Shown piece by piece: positions 1 to 64,000 of a stretch of 64,000 nt of DNA. The DNA lies in NCBI RefSeq assembly GCF_946463545.1, contig NZ_OX296583.1, positions 1,029,035 through 1,093,034 on the forward strand. Reading direction: 5' to 3'. This stretch comes from Methanothermococcus thermolithotrophicus DSM 2095. Lineage in GTDB: Archaea; AGJL01; Methanococci; Methanococcales; Methanococcaceae. The number at the start of each line of letters is the position of its first letter. The stretch's first letter is position 1. Under the pieces are notes generated by a model. It did no database searches. It saw only the letters and a program-made list of their open reading frames with translations, and was not told the origin of the DNA. The position numbers were made by a program, and so were the translations under genes.

Positions 1-314
1 ATGTCGTCCCACATTTGTTGGATAGCAGCGTTGTTCATGAAGTGTAAGTCGTCTCCTTCTACAATGTAGTCTGTTCCAGAGAGTTTGTACGGCATTAATT
101 TTCTTTGACCGAGTGGAACACCAATGTCTGGGTTGTACATTGGGATTCCGCCTCTTTTTTCAGCAACTATTTTTTCGTTAGCTTCAACAAACTCTCTCTT
201 TCTTGCAGATTGTTGCCATCCGCCAAATGTGTAGAATTTTGTGTATTTTTCCTTTGGATCTTCTTCGAATTTTTCCTTCAATGCTTTTAAAAATAATTTT
301 TTCTCAGCTTCCAT
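1..314 (-). CDS. mcrA: Methyl-coenzyme M reductase alpha subunit, N-terminal fragment
   Basis: Only the first 104 codons are present; the gene runs off the left edge of the window. The translation starts [19 protein letters not shown] and includes [16 protein letters not shown], the recognisable start of McrA. McrA is the large catalytic subunit that binds coenzyme F430 and makes methane from methyl-CoM and CoB. The ATG at 314 follows a GAGGTGAA ribosome binding site. It is the last gene of the mcrBDCGA operon, 58 bp after mcrG. The active-site and post-translationally modified residues lie outside the window. Confidence 0.97.
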
Positions 315-372
315 AAGTTCACCTCAAAAGTTTGTAAGAGGTTGTTTGTAATTCTCAGGTAGGTATGTCATT

Positions 373-1158
373 TTATAATAATTTGTCAAATACTTCGTTT
401 ACAGGCATGTATCCACCGAGTGTTCTTGCTCTGTGGATTCTTTTAACTACGGTAAGGAGCTCTTCGTCATCTCTCATTGGAACTCCATCTTTTCTGTAGA
501 TGGTTGTAATTTCTCTTAATTTTTCTTCAGGTAATGGTTCACCAACATCTACAGGTTCGTCTAATGGTCTTCCTACCTGGTCTTTTACATATACAACGTG
601 TCCTGTTTTTTCATCGTAAACGTATCTCTGGAGTGCATCGAACATTAATCCGTTTTCATCCAATCTTAATGAGTGTCCGTGAACTGTAGCTCCTCTCATA
701 CCTATTCTTGCAGGGTCAAAGAGTGATGTGTCCATGAGTACGTTTTTGGATATTTCTTCCAAGTTGCTTTCTCTCATTTCGATAACTTGTCTACCTGATA
801 AGCTACCTGTATCTACTCCTCTGAATCTCCACATGTACATTCTTGCTCTGTCGTATGGTTGAGCAGGAGCAAAGTACATGGAGTCTGCAAACTGGATGTA
901 TCTGATTCTGTGCCCTTCTTTAGCACCGCTTATAGGTTCAACTAAGTCTCTTACGTAGTCTTCAGGTAAGTCCATTTCTTCCAATGGTGGGTGGACAGTT
1001 TTGTAGTCTTCTCCAGGCTGTCTGTGGCCCATTACTTTTACCAATTCTTCGTCTGGTATTTCTCTTAATTTTTCCAATTCAAAATCAGGGTTTAAATGGT
1101 CTCTTCTGTTCTGTGCAATTTTTGTTGCACCAGGGTAGAATTGAGGCTTGTATGCCAT
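373..1158 (-). CDS. mcrG: Methyl-coenzyme M reductase gamma subunit
   Basis: The 261-residue product has the normal McrG length and starts MAYKPQFYPGATKIAQNRR. It forms the (alpha beta gamma)2 cytoplasmic enzyme with McrA and McrB and contributes residues around F430. The sequence is full length with no break, and the conserved RIRYIQFADSMYFAPAQPYD segment is visible. The gene lies between mcrC and mcrA with short spacers and a GAGGTGATT ribosome binding site, so it should be co-transcribed from the mcr promoter upstream of mcrB. Confidence 0.97.
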   Translation of the reverse strand: MAYKPQFYPGATKIAQNRRDHLNPDFELEKLREIPDEELVKVMGHRQPGEDYKTVHPPLEEMDLPEDYVRDLVEPISGAKEGHRIRYIQFADSMYFAPAQPYDRARMYMWRFRGVDTGSLSGRQVIEMRESNLEEISKNVLMDTSLFDPARIGMRGATVHGHSLRLDENGLMFDALQRYVYDEKTGHVVYVKDQVGRPLDEPVDVGEPLPEEKLREITTIYRKDGVPMRDDEELLTVVKRIHRARTLGGYMPVNEVFDKLL

Positions 1159-1168
1159 AGAATCACCT

Positions 1169-1765
1169 CTAACTTAAATATTTTTTAATTTTTTGAATTA
1201 TTTCATCAATTTTTGTTTGTGGGCTGGATTCCCCTCTTACAACCCCTGTAACGATTTCTACAATTGTACCTTCAGTTTGAGGCTCAAGAGGCATAATTTC
1301 TCTCGTTTTAATTCCAACTTTTGCGAAATCTTCCATATCTACAGGGGTTTGACAGACCACTATGGTAGGAATTTTAACATACCTTAGGAAAAGCCTTGCT
1401 TTGTAAACTATATGGCTTTTAACATTTCCGAGGTGTATGACACATAGTTTGTGTCTATTTATCTGCTCGGCTTCCTCGGGCTTAAGCCCAAATGTCGAGC
1501 CTAAGCTACCATGAGGAGCATCATGTGGAATTCCACTACCTGCATTCAATACAAGAACACTGGTTTGAATTCCTGCTTCCCTTATTCCATAGGTAATTTC
1601 ACACACTGGTTTTGTTATGTGTCTTCTCCCTGGAGACATCGCCACTACTACAACATCGTTCCTCAATCCTTCGGCGAATGTACCCCTTTGAGCAAGACCG
1701 CCACCTTCTCCCAGTCCCATGACGGCTCTGCAATCAACTATCTGTTCTTGTCTACCAACTGGCAT
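1169..1765 (-). CDS. mcrC: Methyl-coenzyme M reductase operon protein C
   Basis: The product is 198 residues if translation starts at [21 protein letters not shown] chose this start because GTGAT sits just upstream and the resulting length is what I recall for this family. An ATG at 1798 would add 11 residues and overlap mcrD by 23 bp, but it has no Shine-Dalgarno sequence. McrC is known from the literature as part of the ATP-dependent activation complex that reduces the nickel of F430 in McrABG; it is not part of the purified catalytic enzyme. The gene is third in the mcr operon. Confidence 0.93.
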
Positions 1766-1775
1766 ATAATCACGC

Positions 1776-2264
1776 TTAATTTCCTGTATCAGGGTCATTT
1801 TCTTTAGGTATTACTGTTACTGATGACTGGAATTTACTTCTTGGATCTGTGATTCCAACGATCTTTTTATCTATTTCATTGACGAACTTTTCGCCATATT
1901 TTATGTAATCAGTTACCGTTGGTTTGTCTTTTAAGAACTTACCAACGCTTATTTTGTACCCGAATGGGAATAATTCCTTACATATTTCTTCTATTTTCTC
2001 TAATTCACTGTCATTTTCTAAATTTATCCAGAATCTCCCTGCCATGACTGTAAGTTCTACTGGAATGCCCTGAACAACGATTTCTTTCCTCTCCGTGTGA
2101 TTAACTGGAGCTCCTTTTGCAGGTCCGTAATAAACGGTTTTAGGTAATGATTTACCATGGATTACTATTCTCTCCACGGTATCCAGGGAGTATACTTTAT
2201 TGAGGAACTTTTCAGTAGTATTCGCTTTTAAATACCTATGGGGGAAGACTTCAATTTCTATCAT
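1776..2264 (-). CDS. mcrD: Methyl-coenzyme M reductase operon protein D
   Basis: The product is 162 residues and starts [20 protein letters not shown], typical of McrD. It is a conserved accessory protein of the mcr operon. Work on related methanococci links it to assembly or F430 delivery to McrABG, though its exact role is less settled than that of the catalytic subunits. It lies 20 bp after mcrB and ends 10 bp before the preferred mcrC start, so translation is probably coupled along the operon. No unusual residues were noticed. Confidence 0.95.
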
Positions 2265-2284
2265 AATATTACCTTAATTATCAA

Positions 2285-3616
2285 TTAAATTTTATCCTTA
2301 ACTTCAAGAGCTCCTTCAATTACGTATTTTAATGGCTCTCTGAATTCATCAATTGCACTGTAAACAGCACCAACTAATGCTGATGTTTTTTCAGGTGAGA
2401 ACATCTGAGTACCTGCATCTGCACACATTGCAGCACATACTGGTGGGATAGCAAATCCTTTGGAGTGTCTTGTAACTACGTGGTTTCCTGTGAAGATACC
2501 TGGACCTCCACCACCGTAGATTGAGTGTGAGAAGAAACTGAATCCTACTGCTGTACCTTCTGCTCTACCGAAGTCAGTTCCTGGTAAACCAGTTTCGTAT
2601 TCTAATATATCGTTGTAGTAGAGGATTGTTGATGCAACGTTCTGAGCAGCTCTTGCTGCACCACAGTTTACGATAACAGCTGCAACTAAACCAGCTGCTG
2701 CGTATGCGTTCCACTTAGCAACATCAGCTGGTTTGTACATTGTGAATCCTGATTCTAATGATTTGTCTTCTACAATAACTTTGTCTTCTAAAGCTCTTTC
2801 AACTACTGAAGCAACAACGGTACCTACTGTACCTTTGCTGTTTGCTTTTACGAGGTCAATTACTAAGTTGTCTGAGTTCAATCCTTGGTAAGCTAAACCT
2901 AATAAGTGCATTCTTTCGAATGAACCAATAGCGTCTCCCATTTCAAACATTGCTGTTTGTTCCATAATTGAAGCAAATGCAACAGCGTTCATGAGGTTTT
3001 TCTTTGTTGTAGCAACATAGTGGTTTACCATAATGTTTCTTAAAGCGTAACCTAAACCTTCCATGTTTGAAGGAGCTCCTAATAATGATGCAATGTTACC
3101 GCCCATGTAGTCCATAACTTGTGGGTATCTACCTACAATAGCAGCGTGTATTGTTGAACCATCGAATAAATCTACATCGAATGTTTTGATAATAGCTTCT
3201 TTTAAAGCCATTGCGGTGTTTAACATAGATACTGAGTATTCAGCAGCTACTTCCAATCTTTTGGATGGTACCTGAACTACCAACTGCTTTCCGTCGTTGA
3301 TTGCCCTGAGTTGTGTATCGTCATCAGGTGTAATTCTTAATATTTTTTCAACTTCATCCATAATAGCTTCAGCGTTTTCTACAATTGGTAAGTCCAATGT
3401 TCTTCCTGGAACTTTACAGCCTTTTCCACCGATAGCTCCTGTTTTTAATGAGTTTTCAATACCTGCTAAGTTAACAGCAACTGTTCTTTTAATGTTCTTT
3501 ACCATTGCCTTGATTGTTGGGTTGTATAACGGGCTTATAGCCTCCAATGGTACGCCATCTTCTACAAGGTTACCTTTCGCGTCGTACAAACTTATCTTAT
3601 CTTCATACTTTACCAT
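2285..3616 (-). CDS. mcrB: Methyl-coenzyme M reductase beta subunit
   Basis: The 443-residue product matches the usual McrB length with the start [17 protein letters not shown]. An in-frame GTG nine bases further upstream falls inside the AGGAGTG Shine-Dalgarno sequence and is therefore unlikely to be used. McrB binds coenzyme B and completes the catalytic core with McrA and McrG; the C-terminal region contains the glycine-rich [15 protein letters not shown] stretch lining the coenzyme B channel. It is the first gene of the operon, so its upstream region holds the promoter for all five subunit genes. Confidence 0.97.
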
Positions 3617-3702
3617 AGGAACCACTCCTATCTTTTTGATATATACCCAATATACTTATTAGTATATCTATATTCAATTTTCCATTAAATTCAAATCGAA
3701 AA

Positions 3703-3717
3703 CTATATATATTGTAT
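3703..3717 (-). promoter_or_regulatory. Probable mcr operon promoter (TATA region)
   Basis: Read on the minus strand, this stretch gives a TATATATAG-type archaeal TATA box about 90 bp upstream of the mcrB start, which leaves a leader of roughly 60 nt if initiation is 25 bp downstream. A small dyad (CGAAT-AAC-ATTCG) lies immediately upstream at 3723-3735. The initiation site is inferred from spacing only. Confidence 0.5.
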
Positions 3718-3845
3718 AGTCTCGAATAACATTCGGGTTATATTGATAAATCAGGTTTATTAAATGTTTAACTGTACTTATTAACCGTGATTACATATAT
3801 TATATGTGCCTATTGCTATTTTATTGATAATTATAAGATGATACT

Positions 3846-5156
3846 ATGAATCAGAATTTTAATTATGATGTTTTTGGATCTGGTTTTGGCCACGAAGATG
3901 AATTTAATAAAAATAATAATGGTAAATCACAACTTTTAATCGATTTAAAAGGAGAACCTGGTAAAAACTGCGGTGGGTTTTGTAAATTTTGCTATTTTAG
4001 AAAAGTGAATAATCAAAATCCTGAACCATATGGCTGTAAAAACTGTACTTTTCAGATGGGCTGTGATTACTGTACCTATTCAGTAAGGGAAATTAACGGG
4101 GACTTTATACCACTGCCTTTTGCAATTCAGCAGGTTCAAAATGCTTTATTCTATGGAAAATATGAAAAAGTAAATATTACTAGTGGTGGAGATACCAGTT
4201 TTTATCCTTATTTGGAAGAGCTCTGTGAATATATTAATAATCTCGGTTTAAAGATACATCTTGGATATACCTCAGGAAAGGGATTTAAAAATATACAAAC
4301 CGCTAAAAATTTAGTGGAGTGTGGAGTAGATGAAGTTACGTTCTCTGTATTCTCTACAAACCCTGAATTAAGAAAAGAATGGATGAGTGATCCTGATCCA
4401 GAAAAATCACTGGAGTGTCTGAAGTACTTCTGTGAAAACTGTGAGGTTCATTGTGCAATTATTTTAATTCCCGGGGTAAACGATGGGGACAACTTAAAAA
4501 ACACTGTAAAAGATTTGATTGAATGGGGAGCAAATGCAGTAATTTTAATGAGATTTGCAAATAAAACAGAACATGGGCTGATTTTAGGAAATGCTCCATT
4601 GATAGAAAATATTGAGCCTCATAGTGTTGGGGAGTTTAAATCCATTGTTGAAGACTTATACAATGAGTTTGGAGACAAAATAAGAATATCTGGGACTCCA
4701 TTGTATGATCCTGTAACTAATGCACCATTTGCTATATCCTATGAAGATGATATTTTGGAAAATCTACGAAAGAAAATTAAAGCTGAAGCTACCATCATTA
4801 CTGGAAATGTGGCTTATCCATTTTTAAGCAAGATATTTGAAAACACTCCGGTCAATGTAGTTAAAGTTGATAAGGATATATCCGATTTAATTACTGGAAA
4901 GGATTTAGAAACTGTTGATTTAAAAGAACTAAAGGATACAGTGTTTATACCTCCAAACGCCTTTGTTCATGATAGACTGGCTGAAGAAATACTGAATAGG
5001 GATGGAGATAAACGAATGGTTTTAAGAGGAGTCGAGAAACTAACTTTAGACGGAGAAGTTAGTGGAATATACACTAAAGAGGAAGTTTTAGAATTTGAAA
5101 TAAATGCATTTGAAGAATTAATTGAAAAAATAAATTTCTTTGGAGCTCTAATTTAA
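3846..5156 (+). CDS. mmp10: McrA-arginine methyltransferase Mmp10 (B12-dependent radical SAM)
   Basis: The 436-residue product has a radical SAM motif with C42, C46 and C49 ([13 protein letters not shown]), followed closely by a second cysteine set C64, C67, C73 and C76. This layout, next to and divergent from mcrB, identifies methanogenesis marker protein 10, the enzyme known to C-methylate a conserved arginine of McrA. It needs S-adenosylmethionine, a [4Fe-4S] cluster and a cobamide. About 230 bp separate it from mcrB and hold promoters for both directions. The C-terminal 150 residues look like an accessory domain. The sequence is intact and the assignment is firm from context and motifs. 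Confidence 0.93.
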
Positions 5157-5235
5157 ATTTTTAATATAACTATATTTTTTACAAAATATTATCAATTTAT
5201 TTAAATTTATAAATTAATTCGTCCAAAATAAAAAG

Positions 5236-5349
5236 TGCCGAGGGGGGGACTCGAACCCCCGACCTCTCGGTTTCCCAGGACCCAAGGATGTTACTCCTTG
5301 GGAATTTCCGTATGAGCCGAGCGCTATAACCAGCCTAAGCCACCTCGGC
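5236..5349 (-). tRNA. tRNA-Met (CAT), elongator type, with intron
   Basis: The minus strand folds as a cloverleaf with acceptor GCCGAGG/CCTCGGC, discriminator A, T arm GGGGG-TTCGAGT-CCCCC and anticodon stem CTCGG/CCGAG. The anticodon CAT is followed by one A and then by about 39 nt of extra sequence before the 3' half of the anticodon stem, the canonical 37/38 intron site cut by the archaeal bulge-helix-bulge endonuclease. The mature tRNA would be 75 nt. CCA is not encoded. I call it elongator because it lacks the initiator-type AGCGGG acceptor. Confidence 0.93.
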
Positions 5350-5389
5350 ATTTGACTCACCCTCGAGCATCCTTAAGATACTCATATCT

Positions 5390-5399
5390 CATATAAATA
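5390..5399 (-). promoter_or_regulatory. TATA box for tRNA-Met
   Basis: On the minus strand this reads TATTTATATG, an archaeal TATA box about 40 bp upstream of the tRNA-Met gene. It is back to back with the tRNA-Leu promoter. Confidence 0.5.
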
Positions 5400-5414
5400 C
5401 TTTTCGCCGAAAAG

Positions 5415-5424
5415 TTTATATATT
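5415..5424 (+). promoter_or_regulatory. TATA box for tRNA-Leu
   Basis: TTTATATATT lies about 25 bp upstream of a TGC at 5444-5446, the initiation context common for stable RNA genes in methanococci. This leaves a leader of about 45 nt before the mature tRNA-Leu 5' end. Confidence 0.6.
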
Positions 5425-5488
5425 GAAACACAAAACTACACTATGCCTTAGGAGCTCTTTTAATGGTTAAGGTTTAATAGTATGTAGG

Positions 5489-5573
5489 GCGGGGGTTGCC
5501 AAGCCTGGCCAAAGGCGCTAGGTTGAGGGCCTAGTCCCGTAGGGGTTCGAGGGTTCAAATCCCTTCCCCCGCA
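5489..5573 (+). tRNA. tRNA-Leu (GAG)
   Basis: The 85-nt cloverleaf has acceptor GCGGGGG/CCCCCGC with discriminator A, anticodon stem CTAGG/CCTAG and loop TTGAGGG, giving anticodon GAG. A long class II variable arm (TCCCGTAGGGG region) and a T arm with GGTTCAAAT support leucine. CCA is not encoded. The last 12 nt and 13 nt of downstream sequence are repeated exactly at 5679-5703. Confidence 0.95.
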
Positions 5574-5703
5574 CTAATTTTAAATAAAGTATTATTGAAA
5601 TTTTAAATGGTATATTATTCAGATATTGTGGAACGACCATATTTGGATCAAACCTTTTCTAAAGGTTTGTGTGGGATTCCTTCCCCCGCACTAATTTTAA
5701 ATA
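5562..5703 (+). repeat. Duplicated tRNA-Leu 3' end bracketing a small insert
   Basis: A 25-bp sequence beginning CCTTCCCCCGCACTAA occurs at 5562-5586 (tRNA-Leu 3' end plus flank) and again exactly at 5679-5703. The roughly 117-bp unit between the copies contains a MITE-like end (TGTGGAACGACCATA, 5627-5641) and the palindrome AAACCTTTTCTAAAGGTTT (about 5650-5668). This looks like a tRNA-end duplication left by an insertion. Confidence 0.7.
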
Positions 5704-6085
5704 TTGGCTAACTACTGCCATCGAGAAGAAGACTAATTATTTGGACAGATTTTTTATATATTTATTAATGCGCGTATTTTTATAACTATGCCATTTTTTA
5801 CACATTCTATATTAATTATTAAATTTAAACAAAGATTATCATTTTTAAATAACTTTGGCTTATTTTACTAATTTTATTATCTTTTTATGTTGTTTTAGAA
5901 TTAATTAAAATATGTTTTAATCCCACAAGGGAAAGTATAAAAACCTAAGGTTTTTATTTTAATTCAATTTAAACATATCTACTTATTAAAAATTAAATTT
6001 TTAAAAACTGAGTGTAGGCATTCTCAACGAAATCCTTATAGATTTGCCTCGATTTTGGAATAACCATAGTTTAGGGGAAGAGATC
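5704..6085. other. Intergenic region upstream of ubiX
   Basis: I see no gene here. The left part is very AT-rich. A palindrome TAAAAACC-TA-AGGTTTTTA lies near 5938-5957, and 6000-6060 holds a fragment of the palindrome-array family, including AAATC-CTTATA-GATTT and the linker-like string GATTTTGGAATAAC (6052-6065), also found in the long arrays. The fragment ends just before the ubiX ribosome binding site. Confidence 0.55.
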
Positions 6086-6655
6086 ATGGATAAAATTATT
6101 GTATGTGTTACAGGTGCAAGTGGTGCCATTTATGCAAAAAGATTTTTAGAAGTATTGAAGGAAAAAAATATAAAAACATCCCTTATAATTTCAGAATCTG
6201 CAAAAAAAATAGTAGAGCATGAATTAAAAATTGAATTGAATGAGATCATTAGTTTAGCTGATGAATACTATGAAAATAACAACTTTTTTTCTCCAGTAGC
6301 TTCGGGATCAAACAGTTTTCAGGCAGCAGTTGTAATCCCATGTTCTATGAAAACACTAGCTGCAATTTCAAATGGATACAGTGACAATCTAATAGGCAGG
6401 GTTTGTGATATAGCTTTAAAAGAACATAGAAAACTCATACTAGTCCCAAGGGAAATGCCCTTTAGTTCAATTCACCTTGAAAACATGCTTAAACTCTCAA
6501 GGTTAGGTGTTTCAATAATGCCTCCAATTCCTGGATTCTACAATGAGCCAAAAACCGTAGATGATATCGTTAATTTCGTTGTTGGAAGGATATTGGATAA
6601 CCTGGGAATAGAAAATAACCTATTTAAGAGATGGAAAACGAATGAATCTAAATAG
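6086..6655 (+). CDS. ubiX: Flavin prenyltransferase, UbiX family
   Basis: The product is 189 residues from the ATG at 6086, which follows GGGGAAGAG. An in-frame ATG at 6044 would add 14 residues encoded by repeat-like DNA and lacks a binding site. The N-terminal VTGASGAIYAKRF is the FMN-binding loop of the UbiX/Pad1 family, and PREMPFSSIHLENM is the conserved second motif. The family prenylates reduced FMN to make prenyl-FMN for UbiD-type decarboxylases. The srp54 gene follows about 100 bp downstream in the same direction, but a functional link is not evident. Confidence 0.92.
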   Translation: MDKIIVCVTGASGAIYAKRFLEVLKEKNIKTSLIISESAKKIVEHELKIELNEIISLADEYYENNNFFSPVASGSNSFQAAVVIPCSMKTLAAISNGYSDNLIGRVCDIALKEHRKLILVPREMPFSSIHLENMLKLSRLGVSIMPPIPGFYNEPKTVDDIVNFVVGRILDNLGIENNLFKRWKTNESK

Positions 6656-6755
6656 AATCTAAATGTATAGTTACAATTATATTATAAGGAGCAACTTAAA
6701 TAGTAATATTAGTGAGGAACAAAAAATACATTACGGCATTAATTTCGGTGGGAGT

Positions 6756-8108
6756 ATGCTTGAAAAATTAGGACAAAACTTATCCAATGCACTAAATAAA
6801 ATAAAAAACGCCACATTTGTAGATAAAAAACTTGTAAAGGAAGTTATCAAGGATATTCAGAAGGCCCTTATCCAATCAGACGTAAATGTTAAATTAGTAC
6901 TTAATATGAGTAAAGATATTGAAAAAAGGGCTATTGAAGAAGATATACCAAAGGGACTTTCAAAAAAAGAACATATTGTTAAGATAGTCTATGAAGAGCT
7001 CGTGAAGCTCGTAGGTGAAGAAGGGAAAAAATTAGAGATAGACCCTAATAAAAAGACTATAATATTACTTGTAGGTATTCAAGGAAGTGGTAAGACCACG
7101 AGTGCAGCAAAGTTAGCTAGATATATCCAGAAAAAAGGTTTAAAGCCTGGTTTAATTGCAGCAGATATATACAGGCCTGCAGCTTATCAACAGTTGAAAC
7201 AGTTATCTGAAAAAATCAATGTTCCACTTTATGGTGATGAGACAAAGACAAAATCTCCAATAGAAATCGCAAAAGAAGGTATTGAAAAGCTTAGAAAAGC
7301 TGATGTTTTGATAGTAGATACTGCAGGAAGGCATAAGGAGGAACAAGGACTTTTAGATGAGATGAAACAAATAAAAGAGGCTGTAAATCCAGATGAGATT
7401 ATACTTGTTATAGATGGTACATTAGGTCAACAGGCAAAGAATCAAGCAAAGGCCTTTAGAGATGCAGTTGGTGAGATAGGAAGTATTTTAGTTACTAAAT
7501 TGGATGGTTCTGCAAAGGGAGGGGGTGCCTTAAGTGCGGTGGCAGAAATAAATGCACCTATTAAGTTTATCGGTACTGGAGAAGGTGTAGATGATTTAGA
7601 ACCATTCGATCCAAAGAAGTTTATTTCAAGAATATTGGGAATGGGGGATTTGGATTCTTTAATCGAAAAAACAGAGGACTTAGTAGATGAAGATACTGAA
7701 GAAAGTATCGAGTCAATACTGAAAGGTAAATTTACATTAAATGAGCTCTACACTCAACTAGAAACTATATCAAAAATGGGACCTATGAAACAGATTATGA
7801 GTATGATACCAGGGTTTGGAGGGTCACTTCCAAAAGAAGCTGCACAATTGACGGAGAATAAGCTTAAAAAGTACAAAATAATAATGGATTCTATGACAAA
7901 AGAAGAAAAAGAGAATCCTGAGATAATTAAGGCTTCCAGAATACAGAGAATAGCCAGAGGTGCAGGTGTTAAACAGGAAGAGATTAAAGAACTGCTTAAA
8001 TATTATGCGACAACTAAAAATGCATTTAGCAATCTAAAAAGAGGAAAAATGCTTAAGATGGGGGGACCAATGGGGAAAATAATGAGGCAGTTAATGTTTA
8101 AAGAGTAA
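6756..8108 (+). CDS. srp54: Signal recognition particle 54 kDa protein
   Basis: The product is 450 residues from the ATG at 6756, preceded by GGTGGGAGT; a longer frame from 6663 would add 31 non-homologous residues. The N domain occupies about residues 1-95. The G domain carries GIQGSGKTT (108-116), DTAGRH and [10 protein letters not shown], and the methionine-rich M domain includes [15 protein letters not shown] and ends [17 protein letters not shown]54 binds 7S RNA and signal sequences and docks with FtsY for co-translational targeting. Length and motifs are normal. Confidence 0.97.
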
Positions 8109-8322
8109 ATACACTATTCAAATTTATTTTATTTTATTTTTAATAAATTATAATCAAATATGTTTAAATATTAATGAATTAAATATAATTTAATGGAAAA
8201 TATTTTTTATTTGGTTGATTTATTCGTTCAATTTAATATAGTTCGTTGAGGGGAATAGATATTTTTAGTATAATATTTTTAATTTTATTTTGAGTACTAT
8301 ACATTGATATGGGGGGATAAAC

Positions 8323-8526
8323 ATGCATATAAATTCCAGAAAGGGGCGTATTTCGGATGGTTTAATGTGGGGAATAGTAACAGCTTTTATACTGATTATT
8401 TTCTCATTACTGGTAGTTCCTTTAATACCTGACCCAGAATTAAGATATTGTTATAGGGTCGTATGTATTGTATCTGCTATATTTATTGTCCCCTTAGCCC
8501 TACTGGTTGGTTTGAAAGTGAGGTAA
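8323..8526 (+). CDS. Small two-helix membrane protein, unknown function
   Basis: This 67-residue protein has a strong GGGGGGAT ribosome binding site just before the ATG. Two hydrophobic segments (about residues 14-34 and 45-63) are separated by a short polar loop containing PDPELRYCYR. The N-terminus is basic (NSRKGR), which favours a cytoplasmic start. I do not recognise a family. It stands alone between srp54 and the convergent fno gene with about 210 bp of AT-rich leader that could hold its promoter. The ribosome binding site and composition make it a likely real gene. Confidence 0.7.
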   Translation: MHINSRKGRISDGLMWGIVTAFILIIFSLLVVPLIPDPELRYCYRVVCIVSAIFIVPLALLVGLKVR

Positions 8527-8574
8527 GATAAAAAGAGATATTAGATTATGAAACAATGTGTTAAAAAGGGAAAT

Positions 8575-9249
8575 TTATTTTTCAAGCCCGGTAATTTTTA
8601 TAGCAGCTCCCTTTAACTTATATTTTATGTTCAATTGAATTAAAAGCGGTGTAATCTGTTCCATGTATTTTGACAGTTCCAACTTACCGCAATCTATGCC
8701 TCTAACACCTTCGATCTCTTCTGCTAATTCTGCAACAATCTTTTTAGCTTCTTCATCGTTTCCACAAATAAGTATATCGCATTCAACCGGATTATTTATA
8801 TCTTCCAATACTTTGGAACATACATTATGGAATGCACTTACAACCTTTGAATCTTTTAAACATTCTTGAACCATTTCGGCAACTGAGCCTTGAGGAGGAT
8901 GTACAACTCTTACTGGCTTGTCCCCAATTGCAGTTGCTAGTGGAACTCCAATAGATACAACTATTTTATCCTTTAATTCTTCTTTTAATTCTTTTAATGT
9001 AGGAATCGTATATTCGAATGGAAGTGAAACAATAACAACATCTCCTTCTTTTGCGGCATCTTTGTTGTCTAATCCTATTATGTTTTTGCAGTCTATTCCT
9101 TTTGAGGATAGTATTTCTTTTACCTTATCTGATGCTTCTTCCGCTTTTTCTTTTTTTCTTGAACCTATTATAACATCATGATTTCTGGCAAATCTCAATG
9201 CTAAACCAAATCCTTGATCTCCGGTTCCACCTAAAATAGCTATTTTCAT
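8575..9249 (-). CDS. fno: F420H2:NADP oxidoreductase
   Basis: The 224-residue product starts MKIAILGGTGDQGFGLALR, the glycine-rich NADP-binding motif of Fno/NpdG, and the start follows GGTGAAACT. The family transfers hydride between F420H2 and NADP+ to supply NADPH for biosynthesis in methanogens. The conserved VVSIGVPL and VVHPPQGSVAEM segments fit the F420-binding half. A start five residues upstream (MCGET) would overlap the binding site and is less likely. It is followed upstream, on the same strand, by the TIM-barrel gene at 9275-10102, 25 bp away, so the two are probably co-transcribed. Confidence 0.94.
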   Translation of the reverse strand: MKIAILGGTGDQGFGLALRFARNHDVIIGSRKKEKAEEASDKVKEILSSKGIDCKNIIGLDNKDAAKEGDVVIVSLPFEYTIPTLKELKEELKDKIVVSIGVPLATAIGDKPVRVVHPPQGSVAEMVQECLKDSKVVSAFHNVCSKVLEDINNPVECDILICGNDEEAKKIVAELAEEIEGVRGIDCGKLELSKYMEQITPLLIQLNIKYKLKGAAIKITGLEK

Positions 9250-9274
9250 AGTTTCACCACACACCTAATATATT

Positions 9275-10102
9275 TTATTTCGTTTGAATCGTTATCTCTT
9301 CTAGTTCAATGTTTGATATTAATTCTTTGACAACTTCTCTACTTTTAACGGCATCTCTTATACTTTTTGATTCAAAGGATAAAACACCTTCGTATTTAAT
9401 ATCTTTCAAAGCATTTAAAACACTTAAGAAATCAATGTTTCCGTCACCTATTTTTAAATGTTCATCATCATTTCCATTGTTATCGTGCATGTGTACATGA
9501 ACAATACCTTGCCCTATATTGTTGAGCTCCTTAACAAATTCAGCAGGATTTCCTGCAGTATTTGCATGGCCAACATCAAGGGTTATTCCAAGGTATTTTG
9601 AGTCTATTTCTCTTACTATGTCTTTTAGTGCTTCGGGAGTTATTCCTAAAACACCCATATAGTTTGGCATGTTTTCCAAGCCAAGCATGACTTGGTAATC
9701 TTCTGCAACTCCAACTATGTCGTTTAATGAAGAAAAGTTATTATCTAAAATATCTTCAATATAACTTGACCACAGTGGAGGAATATATCCCGGATGTAGT
9801 GTAACAACTTTGGCATCAAGTTCAAATGCCCCTTCTATTGCCTCTACTATACTGCTGACTGTTAACCTTCTAACCCTATCGTTCATTGAGGCAGGATTCA
9901 GGTCAGAAAAAGGAGCATGTATTACAATATCAACATCATATATATATTTCAATTCCATAAGATATTTAGTGTTCTTTGGAGTTAGTTGGTGACTTCCCTC
10001 ACAGACTATCTCCCAGCAGTCAAATGAGTTTTCTGCAACTTTCTCCATAGATGATTGTAATGTTTCAGGTAAAAAAACTAGCGAAGATACTCCGAACTTC
10101 AT
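9275..10102 (-). CDS. AP-endonuclease/xylose-isomerase-like TIM-barrel protein
   Basis: The 275-residue protein belongs to the sugar phosphate isomerase/epimerase-like TIM-barrel superfamily. Metal-binding signatures are visible: VVTLHPGY, LGLENMP, LGITLDVGHANTAG, VHVHMHDNNG and a late GVLSFESKS glutamate. The start at MKFGVSSLVFLP follows GGTGATAAT. The family includes endonuclease IV-like and isomerase-like enzymes, and the substrate cannot be told from sequence. It lies directly upstream of fno on the same strand and may share its transcript. Fold assignment is firm; function is open. Confidence 0.85.
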   Translation of the reverse strand: MKFGVSSLVFLPETLQSSMEKVAENSFDCWEIVCEGSHQLTPKNTKYLMELKYIYDVDIVIHAPFSDLNPASMNDRVRRLTVSSIVEAIEGAFELDAKVVTLHPGYIPPLWSSYIEDILDNNFSSLNDIVGVAEDYQVMLGLENMPNYMGVLGITPEALKDIVREIDSKYLGITLDVGHANTAGNPAEFVKELNNIGQGIVHVHMHDNNGNDDEHLKIGDGNIDFLSVLNALKDIKYEGVLSFESKSIRDAVKSREVVKELISNIELEEITIQTK

Positions 10103-10215
10103 ATTATCACCTTTTTTGTTCAATCAATAATTCGTTGAACGACGCTTTAATATATTGCATTAAATATATGTATTAATTATTATTGGTGTTTTTATTAAAT
10201 AATGTAGGTGGTTAT

Positions 10216-10782
10216 TTGAAATTAACAACTCCAATTCCAAAGGAAACTATAAAAAAACTGAAAGTTGGAGATATAGTTTATTTGAATGGAACAATATATA
10301 CTGGTAGGGATGAAGCCCATTTAGAAGTGATAGAAGAAAAAAAGCCTCCAAAAGATTTAAAAGAATCTGTTATATATCATGCAGGACCTATAATGAGAAA
10401 AGAAGGTGATAAATGGAAATGCGTGGCAATAGGTCCTACAACTTCCGCAAGGATGAATGAAACAGAAGAAGATTTCATAAAAATAACGAATATCTCTGCA
10501 ATTGTTGGGAAAGGAGGAATGAAAAAAGAGCTCTTAGATGTATTTAAAGAGTACGGTGTAGTTTATCTTGCTGCCCCAGGTGGATGTGCCGCACTTCTGG
10601 CTAACTCAATAGTGGATGTAAAGGATGTTCACCATTTCGAGCTCGGGATGCCTGAAGCCATATGGGAACTTGAAGTTAAGGACTTTGGACCATTAATTGT
10701 TGCAATGGATACCCATGGAAACAGTATATACGATGAAGTTAACAAACATGTTTTTGAAAAACTGGATAGTTTGATAAAATAA
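10216..10782 (+). CDS. fumB: Fumarate hydratase class I, beta subunit
   Basis: The product is 188 residues if translation starts at the TTG at 10216, which has GGTGG upstream; the in-frame GTG at 10183 lacks a binding site. The sequence KLTTPIPKETIKKLKVGDIVYLNGTI and the later HAGPI, IGPTTSARM and APGGCAALLA motifs identify the C-terminal (beta) domain of the [4Fe-4S] fumarase/tartrate dehydratase family. In methanococci the two domains are separate genes and the alpha gene is not in this window. Its role is the fumarate-malate step of the incomplete reductive citrate pathway. It converges with rpsS. Confidence 0.92.
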   Translation: MKLTTPIPKETIKKLKVGDIVYLNGTIYTGRDEAHLEVIEEKKPPKDLKESVIYHAGPIMRKEGDKWKCVAIGPTTSARMNETEEDFIKITNISAIVGKGGMKKELLDVFKEYGVVYLAAPGGCAALLANSIVDVKDVHHFELGMPEAIWELEVKDFGPLIVAMDTHGNSIYDEVNKHVFEKLDSLIK

Positions 10783-10882
10783 TTTATAGTTGTTTTAATT
10801 TTATTTTTTTTAAATTAGTATTGATATATTAAAATATACGATTATAACTTTGTAAAAAATAAAAGATAAAGAGATAGGTTCC

Positions 10883-11362
10883 TTATTTGATTGGTACGAA
10901 CATGGAACCTCTTGTAGCACCCATACCTGGTGAACCGTGTTGTACAACCTGTCTGGTTGGTGCAAACTCTCCTAAGTATCTTCCAATAGCTTCTTCAACT
11001 ATTTTTACTTCTTTGAATTCTTTACCATTGTATATACCAAATGTTAAGCCTACCATGTCAGGTGTAATGACGAAGTCTCTACAGTGTGTTCTTATAACTC
11101 TTGGCTCTTTGCCTCTGTTTAGTAATCTTCTTGCCTTTTTAATTTTGATTACTAATTTTCTTTGTTTAGGGGTGATTCCCCTTAACATACTTCTTCTTAA
11201 TCTTGAAGGTAACAACTCGATAAACTTCTTAATAGGCATTTGTTGGAGCTCTTCTAAGGTGTAACCTCTGTATCTAAACTCCACTCTTCTTCTTGGCATA
11301 ACTTGTTTTTGTGTTTTTTTGGATTTTCTTCTCCTACCACCAACTTTTTTCTGCCTAGCCAT
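10883..11362 (-). CDS. rpsS: Ribosomal protein uS19
   Basis: The 159-residue archaeal-type S19 has a basic N-terminal extension ([19 protein letters not shown]) and the conserved C-terminal [18 protein letters not shown] region. The start follows GGTGAAAAAC; a frame four residues longer has no separate binding site. It binds the 16S rRNA head in the small subunit. It is the last gene of the L3-L4-L23-L2-S19 cluster. L22 and S3 do not follow, as is also the case in Methanocaldococcus, and the next gene (fumB) is convergent. Confidence 0.97.
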
Positions 11363-11403
11363 GTTTTTCACCAACTTATATTTTAAAAGAACTATTTATT
11401 GAT

Positions 11404-12129
11404 TTATCTCCTTGCTCCAGTTCTTCTTGCAGCAATGTGTCCAACTTTTCTACCTGGAGACGTTTTTCTTGAAACAGTTGTTGGTTTTCCGGTGTGTTGG
11501 TGTCTACCACCACCGAATGGGTGGTCTACCGCGTTCATTGCAACCCCTCTAACTTTTGGCCATACAACTGCCTTAGCTTTCATAGCGTGGTACTTCTTAC
11601 CAGCTTTGACGAATGGTTTTTCTTTTCTTCCACCGCCTGCAACTACCCCAATTGTGGATCTACACATTGGGTTTAAAACTTTCAGGTATCCTGAAGGTAA
11701 TTTTACGATAGTTTTTCCAACATCGTGTGCTATGATGTGGGCGTAGCATCCACCGGATCTTACTAATTTTCCACCATCGCCAGGAATTGTTTCAATGTTG
11801 TAAACTGGGATCCCTTCTGGTATTTCTCCCAATGGTAATACGTTACCTGGTTTTATTTCTGCACTTATACCACATTCTATTTCTTCTCCAACTTTCATAC
11901 CTTCAGGGACTAAAATTAATCTTTCTTCCCCATTTTTGAATCTTACCTTTGCTACAGGAGCACTTCTCCCTGGATCGTGCATAATGTCGATAATGGTTCC
12001 AACAACCTTATCTTTCTTTTCTAATTCGTCAAATTTTCTGTATTTTACTTCTCCTTTCCTTTTGTGGGTCGGGGATCTGTAGTTCGGACCTCCCTTACCT
12101 CTGTTTTGGGAAATCAAGTTTTTACCCAT
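11404..12129 (-). CDS. rplB: Ribosomal protein uL2
   Basis: The 241-residue L2 starts MGKNLISQNRGKGGPNYRSP and retains the conserved NAVDHPFGGGRHQHTG motif near the peptidyl transferase centre, including the essential histidine. The start follows GGGTGATAAG; the four residues upstream (MGDK) overlap that site. It lies 41 bp upstream of rpsS and 45 bp after the L23 gene in the ribosomal operon. Confidence 0.97.
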   Translation of the reverse strand: MGKNLISQNRGKGGPNYRSPTHKRKGEVKYRKFDELEKKDKVVGTIIDIMHDPGRSAPVAKVRFKNGEERLILVPEGMKVGEEIECGISAEIKPGNVLPLGEIPEGIPVYNIETIPGDGGKLVRSGGCYAHIIAHDVGKTIVKLPSGYLKVLNPMCRSTIGVVAGGGRKEKPFVKAGKKYHAMKAKAVVWPKVRGVAMNAVDHPFGGGRHQHTGKPTTVSRKTSPGRKVGHIAARRTGARR

Positions 12130-12174
12130 CTTATCACCCAATATTGGTTAATCCGATTTTCAAATTAAATCCAA

Positions 12175-12435
12175 TTAGTAGATTCCTAAGCTTGCAGCTA
12201 TTTCTCCTGCGTTGTATTCGTCTTTTAATTTTACGTAAGCTTTTTTCTGTCCTTTCATGGTTATTAACGTGTTTATGCTTTTAACTTCAGCATCAAATAA
12301 TTCTTTAATTGCATTTTTAATGTCTAATTTTGTTGCCTTTCTGTCAACGTAAAATACTAATTTATTTTCTTCTTCAATTATTTTCATTGTTTTTTCGCTG
12401 ACTATCGGCATCTTAATAATCCCAAAGGCATCCAT
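12175..12435 (-). CDS. rplW: Ribosomal protein uL23
   Basis: The 86-residue protein starts [20 protein letters not shown], a typical archaeal L23 beginning with the conserved P-x-V-(S/T)-E-K segment. The ribosome binding site is GAGGTGATGGC. L23 lies at the exit tunnel and contacts SRP54, whose gene is also in this window. Its position between L4 and L2 is conserved. Confidence 0.97.
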
Positions 12436-12460
12436 GCCATCACCTCAACTTAGAGATAAA

Positions 12461-13219
12461 TTAAAATCTATCGTTTAATTTTTCAACAGCCTTTTCGGTC
12501 CAGAGTGTTAATCTTCCAGCTACTGTACCTGGTGCAATGTGCATAACTCCTAAATCATCTGCTGTTATTACATCTACGCCTGGAAGGTTTCTTGAAGCGT
12601 TAATGGCTTCGCATAAGTCGCCAACTACAACTAAAACACTTTTTGGTTTTCTGTATCTTCTTCCCCTTAATTTTCCGATTCCAGCTCTAATTTTAATACC
12701 GTCTTTAGCTCTTTCAACGTCTTTGTCTAAACCAAGAGCTTTAAAGACTTCTAAAACTTCTTTTGTCTTTTTAAGAGCTTCGAATCCACCGTCAACTACC
12801 AATGGAACTGAAGGAACTTCATCTACAATATGCCCTCTAGCTTTTACTAACTCTAAGTTAGCTGAAGCAGCTATAGCACTCATTAAAGCTTTAATTCTTT
12901 CTTTCTTGTTTATTCTTTCGAACAATATCTTATCAACTTTTGGTGGGTGAGCTCTTCTTCCGCCAACAGCTTGAGGAACAAATGCACCTGCTCCTTGTGC
13001 AGTTCTTCTAACTCTTGCTCTTCCATGCCCTTTACCGATTGATTTTGCAGATGTTCTCTTTCCTGCCAAGTAATCTGTTCCTTTTGGTTGTAATCGAGCT
13101 GTCAGTGATGATATAACTGCTCTTTTAATTAAATCTGGTCTATATTCTGTTTCGAATACACTTGGTAATTCAATTTCAGCTTTTTCAGAACCATCTAAAT
13201 TATAAACTTTTGCTTTCAT
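12461..13219 (-). CDS. rpl4: Ribosomal protein uL4
   Basis: The 252-residue protein has the L4 family extended loop ([19 protein letters not shown]) that reaches into the exit tunnel, followed by the GGRRAHPPK segment. The start at [10 protein letters not shown] follows GGTGTTATTA; three residues upstream (MLL) fall inside the leader. It is the second gene of the L3-L4-L23-L2-S19 cluster, 37 bp after rpl3. In bacteria L4 can repress its own operon; whether that happens here is unknown. Confidence 0.97.
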
Positions 13220-13256
13220 TAATAACACCCGCTCGTGTTTTTAATAAATGATATAT

Positions 13257-14261
13257 TTAATTTCCTTGTTTGGATTCGGTACTTAAGTATGTTATTTCTG
13301 GTAATCCAAACTTATCTTCTTTAGGTCTTACAGCCCCTCTTAATACTACTAATCTTTTTGCAGGACCTTGGACTGTTCCTTTAACTACAACATAGTTGTT
13401 TTTTATAACACCATAGTTTAAGAACCCGCCTTTTGGAGTTATTTCTTCTCCATTACTTCCGAATTTTAATATTCTCTTGTTGTATTCTGTTCTTTGATGG
13501 TATCCCATCTGACCAGCCAATGGAACTGTCCACATAACTCTTTTCGGTGTCCATGGACCTATGGATCCAGTATGTCTTCCTACACCTTTTCTTTGGTGTT
13601 TTCCAAACTGTATTTTTATGCCCCATCTTTTAACAGGTCCTTGGAATCCTTTACCTTTTGTAATTGCTAGAGTATCTACAAATTCACCTTCTGTAAATAC
13701 ATCGTTAATTGAGAGTGTTTTACCGAGAATTTCTTTAGCGTAATTTAATTTTTCGCTAACGTTGTTTCCTCCGATTCTTATCTCAACTATCTCTGGTTTT
13801 TTCTTAGGTAAGCATGTGTTTTTTGGATTTGTGTGTACTATTACTCTTACTTCTTCGATTTTGTCGACTAATTTGTCAAGTTCTTCAACTGTTTTTCTTT
13901 CTTCCTTTTTAGGTGTTGTTATTTTTCTGTTTAATTCTTTGTCTAATTCACTTGCCCATACTTCTGTTAATGTTTTTAATCCTTTTGTAGTCTTTTCATA
14001 AACCCTTATTCCAGCAACTGTAATGTCTGGAGCTTCCAATACAGTTACAGGTGTGAATACTTCCTGTTCTGCGTTTGGACTTTTTGGGTTGTTTTCTTTG
14101 AGTAATGCATGGGTTGTACCAGCTTTGTAAACTGGAAATGCTTGAAGTCTTACCTTTTCATCATTAGGCCAAGCTCTGATTTTTGGCACTGGTTTTTTTG
14201 CTCTCTTCCTAGGGCTAAAAGCCAAAGAACCTCTACGAGGTCTGTTTCTTTTCATACCCAT
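13257..14261 (-). CDS. rpl3: Ribosomal protein uL3
   Basis: The 334-residue protein is archaeal/eukaryal-type L3, with an N-terminal [19 protein letters not shown] segment and the conserved [22 protein letters not shown] and [18 protein letters not shown] motifs. The ATG follows GGAGGTTATAGT. It is the first gene of the ribosomal cluster, and the operon promoter should lie in the roughly 250 bp upstream. The gene is full length and undisturbed. Confidence 0.97.
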
Positions 14262-14515
14262 ACTATAACCTCCATCAATATTAAATGAACCTCTTACGTT
14301 TTTACCATATATACAGATTTATTTATAGAATAGGCTTAGTTTTTTAGGCAATATATTAAAAAAACAACAGTAACCTTTCTATGGCTGGCGCCTTTTCAGG
14401 TTCTTAACTGGGTGCCTTATTAATGTTACATACAGGGGTATATATAATTAACCATCCCTGCCACCCGCGCTTATAAAAGCAACATCAAATAAATTATTGA
14501 TTCCATATATATTTT
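14262..14515 (-). promoter_or_regulatory. Leader and promoter region of the L3 ribosomal operon
   Basis: This region upstream of rpl3 is more GC-rich than typical intergenic DNA here. Candidate TATA boxes on the minus strand are near 14439-14449 (TTATATATAC) and 14318-14328. A palindrome-rich segment around 14380-14425 contains GGCGCC and complementary GGC/GCC ends. An initiation site near 14415 would give a leader of about 150 nt able to fold. This is inference from spacing and composition. Confidence 0.35.
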
Positions 14516-14516
14516 T

Positions 14517-14712
14517 TGGTGATTGAACAAAAATCACTTCGTGATTTTGTAGCCCTTCCCGTTAGGGGTTTTAAAAACCGTAAGGTTTTTATAACGCTCA
14601 CTTCGGAGCTCCGATTGAATAAAACTGTAGGATTAAATGAAAACCCTTTGCGAGTTTTCATTGCTCAAAAACCTTCAGTTTGGTTTCGTAGCTCACCTTT
14701 ACTTTGCTCGGT
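14517..14712. repeat. Palindrome array 1
   Basis: This chain of short palindromes includes ACAAAAATCAC-TTC-GTGATTTTGT (14527-14550), TAAAAACC-GTAA-GGTTTTTA (14572-14591), TCGGAGCTCCGA (about 14603-14614) and ATGAAAAC...GTTTTCAT (14637-14661). The linker GATTGAAC before the first unit also occurs in arrays 2 and 4. The array ends against the ribosome binding site of the translin-like gene. Open frames across it are by-products of composition, not genes. Confidence 0.8.
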
Positions 14713-14718
14713 GATAAT

Positions 14719-15315
14719 ATGAATATGACAGATGATGATTATTTGGTTAAATATTTTGAAGAAAAGGATAAATTACGAGAAAACATTTTAAAACTCTCGA
14801 GAGAAATAGTTAAGGACTGTGCAATGTTGATAAGAAAGACACACAAGAATGAAAGTATAAACTTTGAAAGTGTTTTAAACAAACTTAAAGAGTTAAGCGA
14901 CCTTACTAAAAATCACGATGACTTTAAAAAGTATTTGGACACTCCTCAACAGGAATTCGTAGAAGCAAGAGTTTTTTACACCATAATCTCAGAAGATAAG
15001 CTCTTAAAATATTCAGATTTCGAAGGAATAAAAAAGGAAAGTTACATTTTAGGACTTTGCGATGTTGTAGGAGAATTGAGGAGAAGTATTTTAGATGCCA
15101 TTAAAAACGATGATAAAGAAAAGGCCGAGAAGTATTTTGGATATATGGAGAATATATATGATTTTATAATGAAATTTGATTATTATCATGTTATAGATGG
15201 TTTAAGGAGAAAACAGGATATTTCAAGAAGTTTGTTGGAGAGAACGCATGGCGATATCATCAACTTCATTGAAAACTTAAAACTGAGAAAAGAACTAAGC
15301 AAATTTAAAAAATAA
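14719..15315 (+). CDS. Translin family protein
   Basis: The 198-residue, largely helical protein carries the translin hallmark near its C-terminus, RRKQDISRSLLERTHGDIIN. Translins are ring-forming nucleic-acid-binding proteins; in eukaryotes translin with TRAX processes RNA, while archaeal members are less studied. The ATG at 14719 follows GGTGATAAT; a frame five codons longer has no binding site. Palindrome array 1 abuts the gene upstream, so its transcript may carry part of that array. The family assignment is good; the cellular role in archaea is not established. Confidence 0.85.
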   Translation: MNMTDDDYLVKYFEEKDKLRENILKLSREIVKDCAMLIRKTHKNESINFESVLNKLKELSDLTKNHDDFKKYLDTPQQEFVEARVFYTIISEDKLLKYSDFEGIKKESYILGLCDVVGELRRSILDAIKNDDKEKAEKYFGYMENIYDFIMKFDYYHVIDGLRRKQDISRSLLERTHGDIINFIENLKLRKELSKFKK

Positions 15316-15374
15316 ACTATGCTACACTATTTTTATTATTTTATTTTTTTATAAGTTGAAAATTTAAAAAAATC

Positions 15375-15560
15375 TAAATATACAAATCCAATTCTCTAAA
15401 ATAAAAAAGGTAGGGCAGCGGGGATTCAGGAACGCAACCTTTAGAAAAGGTTGCATCCAAAGGAATGCACCATTTCGCTTCGCTCAGTATCTTTTAGATT
15501 TCAGATATTTAAATATACAAATTTAATCTTCTAAAATAAAAAGTAGGGCAGCGGGGATTC
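15375..15560 (-). repeat. Duplicated tRNA-Ile 3' end bracketing a small insert
   Basis: A segment of about 52 bp at 15375-15427 is a near copy of 15510-15560: a shared AT-rich flank followed by TAGGGCAGCGGGGATTC, the 3' 17 nt of tRNA-Ile. The start-to-start distance of the tRNA pieces is 133 bp. The insert carries GCAACCTTTAGAAAAGGTTGC (15434-15454) and CGCTTCGCTCAG, both related to the palindrome arrays. The arrangement mirrors that at tRNA-Leu. Confidence 0.75.
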
Positions 15561-15618
15561 GAACCCCGGACCACTCGGTTATCAGCCGAGCACTCTAACC
15601 AGGCTGAGCCACTGCCCT
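15544..15618 (-). tRNA. tRNA-Ile (GAT)
   Basis: The 75-nt cloverleaf on the minus strand has acceptor AGGGCAG/CTGCCCT with discriminator A, anticodon arm CTCGG-CTGATAA-CCGAG giving anticodon GAT, and T arm CGGGG-TTCGAAT-CCCCG. No intron is present and CCA is not encoded. A truncated second copy of its 3' end lies downstream at 15411-15427. Confidence 0.96.
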
Positions 15619-15670
15619 AATGTTCAATTTTTCCAATCTTAGGAAAGCAAAATGAGATAAGGTATTTTAG

Positions 15671-15680
15671 TATATAAACT
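15671..15680 (-). promoter_or_regulatory. TATA box for tRNA-Ile
   Basis: The minus strand reads AGTTTATATA here, about 55 bp upstream of the mature tRNA-Ile 5' end. A TGC-type initiation site about 25 bp downstream fits the pattern at tRNA-Leu. Confidence 0.55.
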
Positions 15681-15784
15681 TTTCTATAATTTAAAGATTT
15701 AGATTTATGTTTTATAGTTATGTATTTTTGAATAGTTGGTGTATTTGTAAGTTCAAAAAGTTAAAGTATATGATATGAATATGG

Positions 15785-16603
15785 TTATAGATTTAATGCT
15801 TTAAGAGCTCTTGGAATTTGGTTGATTAATTCGTCAACTTGCGTTCTTGGAGTAGGATTTGATAACTCACCAAGGAGTCTATTTGCCTTGCACCCTAATA
15901 TGCAGGCCTCTTCTGTTTTATATCCATAATTTATAAGGGACGATATTATTCCGGTCAGTGTGTCCCCAGTACCTCCTATACATTCCATAGTTTCTATTTT
16001 TGGACTATTTATTGATTCCAATATTTTTCCATTCTTTACCACATAATCTGTTTCTCCCTTAACCACCATGTGTTCAGGCATATTATTTTTATATGCCATC
16101 TCTATTAGTTTAGGGACTTCTCTATCGTCCACCTCAGAGATAAATCCCCTAACATATGCAGGATGAGACGCCTTTTCATCGGCTAAAAAGGCAAGTTCTC
16201 CTACGTCTGGAAGAAACAAATGAAACTTATCGCCAATTCCTGCAGCTTTTGCGACATACATTCCCCCTGCATCAGCCACTATTTTTGGGGAGAAGTCTAT
16301 TTTTTTTATCTCCGAGACTTTGGGTTTTATATAATGGATTACCAACAAATCGCTCTCAGCTTTCCTCAGTTGTTCATATATCTTTAAACTTCCACTACCT
16401 TCCCCTACGTCTCCAGCAGTTATTACGGTTGGAAGATCTTCTCCAAAATATTCGTGGACCTTAATTGCAGCACCTATCAACGCTCCAGTGCCCATAGATA
16501 TGGGAAACTCTTTGTTATCAACTGAAATTTTATTACCTATGATTTTGGCTTTTCCTTTAACTAAACCCATGCCCTTTATGGGCATTGTTCCTGCTATCAT
16601 CAT
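15785..16603 (-). CDS. Ribokinase-fold protein, NAD(P)HX-dehydratase/carbohydrate-kinase-like
   Basis: The product is 272 residues from the ATG at 16603, preceded by GGTGTAAAT; the 14-residue longer frame has no binding site. The C-terminal CIGGTGDTLTGIISSLINYG (about residues 208-227) is the glycine-rich catalytic/anion-hole motif of the ribokinase superfamily, closest in appearance to ADP/ATP-dependent NAD(P)H-hydrate dehydratases. The epimerase domain found in many such proteins is absent. It could equally be a small-molecule kinase; the substrate is not evident. It is a single gene upstream of the DUF3343 gene on the same strand. Confidence 0.7.
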   Translation of the reverse strand: MMIAGTMPIKGMGLVKGKAKIIGNKISVDNKEFPISMGTGALIGAAIKVHEYFGEDLPTVITAGDVGEGSGSLKIYEQLRKAESDLLVIHYIKPKVSEIKKIDFSPKIVADAGGMYVAKAAGIGDKFHLFLPDVGELAFLADEKASHPAYVRGFISEVDDREVPKLIEMAYKNNMPEHMVVKGETDYVVKNGKILESINSPKIETMECIGGTGDTLTGIISSLINYGYKTEEACILGCKANRLLGELSNPTPRTQVDELINQIPRALKALNL

Positions 16604-16718
16604 ATTTACACCACTTATAGTCGTTTGACAAAATGAGTTGAACATTTAGAACATCTATTAGGAAATATCAGAAGTATCTACTGAATAATTTTGCTTGAAA
16701 ACCAAATCTAAACATATT

Positions 16719-17300
16719 TTATGAAGTACTTTCGTCAAACGACTGCATATTTTTGACTAATCTTTTAGCCTCTTCAAAGGCTTTATTTAATGTATAGGCA
16801 CATAAGGTATAGCCTAACTCTTTTGGGGTTTCTTCATCAGGTACTTCTAAAATATTTCTTCCCTTTAGCGTTAATGTAAGGTATGGAACATCGGGACATC
16901 CGCCACCAGATATATTTAAAATATTTCCTTTGTTGTCTATTGTTATTTTCATATTTCCGCATCTAACCATTAAACAGTCATCAATTTTTTTTGTTTTTAT
17001 CAGTTCAAGGGGTTTTAAAGAGTAATCGTTTAGGGATATAAATTTCAAAGGTTTTATGTTGTTTTTTTCCAGTTCTCTTTTAATTCCGGTCTCTTCCACT
17101 AAGTCGTATTCTACAGCTAAATCACATCCTTCCCTCAACTCTTGTGGGGGAGCTACAACTTTTACAGAGTATCCTTTTAAAACTTTCTCTGCGGTCATGG
17201 CATCTTTAACATTTTTAAAGATTATTATCCCGTGATGTCCATTTTCTTCATCGTCTGGTTTATCCTTTTTTAAAAAAGAAATGATTTTTTTTAATGACAT
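16719..17300 (-). CDS. DUF3343-containing protein, possible sulfur/selenium carrier
   Basis: The 193-residue protein has a segment (about 22-95: GIIIFKNVKDAMTAEKVLKG, VKVVAPPQELREGCDLAVEYD) that matches the DUF3343 fold, often found beside YeeE/YedE transporters. It has C129 (GGGCPDVPYLTL) in a distinctive second half. Two adjacent ATGs are possible; I took the second because GGTGA is too close to the first. It lies 71 bp downstream of two YeeE/YedE genes on the same strand, which suggests a joint role in uptake or handling of reduced sulfur or selenium. Function is inferred from association. Confidence 0.65.
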   Translation of the reverse strand: MSLKKIISFLKKDKPDDEENGHHGIIIFKNVKDAMTAEKVLKGYSVKVVAPPQELREGCDLAVEYDLVEETGIKRELEKNNIKPLKFISLNDYSLKPLELIKTKKIDDCLMVRCGNMKITIDNKGNILNISGGGCPDVPYLTLTLKGRNILEVPDEETPKELGYTLCAYTLNKAFEEAKRLVKNMQSFDESTS

Positions 17301-17370
17301 CATTTCACCAAAAATAGAAAATTGTTATTTAAAAATATAAAAAAAGATAGGAAAAACGAATTTAAATAAT

Positions 17371-17841
17371 TTATGCTAGTAACGATTTTACGAATGGAAG
17401 TACCCATTGATGGAATGCAACAGCTCCAACCAATAAACCTACAACATAAGCCATTGCACTTTTGTTACCTTCTGCAGCCATTACGTAGTTTCTAAATGGA
17501 CATCCTCCCTGTATAATTGAGAAGTATCCTACACCAATTCCCCCAATTACTGCAACTGCAAAGTGTGCTAAGAATCCGGCTTTACCTGCAGCATCTCCTG
17601 GGATTGCAGTTAATCCATTTGTTACAATCCATGGGAATTTTGGGAGCATTCCTAGAGCTGCGAATATTATTGAACCAACCAATGCACCGCCTATAAATCC
17701 TAAGAGACCTTTAATAAGCCATGTATCTTTAATCAAATAAAAGTCCCTCATTCCTCCGACAAAACATAATGCTGATCTTTGTCCAAGGTATCCTATAAGA
17801 ATTCCAAACAATAAAGTTCCTATTGAATGCAAGTATTCCAT
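17371..17841 (-). CDS. YeeE/YedE family membrane protein (copy A)
   Basis: The 156-residue protein has about four to five hydrophobic helices and the family motifs GQRSALCFVGGMRDFY and IQGGCPFRNYVMAAEGN, each with a conserved cysteine. YeeE/YedE proteins are half-size units for transport of sulfur species such as thiosulfate, and YedE is linked to selenium metabolism in some organisms. A second, different half-size copy lies 22 bp upstream in the same transcript, so the pair probably forms a heterodimer. The start has GGTGAAAGT. Confidence 0.85.
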   Translation of the reverse strand: MEYLHSIGTLLFGILIGYLGQRSALCFVGGMRDFYLIKDTWLIKGLLGFIGGALVGSIIFAALGMLPKFPWIVTNGLTAIPGDAAGKAGFLAHFAVAVIGGIGVGYFSIIQGGCPFRNYVMAAEGNKSAMAYVVGLLVGAVAFHQWVLPFVKSLLA

Positions 17842-17863
17842 ACTTTCACCATAGTTTTTTTAT

Positions 17864-18319
17864 TTATAATTTTTTTAGATATAATTCACTACCTATTACA
17901 ACTCCAACGAATATTCCTAAAAGGCCTATCAAACCAAAGAGATCTCCATAAGCGGTCCTTATACTTGTCCTAATTGGACATCCTCCCATCAAAAGTGCGA
18001 AATTTACTACTAAAAATCCAAGAACAAAACTAACACCTAATTTGTGTGTGGATCTAAGTTTGAAGTCATTATGAACAATAGAGGCGATTAATGCACCGAT
18101 AAATAATCCAACAACAGTTAAAACAGGAAAAAACTTTGAAACAGGGGCCATTCCAAGTGATGTACCTAATGTATGATTTACTATCCAGTTGATTAAATCT
18201 CTAGAATGACACGCAACACACACACCATAAGCTGGTGGTGGGGAGACTTTAAAAATCGCTTCCAAAACTGCAGCCGAAAGCCCTGCAACTAGACCTGCCT
18301 GCAAAGGAGATACTTTCAT
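17864..18319 (-). CDS. YeeE/YedE family membrane protein (copy B)
   Basis: The 151-residue protein starts MKVSPLQAGLVAG after GGTGAAAAA. It carries SPPPAYGVCVACHSRDL near the first helices and LLMGGCPIRTSIRTAYGD later, the paired cysteine motifs of the YeeE/YedE family. The CVAC pair is an extra compared with copy A. It is the first gene of a three-gene set with copy A and the DUF3343 protein. Whether the cargo is thiosulfate, sulfide-level sulfur or selenium cannot be decided from sequence. Confidence 0.85.
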   Translation of the reverse strand: MKVSPLQAGLVAGLSAAVLEAIFKVSPPPAYGVCVACHSRDLINWIVNHTLGTSLGMAPVSKFFPVLTVVGLFIGALIASIVHNDFKLRSTHKLGVSFVLGFLVVNFALLMGGCPIRTSIRTAYGDLFGLIGLLGIFVGVVIGSELYLKKL

Positions 18320-18472
18320 TTTTTCACCTATTAAATGTTTTAATGGCATTTTATATAAAATAATATATTATTAATCAATTAAGAGATTTAAATAATTTTC
18401 TTTAAAGAAATTCTAATACCTAAGTGATTATTAAGAAATTTAATAGTAAATAATTATTATTTGAGGGAAATT

Positions 18473-19075
18473 ATGAAACTAACGGAAAATATAATTGTGG
18501 TTATTTGTATTATAACGGCTTTAAGTGGAATGGCGTTTCTTAATTTTTATGAAATAAACCCAATAAATAAAAAAATAGCGGATTTGAAAGATGGCGATTA
18601 TGTTAAGGTTGTTGCTACCGTTCAGAGTATCAAAGCGGTGCGTGATAAGTATAGAAATATAGTAGGAATTAAGTCTATAACATTAAAGGATGAAACTGGG
18701 GGAGATTTAAAAGTTATTGCCTTTAACGAGATAAATAAAGAGTTAACGAACTATGTAACAAGTACAAATCCTTCAATAAAAGAAGGAGATCTTGTAGAAG
18801 TTACTGGAAACGTAAAAACTTATAATGGGATTTATGAAATAGTACTTGATGACGTCAAAGACTTTAGACTTTTAGAAAAGAGAAATTTTGAAAAGGACGT
18901 AACTTTTTCACCTAACCCTACAGGGATTTACCGTTCAAGTAATGGTAAGATATACCACACACTTGAAAATTGTCCATATGGCAAAAAAATTAAAAATAAA
19001 GTTTATCTTTATTCTGAAGAAGATACACTGATTCTAAATTACAAAAAATGCAAATACTGTGAAAGGTATGACTGA
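18473..19075 (+). CDS. Membrane-anchored OB-fold protein with Ada-like cysteine motif
   Basis: The 200-residue protein has an N-terminal hydrophobic segment (about residues 7-25) acting as signal or anchor. An OB-fold-like region follows (KDGDYVKVVATVQSI ... EGDLVEVTGNVKTYNGIYEIV). The C-terminus has IYHTLENCPYGKKIKN and NYKKCKYCERYD, an H-x4-C ... C-x2-C arrangement resembling Ada-type metal-binding modules of secreted nucleases and lipoproteins. The start follows GAGGGAAATT. Its end overlaps the next gene by 8 bp, so the two are translationally coupled. I infer an extracytoplasmic nucleic-acid-related role but cannot confirm it. Confidence 0.7.
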   Translation: MKLTENIIVVICIITALSGMAFLNFYEINPINKKIADLKDGDYVKVVATVQSIKAVRDKYRNIVGIKSITLKDETGGDLKVIAFNEINKELTNYVTSTNPSIKEGDLVEVTGNVKTYNGIYEIVLDDVKDFRLLEKRNFEKDVTFSPNPTGIYRSSNGKIYHTLENCPYGKKIKNKVYLYSEEDTLILNYKKCKYCERYD

Positions 19076-20270
19076 AGATATAATAAATTTAGTTTTTCTA
19101 TTTTTGGGAATATTTATGGGATTGTTTACTGGGCTACTTCCTGGAATACATCCAAATACTATAGTACCCCTTTCATTTTTACTTTTACCGTATTTGAATG
19201 CTCAAAATTACATATGCTTTCTTTTGGGAATGGTTGTTACACATTATTTTATTAATTACATTCCTTCAGCCTTTATTGGAGTTCCAGATAGTGAATCGGC
19301 AGTTTCAGTTTTACCCCTCCATAATTTGACTCTTGACGGTAGAGGATACGAGGGTGTGATTTTAGCAGGAGTTGGTGCTTTTTCAGGAATTGTTTTTTCA
19401 TTGGTTATGGTTATAATACTTTTGAATCTTGGATTGGATTTAAAAATATTTTATGAAACTTTAAAACCATTTATTCCTTATTTTTTGATATTTTCCCTAG
19501 TTTTGATAATATTGTTTTCAAAAAATAAATTTTGGAGCTCAGTGATTATGCTTCTTTCAGGGGTTCTTGGAATCGAGACTTTGTATCTTCACCAATCATT
19601 CAATCCTACGCTTACCGCACTGTTTACTGGAATGTTTGGAATTCCATTACTTATTGAAAATCTAAAAACCAGAAAAATAAACCATCAAATAATTACATTC
19701 CCAGAGTTAAAGCCATCTTTTTTCAAATCCTCTATCTTTGGAACTCTTGGTGGGTTTATAAGGATATTTCTACCGGCCATAGGGGGAGCACAACTGAATT
19801 TCTTTCTAAGTAAAATAATTATGGAAGAAGATTTAGAAAATTTCATAGTCTCTCAAGGCTCAATAACACTTTCAAATGAATTTTTCTCCATACTTGCACT
19901 GATCCTAATAGGAAATGGGAGAAGTGGAATTGCAGAAGCCATAGGAAGTTTAAACACCGATCTATCCTTGGTTAAAATTTCATTTTATATGTTAATCGCT
20001 TCAGCAGGAGCTCTTGGAATGATGGTTATTTTATCCAGATATTTACTAAGAAAAATAACTGATTACGATTATAGAAAAATATCGTTATACTTAATTGCAT
20101 TTTGTACTTTATTGGTGTTTATTCTATCCTACAATACCTACCCCATTTATCACATGGTTATTTATGTTGTTTCAGTTTGTATAGGAATTTTGTGTATTAA
20201 AAATAATGTGAATTTATCCTATATGATGTGTGTGTTAATATTCCCTACAATTTTGTATTTTATGTTATAA
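19068..20270 (+). CDS. TctA-family multi-pass membrane protein
   Basis: The 400-residue protein has roughly ten hydrophobic segments and the motif FTGLLPGIHPNTIVPLSF at the start, characteristic of the archaeal TctA-like family related to tripartite tricarboxylate transporter permeases. A second half repeats the pattern (TLGGFIRIFLPAIGGAQLN). The partner subunits TctB and TctC are not nearby, as is usual for this archaeal branch. The ATG at 19068 overlaps the stop of the OB-fold gene. The substrate is unknown. Confidence 0.8.
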   Translation: MTEDIINLVFLFLGIFMGLFTGLLPGIHPNTIVPLSFLLLPYLNAQNYICFLLGMVVTHYFINYIPSAFIGVPDSESAVSVLPLHNLTLDGRGYEGVILAGVGAFSGIVFSLVMVIILLNLGLDLKIFYETLKPFIPYFLIFSLVLIILFSKNKFWSSVIMLLSGVLGIETLYLHQSFNPTLTALFTGMFGIPLLIENLKTRKINHQIITFPELKPSFFKSSIFGTLGGFIRIFLPAIGGAQLNFFLSKIIMEEDLENFIVSQGSITLSNEFFSILALILIGNGRSGIAEAIGSLNTDLSLVKISFYMLIASAGALGMMVILSRYLLRKITDYDYRKISLYLIAFCTLLVFILSYNTYPIYHMVIYVVSVCIGILCIKNNVNLSYMMCVLIFPTILYFML

Positions 20271-20272
20271 TT

Positions 20273-20624
20273 TATAGTATAGAGCAAAACCTTTTAGAAA
20301 AAGGTTTTGATTGAACAAAAATTACGAAGTAATTTTTGTAACTCTCCGTTCGCTTCGCTCACTCCGATTCCAAAACCGGATACTTCTTAACGAAGTTAAG
20401 TCGAAGCGAATCGAAGATTCGCTGTCGAAGCAAATTTCAAAGAAATTCGCTGACTCACAAAAATTCGAAGAATTTTTGTCGAGACTCACAATCCACCGCA
20501 ACATAGTTGCGGGGAAGTTGAATAATCGTAGATTATTCAACTAAACCAAAGGTTTTTGTCGAGAAGTATATTTTAGTCAAGTTTTATGTCAGATGGTGTT
20601 AAATTTGTTATGCACCTGACTATA
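20273..20624. repeat. Palindrome array 2, flanked by TATAGT and ACTATA
   Basis: At least nine palindromic units are readable between 20285 and 20556, among them ACAAAAATTAC-GAA-GTAATTTTTGT (20315-20339), CTTAAC-GAA-GTTAAG (20386-20400), GCGAATC-GAA-GATTCGC (20406-20422), CCGCAAC-ATA-GTTGCGG (20496-20512) and a 25-bp unit at 20517-20541 with 11-bp arms. Linkers match arrays 3 and 4 in reverse orientation. The block is flanked by TATAGT (20273-20278) and ACTATA (20619-20624), like MITE ends. No credible gene lies in 20271-20724; frames open on both strands are artefacts. Confidence 0.85.
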
Positions 20625-20724
20625 ATATCTTAGTTATTTTCAATAGGAAATAAGTTAAAAACAAATAAAAAAGTATAACTTTAGAAATAAATTATTATTT
20701 TTAGATATTTTAAAGAAATATGGA

Positions 20725-21285
20725 TTATTCAAGTAAGTAAAAATAATCATCTAGCCAATTAACACAGCCAACTTTAGATTCTTTATTTTTTAATGCAGTA
20801 ACTATTTCATTTACAATGGATTCCGAGCTCCTATTGGTGGTATCAATTTCATAAACACTATTTTCAGAATGAGGTTGATTTTCAATGGCTTCAGCCAGGC
20901 AGACATCGAGTATTTCTGCTTGAACATTTTCCATAACTTTTTTTTCACTGTAACCTCTTTCTCTCAATCTCTTAATTAAAATTTCTGGATTACATCTTAG
21001 AACTATCGTATAGTTAGAATCCAAGGAATGACTTAAATGACCATCCAATATGATATTTTCAGATTTTTTAGATATTTTATCTATAAAATCATTAAGTTTT
21101 TTAAAGTCAACAACATAGGAATCCATTTCCTCGTCTTTCTCAGAGTATAATCTATTTTCTTTTACAACCTCGGTTATATTTATGTGTATGAAGTCGTTTT
21201 TAAAAAATTCCTTTAATTTTTCGACCAGTATTTTAGAAACTGTGGATTTTCCAACCCCTGGCGTCCCAGTTATGGATATTTTAAT
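20725..21285 (-). CDS. Fap7/adenylate kinase 6-like NMP kinase with probable ATT start
   Basis: Read from an ATT codon at 21285 the product is 186 residues and begins (M)KISITGTPGVGKSTVSKI, a Walker A motif exactly where family members start with ATG. GGTGGT lies three bases upstream. The first in-frame ATG (21126) would delete the P-loop. Downstream, ILDGHLSH and the segment from LRERGYSEKKVMEN to LAEA match adenylate kinase isoenzyme 6/Fap7, which acts in nucleotide metabolism and small-subunit ribosome assembly. It starts 9 bp after the sepF stop and is probably in its transcript. The unusual start could be checked by N-terminal peptide data. Confidence 0.82.
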   Translation of the reverse strand: MKISITGTPGVGKSTVSKILVEKLKEFFKNDFIHINITEVVKENRLYSEKDEEMDSYVVDFKKLNDFIDKISKKSENIILDGHLSHSLDSNYTIVLRCNPEILIKRLRERGYSEKKVMENVQAEILDVCLAEAIENQPHSENSVYEIDTTNRSSESIVNEIVTALKNKESKVGCVNWLDDYFYLLE

Positions 21286-21293
21286 TTTACCAC

Positions 21294-21755
21294 CTATTTA
21301 TTTTCTGTAGTTTCTCCTGAAACATACCTGTCAATGTCCACATCAGATTTAACTGCAAGTATTATATTTTCCCCGATTCTACCGAGGCTATAACCAAGGG
21401 TTTCCAGATATCTCTTGAAGTCTATAAACTCTTTTTCTATAGCCTCAACTGGGATTTCTTCAAGGTTTATTATGATTAAATCATGTTCAACTATTTCTTT
21501 AATGTTTTCAAAATCATCTGGGGATTTTATCCTGGTTGTAAGTATCCTAGGCATAATTTTTTTAGTTATTACTTTAACATTTTCTGTAGCTTCTTCCTCT
21601 GGAGATTCATTTTTTGGAAGGGGAATTTCCTCTGAATCTTTAATTTCGTAAGCAGAGTATTCCTCCCCAATTACTACATATTCTTCTTCATGAACAGGAA
21701 CCTGGGCAGGTAGATCTTTATTTCCTACAAATATTCTTTTTATCTTTTTGAACAT
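21294..21755 (-). CDS. sepF: Archaeal SepF, FtsZ membrane anchor
   Basis: The 153-residue protein starts MFKKIKRIFVG, an amphipathic membrane-targeting helix, followed by an acidic linker (about 20-65) and the SepF domain with KIMPRILTTRIKSPDDFENI and LETLGYSLGRIGENIILAV. Archaeal SepF anchors FtsZ to the membrane during division. The start follows GGGAGGAAGAAGT; five upstream residues would lie in that site. The Fap7-like gene follows 8 bp downstream on the same strand. Confidence 0.9.
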   Translation of the reverse strand: MFKKIKRIFVGNKDLPAQVPVHEEEYVVIGEEYSAYEIKDSEEIPLPKNESPEEEATENVKVITKKIMPRILTTRIKSPDDFENIKEIVEHDLIIINLEEIPVEAIEKEFIDFKRYLETLGYSLGRIGENIILAVKSDVDIDRYVSGETTENK

Positions 21756-21904
21756 ACTTCTTCCTCCCATTTCATGTATACTTATATTTATTCTATTATT
21801 ATATCATTCATGTTATTATAACTATTAATTAATTATGATACTTTTTTAGATGATTTATTTATCTTTTATGATTTGTTATTTATGAAAAAACAGTTTTAAT
21901 ATTC

Positions 21905-22330
21905 TCACGCATTTACAACTAAGAAGACCCCTACAAAAACTAAGAATGCACCGAAAATCACTTTAGCCGAGGGTATACTTCTTGAAAGTACGATAGTTGT
22001 TAGTATTGTAATTAAAGGGTACATACTAGTTATTACTACAACTCTTGATGGAGTAGATGCTTCGAGAGCTCTGTAGAATAAATATTGGGCAGTTACTCCT
22101 GCAAGTAGTGAAACTATTGCAAGGTATATAATGGGTTTTATGTTGGAAAATAAAGCATTGGTGTTAAGTTTTCCAGCAGTTATAAAAATAATAGAAATAA
22201 AAACAAAATCCATCATTATCCTTAAGAAAACTGCAGAGGATGGTTCAATGTGATCAAGTGCCTTTTTTTCAATTATTGGGGAGATGCCCCATAAAACTGC
22301 TACGAGTATGGCTATAAACTCTCCTTTCAC
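21905..22330 (-). CDS. Half-size EamA/DMT family membrane protein
   Basis: The product is 141 residues from a GTG at 22330 that follows GGTGATACC; the ATG 14 codons upstream has no binding site. It contains a single EamA unit of about five helices (ILVAVLWGISPIIEKKAL at the start, SRVVVITSMYPLITILTTIVL later). Most DMT-superfamily exporters have two units in one chain, so this one probably works as a dimer, like small multidrug or metabolite exporters. Substrate unknown. Confidence 0.8.
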   Translation of the reverse strand: MKGEFIAILVAVLWGISPIIEKKALDHIEPSSAVFLRIMMDFVFISIIFITAGKLNTNALFSNIKPIIYLAIVSLLAGVTAQYLFYRALEASTPSRVVVITSMYPLITILTTIVLSRSIPSAKVIFGAFLVFVGVFLVVNA

Positions 22331-22571
22331 GGTATCACCAGTTTGGAAAATAACTAATTCATCATCGTACAAAACAATATAAATAATTTGAAGGACTTAA
22401 TTTTGATTATAGATTCACACATCCCGTTATGCCGAATATTAACTCACGAAACATAGGTGTTTCGTCAAGGTAGAAAAATTTAAATACATGCCTTTAATCT
22501 AGTTTTAAGGTTATTTGTATAATATCACGTGGTTGTATTTATTAAGATAAGATGTTATTTGGAGGGAAAGA

Positions 22572-23816
22572 ATGTTCCTAACTATGGATGATTTTGATTT
22601 TAAAGGAAAAACTGTGGTATTGAGGGTAGATATTAACAGTCCTATCGATGTAAATATGGGCATAATATTGGATGACACCAGAATTAGAGCTTGTTATGAT
22701 ACTGTTAAAGAGCTCTCCGATAAGGGGGCTAAAGTGGTCATTCTTGCCCATCAAAGTAGGCCTGGAAAGAAGGATTTCACAACGTTGGAGTCTCATGCAA
22801 AGAGATTCTCTGAAATTCTTGGAAAGGACGTTGAATATGTTGATGATATTTTTGGGTCTCATGCAAGGAATAGTGTTTTAAACATGAATGATGGGGACAT
22901 AATTTTGCTTGAAAATGTTAGATTATGTTCTGAAGAGGTTTTGAAGGAATGGAGTAAGTGGGAAGATATAACTCCAAAAAAACAGGCTAAAACTCTTTTA
23001 GTAAAAAAACTTTATCCATTGTTTGACTATTTTATAAACGACGCTTTTGCTGCAGCACATAGAGCTCAGCCATCGTTAGTTGGATTTGCGTACCGTATTC
23101 CAATGATTGCTGGAAGGATAATGGAAAAAGAGATTAAGATACTCAGCAAGGTTTTAAAGAATCCTGAAAGGCCGTCAATTTTCGTTTTAGGTGGGGCTAA
23201 GGCAGATGACAGTATAGAAGTAACCAAGAACGTTCTTAGAAATAACTATGCGGATAGAGTTTTAACAACAGGGATTGTGGCAAACATTTTTTTAATGGCA
23301 AAAGGCTATAAAATGGGACCAAATGAAAAAGTTATCGAAGACATGGGTTACCTGGATCAGGTGGAAATAGCCAAGGAGCTCTTAGATGAGTTTGGTGATA
23401 AAATAGTTATTCCAATTGATGCAGCCTTGAATGTAGATGGAAATAGGGTTGAAGCTGTTTTGAAACTTGAAGAAGATATTAAATATCCAATCTATGATTT
23501 AGGGGAAAAGACCATCGAACTTTACGATAAGATAATTAAAGAAGCTAAAACAATAGTTGCAAACGGTCCTGCAGGCGTATTTGAAAATAAAAACTTTTTA
23601 AAAGGTACTGAAGGAATTTTAAGGAGCATAACCGAGTCAGAAGGATTTTCAGTAATTGGTGGAGGGCACCTATCAGCTGCAGCAGAGGTTATCGGTGTTG
23701 CAGACCAAATAGACCATATAAGTACTGGTGGTGGAGCATGTATTGAATTTTTAGCAGGTAAAAGACTCCCAGTTATCGAGATATTAAAGGAATCCTATGA
23801 AAAATATAAAAAATAA
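22572..23816 (+). CDS. pgk: Phosphoglycerate kinase
   Basis: The 414-residue enzyme has all Pgk signatures: [12 protein letters not shown] near residue 20, [11 protein letters not shown] (59-69), [27 protein letters not shown] and the nucleotide-binding [10 protein letters not shown] and [11 protein letters not shown]. It interconverts 1,3-bisphosphoglycerate and 3-phosphoglycerate with ATP, mainly gluconeogenic in this organism type. The start follows GGAGGGAAAGA. It is a single transcription unit; a lone palindrome (ACGAAACA-TAGG-TGTTTCGT, 22446-22465) lies about 105 bp upstream. Confidence 0.97.
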
Positions 23817-23829
23817 CTTTATTTTAATT

Positions 23830-23950
23830 TATAGTCGTTCTGCAGTTATCCAACACTTAAAATTTTTAAACTTAAGGTACATTAAAATCATGTTGAATAT
23901 TTAATTGAAATTTAATGTATGTATTTATGACATTTTGCAGAACGGCTATA
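23830..23950. repeat. MITE-like element A, 121 bp
   Basis: Terminal inverted repeats TATAGTCGTTCTGCA (23830-23844) and TGCAGAACGGCTATA (23936-23950) match at 14 of 15 positions. The interior is AT-rich and non-coding. Its reverse complement shares the core TTAAATTTCAATT plus a following T-rich AACA with element B at 39.9 kb, so the two are homologous in opposite orientation. No transposase gene was found in the window. Confidence 0.8.
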
Positions 23951-24024
23951 TTTAACGTTTTTAAATAGAAAATTATATATAATTGCCAAATCACCAATTA
24001 TTTAAAATTGATATAGGGGATTTT

Positions 24025-24996
24025 ATGAATTTAAAAAAACTTGCAGATGAGATAAAAAATTTTGAAGGCGTTTTAAGAAAAAAGGAGATCAAAAATGTAG
24101 TCAATAATTTCAAATTTGAGGAAGAATACGGCTTTGAAATAATTGCCGATTTCGGGGACGATGCTGCAATAATTGGAATAGATGGTGAAAATGCAATTTT
24201 ATTGGCTGCAGATGGGATATGGGGTAAGTTATTAGAAAAAGATCCCCAGTGGGCAGGATACTGTTCTGTACTTGTAAATGCCAATGATATTGCAGCAATG
24301 GGGGGCAAATCAATTGCAATGACCAATATAATAGGGATTAAGGACTGTGACGTGGGAAAGAAGGTTTTAAAAGGTGTGAAAGAGGGAGTTAAAAAATTCG
24401 GAATTCCTATGGCGGGGGGACATACTCATCCAGATGCTCAATGTAACGTTCTTGATGTTTCCATAACGGGAATTGTTAAAAGGGATAATGTATTGAGAAG
24501 CGATGGAGCGAAGGTTGGGGATAAAATAGTTTTTGCCTATGATTTGGATGGAAAACTTCATGAGACTTTTAATTTGAATTGGGATACCACCACAATGAAG
24601 TCAAAGAAACTTGTTAGGGATCAATTAAAAGCCCTTGAAATTATTGGGGAAGAAAAATTGGCTAATTCGTGTAAGGACATAAGTAATCCCGGGGCATTGG
24701 GTACTCTTGGAATGCTTTTAGAGGTTTCAAAGAAAGGTGGGTTTGTAGATGTTACAAAAATCCCTAAAAACGAAGAAATACCGTTAAATCACTGGTTAAA
24801 AATTTATCCAGGCTGTGCTTTTGTATTCACCACAAAAGAAGAAAATGTAAATAGACTTAAAGAGGTCTTGGAATTTGTAAATATTTCAGCTGAAGTTTGT
24901 GGGGAAGTTACTAAGGAGCAAAAGCTTGTAATAACTGATGGAACTGAAAAAGAGATATTATTTGATTTTGAACGTGAATATATATGCGGATGCTAA
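24025..24996 (+). CDS. Methanogenesis marker protein 2 (AIR synthase-related)
   Basis: The 323-residue protein has the PurM/ThiL/SelD fold signatures FGDDAAIIGIDGENAILLAAD, NANDIAAMGGKSIAMTN and a C-terminal CKDISNPGALGTLGMLLEVS. This variant is a methanogen-specific family known as methanogenesis marker 2. By fold it should bind and use ATP, but its substrate is not established; a role in methanogenesis cofactor or MCR maturation is often assumed from its distribution. The start at MNLKKLADEIKN follows GGGGATTTT. It lies just downstream of MITE-like element A. Confidence 0.88.
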   Translation: MNLKKLADEIKNFEGVLRKKEIKNVVNNFKFEEEYGFEIIADFGDDAAIIGIDGENAILLAADGIWGKLLEKDPQWAGYCSVLVNANDIAAMGGKSIAMTNIIGIKDCDVGKKVLKGVKEGVKKFGIPMAGGHTHPDAQCNVLDVSITGIVKRDNVLRSDGAKVGDKIVFAYDLDGKLHETFNLNWDTTTMKSKKLVRDQLKALEIIGEEKLANSCKDISNPGALGTLGMLLEVSKKGGFVDVTKIPKNEEIPLNHWLKIYPGCAFVFTTKEENVNRLKEVLEFVNISAEVCGEVTKEQKLVITDGTEKEILFDFEREYICGC

Positions 24997-25101
24997 AATG
25001 TGGTAAAGTATGGATCTAAACTAAAAAGACTCTATATGGTTTAAGACTATTATATAATATTTTGATACTATTTTTCATGTTGGCGTATATTTGGTGAAAG
25101 A

Positions 25102-25392
25102 ATGAAAATAGCAGTTGACGGGGTTTTTTATACCAAAGAAAATATTGACTTTGAAAAGATACTTAAGGAGATAGTAAATATATTGGGTGAAGACGTTAGA
25201 GTTCAATCTGTAGAATTCCCCGAGATTGCAGCAATATTCGAGGACGACTACTATTACAGGGCGGGATTTATGCTTGACAAAGAAGTGGATGAGGAGCTCC
25301 CAGCGCATGAACTTAAAGATATAAAGGAAAAAATAAAAAAACTATTTCCGGAAGGTACCGTTATATACACATTAACCTGTGAAATACTATGA
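25102..25392 (+). CDS. Conserved-looking hypothetical protein
   Basis: This 96-residue acidic protein begins MKIAVDGVFYTKENIDFEKI and has no motif I can name. It contains an alternating helix/strand pattern and the segment AAIFEDDYYYRAGFMLDK. The start has GGTGAAAGA. Its end overlaps the next gene by 4 bp (ATGA), and that gene in turn overlaps pheA by 4 bp, so the three are one translationally coupled operon. Real gene; function unknown. Confidence 0.65.
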   Translation: MKIAVDGVFYTKENIDFEKILKEIVNILGEDVRVQSVEFPEIAAIFEDDYYYRAGFMLDKEVDEELPAHELKDIKEKIKKLFPEGTVIYTLTCEIL

Positions 25393-26117
25393 ACATGAAT
25401 AATACTAATAAAGGGAATAATGGCAGTGTAAGGGATTTTTACGATAACTGGAATGTAGAGGAATTCCCTGATTATTTGAAACTTATTATGGAATTTGAGG
25501 AACAGCTTATTTTTGATATTTTATCCAACATGGATGTGTTAAATAATAATTCCAAAACTGATAAATTGGTTTTGGACTGTGGATGTGGTTTTGGTTCTTT
25601 TTATCCTTTAATAAAGGATTTCAACACAATATATATGGATTTTTCGTTAAATCTTTTAAAAAAATTTAAAATAAATACCAATAAGGTATGCGGAGATATT
25701 CAAAATTTGCCTTTTAAGGACAATACGTTTGATCTGGTGCTTTGTATCAACGTTCTTGAACACGTAGATTTTGAAAGGGCCGTAAATGAAATAAAGAGGG
25801 TTTTAAAAACTAACGGAACATGTATCTTTGTTGTGGTTAACAGAGATTCAATAATAAACGAAGAAATATTTACAGACTGGAAAATAACTCATAATTCATT
25901 AAGTATTGATGATTTTAAAGACTTTGAATATAATGACGGAAAGTTTTTAATTAAATATTGGAGATCATTTTACTTTGTACATCCTATTTTTAAGGTATTT
26001 CCAAAGTTTATTTTAAAGAGAATTTTAAATATCTTTTACAAGCTGGATAAGTTGGGTGAAACTAATATACTTAGGAGGAAAGGTCAGTTTTTAATGGTGG
26101 CTATGGTGAAAAAATGA
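25389..26117 (+). CDS. Class I SAM-dependent methyltransferase, unknown substrate
   Basis: The 242-residue protein has the class I methyltransferase core: LVLDCGCGFGSFYP (motif I, about 58-71), VCGDIQNLPFKDNTFDLVLCINVLEHV (motifs II-III region) and IKRVLKTNGTCIFVVVN. It resembles UbiE/Methyltransf_11 enzymes. The C-terminal 70 residues are basic and hydrophobic (FVHPIFKVFPKFILKRILNI), suggesting interaction with a membrane or lipid substrate. It overlaps both neighbours by 4 bp. No substrate can be inferred from pheA, since operon partners need not share a pathway. Confidence 0.8.
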   Translation: MNMNNTNKGNNGSVRDFYDNWNVEEFPDYLKLIMEFEEQLIFDILSNMDVLNNNSKTDKLVLDCGCGFGSFYPLIKDFNTIYMDFSLNLLKKFKINTNKVCGDIQNLPFKDNTFDLVLCINVLEHVDFERAVNEIKRVLKTNGTCIFVVVNRDSIINEEIFTDWKITHNSLSIDDFKDFEYNDGKFLIKYWRSFYFVHPIFKVFPKFILKRILNIFYKLDKLGETNILRRKGQFLMVAMVKK

Positions 26118-27004
26118 AAAAAATGATTTACACACTTGGACCTAAGGGAAGCTACAGTGAAAAAGCGGCTAAAATTTTTTCAAGTTTGATTCATAAAAAA
26201 CAGGATGAGTTCCAAAATACGCCCATATCTGAACAGGATGGGGATATTATCTATTGCGGTTCAATTTATGAAGTTTTTGAATGCGTGGAAAAAAATAAAA
26301 ATACCTATGGTGTGGTTCCTTCCGAAAACTCAATTGAAGGTTCTGTAACGTTAACTCAGGATTTACTCTTAGAATTCCCCGTTAAAATAGTGGGGGAAGT
26401 GGATATTACTATAAATCATTGTTTAATTGGCTACAACAAGGATAGAATAAAGAAAGTTCTATCTCATCCCCAAGCTCTTGCACAGTGTAGAAAATATATA
26501 AAAAAACATGGTTGGGAAGTACAGGCAGTTTCAAGTACTGCGAAAGCCGTAAAAACAGTTTTTGAATCTAAAAATCATGAATTAGGGGCAATAGGTTCAA
26601 AAGAAACAGCCAAAATTTATGATTTAAAAATACTTGATGAACATATTCAGGATTATCCAAATAACAAGACTAGGTTTATACTTATTGGAAGCGATGAGTC
26701 TAATTTTGATTTTAATTTAGAAAGTACTATACAAAAATCTACAGTAATTCTCGAACTAAAGGAGGATAAACCAGGTTCTCTGTATAATATATTAAAAGAA
26801 TTTTATGAAAGAAATATCAATCTAACAAGGATAGAGTCAAGACCTTCCAAAAAGAAACTAGGATCATATATTTTCTACATCGATTTTGAACATGGGCTTA
26901 ATGAAAATTATATTTTGAATATATTGGATACACTGGATAATCATTTGTCCAATATAAAGTATCTTGGAAACTATGGGGTATTTAACGAGGAGGGGGTTAA
27001 TTAG
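26114..27004 (+). CDS. pheA: Prephenate dehydratase
   Basis: The 296-residue protein joins a prephenate dehydratase domain (YTLGPKGSYSEKAAKIF at the start, VVPSENSIEGSVTLTQDLL, NKTRFILIGSDES) to a C-terminal ACT domain (KPGSLYNILKEFYERNINLT and ESRPSKKKLGSYIFYID). It converts prephenate to phenylpyruvate. The ESRP motif in the ACT domain is the phenylalanine-binding site, so feedback inhibition by phenylalanine is likely. The start has GGTGAAAAA and overlaps the methyltransferase stop. Chorismate mutase is not fused. Confidence 0.94.
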   Translation: MKKMIYTLGPKGSYSEKAAKIFSSLIHKKQDEFQNTPISEQDGDIIYCGSIYEVFECVEKNKNTYGVVPSENSIEGSVTLTQDLLLEFPVKIVGEVDITINHCLIGYNKDRIKKVLSHPQALAQCRKYIKKHGWEVQAVSSTAKAVKTVFESKNHELGAIGSKETAKIYDLKILDEHIQDYPNNKTRFILIGSDESNFDFNLESTIQKSTVILELKEDKPGSLYNILKEFYERNINLTRIESRPSKKKLGSYIFYIDFEHGLNENYILNILDTLDNHLSNIKYLGNYGVFNEEGVN

Positions 27005-27068
27005 TTCATCTGCGTTTATTTCTATCTTTAGTTTTATCTTTATTTTTTACCCTCTTAAATATCGTAGT

Positions 27069-27086
27069 GTATATATACGAGTATTA
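27069..27086 (+). promoter_or_regulatory. Candidate dapL promoter with a sequence shared upstream of hypB
   Basis: GTATATATACGAGTATTA lies about 55 bp upstream of the dapL ATG, in a good position for a TATA box. ATATACGAGTA followed by TATAT recurs at 34806-34822 between hypB and the M50 protease gene with one mismatch over 17 bp. A common regulator is possible but unproven. Confidence 0.4.
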
Positions 27087-27133
27087 TATTAACTGTTGAA
27101 CAACCTACATCATTAAAGTATTCGGGTGTTAGA

Positions 27134-28384
27134 ATGGAAAGCTATATACAGAATCTATTTGCGGAAAGAATTGGTGGAAGCAACTTCGGAAAAGAGGATG
27201 TAATCTACAAGTTTGAGAAGATAAAAAGAGCTAAAATGGAAGCAAAAAAGAAATACCCTAATGTGGAATTAATAGATATGGGTGTTGGAGAACCTGACGA
27301 AATGGCAGATGAAAATGTTGTTGAAGTTTTAAGCAATGAAGCTAAGAAACATGAAAATAGAGGTTATGCAGATAATGGGATCCAAGAGCTCAAGGATGCA
27401 ATCCCACCATACATGGAAAAGGTTTATGGAGTTAAAGACCTCGACCCAGTTAATGAAGTTATTCACTCAATGGGTTCAAAACCAGCTCTTGCTTACATAA
27501 CTTCCGTTTTCATTAATCCTGGAGATGTAACATTAATGACAGTTCCAGGGTATCCAGTTACTGCTACCCACACAAAATGGTACGGCGGAGATGTTCACAA
27601 CCTTCCACTTTACGAAGAAAATGGATTTTTACCAGATTTGGAAAGCATCCCTGAAGACATTAAAAAGAGAGCAAAATTACTCTATTTAAACTACCCAAAC
27701 AACCCAACAGGAGCTCAGGCTACAAAGAAATTCTACAAGGAAGTAGTGGACTTTGCATTTGAAAATGAAGTTATAGTAATTCAGGATGCAGCTTACGGAG
27801 CTCTAGTGTATGAAGATAAACCTCTTTCATTCCTATCAATAAAGGATGCAAAAGAAGTTGGTGTTGAAATTCACAGCTTTTCAAAAGCATACAACATGAC
27901 TGGATGGAGATTGGCTTTCCTGGCTGGAAACGAATTGATAGTAAAGGGTTTTGCAACTGTTAAGGATAACTACGACAGTGGACAGTTCATACCAATCCAA
28001 AAGGCAGGAATTTACTGTTTGAACCATCCAGAAATTACAGAGAGAACAAGACAGAAATATGAAAGAAGATTGAAAAAGATGGTAAATATATTAAATGAAG
28101 TAGGATTTAATGCTAAAATGCCTGGTGGAACATTCTATCTCTATATTAAAGCACCAACTGGAACAAAAGACGGTGTTGAGTTTAAAAACGCTGAAGAATT
28201 TTCACAGTACTTAATAAAAGAAAAACTGATTTCAACTGTCCCATGGGATGATGCAGGAAGCTATATAAGAATGGCTGCATGTTTCGAAGCATTTAAGGAC
28301 GGTAAAATATCAATTGAAGAAGAAGATAGAATATTGAATGAAGTAAAAAGAAGACTTTCAGATGTTGAATTTGTATTCGAATAA
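27134..28384 (+). CDS. dapL: LL-diaminopimelate aminotransferase
   Basis: The 416-residue fold-type I PLP enzyme has NYPNNPTGAQATKKFY, the PLP lysine K251 in SFSKAYNMTGWRLAF, and GEPDEMADENVVEVL near the N-terminus, matching the DapL group that makes LL-diaminopimelate directly from tetrahydrodipicolinate for lysine synthesis. Other class I/II aminotransferases share the fold, but the N-terminal ERIGGSNFGKEDVIYKFEKI favours DapL of the methanogen type. It is a single gene about 130 bp after pheA. Confidence 0.9.
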   Translation: MESYIQNLFAERIGGSNFGKEDVIYKFEKIKRAKMEAKKKYPNVELIDMGVGEPDEMADENVVEVLSNEAKKHENRGYADNGIQELKDAIPPYMEKVYGVKDLDPVNEVIHSMGSKPALAYITSVFINPGDVTLMTVPGYPVTATHTKWYGGDVHNLPLYEENGFLPDLESIPEDIKKRAKLLYLNYPNNPTGAQATKKFYKEVVDFAFENEVIVIQDAAYGALVYEDKPLSFLSIKDAKEVGVEIHSFSKAYNMTGWRLAFLAGNELIVKGFATVKDNYDSGQFIPIQKAGIYCLNHPEITERTRQKYERRLKKMVNILNEVGFNAKMPGGTFYLYIKAPTGTKDGVEFKNAEEFSQYLIKEKLISTVPWDDAGSYIRMAACFEAFKDGKISIEEEDRILNEVKRRLSDVEFVFE

Positions 28385-28421
28385 TTCTTCAAGTAATATT
28401 TTTTATTATTTCTTTTCTATT

Positions 28422-29684
28422 TTAGACCACTATTTTTCCTTTTATCATTATTGCAGGTGAAATAAGTTTTCCTCTTTGTTCTACATTATCGAGCGGAATT
28501 GCTGTTTTTAAACTTTCAAAGATGTTTCCTGAAAGCAGTCCTTTTTTAACTGGGATTTCTTCTCCGTCTTTTACGATATAGCTGTTGCTTATTTCAACTG
28601 AAAAGTCTCCAGTTATTGGGTTGGATGTGTGGGTTCCTATCAGGGTATTTATGTATAGATACTCATCAAAGTCGTTTATTTTGCCATGTGGTTCAATTAT
28701 AAAGTTAGATGGGGATACTCCCGGCAGGTCGTTGTATCCTCTCATTCCGTTTCCGGTGGATTTCTTGTTTTCAATATTTGCCCTTTTTATATCGTATAAA
28801 TAACCTTTTAAAACACCATTTTCCACTAAAATAGTTCTTTTTGTTGGTACTCCCTCTCCATCAACTTTTGAAGAATAAAGGCCCCCATCAATCGTTCCAT
28901 CGTCAACTATTGTAATATTTTCTCCAAAGACTTTTTCCCCAATTTTATCCTTTAAAACAGATCTGTTTCTCTGTATATTTTCAGCGTTAAATGACGGTAT
29001 TAAAGTATAACTCAGTAGAGAACTTAGAGCTCTAGGACTGAGAGCTATGTTTCCTTCATAATCTGTCTTTATCCCTTCAGGTTTTTTTAAAAATTCAATA
29101 ACTTTATTTGCAATTTCATCAACTTCAAACACATGATTTTTTGTTAGGTATTCGTAGGCTGTTTCACCATCTTTTATTCCAGAAATTGAAGCTGAATAGT
29201 ATGTGAATTCTTCCTGAACATCAACGCCTTTTGAGTTGGCTATCCAGTTCTGTTCATAGGCCTTTGAAATCCCCCCTCCTGTAACTGTTATATTTTCGTC
29301 CTTTAACATATCTTTCATTGAAATCAAGTCATCTACAAGGTTAGTTTCATCTAAATCTAATATTTTTTTATAATATACTCCTTTAGGATCTTTGTATTCT
29401 TCAGGTTCTGGAAGGGAAGTGTATGGATCTGGAATAAGGTTTTCCATGGCTTTATAGACCACTTCAACATCCTTCTTACTTGAATATGCAAATCCAACTT
29501 TTTTATCCTTTATAACTCTGACACCAATTCCAAAACTACTTGATGTTTCAACACTATCCAAGTTTTCCCCATCGAGCTCTGCACTAAAGTCAGTACCTTC
29601 TGATAAAAATACTTCAACTTCAAAATTGTTATTTTTTCCAATCTCTAATATTTTATCAACTAAATAACCTAATTCAGATTTCAT
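28422..29684 (-). CDS. TldE/PmbA family protein
   Basis: The 420-residue protein matches the TldD/PmbA family, with the GMRGYNDLPGVSPSNFIIEPG-like segment (about 312-333) and the late TGDFSVEISNSYIVKDGE. It lacks the HExxxH zinc motif of TldD, so it is the TldE/PmbA non-catalytic partner that opens substrate access to TldD. TldD/E are proteases acting on unfolded or modified peptides. No tldD gene is in the window. The gene converges with dapL. Confidence 0.9.
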   Translation of the reverse strand: MKSELGYLVDKILEIGKNNNFEVEVFLSEGTDFSAELDGENLDSVETSSSFGIGVRVIKDKKVGFAYSSKKDVEVVYKAMENLIPDPYTSLPEPEEYKDPKGVYYKKILDLDETNLVDDLISMKDMLKDENITVTGGGISKAYEQNWIANSKGVDVQEEFTYYSASISGIKDGETAYEYLTKNHVFEVDEIANKVIEFLKKPEGIKTDYEGNIALSPRALSSLLSYTLIPSFNAENIQRNRSVLKDKIGEKVFGENITIVDDGTIDGGLYSSKVDGEGVPTKRTILVENGVLKGYLYDIKRANIENKKSTGNGMRGYNDLPGVSPSNFIIEPHGKINDFDEYLYINTLIGTHTSNPITGDFSVEISNSYIVKDGEEIPVKKGLLSGNIFESLKTAIPLDNVEQRGKLISPAIMIKGKIVV

Positions 29685-29722
29685 AGTAACACCTAATTGT
29701 TATTGGGTATGTATTCCAGTTC

Positions 29723-30080
29723 ATAGTATTTCTACGAACAAGCGTCATAAATAATTTCTTCAATTTTTGATTTAAGGTAAATTACCCTCATTCTAATTTG
29801 ATCGGAGCTCAGGACTTAAAACCTTAGGTTTCGGAGCGAAGCGAAGAGCTGCAAAATCCGCAAGGATTTTGCTTAATTAAGTTTTCTTCACTTCTCAACG
29901 AAAATCTTTCAGATTTTCGTGAGTCTCGACGAAACCGAAGGTTTCGTGAGTCAGCAAATCTTCGATTTGCTTCGACAGTAAATCTGAAAGATTTACTTCG
30001 ACGTTCGGAAATGTTGCAAAATCTTTGATTTTGTTCATATTTGAAATATGATAATGACATCTGATTGTAGAACGACTATA
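29723..30080. repeat. MITE-like element D interrupted by palindrome array 3
   Basis: A degenerate left end (ATAGTATTTCTACGAA, 29723-29738, followed by GTCATAAATA as in element A) and a clear right end TGTAGAACGACTATA (30066-30080) flank palindrome array 3 (29801-30034). Without the array the element would be close to 120 bp. Units in the array include ACGAAAATCT-TTC-AGATTTTCGT (29898-29920), ACGAAACCGAAGGTTTCGT (29929-29947), GCAAATCTTCGATTTGC (29954-29970) and GTAAATCT-GAA-AGATTTAC (29978-29996). The 29685-30189 gap holds no credible gene. Confidence 0.75.
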
Positions 30081-30189
30081 TCATTCATAAATATTAAATA
30101 CTATTGTTTTTTAATAATGCTCTTTATGAACTTTTAAGTGGTATGCAATTTTATTAAACCTAATTATATAATAAATATCAAGGGTCCAT

Positions 30190-30303
30190 ATGGCCCATAA
30201 ACTTAAAAAAAGAAATAAAACCATATATCCAAATTTGGAAATCAATGACGTTAATGGTGCAGTTGTAATGCATGCCACTATATTTTCCGGAGGGAAAAAA
30301 TGA
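30190..30303 (+). CDS. Possible 37-residue ORF overlapping secF start
   Basis: An ATG at 30190 opens 38 codons beginning MAHKLKKRNKTIYPNLE and ending at a TGA that overlaps the secF ATG (ATGA). The N-terminus is basic and no hydrophobic helix is present. The upstream AAGGGT is only a weak binding site. It could be a small protein translationally coupled to secF, or a leader reading frame; conservation data would be needed to separate it from chance. Confidence 0.4.
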   Translation: MAHKLKKRNKTIYPNLEINDVNGAVVMHATIFSGGKK

Positions 30304-31145
30304 GTATTAATTATAAAGTACTAACCGCCATACCGATAATTCTGGCGATTCTTTCGGGAATCTTGGTTTTAGTAAATGGATTACCAGAAAGTATTGACGT
30401 AAGCGGTGGGGTAGAGATTAGCTTAATGGCTCCGAAAAATACAAACATAGATTTATTGAAGGAGGAGCTGTCTGGATCTGAAATAAAAAAGGCAGAAACT
30501 CAATCTGGAACATATATAATAATTAAATTAGGAAAAGAAAATGACATTAACACCGTAAGAAGCACGTTAAAGAGTTTTTTTAATGTAAATGATCTAAATG
30601 AGCTTAAATACACAGAAAAACAGATAGGGCCTTCTTTAAGTGCAAAGTTCTGGGAGGAAGGCATTAAAGCAGTTGGTTTCGCATTTTTGTTTATGGCCAC
30701 TGTTGTTTACTTTGTGTTCAGAACTCCTATACCAAGTGCTGCTGTTATTCTTGCTGCAGCATCAGACTTAATGATTGCACTGGGAGGAATGAGTTTATTC
30801 AACATTCCTATTTCAACTGCAACAATTGCAGCCCTACTTATGATTATTGGTTACAGTGTGGATACCGATATAATGCTTACTACAAGGGTTTTAAAGAGAA
30901 GGTCTGGAACATTGGATGAAAGGATAAAAGAAGCTATGAAAACCGGAGTTACAATGTCCCTTACCACAATCGTGGCTATGGCAACTCTTTATCTTGTAGT
31001 TACATTTATGGTTCCTGCTGCAGGACTGCTTGGAAATATCGCGATAGTATTGTTATTGGGCTTAATAGCGGATTTAATGACTACTTGGATGACAAATGTA
31101 GGAATATTGAGATATTATGTTACAGAGTACAAAAAAGAGAGATAA
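30300..31145 (+). CDS. secF: Protein-export membrane protein SecF
   Basis: The 281-residue protein has the SecD/SecF-type layout: a first helix (about 8-26), an extracytoplasmic region and five C-terminal helices. It contains the D-rich YSVDTDIMLTTRVLKRR motif at helix 4-5 and the VDVSGG-like SIDVSGGVEISL near residue 35. SecDF uses the ion gradient to assist late steps of Sec translocation. As in many archaea secF precedes secD. The start has GGAGGGAAAAA. Confidence 0.95.
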   Translation: MSINYKVLTAIPIILAILSGILVLVNGLPESIDVSGGVEISLMAPKNTNIDLLKEELSGSEIKKAETQSGTYIIIKLGKENDINTVRSTLKSFFNVNDLNELKYTEKQIGPSLSAKFWEEGIKAVGFAFLFMATVVYFVFRTPIPSAAVILAAASDLMIALGGMSLFNIPISTATIAALLMIIGYSVDTDIMLTTRVLKRRSGTLDERIKEAMKTGVTMSLTTIVAMATLYLVVTFMVPAAGLLGNIAIVLLLGLIADLMTTWMTNVGILRYYVTEYKKER

Positions 31146-31178
31146 AAGAAATAAGTATCTATAATGAGGAGATACTAT

Positions 31179-32351
31179 ATGAAGATACTAAAAGATAGTA
31201 AAGTTATGGTTCTTTTAGTATGTGTTGTTGCTTCAATACTGCTAATTGGATTTAAAGGAATTTCATTTGGGGTTGACCTTAGTGGAGGTTCTGTAATTGT
31301 GTTGAAAACTGAAGAACCTCTTTCAGAGCAGAATATGACGGCAGTTACTGAGATATTGTCCAATAGACTTAATGCAAATGGTTTAAGTGATGTTAGAATT
31401 TATCCGAGAGGTAACGATGAAGTAATTATTGAAATACCTCAAAGTGCAGATTTGGAAAGAATTGAGAAAATTCTAACGCAACAGGGTGTATTTGTAGCAA
31501 AAATTAACAATCGAACTGCTTATACTGGGCAAGATGTAGCTTATGTTGAAGAACCAGGAATTACGGCTTCTGGTTACGGCGTTAGCTTTAAATTAACAAC
31601 CGAAGGAGCAAAGAAGTTTGCTGAGATAGCCTACGGAAAAGGGGGTTATCCAGTTGAGTTGTATATGGATGATAAATTGATAAGTAATCCAATTCTTTCT
31701 CCAGGGCTTGCAGATGGAAAACTACATCCTGACCAGGTTATTACCGTTGCAGGTAAAAATCCAACTAAAGAGGACGAAAACGAAGCCTGGGCAATATATA
31801 CTGCATTGAAATCAGGTTCTTTACCTGTTAAAGTCCAAATTGAATATATAAGCTCTGTATCGCCTACACTTGGAAAAGAGTTTGTTAAAGGTGCACTAAT
31901 AGCTGGTCTATCTGCATTCTTGGCAGTTGCTGCTATTATGGGTTTTAGATACAAAAATCCAAAAATTGTGATTCCAATACTTGTAACCTGTGCATCAGAA
32001 GTTATAATCATATTGGGATTCGCAGCTCTGATAGATTGGAAAATAGATCTAGCATCAATTGCAGGTATTATAGCTGCAGTAGGTACTGGGGTAGATGACC
32101 AGATTGTTATTACCGATGAGACATTCTCAAAAGGCCCAAGAAGGGTTGTAAAAAGTATGAAAAGAGCTTTCTTCATAATATTTGCGGCCGCGGGAACTAC
32201 AATAGCCGCAATGCTCCCATTGTTTGTTATGGGAATTGGAATGTTAAAAGGTTTCGCCATAACAACCATAGCAGGGGTTTTAATTGGTATATTCATATCA
32301 AGACCTGCATTTGCGAGAATAATACAACATGTAATAAAACATGGAAACTAA
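31179..32351 (+). CDS. secD: Protein-export membrane protein SecD
   Basis: The 390-residue protein has an N-terminal helix, the GVDLSGGSVIVLK motif, a large extracytoplasmic P1-like region (about 40-235) and five C-terminal helices with GVDDQIVITDETF. The start at MKILKDSKVMVLL follows GAGGAGATACTAT; the frame five codons longer begins inside that site. The gene lies 33 bp after secF, and the two products form one complex with SecYE. Confidence 0.95.
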   Translation: MKILKDSKVMVLLVCVVASILLIGFKGISFGVDLSGGSVIVLKTEEPLSEQNMTAVTEILSNRLNANGLSDVRIYPRGNDEVIIEIPQSADLERIEKILTQQGVFVAKINNRTAYTGQDVAYVEEPGITASGYGVSFKLTTEGAKKFAEIAYGKGGYPVELYMDDKLISNPILSPGLADGKLHPDQVITVAGKNPTKEDENEAWAIYTALKSGSLPVKVQIEYISSVSPTLGKEFVKGALIAGLSAFLAVAAIMGFRYKNPKIVIPILVTCASEVIIILGFAALIDWKIDLASIAGIIAAVGTGVDDQIVITDETFSKGPRRVVKSMKRAFFIIFAAAGTTIAAMLPLFVMGIGMLKGFAITTIAGVLIGIFISRPAFARIIQHVIKHGN

Positions 32352-32491
32352 ATAAAAACTAAATAATAAATATAACAGAGGCAATAATAAAAAATAAATA
32401 ACTTTTTTCTTTTATTTTATTTAGTACGGCCTATGAAAGAGAAGCTAACGAAATTTTCATCTATCAAGATATTTCAGGTACAGGGATTTAT

Positions 32492-33490
32492 ATGACGCCA
32501 AGAACTCTAAGAAATTTACTATTTTATGGGATTGGGATCCTTATTATATTAATAATAATTTACTACATAGGAATTGAAGAAGTTTTAAGAGTAATAGCAT
32601 CCACAGATTTAAAATTGTTTTTATTTGCAGTTTTGGTTTATTTTTTGACATTATTTGTACTTATGCTAAGGTGGAAGTATATATTGAATATCAATGGATT
32701 CAATGCAACTTTAAAAAATCTGTTTTTGTTGATAACAATGGGGCAGTTTATAAACAATGTAACACCTTCCATGAAAGGAGGTAGTGAACCTTTTAGGGCA
32801 TATTATTTATCAAAGTTGGAGAATATCCCCTATCATATTACGTTTTCTACAGTAGTGATTGAGAGATTACTGGATAGCGTAGTGTTTTTGATATTAACAT
32901 CCGTTGTAATAATAAAATTAACAATCAGTGGGGCTATTTACTCAGAAGCCTTTATTTTAGCATGGATTCTTATACTTGGTCTCACAGCCCTTAGTTTATA
33001 TGTCCTAATGCACAGAAAATTGGCTCTCAATATAGTTTTAAAAGTCGCCAATGTAATGGCTAGATTTTCTTCAAGAACGATAAATGAGGACGATATAAAG
33101 AAATCAATAGTTGAGTTTCAAAATAGCATAAGATTTTTTAAGAATGAGAAAAAAGGAATTTTAATATCCTTAATACTTTCTATTATGTGGTGGTTACTGG
33201 ATATTTCAAGGATATATATTTTATTTGTAGCTATCAAGAGTAATATTTCATTAATGGCAGTTTCATCAACCTACCTCATGTCGTTACTAGTTGGAATATT
33301 ACCAACACTACCTGGAGGTCTTGGAACCGCAGATACGGTTATGATAGCAATGTATTCATTTTTTAAAGTACCTTCTTCACAGGCTGCAGCAGGTACGATT
33401 TTGGACAGAGCAATTTCATACATAATGGTGACCATAATGGGCGCCATAGCGTTTAGTATTATAAAGACAAGTGTAAAAAGAGCTCAATGA
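32492..33490 (+). CDS. Flippase-like membrane protein (UPF0104/LPG synthase TM-region family)
   Basis: The 332-residue protein has about eight hydrophobic segments and the family motif NNVTPSMKGGSEPFRAYYLSK (residues about 88-108), followed by FSTVVIERLLDSVVF and a late LPTLPGGLGTADTVM. These match the large family of lysylphosphatidylglycerol-synthase-like transmembrane proteins, many of which act in lipid or glycan transfer or flipping. There is no catalytic cytoplasmic domain. Substrate unknown; archaeal members are sometimes linked to dolichol or lipid-linked sugars. Confidence 0.82.
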   Translation: MTPRTLRNLLFYGIGILIILIIIYYIGIEEVLRVIASTDLKLFLFAVLVYFLTLFVLMLRWKYILNINGFNATLKNLFLLITMGQFINNVTPSMKGGSEPFRAYYLSKLENIPYHITFSTVVIERLLDSVVFLILTSVVIIKLTISGAIYSEAFILAWILILGLTALSLYVLMHRKLALNIVLKVANVMARFSSRTINEDDIKKSIVEFQNSIRFFKNEKKGILISLILSIMWWLLDISRIYILFVAIKSNISLMAVSSTYLMSLLVGILPTLPGGLGTADTVMIAMYSFFKVPSSQAAAGTILDRAISYIMVTIMGAIAFSIIKTSVKRAQ

Positions 33491-33517
33491 TTTTAAAAAA
33501 GTAGCAGGTGAGATTAC

Positions 33518-33934
33518 ATGATAATCAATATAACAACTGGAAGAATAGTAAAATCCTTAGAGGCGTTCAAAGGTTCAAAGCCCATTTACAGTGGAGAAGG
33601 AATTTTAATCGTAAGAGGTGTATGTAGAGACAAGAACTTCGATAATTATGATTCAATTAGGAATTATTTGGCAGATAAATTAAAGGAAAATGGATTTGAA
33701 GTCTGTGATGAACTGGACATTATAAGTTTCGTTGATAGAATAAATGAAAAATTGGGGGAAAATTCTGCCTATCCAGATAACTTTGGATTTGAGGTTTTAA
33801 AAAAATCTTTTGAAAGTATGGGTTGTGAGTGCGATTATATCGTAGGAAAAAAAGGAGAGTTAATGGTAGGAATAAGCATGTGGTATGATAAAAATACCAA
33901 AAGTCCTAAGTTTGTTGAAGTAGTTTGTTGTTAG
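33518..33934 (+). CDS. Hypothetical protein, methanogen type
   Basis: The 138-residue protein starts MIINITTGRIVKSLEAFKGSK and contains four cysteines in the second half, including MGCECDY and a C-terminal VVCC. The start follows GCAGGTGAGATTAC. I do not recognise the family with confidence; length and composition are normal for a soluble protein. It follows the flippase-like gene by 27 bp on the same strand and converges with hypB. Confidence 0.65.
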   Translation: MIINITTGRIVKSLEAFKGSKPIYSGEGILIVRGVCRDKNFDNYDSIRNYLADKLKENGFEVCDELDIISFVDRINEKLGENSAYPDNFGFEVLKKSFESMGCECDYIVGKKGELMVGISMWYDKNTKSPKFVEVVCC

Positions 33935-33982
33935 GTTTTTACTGTATTCTCATTTTTTGTTTTTTATTAATTTTTACCTTTT

Positions 33983-34651
33983 TTACTGTTTTGCAGATTT
34001 GGCAGTTTCTTCAATGAATTCTATAACCTCATCAAGTCCTTCTTTGGTTTTTACGGAGGTTAGGAGAACTTTCATATCTTTGTTAATTGATTCTGCATCC
34101 TTCTTCATCTTTACAGGATCTGCTCCAACGGCCTCAGCAATATCTATTTTGTTTATTATAGTTAAATCAGCAGTTTTAAAAATTTCTGGATGCTTTTCAA
34201 CTGTATCGTCTCCTTCAGTTACACTAACAACTACAATTCTCTTGTGGGTTCCTAAATCAAAATCAGTTGGACATATGAGGTTTCCAACATTTTCTATGAA
34301 TATAATATCAAGATTTTCCAAATCCAAATCAGGGAATACGTGACCTACTAAATGGGCATCTAAATGGCATTCTTTTCCAGTATTTAATGGTATAACTTTA
34401 ACACCATGTTTCTCCATTCTTCCAGCATCGTACTTGGCTATTACATCTCCTGCAATACAGGCTATTTTATATTTGTCTTTTAGTTTTTCTATTAAATATT
34501 CGATTAAAAGGGTTTTACCACTCCCGATGGCACCCATAAAATCAAATGCTATAACTCCGTGTTTATTTAATAAATTTCTATTTTTATCAGCATGTTTTTT
34601 ATTAGCCTTTATTATATCTTTTCCAATATTCAATACATCAACAAAATGCAT
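33983..34651 (-). CDS. hypB: Hydrogenase maturation GTPase HypB
   Basis: The 222-residue GTPase has Walker A GAIGSGKT (about 40-47), the metal site region TGKECHLDAHLVGHVFPDL with conserved Cys and His, IENVGNLICPTDFDLG and NKIDIAEAVGAD for base recognition. HypB inserts nickel into [NiFe] hydrogenases together with HypA. The histidine-rich N-terminus and CxxCGC motif of some bacterial HypB proteins are absent, as is usual in archaea. The start follows GGTGATATC. No other hyp genes are nearby. Confidence 0.95.
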   Translation of the reverse strand: MHFVDVLNIGKDIIKANKKHADKNRNLLNKHGVIAFDFMGAIGSGKTLLIEYLIEKLKDKYKIACIAGDVIAKYDAGRMEKHGVKVIPLNTGKECHLDAHLVGHVFPDLDLENLDIIFIENVGNLICPTDFDLGTHKRIVVVSVTEGDDTVEKHPEIFKTADLTIINKIDIAEAVGADPVKMKKDAESINKDMKVLLTSVKTKEGLDEVIEFIEETAKSAKQ

Positions 34652-35105
34652 GATATCACCTTTAAGTAACTCAATATTAAATCAATATTAATGCTAGTTT
34701 ATAATGATTAGCCATACCTTAATAGAAAATTACTAGTATACGTAATAAAGTTAGGTTAATATAAATCCAATATATTAATTTAAGTTTATTGCCAAAGTTT
34801 TATTGATATACGAGTAGTATATCCTGTTTTCAACTCATAATATTTAAAATTCTATCATGGTTATTATGAATATTATGGTATCCATATACAAACCTATTGT
34901 TATAAGACTTTAAAATAGATATAATTAAAATTATTTAAATAATAAATGTACATTCTGTTATGCAATTTCTTATTTTGTTATATTATGTGAATATATGGGA
35001 TATATCTAAAGAATATATGTTAACTGATAACTAATTATAGTAGAAATTGTCAAAATTCAAAATAAAAATAATGCATTATAAATTATGTTATAATTTGGTG
35101 GAATT
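34652..35105. other. Intergenic region between hypB and M50 protease gene
   Basis: This 450-bp AT-rich gap between divergent genes contains no open frame with a binding site. It holds ATATACGAGTA-G-TATAT at 34806-34822, nearly identical to a sequence upstream of dapL, and several TATA-like stretches that could serve either neighbour. I see no RNA gene or repeat-family member. Confidence 0.5.
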
Positions 35106-35693
35106 ATGGTCTATTTTAAAAGGAAGAATATTTTTAGTTTTAGTAAGGCTGAAATCAAGGATTTAGCCATCTCTACATTGGCTATAGCTCTAATATTTGC
35201 ATGGAATAGTCGTGGTTTCCCCACCTTTGATTCATGGTTCATTTTAAAGATGGTCATATCAACTTTCACAGTTGGAACTGGTTTTATTCTTCACGAACTG
35301 GCACATAGGACAGTTGCACGACATTTTGGGGCCTGGAGTGAGTTTAAAGCATGGTATGAAGGACTGGCTATTGCACTTGCTTTAAAAATGTTGTTGGGAG
35401 CTACGTTTATAGCCCCTGGTGCAGTTTATATATACAAAGACTATTTGACTTCAGAGGAAAACGGATTGATATCTATTGCGGGACCTTTGACAAATGTTGC
35501 ATTGGCGTTTGTATTTTTAATACTTCATATTCCAATAATATCTGATATTGGCTATATGGTGAACATATTTCTTGCGGCATTTAATATGATTCCAATCTAT
35601 CCACTTGATGGAGCTAAAGTACTTAACTGGAATCCCGTAATTTGGGCAGTTGTGGCTATTCCATTATTTTTATCCGTGCTCGGGGTGCTGTAA
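35106..35693 (+). CDS. M50 family metalloprotease (site-2 protease-like)
   Basis: The 195-residue protein has four to five hydrophobic segments, the zinc motif HELAH (residues about 63-67: GFILHELAHRTVARHF) and the second ligand region NMIPIYPLDGAKVLNW. These define the S2P/SpoIVFB group of intramembrane proteases. It is a minimal form without PDZ or CBS domains. The start follows GGTGGAATT. The substrate is unknown; scpA follows 67 bp downstream without evident functional link. Confidence 0.9.
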   Translation: MVYFKRKNIFSFSKAEIKDLAISTLAIALIFAWNSRGFPTFDSWFILKMVISTFTVGTGFILHELAHRTVARHFGAWSEFKAWYEGLAIALALKMLLGATFIAPGAVYIYKDYLTSEENGLISIAGPLTNVALAFVFLILHIPIISDIGYMVNIFLAAFNMIPIYPLDGAKVLNWNPVIWAVVAIPLFLSVLGVL

Positions 35694-35760
35694 AATAAAT
35701 GTTAATGCTGTAGCGTACATTTGAATAGTTTGACAGGTAATGTATATATCGGGGGTAATT

Positions 35761-36447
35761 ATGGAATTCGAACTTTGGGTTAGAATTATTAAAGAAAGTA
35801 TCGAAAAAAAAGATATTGAACCTTGGAATATCAATATTGCAGAAATTGCCGATGAGTATATTGGAAAAATAAAAGAGCTCAGAAGATTTGATATAAGGTT
35901 ATCTGCAGATGTCGTTCTTGTGGCAGGAATTTTGCTCAGAATGAAATCTCAAATTCTCTATGGGGAATGTGAAAATGTTTTTAACGAGGAAGATGTGGAA
36001 GATGAAGAATATTACGAGGAGGAGTATATTGGAGAGTATGATGTGGATGATTCCAAAGTTAAAGACCAATTAACTAAACAAAAGAAAAAAAGCAACGACA
36101 AAAGTAAAAAGCAAATGAGTTTGAATGATTTAATCAGCACCTTAAAAACCGAGCTCAGGAAAATCAAGGAAAAGAAACCTAAAAAGAAAAGAGAAAAGAC
36201 TTCTTTAAATGTTTATGAAATAGTCGAAGAAATGGTTGAAGAAGATGATATATCTGATATTATGGATTATTTAATTTCTGAACTTGAAAAATCTGGGGGA
36301 AGATTTGTATTCCAAGCTAAGTTTTCAAGTAGGGATGAATTGATAAAGAATTTTTTACCGTCCCTTTACTTGTCAAATGATGGAAAAATAACACTTCACC
36401 AGGAAGAGATTTTTAAAGACTTAATTGTTGAGCTAAAAAATAAATAA
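35761..36447 (+). CDS. scpA: Segregation and condensation protein A
   Basis: The 228-residue kleisin starts MEFELWVRIIKESIEKKDIEPWNINIAEIADEY-type N-terminal domain, with LRRFDIRLSADVVLVAGILLRMKSQ, then a highly charged acidic/basic linker (about 80-145) and a C-terminal winged-helix-like part. ScpA bridges SMC dimers in chromosome condensation. The start at 35761 follows GGGGGTAATT; seven residues upstream lie in the leader. The smc and scpB genes are not in the window. Confidence 0.88.
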   Translation: MEFELWVRIIKESIEKKDIEPWNINIAEIADEYIGKIKELRRFDIRLSADVVLVAGILLRMKSQILYGECENVFNEEDVEDEEYYEEEYIGEYDVDDSKVKDQLTKQKKKSNDKSKKQMSLNDLISTLKTELRKIKEKKPKKKREKTSLNVYEIVEEMVEEDDISDIMDYLISELEKSGGRFVFQAKFSSRDELIKNFLPSLYLSNDGKITLHQEEIFKDLIVELKNK

Positions 36448-36496
36448 CCAACTACTAATTGTATAATTATGTATAACAATAACACAATTCCATAAA

Positions 36497-36506
36497 ATTT
36501 ATATAG
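36497..36506 (+). promoter_or_regulatory. Thermosome promoter (TATA box)
   Basis: ATTTATATAG lies about 75 bp upstream of the thermosome ATG with an A-rich BRE-like stretch before it. An initiation site near 36531 would give a leader of about 45 nt. Heat-responsive operators were not identified. Confidence 0.55.
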
Positions 36507-36578
36507 AAGTCCATAGTCATATACATACCGTTAAGGTTCAAAAGGACTCTAATACACTTATAAAAAAGGGGTGAAATC

Positions 36579-38213
36579 ATGGCAGCTAACCAGCCAGTAG
36601 TAGTATTACCTGAAAACGTAAAAAGATTTATGGGAAGAGATGCTCAAAGAATGAACATCTTAGCAGGAAGAATTATCGGTGAGACAGTAAGATCCACATT
36701 AGGTCCAAAGGGAATGGACAAAATGTTAGTAGATGATTTAGGTGACATTGTTGTTACAAATGACGGTGTTACAATCTTAAAAGAAATGAGTGTAGAACAC
36801 CCAGCAGCTAAAATGTTAATTGAAGTTGCAAAAACACAAGAAAAAGAAGTTGGAGACGGTACAACAACAGCTGTTGTTATCGCTGGTGAATTATTAAGAA
36901 AAGCTGAGGAATTGTTAGACCAAAACGTACACCCAACAATTGTTATTAAAGGTTACCAGTTAGCAGTTCAAAAAGCACAAGAAGTATTAAAAGAAATAGC
37001 AATGGATGTAAAAGCAGACGATAAAGAAATATTACACAAAATAGCAATGACCTCAATTACTGGAAAAGGTGCAGAAAAAGCTAAAGAAAAATTGGGAGAA
37101 ATGATCGTTGAAGCTGTTACTGCAGTTGTAGACGAAAGTGGAAAAGTTGACAAAGATTTAATAAAAATCGAGAAGAAAGAAGGAGCTTCAGTTGACGAAA
37201 CCGAATTAATCAATGGTGTATTAATAGACAAAGAAAGAGTAAGCCCACAAATGCCTAAGAAGATAGAAAACGCAAAGATCGCATTATTGAACTGCCCAAT
37301 CGAAGTTAAAGAAACAGAAACAGATGCAGAAATTAGAATCACAGATCCTACAAAATTAATGGAATTCATTGAACAAGAAGAAAAAATGTTAAAAGATATG
37401 GTAGATACCATAAAAGCTTCAGGAGCAAACGTTTTATTCTGCCAAAAAGGTATTGATGACTTAGCACAACACTACTTAGCAAAAGAAGGAATCCTTGCAG
37501 TAAGAAGAGTCAAAAAATCAGACATGGAAAAATTATCAAAAGCTACTGGAGCTAACGTAGTAACAAACATCAAAGACTTAAAAGCTGAAGATTTAGGGGA
37601 AGCAGGAATTGTAGAAGAAAGAAAAATTGCTGGAGACGCAATGATCTTCGTTGAAGAATGCAAACATCCAAAAGCAGTAACAATGTTAATAAGAGGTACA
37701 ACAGAACACGTAATTGAAGAAGTAGCAAGAGCTGTAGATGATGCTATTGGAGTTGTAGCATGTACCATCGAAGACGGTAAGATCGTTGCAGGTGGTGGAG
37801 CTGCAGAGATAGAATTAGCAATGAAATTAAGAGACTACGCTGAAGGAGTAAGTGGAAGAGAACAATTGGCAGTTAGAGCATTTGCAGATGCTTTAGAAGT
37901 AGTTCCAAGAACATTAGCAGAAAACGCAGGTTTAGATGCAATTGAAATGCTCGTTAAATTAAGAGCTAAACATGCAGAAGGAAATAACGCATACTATGGG
38001 TTAAACGTCTTCACAGGCGATGTTGAAAACATGACTGAAAACGGAGTAGTTGAACCATTAAGAGTTAAAACTCAAGCTATACAATCAGCTACAGAAGCTA
38101 CAGAAATGTTATTAAGAATAGACGATGTAATCGCTGCAGAAAAATTAAGCGGCGGATCTGGCGGAGACATGGGAGACATGGGCGGAATGGGAGGTATGGG
38201 CGGAATGATGTAA
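36579..38213 (+). CDS. thsA: Thermosome subunit (group II chaperonin)
   Basis: The 544-residue chaperonin contains [43 protein letters not shown] and GDGTTTAVV (ATPase motifs in the equatorial domain) and ends in the flexible glycine-methionine tail [10 protein letters not shown]. It forms hexadecameric double rings that fold proteins with ATP. Codon use is markedly biased toward A-ending optimal codons, as expected of a highly expressed gene. Methanococci typically have a single such gene. The start follows GGGGTGAAATC. Confidence 0.97.
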
Positions 38214-38215
38214 TT

Positions 38216-38240
38216 CCCCCTACGTCCTTTTTCTTTTTTA
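38216..38240 (+). terminator. T-rich terminator after the thermosome gene
   Basis: Immediately after the stop codon the sequence runs CCTTTTTCTTTTTTAGG, an oligo-T signal of the type that terminates archaeal transcription. Assignment is by position and composition. Confidence 0.5.
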
Positions 38241-38326
38241 GGAGACAATATTTATAAATTTAAATAAAATAATACTATATAATTTAAATATAAAAATTAT
38301 AATGTTTTTAAAATAGATAATAGTGA

Positions 38327-39649
38327 TTAGTATCTTGGAATTCCTCCAATATTCTTCACAACGTTTAAAAAACTTTTTTCCAAATCTTTTAATTCTTCTT
38401 TTTTATAGGAGTATATTCTAAAAGTTACACTTTTAAATCCTTCTTTTACTTTGTTTCCTTCGTAAATATCAATAATTTCAATATCAAACATACAGTTCAA
38501 CATTTTTAAAATAATATCCATATTTACTTCCTTTTTAAATAAAAATGATATGTCGTAATAATATTTTTTTAAATTCTCTTCTTTCCATTGTTTTAATTCT
38601 TCATCGCTCATTAAGTTTGCATTGGCTATGCTGACCTTCAGATCCTCTCCATTTTTGTCTATAATTACCTGATCGTCAATAATATCTTTTACAATGCCGA
38701 AATGAACTTTATTTGAATAAACATGTTTTAATCCTATTTCTTTGCCAATGGATTTTTTAATCTTTTCTAGCTCTTCACTAATTGCATTAACGGCTTTATT
38801 TGAGTAGTTCAATCCCCTTTTGGTTTCGTTCCCAAAGTGTTTGGCGGCATTCTTCATTATTTCCACAAATGAATCCCTGTCCTTATCCTGAACCACAGAT
38901 TTTATTTTGTTACATTCTTTTATGAACGTTTCATGAATGTGGCCTATTTGAGGGTTGTGCATCTGGATATCTGCGTAAAGATAAGGATTCTGCCCTATAA
39001 TTCTTGCTATAATATTTATCATAAGTTCGTAGATAGGTGAAGCAAAGTTTCTTGATTCTTTAATGTCAATATCCAGCTCTTTAAGTGCGGATCCTAATGA
39101 AATATATGCAAAATGTGTCAAGCCTTGAACCACGCCCATTATCCTATCGTGTTCTTCTGGTTTAACTACAATAACTTTTGCCCCTTCTTCTTCAAGGAAA
39201 TTTTTGACCTTATCAAACCATGGGTTTTTCATATGTTTTTCTGAAGGTGTTAGAATAACAACCTGTCTTTTTAAGGAAGGGGTTGCAGGACCAAACATTG
39301 GGTGGGATGGTATTATGCACACACCTTCTTTGGCATTTTTCTCCATCGCCTTTGTCGGAATTTCCTTTATAGATGTTAAATCCATGAGAAGACAGCCCTC
39401 TCTTACATGAGGAGCTACCTCTTCTATTACCCTTTCAGTTACATTTATTGGGACTGCCACCATGACAATATCTCCTTTTTTGGCAGCTTCGATATTGTTG
39501 TTTGTATACTTTACATTTAGTTCTTTTTCAACGCCTTTTCCCTTTATAACATCCCGCCCCGTAACTAAAACATCAAATCCCCTATCTTTCAGGTATTTTG
39601 CAAACCATTTTCCAAGTCCATCTGTCCCGCCAATTATGGATACTAACAT
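38327..39649 (-). CDS. tyrA: Prephenate dehydrogenase with C-terminal extension
   Basis: The 440-residue protein starts MLVSIIGGTDGLGKWFAKYL, the NAD-binding motif of TyrA, and continues with SHPMFGP, VVQGLTHFAYIS and QMHNPQIGHIHETF of the dehydrogenase domain (about 1-290). A further 150 residues (LKHVYSNKVHFGIVKDIIDD ... RIYSYKKEELKDLEKSF) form a distinct C-terminal module resembling a ferredoxin-like or ACT-type regulatory domain. The long form is what I recall for methanococcal TyrA. It makes 4-hydroxyphenylpyruvate for tyrosine. Confidence 0.92.
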   Translation of the reverse strand: MLVSIIGGTDGLGKWFAKYLKDRGFDVLVTGRDVIKGKGVEKELNVKYTNNNIEAAKKGDIVMVAVPINVTERVIEEVAPHVREGCLLMDLTSIKEIPTKAMEKNAKEGVCIIPSHPMFGPATPSLKRQVVILTPSEKHMKNPWFDKVKNFLEEEGAKVIVVKPEEHDRIMGVVQGLTHFAYISLGSALKELDIDIKESRNFASPIYELMINIIARIIGQNPYLYADIQMHNPQIGHIHETFIKECNKIKSVVQDKDRDSFVEIMKNAAKHFGNETKRGLNYSNKAVNAISEELEKIKKSIGKEIGLKHVYSNKVHFGIVKDIIDDQVIIDKNGEDLKVSIANANLMSDEELKQWKEENLKKYYYDISFLFKKEVNMDIILKMLNCMFDIEIIDIYEGNKVKEGFKSVTFRIYSYKKEELKDLEKSFLNVVKNIGGIPRY

Positions 39650-39717
39650 ATGCAGTTCATCTCCTAAACCTTTAATAATATAGTTACGATTATAATCTAT
39701 ATATCCTAATATGATAA

Positions 39718-39807
39718 TTAGTCGTCTGTGAAGATAATATAAATAATTATATTAATTCTAATTAATTTTTAATTTTTTAGTGCAATATACGTGTAGAATG
39801 ACCATAT
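39718..39807. repeat. Degenerate MITE-like element C, about 90 bp
   Basis: The left end ATTAGTCGTCTGTGAAG (from 39717) and right end TGTAGAATGACCATA (39792-39806) resemble the termini of elements A and B with several mismatches. The interior is AT-rich and shorter, suggesting a deletion derivative. It lies 120 bp from the full element B in the tyrA-gatA gap. Confidence 0.45.
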
Positions 39808-39928
39808 ATGGGGGTTACAGTATTAGAACCATTTTAATACCACATATACAATTCTTATATTATATGTATGAAATTTAACAATAAAAATTTATAACCATCA
39901 AAAGGTTTTGTTTAATCATCTTTGGATT

Positions 39929-40048
39929 TATAGTCGTCTGCGAATATGTGTTATGACGTATTATCTTAAATTTCAATTGAATTGTTTAACAAACATCTAA
40001 TTTAAAATTAAATTATAATAAACGATATTTAATTGCAGAACGGTTATA
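39929..40048. repeat. MITE-like element B, 120 bp
   Basis: Ends are TATAGTCGTCTGCG (39929-39942) and TGCAGAACGGTTATA (40034-40048). The core TTAAATTTCAATTGAATT (39966-39983) corresponds to the reverse complement of element A at 23891-23915. Length and ends agree within 1 bp. No coding potential. Together with element C it fills most of the 39650-40158 gap, where no gene is seen. Confidence 0.78.
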
Positions 40049-40158
40049 GTCTCAAATAATTATTTATATTTAATACTATACCTATAGGATTAGACAAAAA
40101 CATTATTTATTGCACTCCATTAAAATTGGGGATTTTACTTTATAATTAAGGTGATTGG

Positions 40159-41457
40159 ATGATTACTGAAAGAGCTCAGGAATATTTAGAAAAAATTGAA
40201 AAATCAGATATAAACGGATTCATAGAAGTCAACAGTGAGAGGGTTTTAAGAGAAGCTGAGGAACTTGAAAAAAACGAAGAACTAAAGAAAAAACCATTAT
40301 ATGGAAAAATTATTGCTGTAAAATCCAACATTAACGTTCAGGGATACACGATCTCCTGTGCATCAAAAACACTTGAAAACTATATCGGAACATATGATGC
40401 AACTGTTATTAAGAAATTAAAATCTCAAGGTGCTTTAATTATTGGAATGACAAACATGGATGAATTTGCCAGTGGAAGCAGTGGTGAGACATCCTACTAC
40501 GGAGCTACAAAAAACCCTGCTGCAAAAGATAGAATTCCAGGAGGGAGTAGTTCTGGAAGTGCCGCAGCTGTAGCAGCTGAGCTCTGTGACATGGCACTTG
40601 GAAGTGACACAGGGGGAAGTATAAGAAACCCTGCAAGTCATTGTGGAGTTGTAGGATTTAAACCGTCCTATGGTGTTGTCAGCAGACAGGGGCTCTGCGA
40701 TTTGGCGATGAGTTTTGATCAAATAGGACCTTTAACAAAAAATGCAGAAGATGCATTACTTTTAACAAATGCTATAAAAGGAAAGGACGTTTCAGACAGT
40801 ACAACAGTTGAAACTCCTAAATTTGAGAAAAAAGATGTAGGTAACTACAAAGTAGGAGTAGTTAAGGAGTTTATGGACGTAACTGATGAAAAAATAAGGA
40901 ACAAAATAGAGGAAGGGATCGAGGTCTTTAAAGATTTAGGTTGTGAAATTGTTGATTTAAGTTATAAATACGTTGATTTAGCACTTCCAACATACTATCT
41001 CATAAACTATGTCGAGTTCTTCTCTGCAACAAGGAAGTTCGATGGAAGAAGGTATGGCTACAAAATAGAAGAAACCTGTGGAGAGGAAGTTTTAAGAAGA
41101 ATTTTAATAGGAAAACACATAAGTGAGAAGGAATTTAGTGGAAAATACTACAAAAAAGCTTTACAGGCAAGAAACTTGATGAAAAAAGAAATGTTAGGTT
41201 TGTTTAAGGATGTGGATGTTATTGTAGGTCCAACGGTTCCAAAACTACCGCACAAAATAGGAGATGAACTTTCACCAATGGAAATGTATGCCTACGATGT
41301 TTTAACAGTCCCAACAAACATCTGTGGAATATGTGCAGGTGTAGTTAACTGTGGAGATATAAACGGAATTCCTGTAGGTTTACAAATCCAAGGAAAACCA
41401 TTTGACGATGAAAAAGTTTTAAGTGCAATGATTGCATTTGAAGAAGCCACTCAATAA
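40159..41457 (+). CDS. gatA: Glutamyl-tRNA(Gln) amidotransferase subunit A
   Basis: The 432-residue amidase-signature protein has the catalytic lysine K55 (AVKSNI), the GGSSSGSAAAVAA loop (128-140) with the cis-serine, and DTGGSIRNPAS with nucleophile S154. With GatB and GatC it converts misacylated Glu-tRNA(Gln) or Asp-tRNA(Asn) to the amide; in methanogens lacking AsnRS it is usually needed for asparagine. The start follows GGTGATTGG. gatB and gatC are not in the window. Confidence 0.94.
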   Translation: MITERAQEYLEKIEKSDINGFIEVNSERVLREAEELEKNEELKKKPLYGKIIAVKSNINVQGYTISCASKTLENYIGTYDATVIKKLKSQGALIIGMTNMDEFASGSSGETSYYGATKNPAAKDRIPGGSSSGSAAAVAAELCDMALGSDTGGSIRNPASHCGVVGFKPSYGVVSRQGLCDLAMSFDQIGPLTKNAEDALLLTNAIKGKDVSDSTTVETPKFEKKDVGNYKVGVVKEFMDVTDEKIRNKIEEGIEVFKDLGCEIVDLSYKYVDLALPTYYLINYVEFFSATRKFDGRRYGYKIEETCGEEVLRRILIGKHISEKEFSGKYYKKALQARNLMKKEMLGLFKDVDVIVGPTVPKLPHKIGDELSPMEMYAYDVLTVPTNICGICAGVVNCGDINGIPVGLQIQGKPFDDEKVLSAMIAFEEATQ

Positions 41458-41504
41458 ATTTTATTTTTTATAAAAAATAATTATAATATTATTTTTCTTT
41501 TTTA

Positions 41505-42602
41505 TCATGGTTTCAAATAAAATAGATGACTTTCACACTTGCAATCTGAACATCCAAAACCTTTAATAGGATCTAAAAACCTGCTTAATTCTTTTGCAGT
41601 TTCACATTCACATTCTTCTTTTGAAATGTATATCTCTTTAATATTTCCAAACTCCAGCAAATAATCAATATGCCAGTGTTTGTTCTTTTCCTTTGATAAA
41701 TGTCTGTTTATTCGATTGTATAAGTTTACCGAGCTCCCCATTGCAGAACCTACATAAAAATAGTATCCTTTTTTAAACTTCTGGGTCTCTCTATTCTTCT
41801 TGAATGTTATATTTTTTGAGCTGTTGAGTTTTATCTTTAAAACATAAGTCCCCCTATCCTTTGGAATGGATGATTTTGGGGTTTTTATAAATCCATATGT
41901 TTTTAAGACATTTTCCAAGGAGCTCAGCTTTTCATAATATGGACAGATTTTTCTAACTTCATCATAGCAGGTTTTGCATTTTGGTACTGGGGAACATATT
42001 TCCCTTCCAAAAACCACCAAAAGATTGTTTATTTCTTTCCAATATTTTTTATGGAGTTTTTTTCTAAGTTCCATTTCTGTTTCTTCTGGAGTATCTGTAT
42101 TTACATAATCCCATCTATTACATATCCTGTGTACGTGGGTATCGACACATATTCCATAGTTATCAAAAGCCAAGGTAACTACCAAATTGGCGGTTTTTCT
42201 TCCTACACCTGGAAGCTTTACAAGTTCTTCAATATTTTTTGGAACTTTTGAATTGTAGTTTTTAACTAAAATTTCCCCCAATTTTTTTAAATTCTTTGCT
42301 TTGGTTCTATAGAAACCTGAAGGATAAACCAAGTTCTCCAATTCTTTTAGATCAATATTTATAAGGTCTTCAGGGCTCTTAACTTTCTTAAATAGTTCTT
42401 TTGATACTTTTTCAGTAGTTTCATCCTTAGTTCTTGCACTTAATATTGTAGATACTAGAACTTTAAATGCCATTTCGTCTTCTTCTAGGGTATTTGACGC
42501 AATCTCATTTACCACAGCATTTTTATTTAAATTTTGGTTTAAAATATCTAAAAATATCTCAAAATTTGATTTAGAGTCGTATTTATTATTTTTATCTTCC
42601 AT
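41505..42602 (-). CDS. nth: Endonuclease III fused to a C-terminal DUF123 domain
   Basis: The 365-residue protein has an endonuclease III domain (about 1-225) with the helix-hairpin-helix [10 protein letters not shown] (130-139, catalytic lysine in it) and [11 protein letters not shown] with the catalytic aspartate D154, followed by a four-cysteine cluster. The C-terminal 120 residues ([42 protein letters not shown]) match the DUF123 family related to GIY-YIG nucleases. This fusion is known in methanococci. The cysteine spacing is C-x5-C-x2-C-x7-C, slightly different from the classical x6/x2/x5. The start follows GTGGAACT. Confidence 0.9.
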
Positions 42603-42808
42603 AGTTCCACTATATGTATGTTTTAGATATTTCAAAAATATTTTCTACAAATGTATTATATTATGAAAAATTATTCTGAAGCACTAATTAAATAAATATC
42701 AACTAGAAGTACTATGGAATATAGGATAAAAAATATTTGCTATTTTCTCGCTTCTGCGGTTTTAAAATTAAAATAAATTTTAATAAATGTAGAATATCAA
42801 AAGTAGTA

Positions 42809-43348
42809 TTAAGGAGAGAATGGAAAGATCTCTTCTCGTTTTTCAGTTTTATTGGTGTTATTAAATGTATATTTTATTTTACACCATCCATCTTCCTTTA
42901 TTAAATATTCTTCCCCTTTTTTGACGGGTGTAATATTGTATCCTGCCTTCTCCCCCATAATTTCAAACATTATAGGGATTGGACATGCCATTCTATTTAT
43001 TTCTGCCATACCTATGGATTTAGGACAGAACTTACATGCATTCGTCTTTATCCAAATATTAATTTGATCATTTTCTAAGAAAACTTTTATATTGTCACTT
43101 ATTCCCAATCCGTTATTTACATCGCCTACAAATTCTTCAAAGTTAGTATAGTTTTCCTTAAGATGTCCTTCAGCCTTTAATATATCGTACAGCTTGGTAG
43201 AGTGATTTTTCATAACTGCATTTATGAGCTCCTGAGGGGCGGTAATTAATTCGGATATAACTCCTAAGAGTGATGCACAGAAACAATGCAATGGCGTTAT
43301 TTTTCTATATTCTATAAGTTCCGTTATTTTTTCAGATGAATACTCCAT
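42809..43348 (-). CDS. Cysteine-containing protein of unknown function
   Basis: The 179-residue protein starts MEYSSEKITELIEYRKITPL after GTGATGTAC. A helical first half with HCFCASLLGVISELI precedes TNACKFCPKSIGMAEINRM and ACPIPIMFEIMGEKAGYN; five cysteines in these segments could bind a metal or cluster, or form a small-molecule site. The arrangement is faintly like V4R-type hydrocarbon/heme-binding domains, but I cannot assign a family. It stands alone, divergent from leuB across a long gap. Confidence 0.6.
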   Translation of the reverse strand: MEYSSEKITELIEYRKITPLHCFCASLLGVISELITAPQELINAVMKNHSTKLYDILKAEGHLKENYTNFEEFVGDVNNGLGISDNIKVFLENDQINIWIKTNACKFCPKSIGMAEINRMACPIPIMFEIMGEKAGYNITPVKKGEEYLIKEDGWCKIKYTFNNTNKTEKREEIFPFSP

Positions 43349-44087
43349 GTACATCACATCATTTTAATATTTATTGGTATTTTAATGGATTTAGTTCTAT
43401 AGAGGTGGTTTATTTAAGAATTAAAAAGGCCTACGTAGTTATGCATGATCTGGGTTTAACACGCTGGTCGTACTATCAGTCGTGAGCGACTCATTCACGC
43501 TTTTTATACAAATGATATATAATAGTATCTAATATGTGCATACGGTTTGTATGCCGCATGTGGCCAATTAAAAACTTCTGTTGGAAATTTTATGGGTATC
43601 TTCGATGTTAATTCTAAAGATCTCAGCAATAACCATTTTATGTACAAAACTGTGCCTTATTCTTTCTTTGACATTTTAATCAACCTTTGGTCTTAACATT
43701 ATTAATATTTGGAATATGGGTATTTAAATAATTAATGCAGTGTACTAACTTATGTATTCATTAGCATATAAATATTTCTATTTTGCTACATTTATTTCAT
43801 AAATTATGTACTATTAAATTTATCCTATAAACTTAATTATTTTTATATTTTACATACTATTTATTACTTATTATTTATTTTACATACTATTTATTACTTA
43901 TTATTTATTTTACATATTATTTATTACTTACTATTTATTATTTATTAATAAATCTATAATAATTACGTTAGTTATTGATTATTAATTAATATAAATTAGA
44001 TATATGGATTTTAGTTATAAGCGGTTCATAAAAACTCATATATATTAAAAACTGGATTCTTTAAAATACAACTTACAAGGTGGAAAC
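43349..44087. other. Long intergenic region with GC-rich island and 30-bp tandem repeat
   Basis: This 740-bp gap has no convincing gene. At 43430-43500 and 43535-43575 there are unusually GC-rich stretches with hairpins (CGTGA...TCACG, and GCATAC-GGTTT-GTATGC at 43540-43556), a composition typical of non-coding RNA genes in AT-rich thermophiles. At 43847-43945 a 30-bp unit containing TTTTACATACTATTTATTAC is repeated about three times. A TATA-like ATATATATTA at 44038-44047 probably serves leuB. Confidence 0.5.
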
Positions 44088-45080
44088 GTGTATAGAATCT
44101 GTGTAATAGAAGGAGATGGAATAGGTAAAGAAGTAGTACCTGCTACTGTTAAAGTTTTAGAAGCTACTGGCGTATCTTTTGAGTTCATAAAAGCAGATGC
44201 TGGAGATGAAGTTTTCGAAAAAACGGGAATAGCACTACCTGAAGAAACTGTGGATATTGCAAAGAAATCAGATGCAGTACTGTTTGGAGCTGCAGGGGAA
44301 ACTGCTGCAGATGTTATTGTAAAATTAAGAAAATTGTTGGATACTTATGCAAACGTTAGACCTGTAAAATCCTATAAAGGTATAAACTGCTTAAAAGACG
44401 ATATAGATTATGTTATCGTAAGGGAAAACACAGAAGGCCTTTATAAAGGTCTTGAATCTGAAATTGTTGATGGAGTAACAACTGCAACAAGAGTTATAAC
44501 AAGAAATGCATGTGAAAAAATCTTTAAGTTTGCATTTGAATTAGCAAAAGATAGAAAGAAACAAGGAAAACAAGGAAAAGTAACCTGTGCCCACAAAGCA
44601 AACGTTTTAAAATTAACAGATGGACTATTTAAAAACACTTTTTACGATGTAGCCAAAGAATACAGCGACATAATCAGTGAAGATTATTACATTGATGCCA
44701 TGAACATGTATATAATAACAAAACCAGAAACATTTGATGTTGTTGTTACTTCTAACCTATTTGGTGATATTTTATCGGATGGGGCTGCTGGAATGGTTGG
44801 AGGGCTTGGAATGGCACCTTCAGGTAACATCGGTGACAAACACGGTTTATTTGAACCAGTTCACGGCTCAGCCCCAGATATCGCAGGAAAAGGAATTGCA
44901 AACCCAACTGCTACAATATTGACAGGGGTTATGATGTTAAGGTATTTAGGAGAAAACGAAGCTGCAGATAGAGTTGAAAAGGCGCTTGAAGAAGTTCTTG
45001 AAAAAGGCCTTACAACCCCTGATTTAGGCGGTAATTTATCAACCTTTGAAATGGCTGAAGAAGTGGCAAAAAGAGTATAA
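44088..45080 (+). CDS. leuB: 3-Isopropylmalate dehydrogenase
   Basis: The 330-residue decarboxylating dehydrogenase starts MYRICVIEGDGIGKEVVPAT and has TYANVRPVKSYKG, YVIVRENTEGLYKG and TSNLFGDILSDGAAGMVGGLG, with GLFEPVHGSAPDIAGKGIANP. The compact methanococcal LeuB type is favoured over the homoisocitrate dehydrogenase AksF because of the AAGETAADVIVKLRKLLDTY segment. In methanogens LeuB can serve leucine and, through the citramalate route, isoleucine synthesis. AksF remains the main alternative. The start follows CAAGGTGGAAAC. Confidence 0.88.
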   Translation: MYRICVIEGDGIGKEVVPATVKVLEATGVSFEFIKADAGDEVFEKTGIALPEETVDIAKKSDAVLFGAAGETAADVIVKLRKLLDTYANVRPVKSYKGINCLKDDIDYVIVRENTEGLYKGLESEIVDGVTTATRVITRNACEKIFKFAFELAKDRKKQGKQGKVTCAHKANVLKLTDGLFKNTFYDVAKEYSDIISEDYYIDAMNMYIITKPETFDVVVTSNLFGDILSDGAAGMVGGLGMAPSGNIGDKHGLFEPVHGSAPDIAGKGIANPTATILTGVMMLRYLGENEAADRVEKALEEVLEKGLTTPDLGGNLSTFEMAEEVAKRV

Positions 45081-45250
45081 TATTAATAGAAATATTTGCA
45101 TATGGTACTTTGGCGAAACTTCAAATTTTTTCAAATTATAATATTTTATTTCTTTGAATCTAAGTAACATATGTGTGTAAAAATTTAAAAAGAAAGTATT
45201 ATTTAACTGCAAGTACTATAGTTGTCATAGCAAAACCTACAGGTGAAAAA

Positions 45251-45988
45251 ATGGACTTAACCGCAGCTGACATCTCAAGTATCATTGAAAAACAACCACT
45301 TTACAGTGGAAAGGCAAAATCCATATATGAAATAGATGATGACAAGGTTTTAATTGAATTCAGAGACGATATTACTGCAGGAAATGGGGAAAAGCACGAT
45401 GTGAAAAAAGGAAAAGGCCACCTAAATGCCTTAATATCTTCAAAATTGTTCGAGCTCTTAAATGAAAATGGTGTTCCTACACATTTCATAGAATACATTG
45501 AACCAATCTACATGATTGCTAAAAATGTAGAAATCATACCAATTGAGGTTATAGTTAGAAATATTGCCGCAGGGAGCTTATGTAGAAAATACCCATTTGA
45601 AGAAGGTAAAGAATTAGCAACCCCTATTGTACAGTTTGATTATAAAAACGACGACTACGGAGACCCAATGTTAAACGATGACATAGCTCTTGCCTTAAAC
45701 CTTGCAACAGAAGAGGAATTAAAAGAATTAAAAGAGTTAGCATTGAAAGTAAATGAAACCTTGAAAAAATTCTTTGATGAAAAGGGCATAATCCTTGTAG
45801 ATTTCAAAATCGAGATTGGAAGAACAAAGGATGGAAAATTAGTAGTTGCAGACGAAATTAGCCCAGACACCATGAGATTATGGGATAAAGAAACAAAAGA
45901 TGTTCTTGATAAGGATGTTTATAGAAAGGACATGGGAGATGTTGTTGGAAAATACGAAGTTGTAGCTGAAAGAATTGGATGTTTATAA
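45251..45988 (+). CDS. purC: SAICAR synthetase
   Basis: The 245-residue enzyme has the PurC signature EVIVRNIAAGSLCRKYPFEEG and IVLVDFKIEIG-like ILVDFKIEIGRTKDGK followed by DEISPDTMRLWD. It joins aspartate to CAIR in purine synthesis. The start at 45251 follows GGTGAAAAA; the 26-residue longer frame has no binding site. purS follows 86 bp downstream, so a small purine operon is likely. Confidence 0.95.
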   Translation: MDLTAADISSIIEKQPLYSGKAKSIYEIDDDKVLIEFRDDITAGNGEKHDVKKGKGHLNALISSKLFELLNENGVPTHFIEYIEPIYMIAKNVEIIPIEVIVRNIAAGSLCRKYPFEEGKELATPIVQFDYKNDDYGDPMLNDDIALALNLATEEELKELKELALKVNETLKKFFDEKGIILVDFKIEIGRTKDGKLVVADEISPDTMRLWDKETKDVLDKDVYRKDMGDVVGKYEVVAERIGCL

Positions 45989-46074
45989 GCAAATATAATA
46001 AATGATTTGTAAATAGAGAGATTGTAGATAATTATAACCAATAAATAACATTTAAAATATTATTTGGTGAGCTC

Positions 46075-46326
46075 ATGTACAAGGCAACAGTTACTATAAA
46101 GTTAAAAAAGGGAGTTTTAAACCCTGAGGGAAGAACCGTATTAAGGGCTTTAAATTTTTTAGGATACAACGAAGTAAAAGATGCTAAAACATTCAAAAAA
46201 GTAGAGCTCTTAATTGAAGGAGATAATGAAAGTGAAATCTTAAACAAAGTTGATGAAATGTGTAAAAAGTTACTTGCTAACCCAGTTATACACGACTACG
46301 AAATCGAACTTGAGAAAGTTGAATAA
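46075..46326 (+). CDS. purS: Phosphoribosylformylglycinamidine synthase subunit PurS
   Basis: The 83-residue protein starts MYKATVTIKLKKGVLNPEGR and ends in ANPVIHDYEIELEKVE, typical of PurS, the small subunit that bridges PurL and PurQ. The start follows GGTGAGCTC. It is directly downstream of purC. Length is normal. Confidence 0.94.
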   Translation: MYKATVTIKLKKGVLNPEGRTVLRALNFLGYNEVKDAKTFKKVELLIEGDNESEILNKVDEMCKKLLANPVIHDYEIELEKVE

Positions 46327-46334
46327 TATTAAAA

Positions 46335-46390
46335 AACGCTAAAAAACTTCAGGTTTGTAATTTCTTCGCTCTGCTCAACTTTATTATTCT
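46335..46390. repeat. Short fragment related to palindrome arrays
   Basis: Between purS and serB, AAAAAACTTCAGG and TTCTTCGCTCTGCTCAAC resemble linker and unit pieces of the arrays (CGCTTCGCTC family). The match is short and could be chance. Confidence 0.3.
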
Positions 46391-46419
46391 TTTAAAACTT
46401 TATTTTTCCGGTGAATTTA

Positions 46420-47055
46420 ATGAATAAAAAGAAAAAACTGATTTTATTTGATTTAGATAGTACACTTGTTGACTGTGAAGTGATAGATGAAATAGCCAAA
46501 ATAGCAGGTGTTGAAGACGAAGTTAAAAAAATAACCAAAGAAGCTATGGAAGGGAAATTAAACTTTGGAGAATCATTAAGAAAGAGAGTGAGCCTATTAA
46601 GTGGACTTCCTACTGAGAAAATAGATGATTTAGTTTCAAATTTAAAATTAATGGAAGGAGCAGAAGATACTATAAAAGAATTAAAAAATAGGGGCTACAT
46701 CGTTGGAGTCGTTAGCGGTGGTTTTACCGTTGCTGCGGAAAGAATTAAAGAAAAACTTGGTTTGGATTATGCCATCGCAAATGAACTTTTAACAAATAAC
46801 GGTAAATTAACCGGGGAAGTTAGAGGTCCAGTTATGGACGAATCTGCTAAAGGGAATATTTTAGAAGAATTGGCAAAAAAAGAAGGTATAGATCTTAAAG
46901 ACACTGTAGTTGTTGGAGATGGGGCAAACGACATAAGTATGTTCAAGAAAGCAGGTTTAAAAATAGCCTTTTGTGCAAAAGAAATATTGAGGCAGAACGC
47001 TGATTTTTGCGTAGATAAAAAAGACCTAAGGGAAATTTTAAAATTTGCGCAATAA
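46420..47055 (+). CDS. serB: Phosphoserine phosphatase
   Basis: The 211-residue HAD-family enzyme has DLDSTLVD (11-18) with the nucleophilic and acid/base aspartates, VVSGGFTVAAERI and VGDGANDISMFKKAGLKIAF with the metal-binding aspartates. The SerB-type cap domain lies between about 20 and 80. It hydrolyses phosphoserine to serine. The start follows GGTGAATTTA; three extra residues upstream lie in that site. Serine links to cysteine synthesis, but serB has its own terminator before the sulfate cluster. Confidence 0.94.
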   Translation: MNKKKKLILFDLDSTLVDCEVIDEIAKIAGVEDEVKKITKEAMEGKLNFGESLRKRVSLLSGLPTEKIDDLVSNLKLMEGAEDTIKELKNRGYIVGVVSGGFTVAAERIKEKLGLDYAIANELLTNNGKLTGEVRGPVMDESAKGNILEELAKKEGIDLKDTVVVGDGANDISMFKKAGLKIAFCAKEILRQNADFCVDKKDLREILKFAQ

Positions 47056-47082
47056 TTTTTATTTTTTTATTTTTTTTATTAT
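47056..47082 (+). terminator. T-rich terminator after serB
   Basis: The stop codon is followed by TTTTTATTTTTTTATTTTTTTT, a strong oligo-T stretch expected to end transcription before the sulfate cluster. Confidence 0.55.
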
Positions 47083-47206
47083 GTATGAGCTCTAACATTT
47101 TTTAAATTAACTTTTTAATAATGGAATATTTAACTACACAGTATAGTTAATGAAATCTATTTACTATTTTTTACAATGATTAATCACTAATAGAAAACTA
47201 TATATA

Positions 47207-47217
47207 TTAGTATTGAT
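47207..47217 (+). promoter_or_regulatory. Probable promoter of the sulfate-assimilation cluster
   Basis: AACTATATATA lies about 300 bp upstream of sat. An initiation site near 47240 would place the 40-residue cysteine-rich reading frame and a pair of 14-bp direct repeats in a leader of about 265 nt. The rest of 47083-47288 holds nothing else I can identify. Confidence 0.4.
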
Positions 47218-47288
47218 AATGTAACCAAACACGGTTAAATCCGTTAAAAAGTTAATATAATTCAATAAACTATATGGGGTTGATAGTC

Positions 47289-47411
47289 ATGTGTCATATG
47301 GAATTGTATATTTGTGGTTGTTGTAGGATGAAGGAGTACTTTCTGAAAAAAAAGAATAGGGCAATTAAGTGCTTTATTAATGGGAAATTAAGTGCTTTAA
47401 GTTATGGATAA
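47289..47411 (+). CDS. Possible cysteine-rich leader peptide upstream of sat
   Basis: An ATG at 47289 opens a 40-residue frame starting MCHMELYICGCCRMKEYFLK, with five cysteines... four in the first twelve residues and one later. GGGGTTGAT upstream is a fair binding site. The DNA also contains the direct repeat AATTAAGTGCTTTA at 47363-47376 and 47386-47399. The position in the sat leader suggests a cysteine- or sulfur-responsive element, but it could be a small structural protein or chance. No homolog is recalled. Confidence 0.4.
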   Translation: MCHMELYICGCCRMKEYFLKKKNRAIKCFINGKLSALSYG

Positions 47412-47506
47412 CGCTTGGATTAAGTCATGGAAAATACAATAGGTAAATACAATAAGTATGTATGAATATTAGAGTATGTAAGAATAAATATTTAGGGTGA
47501 TTACTA

Positions 47507-48655
47507 ATGGTTTCAAAACCTCATGGTGGAAAGTTAGTCAATAGGGTAGCTACAGAAAAAACAAAAGAGAAGATTTTGGAAGAACAGAATGAATTTTCAA
47601 AAGTTCAAATTAGAGAAGGGACTGCAATAGATTTGGAGAATATAGCACATGGAGTTTATTCACCACTAACAGGTTTCTTAAGAAAGGATGAATTCCAGTC
47701 AGTACTGGACAATATGAGACTACCTAATGAGTTACCTTGGAGTATTCCAATAGTTTTGGATGTAACTGAAAAAGAAAAGAACTTTGGAGAAGGGGATGTC
47801 ATTTTACTCTATTACAATGATACCCCAATAGCAAAGATGCAGGTTGATGAGATTTACACGTACGATAAAAAAGAATTTGCAAAAAAAGTTTTCAAAACAG
47901 ATGAAGAAGCCCATCCTGGTGTAGCTAAAACTTATGCATTAGGAGAATATTTGGTTGGCGGTGAAATTGAGCTTTTAAATGAGGTACCCAATCCGTTTAA
48001 AAGCCACACGTTAAGACCTGTCGAAACAAGGGCGTTATTTAAAGAGAAAGGTTGGGAAACTATTGTAGCATTCCAAACAAGAAACGTTCCTCATTTAGGA
48101 CACGAGTATCTACAAAAGTTGGCACTAACCTTTGTTGACGGAGTTTTTGTAAACCCTGTTATTGGAAAGAAAAAGAAAGGGGATTACAAAGACGAGGTAA
48201 TTTTAAAAGCCTATGAAACCCTGTTCGAGCACTACTATCCAAAAGATACAGACATTCTGGCAACAGTAAGATATGAGATGCGTTATGCTGGACCAAGGGA
48301 AGCAATACATCATGCAATAATGAGGAAAAACTTTGGATGTACTCATTTCATTGTTGGAAGGGATCATGCTGGAGTTGGGGATTACTACGGACCATATGAA
48401 GCTCAAGAAATATTCCAAAACTTCCCAGACTTAGAAATTTCTCCAATATTCTTCAGGGAGTTCTATTACTGTAAAAAATGTAATGCAATAGTTCATGATA
48501 GAATCTGCCCACACACGTCAGAATACAGGGAACACTTTAGCGGAACAAAAATTAGAAACATGATTGTTAATGGAGAACTACCTCCTGAGTACTTCATGAG
48601 AAAAGAAGTCTATGAAACAATAAGAAGCTTTGAAAACCCATTTGTGGATGAGTAA
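47507..48655 (+). CDS. sat: ATP sulfurylase
   Basis: The 382-residue homo-oligomeric type sulfurylase has QTRNVPHLGHE (190-200), GRDHAGVGDYYG (284-295) and a zinc site C322, C325, C334 and H336 (CKKCNAIVHDRICPH). It forms APS and pyrophosphate from ATP and sulfate. There is no fused APS-kinase domain. The start at MVSKPHGGKL follows GGGTGATTACTA. It is the first structural gene of the cluster and its stop lies 1 bp before the PAP phosphatase start, so the two are coupled. Context shows an assimilatory role. Confidence 0.95.
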   Translation: MVSKPHGGKLVNRVATEKTKEKILEEQNEFSKVQIREGTAIDLENIAHGVYSPLTGFLRKDEFQSVLDNMRLPNELPWSIPIVLDVTEKEKNFGEGDVILLYYNDTPIAKMQVDEIYTYDKKEFAKKVFKTDEEAHPGVAKTYALGEYLVGGEIELLNEVPNPFKSHTLRPVETRALFKEKGWETIVAFQTRNVPHLGHEYLQKLALTFVDGVFVNPVIGKKKKGDYKDEVILKAYETLFEHYYPKDTDILATVRYEMRYAGPREAIHHAIMRKNFGCTHFIVGRDHAGVGDYYGPYEAQEIFQNFPDLEISPIFFREFYYCKKCNAIVHDRICPHTSEYREHFSGTKIRNMIVNGELPPEYFMRKEVYETIRSFENPFVDE

Positions 48656-48656
48656 T

Positions 48657-49604
48657 ATGTTAGTGATACACCATTGGGATACGGACGGAATAACCTCAGC
48701 GGCTTTAACTATTAAGGCCTTAGGGCTAGATGATTTCATCAATATTGTGCCCCCTATCGGGGAATTTAGATTTGATGGAAGGGTAAAAAAACACATCGAA
48801 GAAGCAGAAAAGGTTTATATTTTAGACTTGAATCTCCCGCAAGAAGTGGAGGATGTAGAAAAAGATACTGTATTCATCGACCACCATCTGCAAAAAAAGA
48901 TTAAAAATCCAAAAGTTAGGCAAGTAAATCCAATCTTAGAAAGGATGAACGGGAAGGAGTTCCCTTCAGCATCATTTGTGGTTTCTAACCACTTTTCACT
49001 GTGGAACTCCTGGAGCTCCCTTGGAGCAGTTGGGGATATTGGAAACAAAGCCTTTGAAATCCCCAAAACTTTAGAACTTTTAAAAACCGAAGGTTTAACA
49101 AAAAACGAAGCACTAAAACTTGTTCAGTTGATAGATTCAAATTATATAACAATGGACAGAAGTGCTGCGGAAAAAGCCGTTGAATTGGTTTTAAATCGAC
49201 CACTTAAAGAACTTTTGGAGTATGAACCCTGGATTAAAAATCTCGAAGAGATAGAAAGAACCATCAAAGATGTCTTGTCAGGAATTGAGGTTAAAAATGA
49301 CATTGCATTTATCGAATACTCAAGTCCTTTCAATATAATCTCAAAAATTGCAAGAAAAGCAGTTTGGGAGATGGGATATAACGGAGCAGTAGTTTTAAAC
49401 AGGTCATTTCATGAAAAAGCCCAATTATACTTTAGGATTTCTCCAGATTTAAAAGAAAAAATAGATATGGAAGGAATAATTCAAATACTGAAAAATAGGG
49501 GATTCAATGCAGGTGGCAAAAGCGAAGTTTTAGGCATAATTTTTGAAAAAAATAGGATAGATGAAGTCTTAGGAATTATCAATGGATACTTAGCCAGTTT
49601 ATAA
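48657..49604 (+). CDS. DHH-family phosphatase, probable PAP phosphatase
   Basis: The 315-residue protein has the DHH superfamily motifs HHWDTDGITSAA (5-16), ILDLNLP and FIDHHLQKK (about 72-80), and a C-terminal DHHA1-like part with NRGFNAGGKSEVLG. Most DHH proteins are nucleases or small-nucleotide phosphatases. Here the gene is locked between sat and APS kinase, which fits removal of 3'-phosphoadenosine 5'-phosphate, the inhibitory by-product of PAPS reduction. I recall such a DHH PAP phosphatase being described in M. thermolithotrophicus. Alternative starts at 48648 and 48630 overlap sat; I chose 48657. Confidence 0.85.
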   Translation: MLVIHHWDTDGITSAALTIKALGLDDFINIVPPIGEFRFDGRVKKHIEEAEKVYILDLNLPQEVEDVEKDTVFIDHHLQKKIKNPKVRQVNPILERMNGKEFPSASFVVSNHFSLWNSWSSLGAVGDIGNKAFEIPKTLELLKTEGLTKNEALKLVQLIDSNYITMDRSAAEKAVELVLNRPLKELLEYEPWIKNLEEIERTIKDVLSGIEVKNDIAFIEYSSPFNIISKIARKAVWEMGYNGAVVLNRSFHEKAQLYFRISPDLKEKIDMEGIIQILKNRGFNAGGKSEVLGIIFEKNRIDEVLGIINGYLASL

Positions 49605-49784
49605 AATAACTGAATGCACAGCGAATAAAACCAATAATAACGTAAGTAGGCCCAGGCTATATTCTTAGATTGAAATATAATAATAAATATTATATACTCA
49701 ACCTGGATCGATAGGCCGTATAAAGACAATATATGTAGCATATACATGACAATATTCAATAAAAAAACAATTGGAGGGTATATC

Positions 49785-50354
49785 ATGAGTGAAGAATTAA
49801 ATAACGGTGAAAATTCACTTTTAAAAAATCTTGAGGATGGATTTACAATTTGGCTTACTGGCCCAAGTGGGGCAGGAAAATCAACTTTGGCTTATGCTTT
49901 AGAGAAAAAATTATTGGAAAAGGGATTTAGGGTTGAGATCTTAGATGGAGATGTAATAAGGAATACACTATATCCAAACATTGGATTTAGCAAGGAAGCT
50001 AGGGAAATGCATAACAGGGTGGTCATTCACCTGGCAAAACTACTTTCAAAAAATGGTGTAATAACAATAGTTTCCCTTATCTCACCATATCGGGCAGTTA
50101 GAGAATATGCAAGAAAAGAAATTCAAAACTTTATGGAAGTTTATATCCACAGCCCCCTTGAGGTCAGAATCCAGCGAGATCCAAAGGGACTCTATGCTAA
50201 GGCATTAAAAGGAGAAATTAAAGGACTAACTGGATATGACGGGGTTTATGAAGAACCTGAAAATCCAGAGCTTAAAATTGAGAGCCATAAAATGAGCATT
50301 GAAGAGGAAGTAGACACTGTGATACGAACTGCACAGAAACTCGGCTATCTTTAA
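49785..50354 (+). CDS. cysC: Adenylylsulfate (APS) kinase
   Basis: The 189-residue kinase has Walker A GPSGAGKST (26-34), DGDVIRNTLYPNIGFSKEAR and SLISPYRAVREYARKEI, with RDPKGLYAKALKGEIKGLTG for APS binding. It phosphorylates APS to PAPS. The start follows TTGGAGGGTATATC; 13 residues upstream lack support. A 180-bp gap with its own TATA-like ATATTATATACTC (49690-49702) separates it from the phosphatase gene, so it may start a second transcript. The transporter gene follows with 10 bp spacing. Confidence 0.95.
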   Translation: MSEELNNGENSLLKNLEDGFTIWLTGPSGAGKSTLAYALEKKLLEKGFRVEILDGDVIRNTLYPNIGFSKEAREMHNRVVIHLAKLLSKNGVITIVSLISPYRAVREYARKEIQNFMEVYIHSPLEVRIQRDPKGLYAKALKGEIKGLTGYDGVYEEPENPELKIESHKMSIEEEVDTVIRTAQKLGYL

Positions 50355-50364
50355 GGTGGGCCTT

Positions 50365-51117
50365 ATGCTACTCTTCACATTTCTTGGTTTTGTGGTGGGT
50401 GTACTTGTTGGGCTAACTGGAGTGGGAGGAGGGGCATTAATGACCCCTTCTTTGATATTTTTAGGCGTTGAACCACTAACGGCAGTAGGCACTGATTTAG
50501 TATATGCATCTGTCACAAAAATATTTGGAACGATCTTCCATAGAAAAAAAGGAAATATTGAGCTAGATACTTCTTTAAAATTATTTGCGGGTAGTTTTCC
50601 AGCTATAATAATAGGCTCTCAAATTTTAAGATATGTCAATAGGGACCTTATAAACCATCATTTAACTGTGTTTCTTGGTATAATCCTAATAATAACTTCC
50701 ATATTGAGTTTAAGAAAAGGTAGATTTGAAGGACGTAAGAGTCTTAAATTCTTGACTTTGATACTACTTGGATTTTTCGTGGGATTGGTAGTTCAATTCA
50801 CTTCGGTAGGTGCCGGCGTTTTAGTGGGATTTATACTTGCTAACTTTACCACATTAAATCCCCGTTATGTTGTGGGTACTACAGTCTTTTATGGATTAAT
50901 GCTCTCCTTAGTTAGTGCTGCAAGCCACATTAGCCTAGGTAATGTTAACTATTATTTATCACTGTGGCTAGTTCTTGGAACCATTCCTGGTGTTTATTTC
51001 GGCACCCACTTAAATTCAATTATCAAAAAAGATAAGCTTAGAAGGGTTATCAATATGCTAATCTTATTTACGGGAATGGTAACCATAGCAAGTGTGTTTA
51101 ATGGGTTTAAACCCTGA
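50365..51117 (+). CDS. TSUP/TauE-SafE family permease, candidate sulfate or sulfite transporter
   Basis: The 250-residue protein has about eight hydrophobic segments and the duplicated TSUP motifs LVGLTGVGGGALMTPSLIF and FTSVGAGVLVGFIL. Members move anions such as sulfite, sulfoacetate or taurine. Its place right after APS kinase (GGTGGG binding site) and before the PAPS reductase suggests sulfate or related oxyanion movement, either import or sulfite relief. The direction and substrate cannot be read from sequence. Confidence 0.85.
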   Translation: MLLFTFLGFVVGVLVGLTGVGGGALMTPSLIFLGVEPLTAVGTDLVYASVTKIFGTIFHRKKGNIELDTSLKLFAGSFPAIIIGSQILRYVNRDLINHHLTVFLGIILIITSILSLRKGRFEGRKSLKFLTLILLGFFVGLVVQFTSVGAGVLVGFILANFTTLNPRYVVGTTVFYGLMLSLVSAASHISLGNVNYYLSLWLVLGTIPGVYFGTHLNSIIKKDKLRRVINMLILFTGMVTIASVFNGFKP

Positions 51118-51306
51118 TACATATTTCTCTTTTTAATATCTTTTTAATTACCAAATAAATTCAAAAACTGACATTGAAATAGCAAATATAAAAATAGTGG
51201 TATTACTGGCAGGAATTTGTCCATTTAATCAAATCTAGTTTATTTACAATTCTTACATACATTGCAACCTTACCTTCATTTAAACTTTGCACTGGAGGTT
51301 AAAATA

Positions 51307-51318
51307 ATGGCATTATGA
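51307..51318 (+). other. Four-codon mini reading frame with strong Shine-Dalgarno
   Basis: ATG-GCA-TTA-TGA is preceded at ideal distance by GGAGGT (51294-51299), 36 bp upstream of and in frame with the PAPS reductase alpha start. It could tune translation of the reductase. Reading the TGA as selenocysteine would extend the reductase N-terminus, but no other sign supports that. Confidence 0.3.
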
Positions 51319-51342
51319 CGTATTAAAACAGGTGATAGAAAA

Positions 51343-53031
51343 ATGGATGTTAAAAAAATATTTACTGACATCTTAATAATCGGCGGTGGAGCTGCAGGAT
51401 GTCAGGCCGCAATAAGGGCAAAGGAGATAGATAAAAATTTAGATGTCCTAATAGTAGAAAAAGCCAATATAATTAGAAGTGGCTGCTTAGCTGCTGGAGT
51501 TAATGCCATAAATGCTTATTTAAATGAGGGAGAAACTCCAGAAAGTTATGTAGAATATGTAAAAAAGGAATCTTCTGGTCTTATAAGGGAGGATTTAACA
51601 TACACAATAGGAAAAAGATTAAACAAAATGGCAAAAAAACTAGAAGAGTATGGGTTGCCCATTCAAAAAGATGAAAACGGTCGATACGTGGCCAGAGGAA
51701 AGCGAAGTATAAAAATTAATGGAGAAAGTATAAAGCCAATTTTAGCAGAGGCTACTTTAAAAGCAGGTGTTAAGGTTTTAAACAATACAATAGCTACGAA
51801 TTATATTTTAAAAGATGAAACAGTTTGCGGAGCTTATGCTTTTTCTATAAAAGAGAATAAATTTTACGTAATAATGGCAAAAGCAGTAATATGTACAACA
51901 GGTGGGGCTTCAGGCATATACAAACCAAACAACCCTGGTGCGGCAAGACATAAAATGTGGTATTCTCCGTTTAATACTGGCGCAGGATTTGCAATGGGGC
52001 TTAGGGCCGGGGCAGAAATGACAACGTTTGAAATGAGATTTATAGCTCTAAGGGTAAAGGACGTAATATCTCCAACAGGAACTATTGCACAGGGAGTTAA
52101 AGTATCACAGATAAATGCACTTGGAGAAAAATACATGGAGAAATATGAAAATAACACTACACCAATGAGATTGTATGCGACTTTGATTGAAAATCTTGAA
52201 GGAAGGGGGCCTTGCTATCTTGATACAAGGGGAATAAGCGATGAAGATGTTCAAAAGTTAAAAGAAGCCTATTTAAGTATGTCACCAGGGATTATTTTAA
52301 AATGGAAAGATGAAAAAATAAATCCTAAAAACACGCCTATTGAGATATGCGGATCTGAACCCTATATCGTGGGAGGTCATGGACAGGCAGGATATTGGGT
52401 AGATATCAATAGAAAAACAACCTTGGAAGGATTATATGCAGCAGGGGATGTAGTCGGAGGTTCGCCTAAAAAATATGTTACAGGATGTATGGCCGAAGGC
52501 GAAATAGCAGTAGAAGCAGCAATAGAATATATAAAAAGCATGGAAAATGACATAGAAATAGACGAGCAAGAAATAGCAAAAGAAATAGATAGGGTATTCT
52601 ACCCATTAAACAATAAAAAAGGAGAATTCTCTCCTGATGAAATAGAAGAAAGAATGCAAAAAGTAATGGACGAATATGCTGGTGGGATATCTTCCTATTA
52701 TCGGGTAAATGAATCAAAACTTTTAATTGCAAGAGAACTGCTAAAAGCCATTGAAGAAGACCTTAGTAAAATAAAAGTTAGAAACAGGTATGAATTGATG
52801 AAATATCACGAAGTGGTAGATAGAATATTGGTTGCTAGGGCGGTAGTGGAACATTTGTTATATCGTAAAGAAACACGGTGGAAATGTTATCAGGAAAGGG
52901 TTGATTATCCTGAAATAGACGATAATTGGTTTAAGTTTATAAATTCCAAATATAATAGTCAAACGAATGACATAGAGATTATAGAACGGGAATATGAGAA
53001 ATTTAATCCGGTGATCAATAATGACCATTAG
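51343..53031 (+). CDS. PAPS reductase alpha subunit, AprA-like flavoprotein
   Basis: The 562-residue protein starts with a Rossmann FAD motif IIGGGAAGCQAA (12-23) and follows the fumarate reductase/AprA fold (RSGCLAAGVNAIN, TTGGASGIYKPNNPGAARHKMWYSPFNTGAG, GLYAAGDVVGGSP) with the AprA-type C-terminal helical region (VEHLLYRKETRWKCYQERVDYP). AprA family members reduce APS; the adjacent APS kinase and PAP phosphatase imply that this one uses PAPS. I recall exactly this enzyme being characterised in M. thermolithotrophicus. The start follows GGTGATAGAAAA. It overlaps the beta gene by 11 bp. Confidence 0.88.
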   Translation: MDVKKIFTDILIIGGGAAGCQAAIRAKEIDKNLDVLIVEKANIIRSGCLAAGVNAINAYLNEGETPESYVEYVKKESSGLIREDLTYTIGKRLNKMAKKLEEYGLPIQKDENGRYVARGKRSIKINGESIKPILAEATLKAGVKVLNNTIATNYILKDETVCGAYAFSIKENKFYVIMAKAVICTTGGASGIYKPNNPGAARHKMWYSPFNTGAGFAMGLRAGAEMTTFEMRFIALRVKDVISPTGTIAQGVKVSQINALGEKYMEKYENNTTPMRLYATLIENLEGRGPCYLDTRGISDEDVQKLKEAYLSMSPGIILKWKDEKINPKNTPIEICGSEPYIVGGHGQAGYWVDINRKTTLEGLYAAGDVVGGSPKKYVTGCMAEGEIAVEAAIEYIKSMENDIEIDEQEIAKEIDRVFYPLNNKKGEFSPDEIEERMQKVMDEYAGGISSYYRVNESKLLIARELLKAIEEDLSKIKVRNRYELMKYHEVVDRILVARAVVEHLLYRKETRWKCYQERVDYPEIDDNWFKFINSKYNSQTNDIEIIEREYEKFNPVINNDH

Positions 53032-53335
53032 GATAATAGAAGAGATATGCATAGGTTGTGGATTATGTACAAAAGTATGTCCAGGTAATTTACTGTACCA
53101 GAGGGAAGATGGAAAATCGGAAATTATGGACAAGAGAGATTGCTGGGATTGCGCAGCGTGTGTTAAGGAGTGTCCAGTAAATGCTATAGAAATGTATCTT
53201 CAACCTGAAATAGGTGGTAGAGGTTCAACATTAAAAGCTAAAAAAACAGATGATAGTATAGTATGGATAATAACAGATAATAATGGCGAAGAGGAGGTTA
53301 TAGAAGTAAAGAATAAAAAAACATTTGATATGTAG
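53021..53335 (+). CDS. PAPS reductase beta subunit, 2x[4Fe-4S] ferredoxin
   Basis: The 104-residue protein has two cluster motifs: C10, C13, C16, C20 (CIGCGLCTKVCP) and C41, C44, C47, C51 (CWDCAACVKECP), followed by a short tail with EMYLQPEIGGRGSTLKA, as in AprB. It passes electrons to the flavin of the alpha subunit. Canonical AprB proteins of sulfate reducers are about 150 residues with a long C-terminal arm wrapping AprA; that arm is shortened here. The overlap with the alpha gene indicates translational coupling. Confidence 0.92.
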   Translation: MTIRIIEEICIGCGLCTKVCPGNLLYQREDGKSEIMDKRDCWDCAACVKECPVNAIEMYLQPEIGGRGSTLKAKKTDDSIVWIITDNNGEEEVIEVKNKKTFDM

Positions 53336-53523
53336 TTATGAATACTGAACAGAGTGGAAGACTAAACTGTATATTAATTAGTATACGTGAATAAATCATA
53401 TATACTTATATCACTATATTACAACTACTCATAGTAAACTGTAAGATGGATCAAAAACTTTATACAATCTAAGAATCAAAAGGTAAAACCAAAAAGTTTA
53501 AGAACAAAATCAAACGTGGTACA

Positions 53524-54039
53524 GTGGTTGAAAAGAGATTAAAGCCTTATGTGGTAATAAAGGAACTTTCTAGGAAACATGGTTTAAAAAACGAAGAAAA
53601 AATATTGCTGGGGACAGATGGAAGTATAACCAATCTTTTAGAAATACTGTTCGAATGTGAAGTTGTTGTAAAAACCATATATCAAGAAATCATGGATGAC
53701 ATAAATCACAGAACTGTAGTACTTGAAGTTGAAGGAATTCCATTGATCTATGCAGTATCAAAAATCCCCCTTAAGAATATTGAGGAAGATCATATAAGGG
53801 AGGGTATTAAACGAGATTTACTATCTGCAGATATCCCCATAGGCAAAATCTTAAAAATTCACAATTTAGAGACTAGAAGAGAAATAGTAAATATCGATGT
53901 TAAAGAAATAACTGAAGAAGTTCAAGTTCTTCTTAAAACCAATAAAAAAATACTGCCTCAGAGAACCTACAATATAATCCATAAAAACAAAGTCTTAATG
54001 GAGATAACTGAGGTGTTTAATGTAAGAGATTATATATAA
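53524..54039 (+). CDS. Chorismate-lyase-like protein (DUF98 family)
   Basis: The 171-residue protein starts at a GTG with GTGGTACA upstream. The pattern GTDGSITNLLEILFECEVVV, HRTVVLEVEGIPLIYAVSKIPL and LPQRTYNIIHKNKVLMEITEVF matches the UbiC/DUF98 chorismate-lyase fold. In methanococci a protein of this family is thought to produce 4-hydroxybenzoate from chorismate for methanopterin synthesis; I place it there by resemblance. It begins its own unit about 190 bp after the sulfate cluster. Confidence 0.75.
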   Translation: MVEKRLKPYVVIKELSRKHGLKNEEKILLGTDGSITNLLEILFECEVVVKTIYQEIMDDINHRTVVLEVEGIPLIYAVSKIPLKNIEEDHIREGIKRDLLSADIPIGKILKIHNLETRREIVNIDVKEITEEVQVLLKTNKKILPQRTYNIIHKNKVLMEITEVFNVRDYI

Positions 54040-54153
54040 TATTAATATAAGTACTCATTCCTAAAACGACTATAATCTCCTTTTGCAACATACCTTTTTT
54101 AAGGTCGGAGTAAATATACTTAATTATAAAACATCTACATGGAGGGGGGTCAG

Positions 54154-55164
54154 ATGTTAAGGGAAGCAATGTTCTATGAAGACATGGGGGACACCAAAGT
54201 CAAATGCAATATTTGCCCAAGGCACTGCGTAATTCCAGAGAATAAGAGGGGATTCTGCAAGGGAAGGGAAAACATAAAAGGTAAACTATATGCCATAAAC
54301 TATGGTAAGGTGAGCTCTGCTGCAATTGATCCTATTGAGAAAAAACCATTGTTCCATTTCCACCCTGGTTCAAGTGTATTTTCAATTGCCACAGGAGGTT
54401 GCAACTTTAGATGCAAACACTGTCAAAATTGGCAAATAAGTCAGTATGCTCCTGATGAAATTCTTTACACCGAGCTCTATCCCAACGATATTGTACAAAT
54501 GGTTTCAAAGTATGAATGTGATGGAATAGCTTATACCTATACTGAACCAACAATTTTTTATGAGCTAATGTACGATACCATCGAATCTTCAAAAAGGGAT
54601 GGTCTTTTTAACGTAATGGTAACCAATGGATACATAGAAAAAGAACCATTGAAAAATCTTAAAATAGATGCTATGAACATCGACATTAAAGGAAACGAAA
54701 ACTTTTACAAAGAGGTATGCTTTGCCAAACTTCAACCTGTTTTGGAGACCTGTGTTTTAGCGAAGAAATTGGGAATACATATTGAAATTACCAATTTAAT
54801 AATTCCTACATACAACGACAGTATCGAAGATATAATGAATATAATAGATTTTGTAAAGAATAAACTTGGAAAAGAAACCCCACTACATTTTACTGGGTTT
54901 CATCCCGATTATAAACTACTGGATATTCCATCAACAAGTGTTGAAATACTTAGAAAAGCTAGGGAGTTGGCATTGGAAGAAGGTTTGAAGTACGTATATG
55001 TAGGAAATGTTCCGGAATATGGTGGAGAAAATACCTACTGTCCAAACTGTGGAAATCTACTGGTTGAAAGATACGGGTTTTCGGTATCCTCCAACAATCT
55101 TGACACTTCGTCAGGAGCTCCAAAATGTCCAAACTGTGGGGAAAAAATAGACATAATAATTTAA
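54154..55164 (+). CDS. AmmeMemoRadiSam system radical SAM enzyme
   Basis: The 336-residue enzyme starts MLREAMFYEDMGDTKVKCNICPRHC, with an N-terminal cysteine set, then the radical SAM motif CNFRCKHCQNWQISQ (about 85-99), and ends in two CPNCG knuckles likely to bind zinc. This form belongs to the PflA-like group named after its genomic association with AMMECR1 and Memo. An AMMECR1 gene lies at 58.9 kb, separated by two other genes. The reaction of the system is not established. The start follows GGAGGGGGGTCAG. Confidence 0.88.
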   Translation: MLREAMFYEDMGDTKVKCNICPRHCVIPENKRGFCKGRENIKGKLYAINYGKVSSAAIDPIEKKPLFHFHPGSSVFSIATGGCNFRCKHCQNWQISQYAPDEILYTELYPNDIVQMVSKYECDGIAYTYTEPTIFYELMYDTIESSKRDGLFNVMVTNGYIEKEPLKNLKIDAMNIDIKGNENFYKEVCFAKLQPVLETCVLAKKLGIHIEITNLIIPTYNDSIEDIMNIIDFVKNKLGKETPLHFTGFHPDYKLLDIPSTSVEILRKARELALEEGLKYVYVGNVPEYGGENTYCPNCGNLLVERYGFSVSSNNLDTSSGAPKCPNCGEKIDIII

Positions 55165-55258
55165 TAAGTATTATTTTATGTAACTGAAACGGATAAGCTA
55201 TTTATCCAGGTGGTTACTATTTTAATTTAAATACTGTAATAATTCTAAAGGTGATTTT

Positions 55259-57121
55259 TTGAGATACCTCCAACTTTGTACTATAGATTATGCAAAGAAA
55301 ATTGTCAGGGAATCTATTAAGGAATTGGAAGATTTTGAAGAAGTTAACTTGTTTGAGGGAATAAATAGGATTCTCGGAGAGGACGTATTCTCAAATGTGG
55401 ACGTACCTCCTTTTGACCGGTCAAAAATGGATGGTTATGCAGTTAAGGCTGAGGACACTTACGAAGCTGAAGAAGATAATCCCATAACTTTAGAAGTAGT
55501 TGATAGTGTAAAAGCAGGGGGATTTTCTGATATAGAAATTAAAAATGGAGAATGTATTGAAATAGCCACTGGAGCTCCTATCCCCAAGGGTGCAAATGCT
55601 GTTGTTATGGTAGAATATACCGAAAGGATTGGAAACAGGGTGAAAATTTATAGTGCAGTTTCCCCACATGAAAATATCCAATACTGTGGAAACGACATGA
55701 TGGCTGGAGAGCTTATTCTAAGGGAAGGTATGAAACTTTCACCAAGGGATATAGGAGCACTTGCAGCAGTTGGAAAGGGAAAAATTAAGGTAAAGAAAAA
55801 TCTAAGTATTGGACTTATATCAACCGGAAACGAGCTTATAAATCCTGATGAGGAATTGAAACCATATAAAATTTATGATGTAAATACCTACACACTGGCG
55901 TCTTCAATTAAGGAAAAAGGATGGGATTTTAAGTTTTACGGTATTGTCGGAGACAATAAGGAAGATTTAAAAAACTCCATAAAAAATGCATTAAATGAGG
56001 ATGTTGTTATTTTAAGTGGGGGTACTTCTGCAGGTGTTGGGGATTTAACAAGTACTGTAATTCAAGAGCTCGGTGGAGAAATTTTAGTACATGGGATGAA
56101 AATAAAACCTGGAAAACCTACAATTATTGGAAAAGTAGGTAAAAAACTTATAGTTGGACTTCCAGGATACCCAACATCGTGTTTAACCATATTTGATGTT
56201 CTTTTTGAAGATGTTGATGGTAATAAAAAAACAATTAGTGCAAATTTCCCAATTAGATACCTCTCTGCAAAAGGTAGGGAAGAGTATCTTCCAGTTTCAG
56301 TTGTTAAAGGGCAGGATGGATATAGTGCATACCCAATAACGAAGGGAAGTGGTGCAATAACTTCATTAACCTATGCAGATGGATACATTGTTGTTGATGA
56401 AAATAAAGAGATTTTAGAAAATGAAGTTGTAGAAGTTCACCTATTTGGAGATATTAAAATTGGTTTAAGTATTATTGGTAGCCATTGTGTAGGGGTTGAT
56501 GTGATACTACATAGGGGTGGTCTCTATGCAAAAACCATAAATGTTGGTTCCCTTGGTGGATTAATGGCAATTAAAAGAGGGGAAGCAGACATTTCAGGAA
56601 TTCACCTACTTGGTGAAGACGGGGAATATAACATTCCATTCATAAAAAAGTACAAACTTAAGAACGCGGTACTTATAAGAGGCTATATCAGAAAACAGGG
56701 TTTTATGTTTAAAAAGGATTTGAATATCAATAGTATGGATGATATCATTAAAAATATTGATAAATATAAATTTATAAACAGAAATAAAGGAGCAGGAACA
56801 AGAATATTATTTGATAAATTTTTAAAGGAAAATGGTATTGATAAAAAAGATATAAAAGGTTACGAAATTGAGGCAAAAACACACTCTGCGGTAGGAGCTG
56901 CTGTAACTATGGGGAAAGCAGATATTGGTATTGGTATTGAAACTATTGCCAAAAAATATGGGTTGGAATTTATACCTATTGGGGATGAAAATTACGATTT
57001 CCTTATCAAGTCAGAAAAGCTGGAAGATGAAGAAGTTAAGAAATTCATCGAAACTCTTAAAAAAGTTGAATTACCGTTTAAAAAGCCTGAAAATTGTGGG
57101 GAGATTATATTTGAATGCTAA
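55259..57121 (+). CDS. moeA: MoeA molybdopterin molybdotransferase fused to a PBP-like domain
   Basis: The 620-residue protein starts at TTG after GGTGATTTT. Residues 1-390 are Moe[42 protein letters not shown] and GLPGYPTSC. Residues about 400-620 form a periplasmic-binding-protein-like (LysR-substrate-type) domain with [22 protein letters not shown] and [19 protein letters not shown]. MoeA inserts molybdenum or tungsten into molybdopterin; the second domain may sense molybdate, tungstate or a related ligand. The long fusion is known in methanococci. Confidence 0.92.
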
Positions 57122-57210
57122 TGTGTGCAGTTTTAACATAAAAGATACAATTATATTTTTTCGGCAAACAATCAAATTAGAATCTATAAAACTCTATAAG
57201 GGGCATTAAA

Positions 57211-58188
57211 ATGCATCATTTTAAAGATTACTTATCTCATGTTGATTTTGAAAGTCTATTAAATATCGAAAAAGATAGACGTGGTGTTGAAAAAGATAGA
57301 TTAGTGTTTATAGGAATAGCAAACGTTGCGTATTATCGTTGGTGTGCTATGAAATTAGTATTAAAGAGCAGAGTGCGTGAATTAGGGAATTTTAAAGCAT
57401 ATGTAGAAAATAGGATATATTATTCATATATCTTGGGATTAATTGACGACATACCTAAAAATGAGGAAAAATTATTGGATATCGGCGATGAAATTAGATT
57501 TAGGGACATAGATAAATTATTTAAAGAAAAAACTGAACAGTTTGTAAATATTGAGGACTTAATCACCTCTAATGAAGAAAAAACCAATAACTCCATAGAA
57601 AATTATATGTTATATGAAGCTATGGAATTATCAAAAGAATATCCCAATATACTTGGAGAGTATCTTCATGAAAAAATTGCCAAAAAATATCTTACCTTTA
57701 GATGGAATTTTAAATGGAAAGATTATGCTCTTATCGGTATGCCTGATGGGATTACTAATGATTTTATTTATGAGTTTAAAACTACTCGAAATGAGTATCT
57801 TAAAAGACATATTAGACCAGTAGCATTTATTCAAGCGGATCTTTATGGTTACTTCTTCAAAAGAAATAATAAAAAAGTCCAAATATTCGTACTGAACCAA
57901 AATGAAACTGAAACTTATAAAAATAATGTAGATAAAAACGATGCTCTAAACATTCTTAAAAAATTTAAAAGTATTGATAATGGAGATACTCCGCCACATC
58001 CTAAATCATGGAAATGCAAATCTTGTGAATTTAAATGTGTATTAAATCAAAATAATACAAGATACTTTGATATATGTGATAGTGTAAAGTATAAGAGTTT
58101 ATTAGAGTATGTGGAAGTTCATAAAAATGATAATAATAATGTTACCAATAACGACTATAAACCTAAAATAGAAGATTTTTTCAAATAG
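57211..58188 (+). CDS. Cas4-like PD-(D/E)XK nuclease with Fe-S cysteines
   Basis: The 325-residue protein has a nuclease core GMPDGITNDFIYEFKTTRNEY (D and E-x-K, about 181-201) and a downstream QADLYGYFF. An early cysteine (YYRWCAMKLV, residue 45) and a late trio (WKCKSCEFKC) reproduce the four-cysteine [4Fe-4S] clamp of Cas4/AddB. A helical insertion of about 100 residues lies between. No CRISPR array or cas gene is in the window, so this is a stand-alone relative, perhaps for DNA end processing. Composition is typical of the region. The start follows GGGGCATTAAA. Confidence 0.8.
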   Translation: MHHFKDYLSHVDFESLLNIEKDRRGVEKDRLVFIGIANVAYYRWCAMKLVLKSRVRELGNFKAYVENRIYYSYILGLIDDIPKNEEKLLDIGDEIRFRDIDKLFKEKTEQFVNIEDLITSNEEKTNNSIENYMLYEAMELSKEYPNILGEYLHEKIAKKYLTFRWNFKWKDYALIGMPDGITNDFIYEFKTTRNEYLKRHIRPVAFIQADLYGYFFKRNNKKVQIFVLNQNETETYKNNVDKNDALNILKKFKSIDNGDTPPHPKSWKCKSCEFKCVLNQNNTRYFDICDSVKYKSLLEYVEVHKNDNNNVTNNDYKPKIEDFFK

Positions 58189-58206
58189 AAAATGTATTTC
58201 AAAAAA

Positions 58207-58788
58207 TTATTCTAACTTCAAAATATCTCCCAAATCCATACCCCTCATAACTTTATCTTTTATTAAATTCTCTTTCTGTTTTATTTTTTTAACATTTTCA
58301 ATTACCTCATTTATTTTATCTCGTCCAATAACTACCACTCCATTACAATCTCCAACAATAATATCTCCAGGATTTACTACCTCACCACCGCAGACGATTG
58401 GGATATTAACCTCACCATTGTTTAGTGGTTTTCCAGCATTTGGAACTGTGTATTTAGAAAATACGGGAAATTTTAGGGATTTAATGTCTTCCACATCCCT
58501 TACGCTTCCATCGATTACTATCGCTATAACCCCTTTTAATTTTGCGTTTGTAGATGCTAACCCACCCCAAACTGCTGTTTTTGCCCCTTCTGTATCAACT
58601 ACAATTATCTTATTTCTTGCATATTTTATTGTATTTACAACGGTTCCCCAGTCATCTCCTGAGGTTTTTACAGTAATGGCCTCTCCAAAAACAATCTTTT
58701 GGTCAGGGATAATGGGCTTAATATTTTTTAAAATCCTTGCTCCAGCATCACACAAGTTTGGAACAGATACTTCTTTTAAAATTCTCAT
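58207..58788 (-). CDS. RraA-family protein
   Basis: The 193-residue protein has the RraA/HMG-aldolase family motifs VPNLCDAGAR, VVDTEGAKTAVWGGLASTNAKLKG and IDGSVRDVEDIKSLKFPVFS, with PNAGKPLNNGEVNIPIVCGG. Family members are aldolases or regulators of RNase E, and archaea lack RNase E of that kind, so a metal-dependent lyase is more likely. The start at MRILKEVSVP follows GTGATACT. It is divergent from the AMMECR1 gene. Confidence 0.85.
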   Translation of the reverse strand: MRILKEVSVPNLCDAGARILKNIKPIIPDQKIVFGEAITVKTSGDDWGTVVNTIKYARNKIIVVDTEGAKTAVWGGLASTNAKLKGVIAIVIDGSVRDVEDIKSLKFPVFSKYTVPNAGKPLNNGEVNIPIVCGGEVVNPGDIIVGDCNGVVVIGRDKINEVIENVKKIKQKENLIKDKVMRGMDLGDILKLE

Positions 58789-58929
58789 AGTATCACTTTT
58801 ATGCAAATTTAAAAACAATTGGTGTTAAAAATATATAATAGGAAGTATAAAAGTTTAAATGAAGAGTGGAAATTTATGCATGTGTTATCCATGATCGGCA
58901 TAGAATATTTATTAAAGGGGGGAGAAATT

Positions 58930-59547
58930 ATGTTATCTCTTGAAGATGGGACTTTTGCAGTTAAATTTGCAAGAAGTGTAATTAAACATTATTTGAAGGG
59001 AGAAAATATCATAGTTAAAGATTACCCTGATAAATTTGATGAAAATAGGGGTGTCTTCGTATCACTTCATACATACCCTGGGCACGATCTTAGGGGGTGT
59101 ATAGGTGTACCCGAACCTATAATGCCTCTAATAGAGGCATTAAAAGAGGCTGCAATAAGTGCTGCCATTAATGACCCTAGATTTCCTCCAGTGGATATTT
59201 ATGAATTGGAAAATATAATTATTGAAATAAGTATTTTAACAGCACCTAAGTTAGTGCAAGTTAGCGATCCATTGGAGTATCTTGAAAAAATAGAAATCGG
59301 AAAGGATGGTTTAATTATTGAGTTTGGCTCATACCGTGGATTGTTATTACCTCAGGTACCTGTAAAATATGGGTGGGATGTACCCCAATACCTATCAAAC
59401 CTATGTATGAAGGCAGGAATATCTCCAACAGCATGGATTGAAGAGGATGTAAAAATTTATTCATTCGAAGCCCAGATTTTCGAAGAGTTAGAGCCTAATG
59501 GACACGTAGTCGAAAAAGATATTTATACGGTTGCTAATAGGGGTTAA
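58930..59547 (+). CDS. AMMECR1 family protein
   Basis: The 205-residue protein carries the family hallmark LRGCIGVPEPI (about 51-61), FVSLHTYPGHD and NDPRFPPV, and the C-terminal WDVPQYLSNLCMKAGISPTAWIEE. The GGGGGGAGAAATT site fixes the start at 58930; a 37-residue longer frame is leader. The biochemical role is not established; genomic association with the radical SAM enzyme at 54.2 kb suggests a shared pathway. The third partner, Memo, is not in the window. Confidence 0.92.
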   Translation: MLSLEDGTFAVKFARSVIKHYLKGENIIVKDYPDKFDENRGVFVSLHTYPGHDLRGCIGVPEPIMPLIEALKEAAISAAINDPRFPPVDIYELENIIIEISILTAPKLVQVSDPLEYLEKIEIGKDGLIIEFGSYRGLLLPQVPVKYGWDVPQYLSNLCMKAGISPTAWIEEDVKIYSFEAQIFEELEPNGHVVEKDIYTVANRG

Positions 59548-59599
59548 TAAACTTAATATAAATAATTCATTTTTACAGTTTTCAATATGTCAAAAGTGA

Positions 59600-59637
59600 G
59601 CTCCCAACGTGTTTGTTGTCAGGTGACAAACCCGTGG
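59600..59637. repeat. Hairpin after the AMMECR1 gene
   Basis: GTTTGTTGTCAGGTGACAAAC (59611-59631) with flanking ACG/CGT forms a strong stem. It lies at the start of the 59548-60115 gap and directly before the 153-bp inverted-repeat element. It could be a transcript end or part of that element. Confidence 0.4.
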
Positions 59638-59638
59638 T

Positions 59639-59791
59639 TTATAGCAGTGTGCAATTTTAAGTCACTAACCAATACATTAAAATTAAATAGTTGTAGTAAA
59701 TAAGCCCAATTTAATTTAACAAGGTATATTTTATGTTTAAATAAAATTTAATTGTATTCATTAGTTGAGTAAGTAATGCACACCACTATAA
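59639..59791. repeat. MITE-like element E, 153 bp
   Basis: TTATAGCAGTGTGCA (59639-59653) and TGCACACCACTATAA (59777-59791) are inverted repeats with two mismatches. Both end in TATAG like elements A-D, but the inner bases differ, so this may be a second family or subfamily. The interior is AT-rich with no coding potential. Confidence 0.55.
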
Positions 59792-59825
59792 TAGGACCTC
59801 ATTAAATTTATTCATTTTTTACAAT

Positions 59826-60103
59826 TTATAGTGCTCGACATAACAAACTTAAATATATCCTTCAAAATATGCCTACTCAACTTCGTTGAGTAGGTATCGG
59901 ATTTTGGAATCACCAACGAAGTTGGTGAGCTATGAAAACCGTTAGGTTTTCGTTCAATCAAAATCTCTCGACGAAACCGAAGGTTTCGTGAGTTCGACAA
60001 AAACCAAAGGTTTTTGTGAATCGACAAATCACTTTGTGATTTGTCTCGATCAGCAAATCTTCGATTTGCTTCGATTTTCTAAAAGGTTTTGTCTTTAACT
60101 ATA
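59826..60103. repeat. Palindrome array 4, flanked by TATAGT and ACTATA
   Basis: At least seven units are visible from 59873: CTACTCAAC-TTC-GTTGAGTAG, TCACCAAC-GAA-GTTGGTGA (59910-59928), ACGAAACCGAAGGTTTCGT (59971-59989), GACAAATCAC-TTT-GTGATTTGTC (60023-60045) and GCAAATCTTCGATTTGC (60053-60069). The third and fifth are identical to units in array 3. TATAGT lies at 59827 and ACTATA near 60098. The array ends 15 bp before the ribosome binding site of the RecJ-like gene. Confidence 0.85.
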
Positions 60104-60115
60104 ATTGGTGATATT

Positions 60116-61426
60116 GTGGTTGATATATTGCCTATTGACGATTTTGCAAATGTTAATAATATTTATACAAAAATTAAAGAAAAAATTGAAAATTATGATG
60201 GAGTTATAAGGGTTATCACACACCACGATACAGATGGATTGACATCTGGAGCCATTGTTGTAGATACATTATATCGGCAAAACAAAAATTTTCATTTAAG
60301 TGTTGTGGAAAATCTCTCAAATGAGGTTATTGAGAAACTAAGTGAAGAAGATGAGTATGGTTTATACATATTCTGTGATATGGGAAGTGGGCAAATAGAT
60401 GAGCTCCTGAGCAAAAATTTTAATGCCATTATTTTGGATCACCACCCTCCTCTAAGAAAAGAGTATGAAATTAAAAATATATTACAGCTCAACCCTCATC
60501 TGTTTGGTGTAAATGGTGCAAAAGAGCTCTCTGCAAGTGGAGTATGTTATTTAGTAGCGAGGGAATTTGGGTACTATGATCTCAGTGTTTTGGCTATTAC
60601 TGGAGCAATTGGGGATATGCAACATAAACCATTTACCGGATTGAATAAATTCATATTAAACGAAGGTAGAAGATATAGACATATTAAAAGCATTTTAAAA
60701 GATATAGTTTTTAACTGCTATGATTTGCCGATTTGGAAATCTATTCTTTATTCCACCCAGCCATATATAGGGGAACTAAATGGTAGGGATAAAATTTTAG
60801 AATTCTTGAATAAAATCGACATAGATCCTGAAAAAATAGAACTTTCAGGTGACGAGGAGCAGAGACTTATATCTGCCCTTATGAAATACGTCAATAAAGA
60901 AGATATCGTCGTTGATAGGTATATTATAGATCATAAAATTAACGACGCCTTTTATCTATCTGAGATTCTAAATGCCTGTGGTAGAACGGGAATGACTTCA
61001 ATAGGAATTGGTGTAGCACTTGAAGATGAAGAATGCATAAAAACTGCTAAGGAGATATACGAGAAATACAAGGGGGAGTTAATTGAAGAACTAAAAGAGG
61101 TTGAAATAAAATCCTTAAATAATATAGAATACTTTTTCGGAAAAAAGGGTACTACAGGACTTATAGCTTCATTAATGGTAAAAGATAAACCTGTCTTAGG
61201 TATTTATGAAGAAGGAGAATTCTATAAAATATCTTCAAGAGGTAACAACTATTTGGTAAATAATGGATTGAACTTATCAGAAGCTATGGGAATTGCAAAA
61301 GAATTTGGAGGAAATGGTGGAGGACATAATGTAGCTTCTGGAGCTTCGATTCCAAAGGAACATTTAAACGAATTTTTGAAAAAAGTTGATGAATTAGTTG
61401 GGACTCAGATGAAAAATAACGATTAA
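60116..61426 (+). CDS. RecJ-like DHH exonuclease (archaeal RecJ/GAN-type)
   Basis: The product is 436 residues if translation starts at the GTG at 60116, three bases after GGTGAT; earlier in-frame codons are encoded by array DNA. Motifs are ITHHDTDGLTSGAIVVD, FCDMGSGQ, ILDHHPPLRK and the DHHA1 segment KEFGGNGGGHNVASGA. Archaeal RecJ homologs are 5'-3' or 3'-5' exonucleases, and some bind GINS at the replication fork. It is separate in type from the shorter DHH phosphatase at 48.7 kb. hisB follows 38 bp downstream. Confidence 0.86.
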   Translation: MVDILPIDDFANVNNIYTKIKEKIENYDGVIRVITHHDTDGLTSGAIVVDTLYRQNKNFHLSVVENLSNEVIEKLSEEDEYGLYIFCDMGSGQIDELLSKNFNAIILDHHPPLRKEYEIKNILQLNPHLFGVNGAKELSASGVCYLVAREFGYYDLSVLAITGAIGDMQHKPFTGLNKFILNEGRRYRHIKSILKDIVFNCYDLPIWKSILYSTQPYIGELNGRDKILEFLNKIDIDPEKIELSGDEEQRLISALMKYVNKEDIVVDRYIIDHKINDAFYLSEILNACGRTGMTSIGIGVALEDEECIKTAKEIYEKYKGELIEELKEVEIKSLNNIEYFFGKKGTTGLIASLMVKDKPVLGIYEEGEFYKISSRGNNYLVNNGLNLSEAMGIAKEFGGNGGGHNVASGASIPKEHLNEFLKKVDELVGTQMKNND

Positions 61427-61464
61427 TAGGGATATTAATTTAATGATAGGTTCAAGGTGATAAC

Positions 61465-62037
61465 TTGAGAATCTTTGATATTAAAAGAGAAACTAAAGAA
61501 ACTAAAATTGAATTAAAAATAAACATCGATGGAAAGGGGGAGTATGATATAAATACTGGAATTCCATTTTTTGACCATATTTTATCATCCTTTGCAAAAC
61601 ATGGTGCATTTGACCTATCTTTAAATGCAAATGGGGACTTAGAAGTTGATGATCATCACACAATTGAAGATGTTGGAATTTGTCTTGGAATGGCATTAGA
61701 TAAGCTGGAAAAAAAGAATATAAAAAGGTTTGGCTGGGCAATTGTTCCAATGGATGAGGCTAGAGCCATGGTTTCAATAGATTTGGGTGGAAGGCCTTAT
61801 GTTGTGGGAGATTATACTCCAAATAGGGATAAAGTTGGAGATTTTTCAACTGAGAACGTTGTTCATTTTTTTGAGTCCTTGGCAAACCATGGAAGAATGA
61901 ATATACACTTTGAAGTAGTTGGAAAAAATGAACACCACAAAATAGAAGCTCTGTTTAAGGCATTTGGAATAGCCCTTGATATCGCAACTCAAAAAGATGA
62001 TAGAAAGGGGGTTGTAAGTACTAAAGGAATTTTATAG
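61465..62037 (+). CDS. hisB: Imidazoleglycerol-phosphate dehydratase
   Basis: The 190-residue enzyme has the metal-binding motifs [35 protein letters not shown] and [20 protein letters not shown] plus [15 protein letters not shown]. The duplicated HHxxE pattern is intact. It catalyses the sixth step of histidine synthesis. The start is a TTG with GGTGATAAC. No phosphatase domain is fused, and no other his gene is nearby. Confidence 0.95.
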
Positions 62038-62121
62038 TTTAAGTCAGTATTATTTAACATTTCAAAGTTTTATTTAATTTATAAATTAATGCACTTATTG
62101 ATACAGTAGGGGAGGTAAAAA

Positions 62122-62586
62122 ATGTTGGAATACTTTGCTGAAATTTTAAGTATTTTGATAAGTATGGTGATATTAAAAAATATTGAGAATTATTTTAAAA
62201 GTAGAAATTTTGAAGATAATAGTGTATTAAAATGGATTTTTGAGTTTGTATATTGGGGCATTTGCTTCGTAGTTATGATTCTAATACTTGCCATTACTTG
62301 GGTAATATTTGGATTTGAAACACTTGGCAATATAGAGTCTGCAATTTTTCTATCTTCAATAAATGGATTCTCAAGTAGGGTTTTTGGATATACTGAATTT
62401 TGGATATTGGTCTTACTAACCATATATTTTGGAATAATGTATGCTGGTATTATAGGTGTTATTTTATCAGTTGCAGTATTTGTCTTTACTAACTATTGTG
62501 GCGAATTGTTAGATATTACAGACAATATGAAGAAATTTAAATTTTTAATTCTAAAATTAAAAGCAAATATTGTTAAGTCAAAATAA
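62122..62586 (+). CDS. Four-helix membrane protein, unknown function
   Basis: The 154-residue protein starts MLEYFAEILSILISMVIL after GGGGAGGTAAAAA. Four hydrophobic segments (about 4-20, 40-66, 92-108, 110-128) and a basic C-terminal tail (KKFKFLILKLKANIVKSK) suggest an integral membrane protein with the tail in the cytoplasm. I do not recognise a family. The strong binding site supports a real gene. Confidence 0.65.
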   Translation: MLEYFAEILSILISMVILKNIENYFKSRNFEDNSVLKWIFEFVYWGICFVVMILILAITWVIFGFETLGNIESAIFLSSINGFSSRVFGYTEFWILVLLTIYFGIMYAGIIGVILSVAVFVFTNYCGELLDITDNMKKFKFLILKLKANIVKSK

Positions 62587-62644
62587 TTTTGTTAAAAATG
62601 CATCTAAATTAAAATAAAATTAACTAAAAGAATTAATATTACAC

Positions 62645-62740
62645 ATTTAAAAAAGGTTGCATCCCAACCCTTTTTAAAGTGTTGGATCCAAATCTGAAAC
62701 ATTTGGAAGAGGCTAGATCCAAAAAGGAGTATTTTGTTTA
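62645..62740. repeat. Fragment of the AACCTTTTTAAAGG/TTGGATCC repeat family
   Basis: TTAAAAAAGGTTGCATCC, TTGGATCCAAATC and AGATCCAAAAAGG lie between the membrane-protein gene and the convergent argF gene. GGTTGCATCC is shared with the insert beside tRNA-Ile, and TTTGGATC with that beside tRNA-Leu. AGTATTTTGTTTACT forms a small final palindrome. Confidence 0.5.
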
Positions 62741-62749
62741 CTCAAAGCT

Positions 62750-63670
62750 TTATATTTTATCAAATATATACTTAAATACCGCTTTCTGAGCATGCAATCT
62801 ATTCTCTGCTTCATCGTAAACTACAGAATGTTTTCCATCTATAACTTCGTCTGTAATTTCCATACCCCTGTTTGCAGGTAAACAGTGCATTACTATTGCA
62901 TCCTCTTTAGCATATCCAAGGAGCTCTTTATTTATTTGGTACGGTGGGAATATCTTTAACACTTCATCCAAATTTTTGTTTTTATCACTCATGCTTATCC
63001 AAACATCAGTATATAATATGTCTGCATCTTTAGCCCCTTCGATTGGATCGTTAGTTAATGTTATACTTCCTTCCCCATATTCATTGATTGCTTCAAGAGC
63101 TCTTTTTACATACATTGCGTTTGGCTCGTATCCTGCAGGGGTTGCAACACATACATCCATCCCAAGTATTGCACCTGCAATCATTAATGAATTGCATACA
63201 TTGTTTCCGTCCCCTAAATAAGTTAATTTAAGTCCTTTAAGCTCATTCTTATATTCTTTTATTGTTAGCATATCTGCGAGAATTTGACAAGGATGTGCAA
63301 GGCTACTTAATGCATTTATAACTGGAACATCCCCGTATTTTGCCAAATCTTCAAGTGTTTTATGGTTCTTAACTCTGGCAACAATGGCATCAACGTATCT
63401 ACTTAATACCTTTGCAGTATCCTTTATACTTTCTTTTTTCCCAAGATGTATCTCCCCTTCATTCATTATTATTGAATGTCCCCCAAGTTCGTTGACTGCA
63501 AAGTCAAAGCTTATTCTAGTTCTGGTTGAAGGGCTTTCGAATATTAGGGCTATACTTTTGTCTTTTAATAGCTTCTCATGGCTGTATCTATTTTTTTTAA
63601 AGTATTCCGCATCCTTAATAATGCCTTCAAGTTCTTCCCTGCTTAAGTTACATAAAGTTAGTAAGTGCAT
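62750..63670 (-). CDS. argF: Ornithine carbamoyltransferase
   Basis: The 306-residue enzyme has the carbamoyl-phosphate motif SPSTRTR (46-52), HPCQ in [16 protein letters not shown], and the ornithine loop [16 protein letters not shown]. It forms citrulline in arginine synthesis. The start follows GGTGATAGG. Length and motifs are normal for a homotrimeric OTC. Confidence 0.96.
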
Positions 63671-63823
63671 CCTATCACCGTATTTATTCCAACATCTGGT
63701 CCAAAATTATAAACATTATTTTTAACCATTATTATCTTATTAGAAAAGTATTAATTTAATATATCTACTATTTAAAATATAACATTAATACCATATATCA
63801 CAACATCTGTAGCGAGTGAAATT

Positions 63824-64000
63824 ATGCATTATTTTTCCGAGAATCCGGAGTCAAAACACAATGAAATGATTATTGAAGGGATTATACGAGATAAGAGATT
63901 ATCATTTAAAACAGATACTGGAGTTTTTTCTCCTAATAAAATAGATAAAGGTACAAAAATATTAACTGAATCAATAGAAGTAAGTAAAGATGACGATATT
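63824..64000 (+). CDS. RsmC-like class I methyltransferase, N-terminal fragment
   Basis: Fifty-nine codons are present before the window edge, starting MHYFSENPESKHNEMIIEGI after AGTGAAATT. The segment DKRLSFKTDTGVFSPNKIDKGTKIL closely resembles the N-terminal part of the small archaeal RsmC-type methyltransferases. The SAM-binding motif would lie just past the edge. The gene is divergent from argF across 150 bp. Confidence 0.8.
   Translation, partial: MHYFSENPESKHNEMIIEGIIRDKRLSFKTDTGVFSPNKIDKGTKILTESIEVSKDDDI

Follow-up and report, generated by a model that had tools for sequence, protein, structure and literature searches.

The sulfate-assimilation locus of Methanothermococcus thermolithotrophicus: a probable union of an older PAPS-making operon with a bacterial-type PAPS reductase

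Sulfate-dependent growth of a methanogen has been proven only for Methanothermococcus thermolithotrophicus, and the locus described here belongs to that case. Jespersen & Wagner 2023 (PMC10322725) grew the organism on sulfate, assayed its enzymes, including the PAP-phosphatase activity of the DHH protein, and solved their structures (8a8d, 8a8k, 8a8h and 8a8o). The PAPS reductase, MtPAPSR, has the architecture of a dissimilatory APS reductase but prefers PAPS, with an activity of 0.114 µmol/min/mg with PAPS versus 0.007 with APS in a coupled assay. Two isoforms of Fsr were described, and a group I Fsr was supported as the final step to sulfide by extract activity and native gels. The pathway was treated as ‘mix-and-match’, with the role of its genes in other methanogens left open (PMC10322725).

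Three further systems bear on this locus. The archaeal ATPS–DHH–phosphodiesterase–APSK–TauE cluster of P. yayanosii (PMC8268124) has the same order of ATP sulfurylase (ATPS), DHH PAP phosphatase (PAPP) and APS kinase (APSK) and an adjacent TauE gene, but its type I phosphodiesterase and CopG genes are missing here, where a two-subunit PAPS reductase has been added. Dissimilatory AprAB, as in A. fulgidus (2FJA) and M. gigas (3GYX), resembles MtPAPSR in fold, FAD, [4Fe-4S] clusters and α2β2 assembly (PMC10322725), but MtPAPSR differs in using PAPS, in its loop residues and in falling below the family cut-offs. Clostridial aprA–aprB–cysD–cysN operons encode a homologous AprAB-like reductase (α subunit about 45–60% identical), often beside cysC; unlike the methanogen locus, they mostly carry CysDN instead of a monomeric ATP sulfurylase, have ABC or DASS transporters, mostly have Asn122 and lack APS kinase, and no MtPAPP homologue was found in them.

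The window, the whole 64,000-nucleotide stretch of M. thermolithotrophicus DNA that was analysed, holds six co-directional open reading frames at 47507–53335, all on the + strand. The features are:

47056..47506, + strand: 451 bp ahead of the cluster, its presumed promoter (from sequence and the list of open reading frames)
47507..48655, + strand: ATP sulfurylase (MtATPS), 382 aa, identical to PDB 8a8d_A; PF01747, PF14306 and NF003166 above cut-off
48657..49604, + strand: DHH-family PAP phosphatase (MtPAPP), 315 aa, identical to PDB 8a8k_A; PF01368
49605..49784, + strand: 180-bp gap between the PAP phosphatase and APS kinase genes, the site of a PF01663 phosphodiesterase gene in four relatives
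49785..50354, + strand: APS kinase (MtAPSK), 189 aa, identical to PDB 8a8h_A; TIGR00455
50356..51117, + strand: TauE/TSUP-family anion permease; PF01925, E=1.2e-45
51343..53031, + strand: AprA-like PAPS reductase α subunit (FAD), 562 aa, identical to PDB 8a8o_A; loop Lys120-Arg121-Ser122
53021..53335, + strand: PAPS reductase β subunit, 104 aa, with eight Cys for two [4Fe-4S] clusters, identical to PDB 8a8o_C

A preliminary description of the window had named these six genes, and every name holds: five of the proteins are PDB chains and the sixth is a PF01925 protein. MtATPS equals 8a8d_A at 382/382 residues over its full length and is a monomeric Sat-type ATP sulfurylase, with PF01747 and PUA_2 domains and an NF003166 score above cut-off. 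MtPAPP combines a DHH domain with full-length identity to the characterised chain 8a8k_A, and MtAPSK scores 231.6 bits on TIGR00455 against a cut-off of 138.7. The two reductase subunits are identical to 8a8o_A at 562/562 residues (α) and to 8a8o_C at 104/104 (β). The locus is thus already known: it is the published M. thermolithotrophicus sulfate-assimilation set, without any difference in the five proteins (PMC10322725), and the preliminary description had pointed to such a pathway in this species.

Comparison with the PDB chains and the sequence moved two start codons, that of MtPAPP to 48657 from a TTG at 48630 and that of MtAPSK to 49785 from 49746. The MtPAPP start lies 1 base past the ATPS stop and the reductase genes overlap by 11 bp. 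Given gaps of 180 bp ahead of the APS kinase and 226 bp ahead of PAPSR α, the six genes need not form one transcript. Predicted promoters and terminators were not in excess over shuffled sequence (34 vs 28.4 and 4 vs 3.7, respectively; the promoter model is bacterial and the host archaeal), and an Rfam scan of the window returned tRNAs and nothing else. The upstream region contains a 45-aa open reading frame at 47274–47411.

In the pathway that the literature has shown for these sequences, ATP sulfurylase converts sulfate to APS, APS kinase converts APS to PAPS, the AprAB-like flavoprotein/ferredoxin pair reduces PAPS to sulfite, releasing PAP, and the DHH phosphatase cleaves PAP to AMP and phosphate. 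The sequence-based proposal of a route from sulfate to sulfite via PAPS, with clearance of PAP, therefore agrees with experiment on the identical locus, as does its preference for PAPS over APS as substrate (0.114 vs 0.007 U/mg for the identical protein); the growth check that it had put forward, with sulfate as the only source of sulfur, had already given a positive result (PMC10322725). Its remark that the window contains no sulfite reductase is also correct, and the search that it called for found the missing enzyme elsewhere, so the refuting condition that it had set, a genome lacking sulfite reductase, does not apply. The 1,706,496-base genome has three NIR_SIR matches, all outside the window, of which two (G000:C1:834914 and 1559506) are full-length Fsr-type genes encoding 621 and 633 aa, in agreement with the two published isoforms (PMC10322725). 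Fsr, encoded outside the locus, would complete the pathway from sulfite to sulfide.

The TSUP gene adjoins the APS kinase gene in 7/7 relatives that carry the operon, and its product is a putative anion permease; a role as sulfate importer is not supported. Putative DASS/SUIP-class transporters have been named by accession (WP_018154444/WP_018154062) (PMC10322725).

To place the locus among its relatives, we compared M. thermolithotrophicus with 35 other Methanococcales genomes. This ATP sulfurylase occurs in 8/36 genomes. The gene order is ATPS–PAPP–(PF01663 gene)–APSK–TSUP in four relatives (G020, G022, G031 and G032) and ATPS–PAPP–APSK–TSUP in three (G027, G035 and G024, in the last across the origin of the contig). 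In the first four, the PF01663 gene follows that of the PAP phosphatase and overlaps the start of the kinase gene, and a CopG-like gene lies upstream of the operon. The relatives’ operon corresponds to the archaeal cluster known from P. yayanosii (PMC8268124). Most of the relatives’ operons lie among genes for a flippase, an STT3 oligosaccharyltransferase, glycosyltransferases or sugar-nucleotide enzymes, and in G024 glycosyltransferase-like genes, recognized by eye, follow the APSK–TSUP end. None of the 35 genomes other than M. thermolithotrophicus contains a match to PAPSR α at E≤1e-60; its nearest matches there are 27–30% identical and belong to the wider flavoprotein superfamily.

The eight genomes with ATP sulfurylase fall into three non-overlapping classes of candidate PAPS consumer. 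In a genome-wide search with the families PF00685 and PF13469, sulfotransferases of PF00685 occur in 3/36 genomes (G024, G027 and G035), all with ATPS, and PF13469 gives the same three; in G027 and G035 the PF00685 genes are about 1.1–1.3 kb from the operon. Close PF01663 homologues, 91–100% identical, occur in exactly G020, G022, G031 and G032. The AprAB-like reductase is found in M. thermolithotrophicus alone. If genomes were picked at random, three would all come from the eight with a probability of 0.008 and four with one of 0.001, figures that ignore relatedness. The gene content of these eight genomes and the neighbourhoods of the operon suggest that an operon making PAPS for sulfation, with sulfated glycans as the inferred product, was repurposed for assimilation. 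An older Methanococcales operon, ATPS–PAPP–APSK–TSUP, would make PAPS, which most relatives probably use to sulfate surface glycans; a bacterial-type PAPS reductase would have been added downstream, permitting sulfate-based growth in the M. thermolithotrophicus lineage, and the older PAPS-consuming gene would have been lost from that lineage or never have been present in it. A tblastn search of the 49605–49784 gap for a PF01663 remnant gave only an 8-residue chance match, so the gap does not favour loss over original absence. Overall, the locus is the published pathway and very probably arose when an older PAPS-making operon was given a bacterial-type PAPS reductase. A far more speculative idea, which we rate as a long shot, is that the PF01663 protein, which has an alkaline-phosphatase fold, is a PAPS-dependent sulfotransferase of new fold in the four relatives that lack PF00685 and PF13469 proteins, and that its place as consumer is taken here by the PAPS reductase. 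The function suggested in PMC8268124 is instead that of a pyrophosphatase.

The comparison offers a proposal for the role of the PAPS-making genes in other methanogens, for the failure of M. infernus to grow on sulfate (PMC10322725) and for the origin of the reductase. Genome G024 is that of M. infernus: the ATPS, APSK and PAPP that it encodes are 70.604, 75.439 and 59.683% identical to the window’s proteins, matching the printed values of 70.60, 75.44 and 59.68 (PMC10322725). A non-canonical sulfotransferase has been proposed in other methanogens (PMC10322725); M. infernus encodes two ordinary PF00685 sulfotransferases. These comparative results, the exchange of PAPS consumers, the M. infernus sulfotransferases and, as set out below, the clostridial kinship of the reductase and the link between residue 122 and APS kinase, are new with respect to the main text of PMC10322725. 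A search of openly readable papers returned no earlier report of sulfotransferases beside methanococcal ATPS or of a clostridial link between cysC and aprAB.

Scanning the genomes of 84,980 species gave 80 reductase loci, all bacterial and nearly all from Clostridia. By homology cluster, 65 of these loci carry cysN and 64 carry cysD; many of them also have sulfate ABC transporters and ferredoxin-type sulfite reductases, and the operons are assimilatory. The AprAB-like enzyme is a member of an assimilatory clade that is widespread in Clostridia, and its α subunit scores above the cut-off of NF005331, a family that NCBIfam names ‘adenylyl-sulfate reductase’. The spread of the enzyme in bacteria, against a single archaeal carrier in the order, points to transfer from bacteria to the methanogen. 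In a tree, the M. thermolithotrophicus reductase sits on a long branch outside the main clostridial group. The closest bacterial relative is given as Caldanaerobius fijiensis, at 68% (PMC10322725); among the genomes returned by our scan, which do not include that species, the best bacterial match is 60% identical. The GC content of the reductase genes (0.35–0.36) equals that of their neighbours and gives no compositional sign of recent transfer.

These bacterial relatives also bear on substrate choice. Lys120, Arg121 and Ser122 have been proposed as PAPS-specific, and Gln145 of A. fulgidus AprA, aligned to site 122, clashes with the 3′-phosphate in the crystal structure (PMC10322725). The bacterial relatives have either Ser or Asn at position 122, apart from one Gly. 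An APS kinase is encoded nearby at 18/20 Ser loci and 1/59 Asn loci. At the level of genomes, counting strong matches only and including M. thermolithotrophicus, a kinase accompanies a small residue in 23/23 and Asn in 2/37 (Fisher p=1.3e-14), some of the genomes being incomplete bins. Nine further genomes, drawn evenly from a clostridial class once the rule had emerged, all obey it: one has Ser and a kinase, one has Gly and a kinase and seven have Asn without a kinase. CysDN without APS kinase cannot make PAPS by that route, so the Asn enzymes in such genomes must use APS. Residue 122 probably acts as a size gate for the 3′-phosphate. Both members of a near-identical pair, L016 (Ser) and L017 (Asn), come from genomes with a kinase; Asn alone may therefore not abolish PAPS use.

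The main competing account of this pattern is that Ser or Asn at 122 reflects shared ancestry only, unrelated to the choice between PAPS and APS. One large clade holds most Asn122 proteins, and allowing for relatedness leaves only about four independent changes, of which three go with APS kinase, none goes against it and one, without a change in kinase, is uninformative (sign test p=0.25). Several observations nevertheless speak against ancestry alone: L086, nested in the Asn clade, is a lone return to Ser and its genome encodes an APS kinase, Asn-bearing Nitrospirota have no APS kinase, the Gly variant is also accompanied by a kinase, and the clash of A. fulgidus Gln145 falls at this very site. 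We consider ancestry alone the less likely explanation, though one with real weight, and favour the size gate. The notion that the methanogen enzyme itself reduces APS, like its counterpart in dissimilatory sulfate reducers, with an APS kinase that serves some other purpose, has two points in its favour: PAPSR α is of the AprA superfamily with A. fulgidus AprA as its best non-identical solved match, and close bacterial relatives in genomes without APS kinase must use APS. For MtPAPSR it is refuted by the coupled assay, in which APS gives about 6% of the activity measured with PAPS (PMC10322725). The α subunit also misses the curated aprA cut-off (TIGR02061, 396.9 vs 641.75 bits) and the β subunit the aprB cut-off (TIGR02060, 45.8 vs 135.65 bits), and the Gln-Trp-Gln of A. 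fulgidus AprA is replaced by Lys120-Arg121-Ser122. We give this notion practically no credence.

With MtPAPSR taken as a genuine PAPS reductase, the locus could still mainly supply PAPS for sulfation here, with reduction as a side activity, since the same operon lies among glycan genes in relatives and three of those genomes have sulfotransferases. In M. thermolithotrophicus, however, neither sulfotransferase family, PF00685 or PF13469, is represented, a close PF01663 homologue is absent, the operon sits after housekeeping genes such as serB, and sulfate suffices as the only source of sulfur for growth, which together make such a role very unlikely. Equally improbable is that kinase and reductase arrived from bacteria as a complete cysC–aprA–aprB cassette instead of being assembled onto an archaeal operon. 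Clostridia with the same type of reductase do have cysC directly upstream of aprA–aprB, but MtAPSK is 74–76% identical to methanococcal kinases and 40–50% identical to clostridial ones, and the archaeal operon also includes the TSUP gene, which here separates the kinase from the reductase. An archaeal kinase beside a reductase of bacterial kin argues instead that the reductase joined an archaeal operon.

In many gut Clostridia and Lachnospiraceae, the AprAB-like enzyme is probably an APS reductase of the assimilatory kind, and metagenome surveys should not count it as dissimilatory sulfate reduction.

Both copies of the gene for the sulfite reductase Fsr, which lie outside the window in the same genome (G000, contig C1), are mosaics.

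G000:C1:833651-835516 (locus L121:7652-9517), Fsr gene 1
G000:C1:1558207-1560108 (locus L122:6208-8109), Fsr gene 2

In a DNA alignment of the two genes, identity is 42-68% at the 5′ end, about 94-99% at roughly columns 181-990 and 97-100% at about columns 1531-1710; between these two near-identical blocks, most of the alignment has just 57-71% identity. The pattern looks like gene conversion between the isoforms.

Fsr gene 1 adjoins, in divergent orientation, a gene for a small sulfite-reductase-like protein. Further, a domain search found that the genome encodes, in addition to the AprAB-like enzyme, two proteins that match PF01507 (the thioredoxin-type PAPS/APS reductase domain) strongly; one putative reductase of this kind, WP_018154242, is named by Jespersen & Wagner 2023 (PMC10322725).

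G000:C1:832711-833526 (L121:6712-7527), minus strand, small sulfite-reductase-like protein (NIR_SIR), 271 aa
G000:C1:683718-684233, minus strand, PF01507 protein
G000:C1:50621-51154, plus strand, PF01507 protein

Among other Methanococcales, the ATP sulfurylase (ATPS) operon can include a PF01663 phosphodiesterase gene, which at locus L120 shares 4 bp with the beginning of the APS kinase gene. This gene and its homologues in G022, G031 and G032 are >90% identical to one another, a high level of conservation for four genomes from two families.

L120:9763-11151, PF01663 phosphodiesterase gene

The surroundings of the operon include an intein with LAGLIDADG domains, within a dehydrogenase gene of G035, and, in M. 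infernus (G024), one ORF of roughly 110 aa present at two sites, which looks like a mobile-element fragment.

L133:1254-3950 (G035), UDP-glucose/GDP-mannose dehydrogenase gene, immediately 5′ of the ATPS operon
L136:2632-2961 (G024), ORF copy 1, just upstream of ATPS
L137:7927-8259 (G024), ORF copy 2, between the two sulfotransferase genes

Two small features were found within the window itself.

47274-47411, plus strand, predicted ORF (45 aa, motif CGCC) in the region upstream of the sulfate-assimilation cluster
5236-5349, minus strand, tRNA, 114 bp (Rfam, 54 bits)

The tRNA was matched by Rfam only and is absent from the ARAGORN output; its length suggests an intron.

Follow-up and report, generated by a model that had tools for sequence, protein, structure and literature searches.

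An AprAB-type PAPS reductase of Methanothermococcus thermolithotrophicus and a residue 122 pattern among its short-beta bacterial relatives

INTRODUCTION

Methanothermococcus thermolithotrophicus DSM 2095 encodes, downstream of genes for ATP sulfurylase and APS kinase, a flavoprotein and an iron-sulfur protein resembling the alpha and beta subunits of dissimilatory APS reductase (AprAB). The locus raises the question of which substrate this pair reduces, APS or PAPS, and whether it serves respiration or assimilation. The original prediction, made from the sequence of the window (the whole 64,000-nucleotide stretch, positions 1,029,035 to 1,093,034 of contig NZ_OX296583.1), was that a respiratory enzyme architecture had been recruited for assimilation and switched to PAPS. 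The observation is correct, as is its interpretation, and each had been published before. The whole sulfate pathway of this organism, the only methanogen for which growth on sulfate has been proven, was worked out by Jespersen and Wagner (2023, Nat Microbiol 8:1227, PMC10322725), and the reductase, MtPAPSR, was purified, assayed, and crystallised in the same study.

RESULTS

The alpha and beta genes encode MtPAPSR

From end to end, the translated alpha and beta sequences match chains A and C of PDB entry 8A8O without a single difference (Table 1); since they match a crystallised enzyme, the pair is not a chance reading. The start of the beta ORF overlaps the end of the alpha ORF (53021 versus 53031). 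There is very little doubt that the pair is MtPAPSR, the alpha2beta2 FAD/[4Fe-4S] PAPS reductase of M. thermolithotrophicus. The published assembly is indeed alpha2beta2, and its crystal structure was determined to 1.45 Å (PMC10322725).

TABLE 1 Features of the sulfate-assimilation locus, numbered by position in the window
Feature	Position	Strand	Evidence
ATP sulfurylase (MtATPS, PDB 8A8D/8A8G)	47507..48655	+	Full-length top match 8A8D, 885 bits; PF01747, TIGR00339
DHH-family PAP phosphatase (MtPAPP, PDB 8A8K)	48657..49604	+	Top match 8A8K, 695 bits; PF01368; published assay (PMC10322725)
APS kinase (MtAPSK, PDB 8A8H)	49746..50354	+	Top match 8A8H, 410 bits; TIGR00455, 231 bits
TauE/SafE-type permease, predicted	50356..51117	+	PF01925, E=1.2e-45; between APS kinase and alpha
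PAPS reductase alpha subunit (FAD; MtPAPSR alpha, PDB 8A8O chain A)	51343..53031	+	562 aa, 100% identity to 8A8O_A over 562 aa
Part of substrate loop, alpha codons 101-125 (Arg118, Lys120, Arg121, Ser122; proposed 3'-phosphate site)	51643..51717	+	A. fulgidus AprA alignment; PMC10322725
PAPS reductase beta subunit, two [4Fe-4S] motifs (PDB 8A8O chain C)	53021..53335	+	104 aa, 100% identity to 8A8O_C over 104 aa

As had been claimed from the sequence, alpha retains the FAD fold and C-terminal region of APS reductase: it contains FAD_binding_2 (E=1.8e-33) and Succ_DH_flav_C (E=9.2e-7) domains, and its alignment with A. fulgidus AprA spans almost the whole protein (363 bits; 38% identity according to PMC10322725). 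It passed the NF005331 profile for short AprA-like proteins, scoring 888.2 bits against a curated cut-off of 557 bits, but failed that for canonical AprA (TIGR02061, 396.9 bits versus 641.75). Beta, likewise, failed the canonical AprB profile (TIGR02060, 45.8 bits versus 135.65). Its eight cysteines (Cys 10/13/16/20 and Cys 41/44/47/51) form two CxxCxxCxxxC motifs, and at 104 residues, compared with 150 in A. fulgidus and 166 in M. gigas, it lacks most of the C-terminal arm of AprB, which bears out the description first given of it.

On the plus strand the order is ATP sulfurylase, DHH phosphoesterase, APS kinase, TauE-type permease, alpha, and beta; the kinase and phosphatase noted earlier near alpha thus both lie upstream, with the permease between kinase and alpha. 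The MtPAPP ORF was listed as 48630-49604, from a TTG at 48630; the start that agrees with the residue numbers in print (His6, Asp8, Asp10) is the ATG at 48657. For MtAPSK, the true start is probably an ATG near 49785, to judge from the solved chain 8A8H, which matches from residue 13. A TauE/SafE-type permease also follows the APS kinase in cassettes of other Methanococci (L111, L112, L114; L numbers are our locus labels). TauE goes unmentioned in the main text of that study (PMC10322725), in which the sulfate transporters proposed are DASS/SulP-class proteins. Elsewhere in the window, an Rfam match of 54 bits over 114 bases marks a tRNA at 5236-5349 on the minus strand, where ARAGORN reports none; it is probably an intron-containing archaeal tRNA.

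The substrate loop differs from that of AprA

Alignment with A. fulgidus AprA shows that six active-site residues are kept in alpha (Asn74=N57, Tyr95=Y72, Trp234=W206, Arg265=R237, Arg317=R276, and His398=H346), whereas three are changed (Glu141 to Arg118, Gln145 to Ser122, and Leu278 to Gln250). Residues 120 to 122 read Lys-Arg-Ser (KRS). Canonical AprA proteins from two Bacillota genomes (L099 and L100, in the genomes of L010 and L004) retain the Glu and Gln, and in each of these genomes the dissimilatory AprA coexists with a short-family copy. The altered site and the failed TIGR02061 cut-off argue against the outcome named in advance as refuting a switch, a canonical AprA with a conserved APS site.

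An active site able to accept the 3'-phosphate had been anticipated, and a structure-based proposal of this kind is published: loop 104-123, with Lys120, Arg121, and Ser122, would give room for and bind the 3'-phosphate, with which AprA Gln145 would clash (PMC10322725). A soak of the crystal left solvent only, and neither PAPS nor PAP is bound in the structure (PMC10322725). Like the authors of PMC10322725, we infer the exact pose of PAPS, the flavin adduct, and the role of Lys120/Arg121/Ser122 as the cause of the preference.

Two further loops were observed. The genome of L006 encodes a second, divergent AprA-like protein on a long branch (L102), whose loop, RGQWD, is unlike both canonical EGQWQ/EGKWQ and MtPAPSR. 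Relatives from Nitrospirae/Leptospirillum (L018 and L079) adjoin ATP sulfurylase and have the loop RGRWN, which stands partway between the AprA and short-family loops; no APS kinase was found for either.

The short beta subunit is a family trait

The short beta had been tied to the switch to PAPS, and this part of the original prediction did not hold. A short beta is common to nearly all of about 80 bacterial relatives, with or without APS kinase; counted from the start of the cluster motifs to the protein's end, 65 of 78 beta ORFs in relatives have 94-95 residues, and that of M. thermolithotrophicus has 95. As a sign of the switch it was rejected, for it occurs with Ser122 or Asn122 and with or without a kinase. 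Being common to both groups, it marks the family, not the substrate.

Residue 122 and APS kinase in bacterial relatives

In 50 bacterial genomes with a relative of alpha, APS kinase was searched for with TIGR00455 and residue 122 was read from the alignment. Every genome with a Ser122 relative encoded the kinase (20/20), and none was found in 29 of the 30 with Asn122, the other having one; many of these genomes are MAGs of unstated completeness, which makes kinase absence uncertain. Examples are a Ser122 enzyme of Clostridium frigoris (L016) and an Asn122 enzyme of Blautia (L034), the latter from a genome in which no APS kinase was found. One genome (L040) was scored as lacking the kinase at 137.7 bits against a cut-off of 138.7. 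Two Ser122 relatives (L008 and L075) have no adjacent kinase but have one elsewhere in the genome, that of L075 lying on a 633-residue frame, long enough for a CysNC fusion. A strict rule by which a kinase implies Ser122 was rejected: L006 and L104 both combine Asn122 with a kinase, and L104, outside the 50 rows, adjoins it.

Fisher's exact test gave p = 4e-13 for the association of Ser122 with the kinase, a value not to be taken at face value because the rows are related. Four changes at residue 122 suffice on the tree, the rows not being independent, and a sign test of independent contrasts had too few contrasts for significance. Alpha columns 265 and 516 separate the kinase groups as well as residue 122 does. 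The pattern is in line with the specificity proposal in print, and proves neither that proposal nor the existence of APS-type members; what follows as a prediction is that some bacterial relatives form an APS-type subfamily with this architecture. We found no prior work on the clostridial short-beta enzymes in the open-access literature, and within that literature the residue 122 pattern is the sole part of this analysis that we did not find described.

Distribution among Methanococci and Bacillota

Among 36 Methanococci genomes, only that from which the window comes encodes an alpha above the family cut-off, whereas APS kinase and PAP phosphatase occur together in the same 8 (matches of 74-100% identity were taken for the kinase, weak P-loop matches being ignored). 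In two others of these 8 genomes (at L111 and L112) the order ATPS, PAPP, APSK, TauE is preserved, with neither alpha nor beta within the 8 kb taken. The PAPS reductase thus seems to have been added to an ATPS-PAPP-APSK-TauE cassette that was there before it.

Relatives of alpha are nearly all from Clostridia and other Bacillota. Of those that we found, the closest is L104 (61%), a second copy carried by a Thermincola MAG, and a Caldanaerobius protein at 68% is named as a relative in PMC10322725. Acquisition from Bacillota is likely, as judged from these comparisons. Recruitment for assimilation is likely as well, whichever the donor and whichever way the switch between APS and PAPS ran.

DISCUSSION

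The substrate of MtPAPSR was decided at the bench. The published activity was 0.114 umol MV/min/mg with PAPS versus 0.007 with APS, a rate of about 6.5% (PMC10322725), which upholds the predicted use of PAPS; the test set for it, whether APS activity exceeds that with PAPS, had already been run in 2023. No reverse reaction was measurable, PAP was inhibitory, and hydrolysis of PAP by the DHH phosphatase MtPAPP was demonstrated by assay (PMC10322725). In the pathway, ATP sulfurylase forms APS, from which APS kinase produces PAPS. In MtPAPSR, electrons pass from the two beta clusters through Trp42 to FAD, whose N5 would attack the PAPS sulfur, and sulfite and PAP are released. The otherwise inhibitory PAP is removed by the phosphatase, and sulfite is reduced to sulfide by F420-dependent sulfite reductase.

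MtPAPSR folds and assembles like AprAB, and the NCBIfam name of NF005331 is adenylyl-sulfate reductase alpha, as would suit a canonical dissimilatory AprAB reducing APS for respiration or running in reverse. Such an enzyme is very improbable here, given both failed canonical profiles, the altered APS-site residues, and a published assay that refutes it by its PAPS preference and unmeasurable reverse reaction. The phylogeny points the same way: a tree in which canonical AprA and TfrA are held together, apart from the short family, fits better (likelihood +13.9) and was not rejected (p-AU 0.695). When the tree was rooted on TfrA, however, the outgroup branch, at 7.5 changes per column, was too long, and an unconstrained search placed the root within the short family. 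A fumarate reductase-type (TfrA) enzyme shares the FAD fold and the Succ_DH_flav_C domain, but this identity is barely credible: a different gene of this genome encodes its TfrA-like protein, which is 28% identical and lacks the Trp206, Tyr207, Arg237, and His346 common to the AprA-type proteins compared, and the published assay refutes it (PMC10322725).

The residual activity with APS could instead speak for a generalist that uses both substrates in vivo, with the kinase there for other sulfonation; kinase and phosphatase do occur without an alpha-type reductase in 7 other Methanococci genomes. We consider this improbable, as the residual rate was attributed by the authors to APS instability (PMC10322725).

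With MtPAPSR taken as a PAPS reductase, a wider picture can be offered tentatively, at somewhat less than an even chance. The short-beta AprAB-like family may serve assimilation widely in anaerobic Clostridia and fall into two classes by substrate, with alpha residue 122 as the marker: Ser, accompanied by an APS kinase, for PAPS, and Asn, where there is no kinase, for APS. M. thermolithotrophicus may have acquired a PAPS-type copy, placed beside the older Methanococci cassette. An enzyme built as in sulfate-breathing microbes is here used for making cell sulfur; that few changes suffice to reuse respiratory sulfur chemistry for assimilation is a point already published. The comparative pattern adds naturally paired relatives, apparently of the APS and the PAPS type, on which the specificity claim could be checked.

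Compared with known systems, the pair differs in nothing that we found from MtPAPSR as published, being identical in sequence and gene neighbourhood (PDB 8A8O, PMC10322725). The CysH-type thioredoxin-dependent PAPS/APS reductases (PF01507, with no match in alpha) carry out the same reaction with unrelated fold and chemistry. Dissimilatory AprAB (A. fulgidus, 2FJA/1JNR; M. gigas, 3GYX) has the FAD fold, cluster arrangement, and catalytic residues in common with MtPAPSR; unlike it, this respiratory APS reductase conserves Glu141/Gln145 and has a beta of 150-166 residues. The clostridial short-beta AprAB-like proteins (NF005331; for example, L003, L007, L034, and L104) have alpha subunits 45-61% identical to that of MtPAPSR and beta subunits of about 103-110 residues, and at the loci inspected their genes adjoin those for ATP sulfurylase (Sat or CysDN). 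Unlike MtPAPSR, many of these relatives have Asn122 and no APS kinase found in the genome, and are predicted to use APS.
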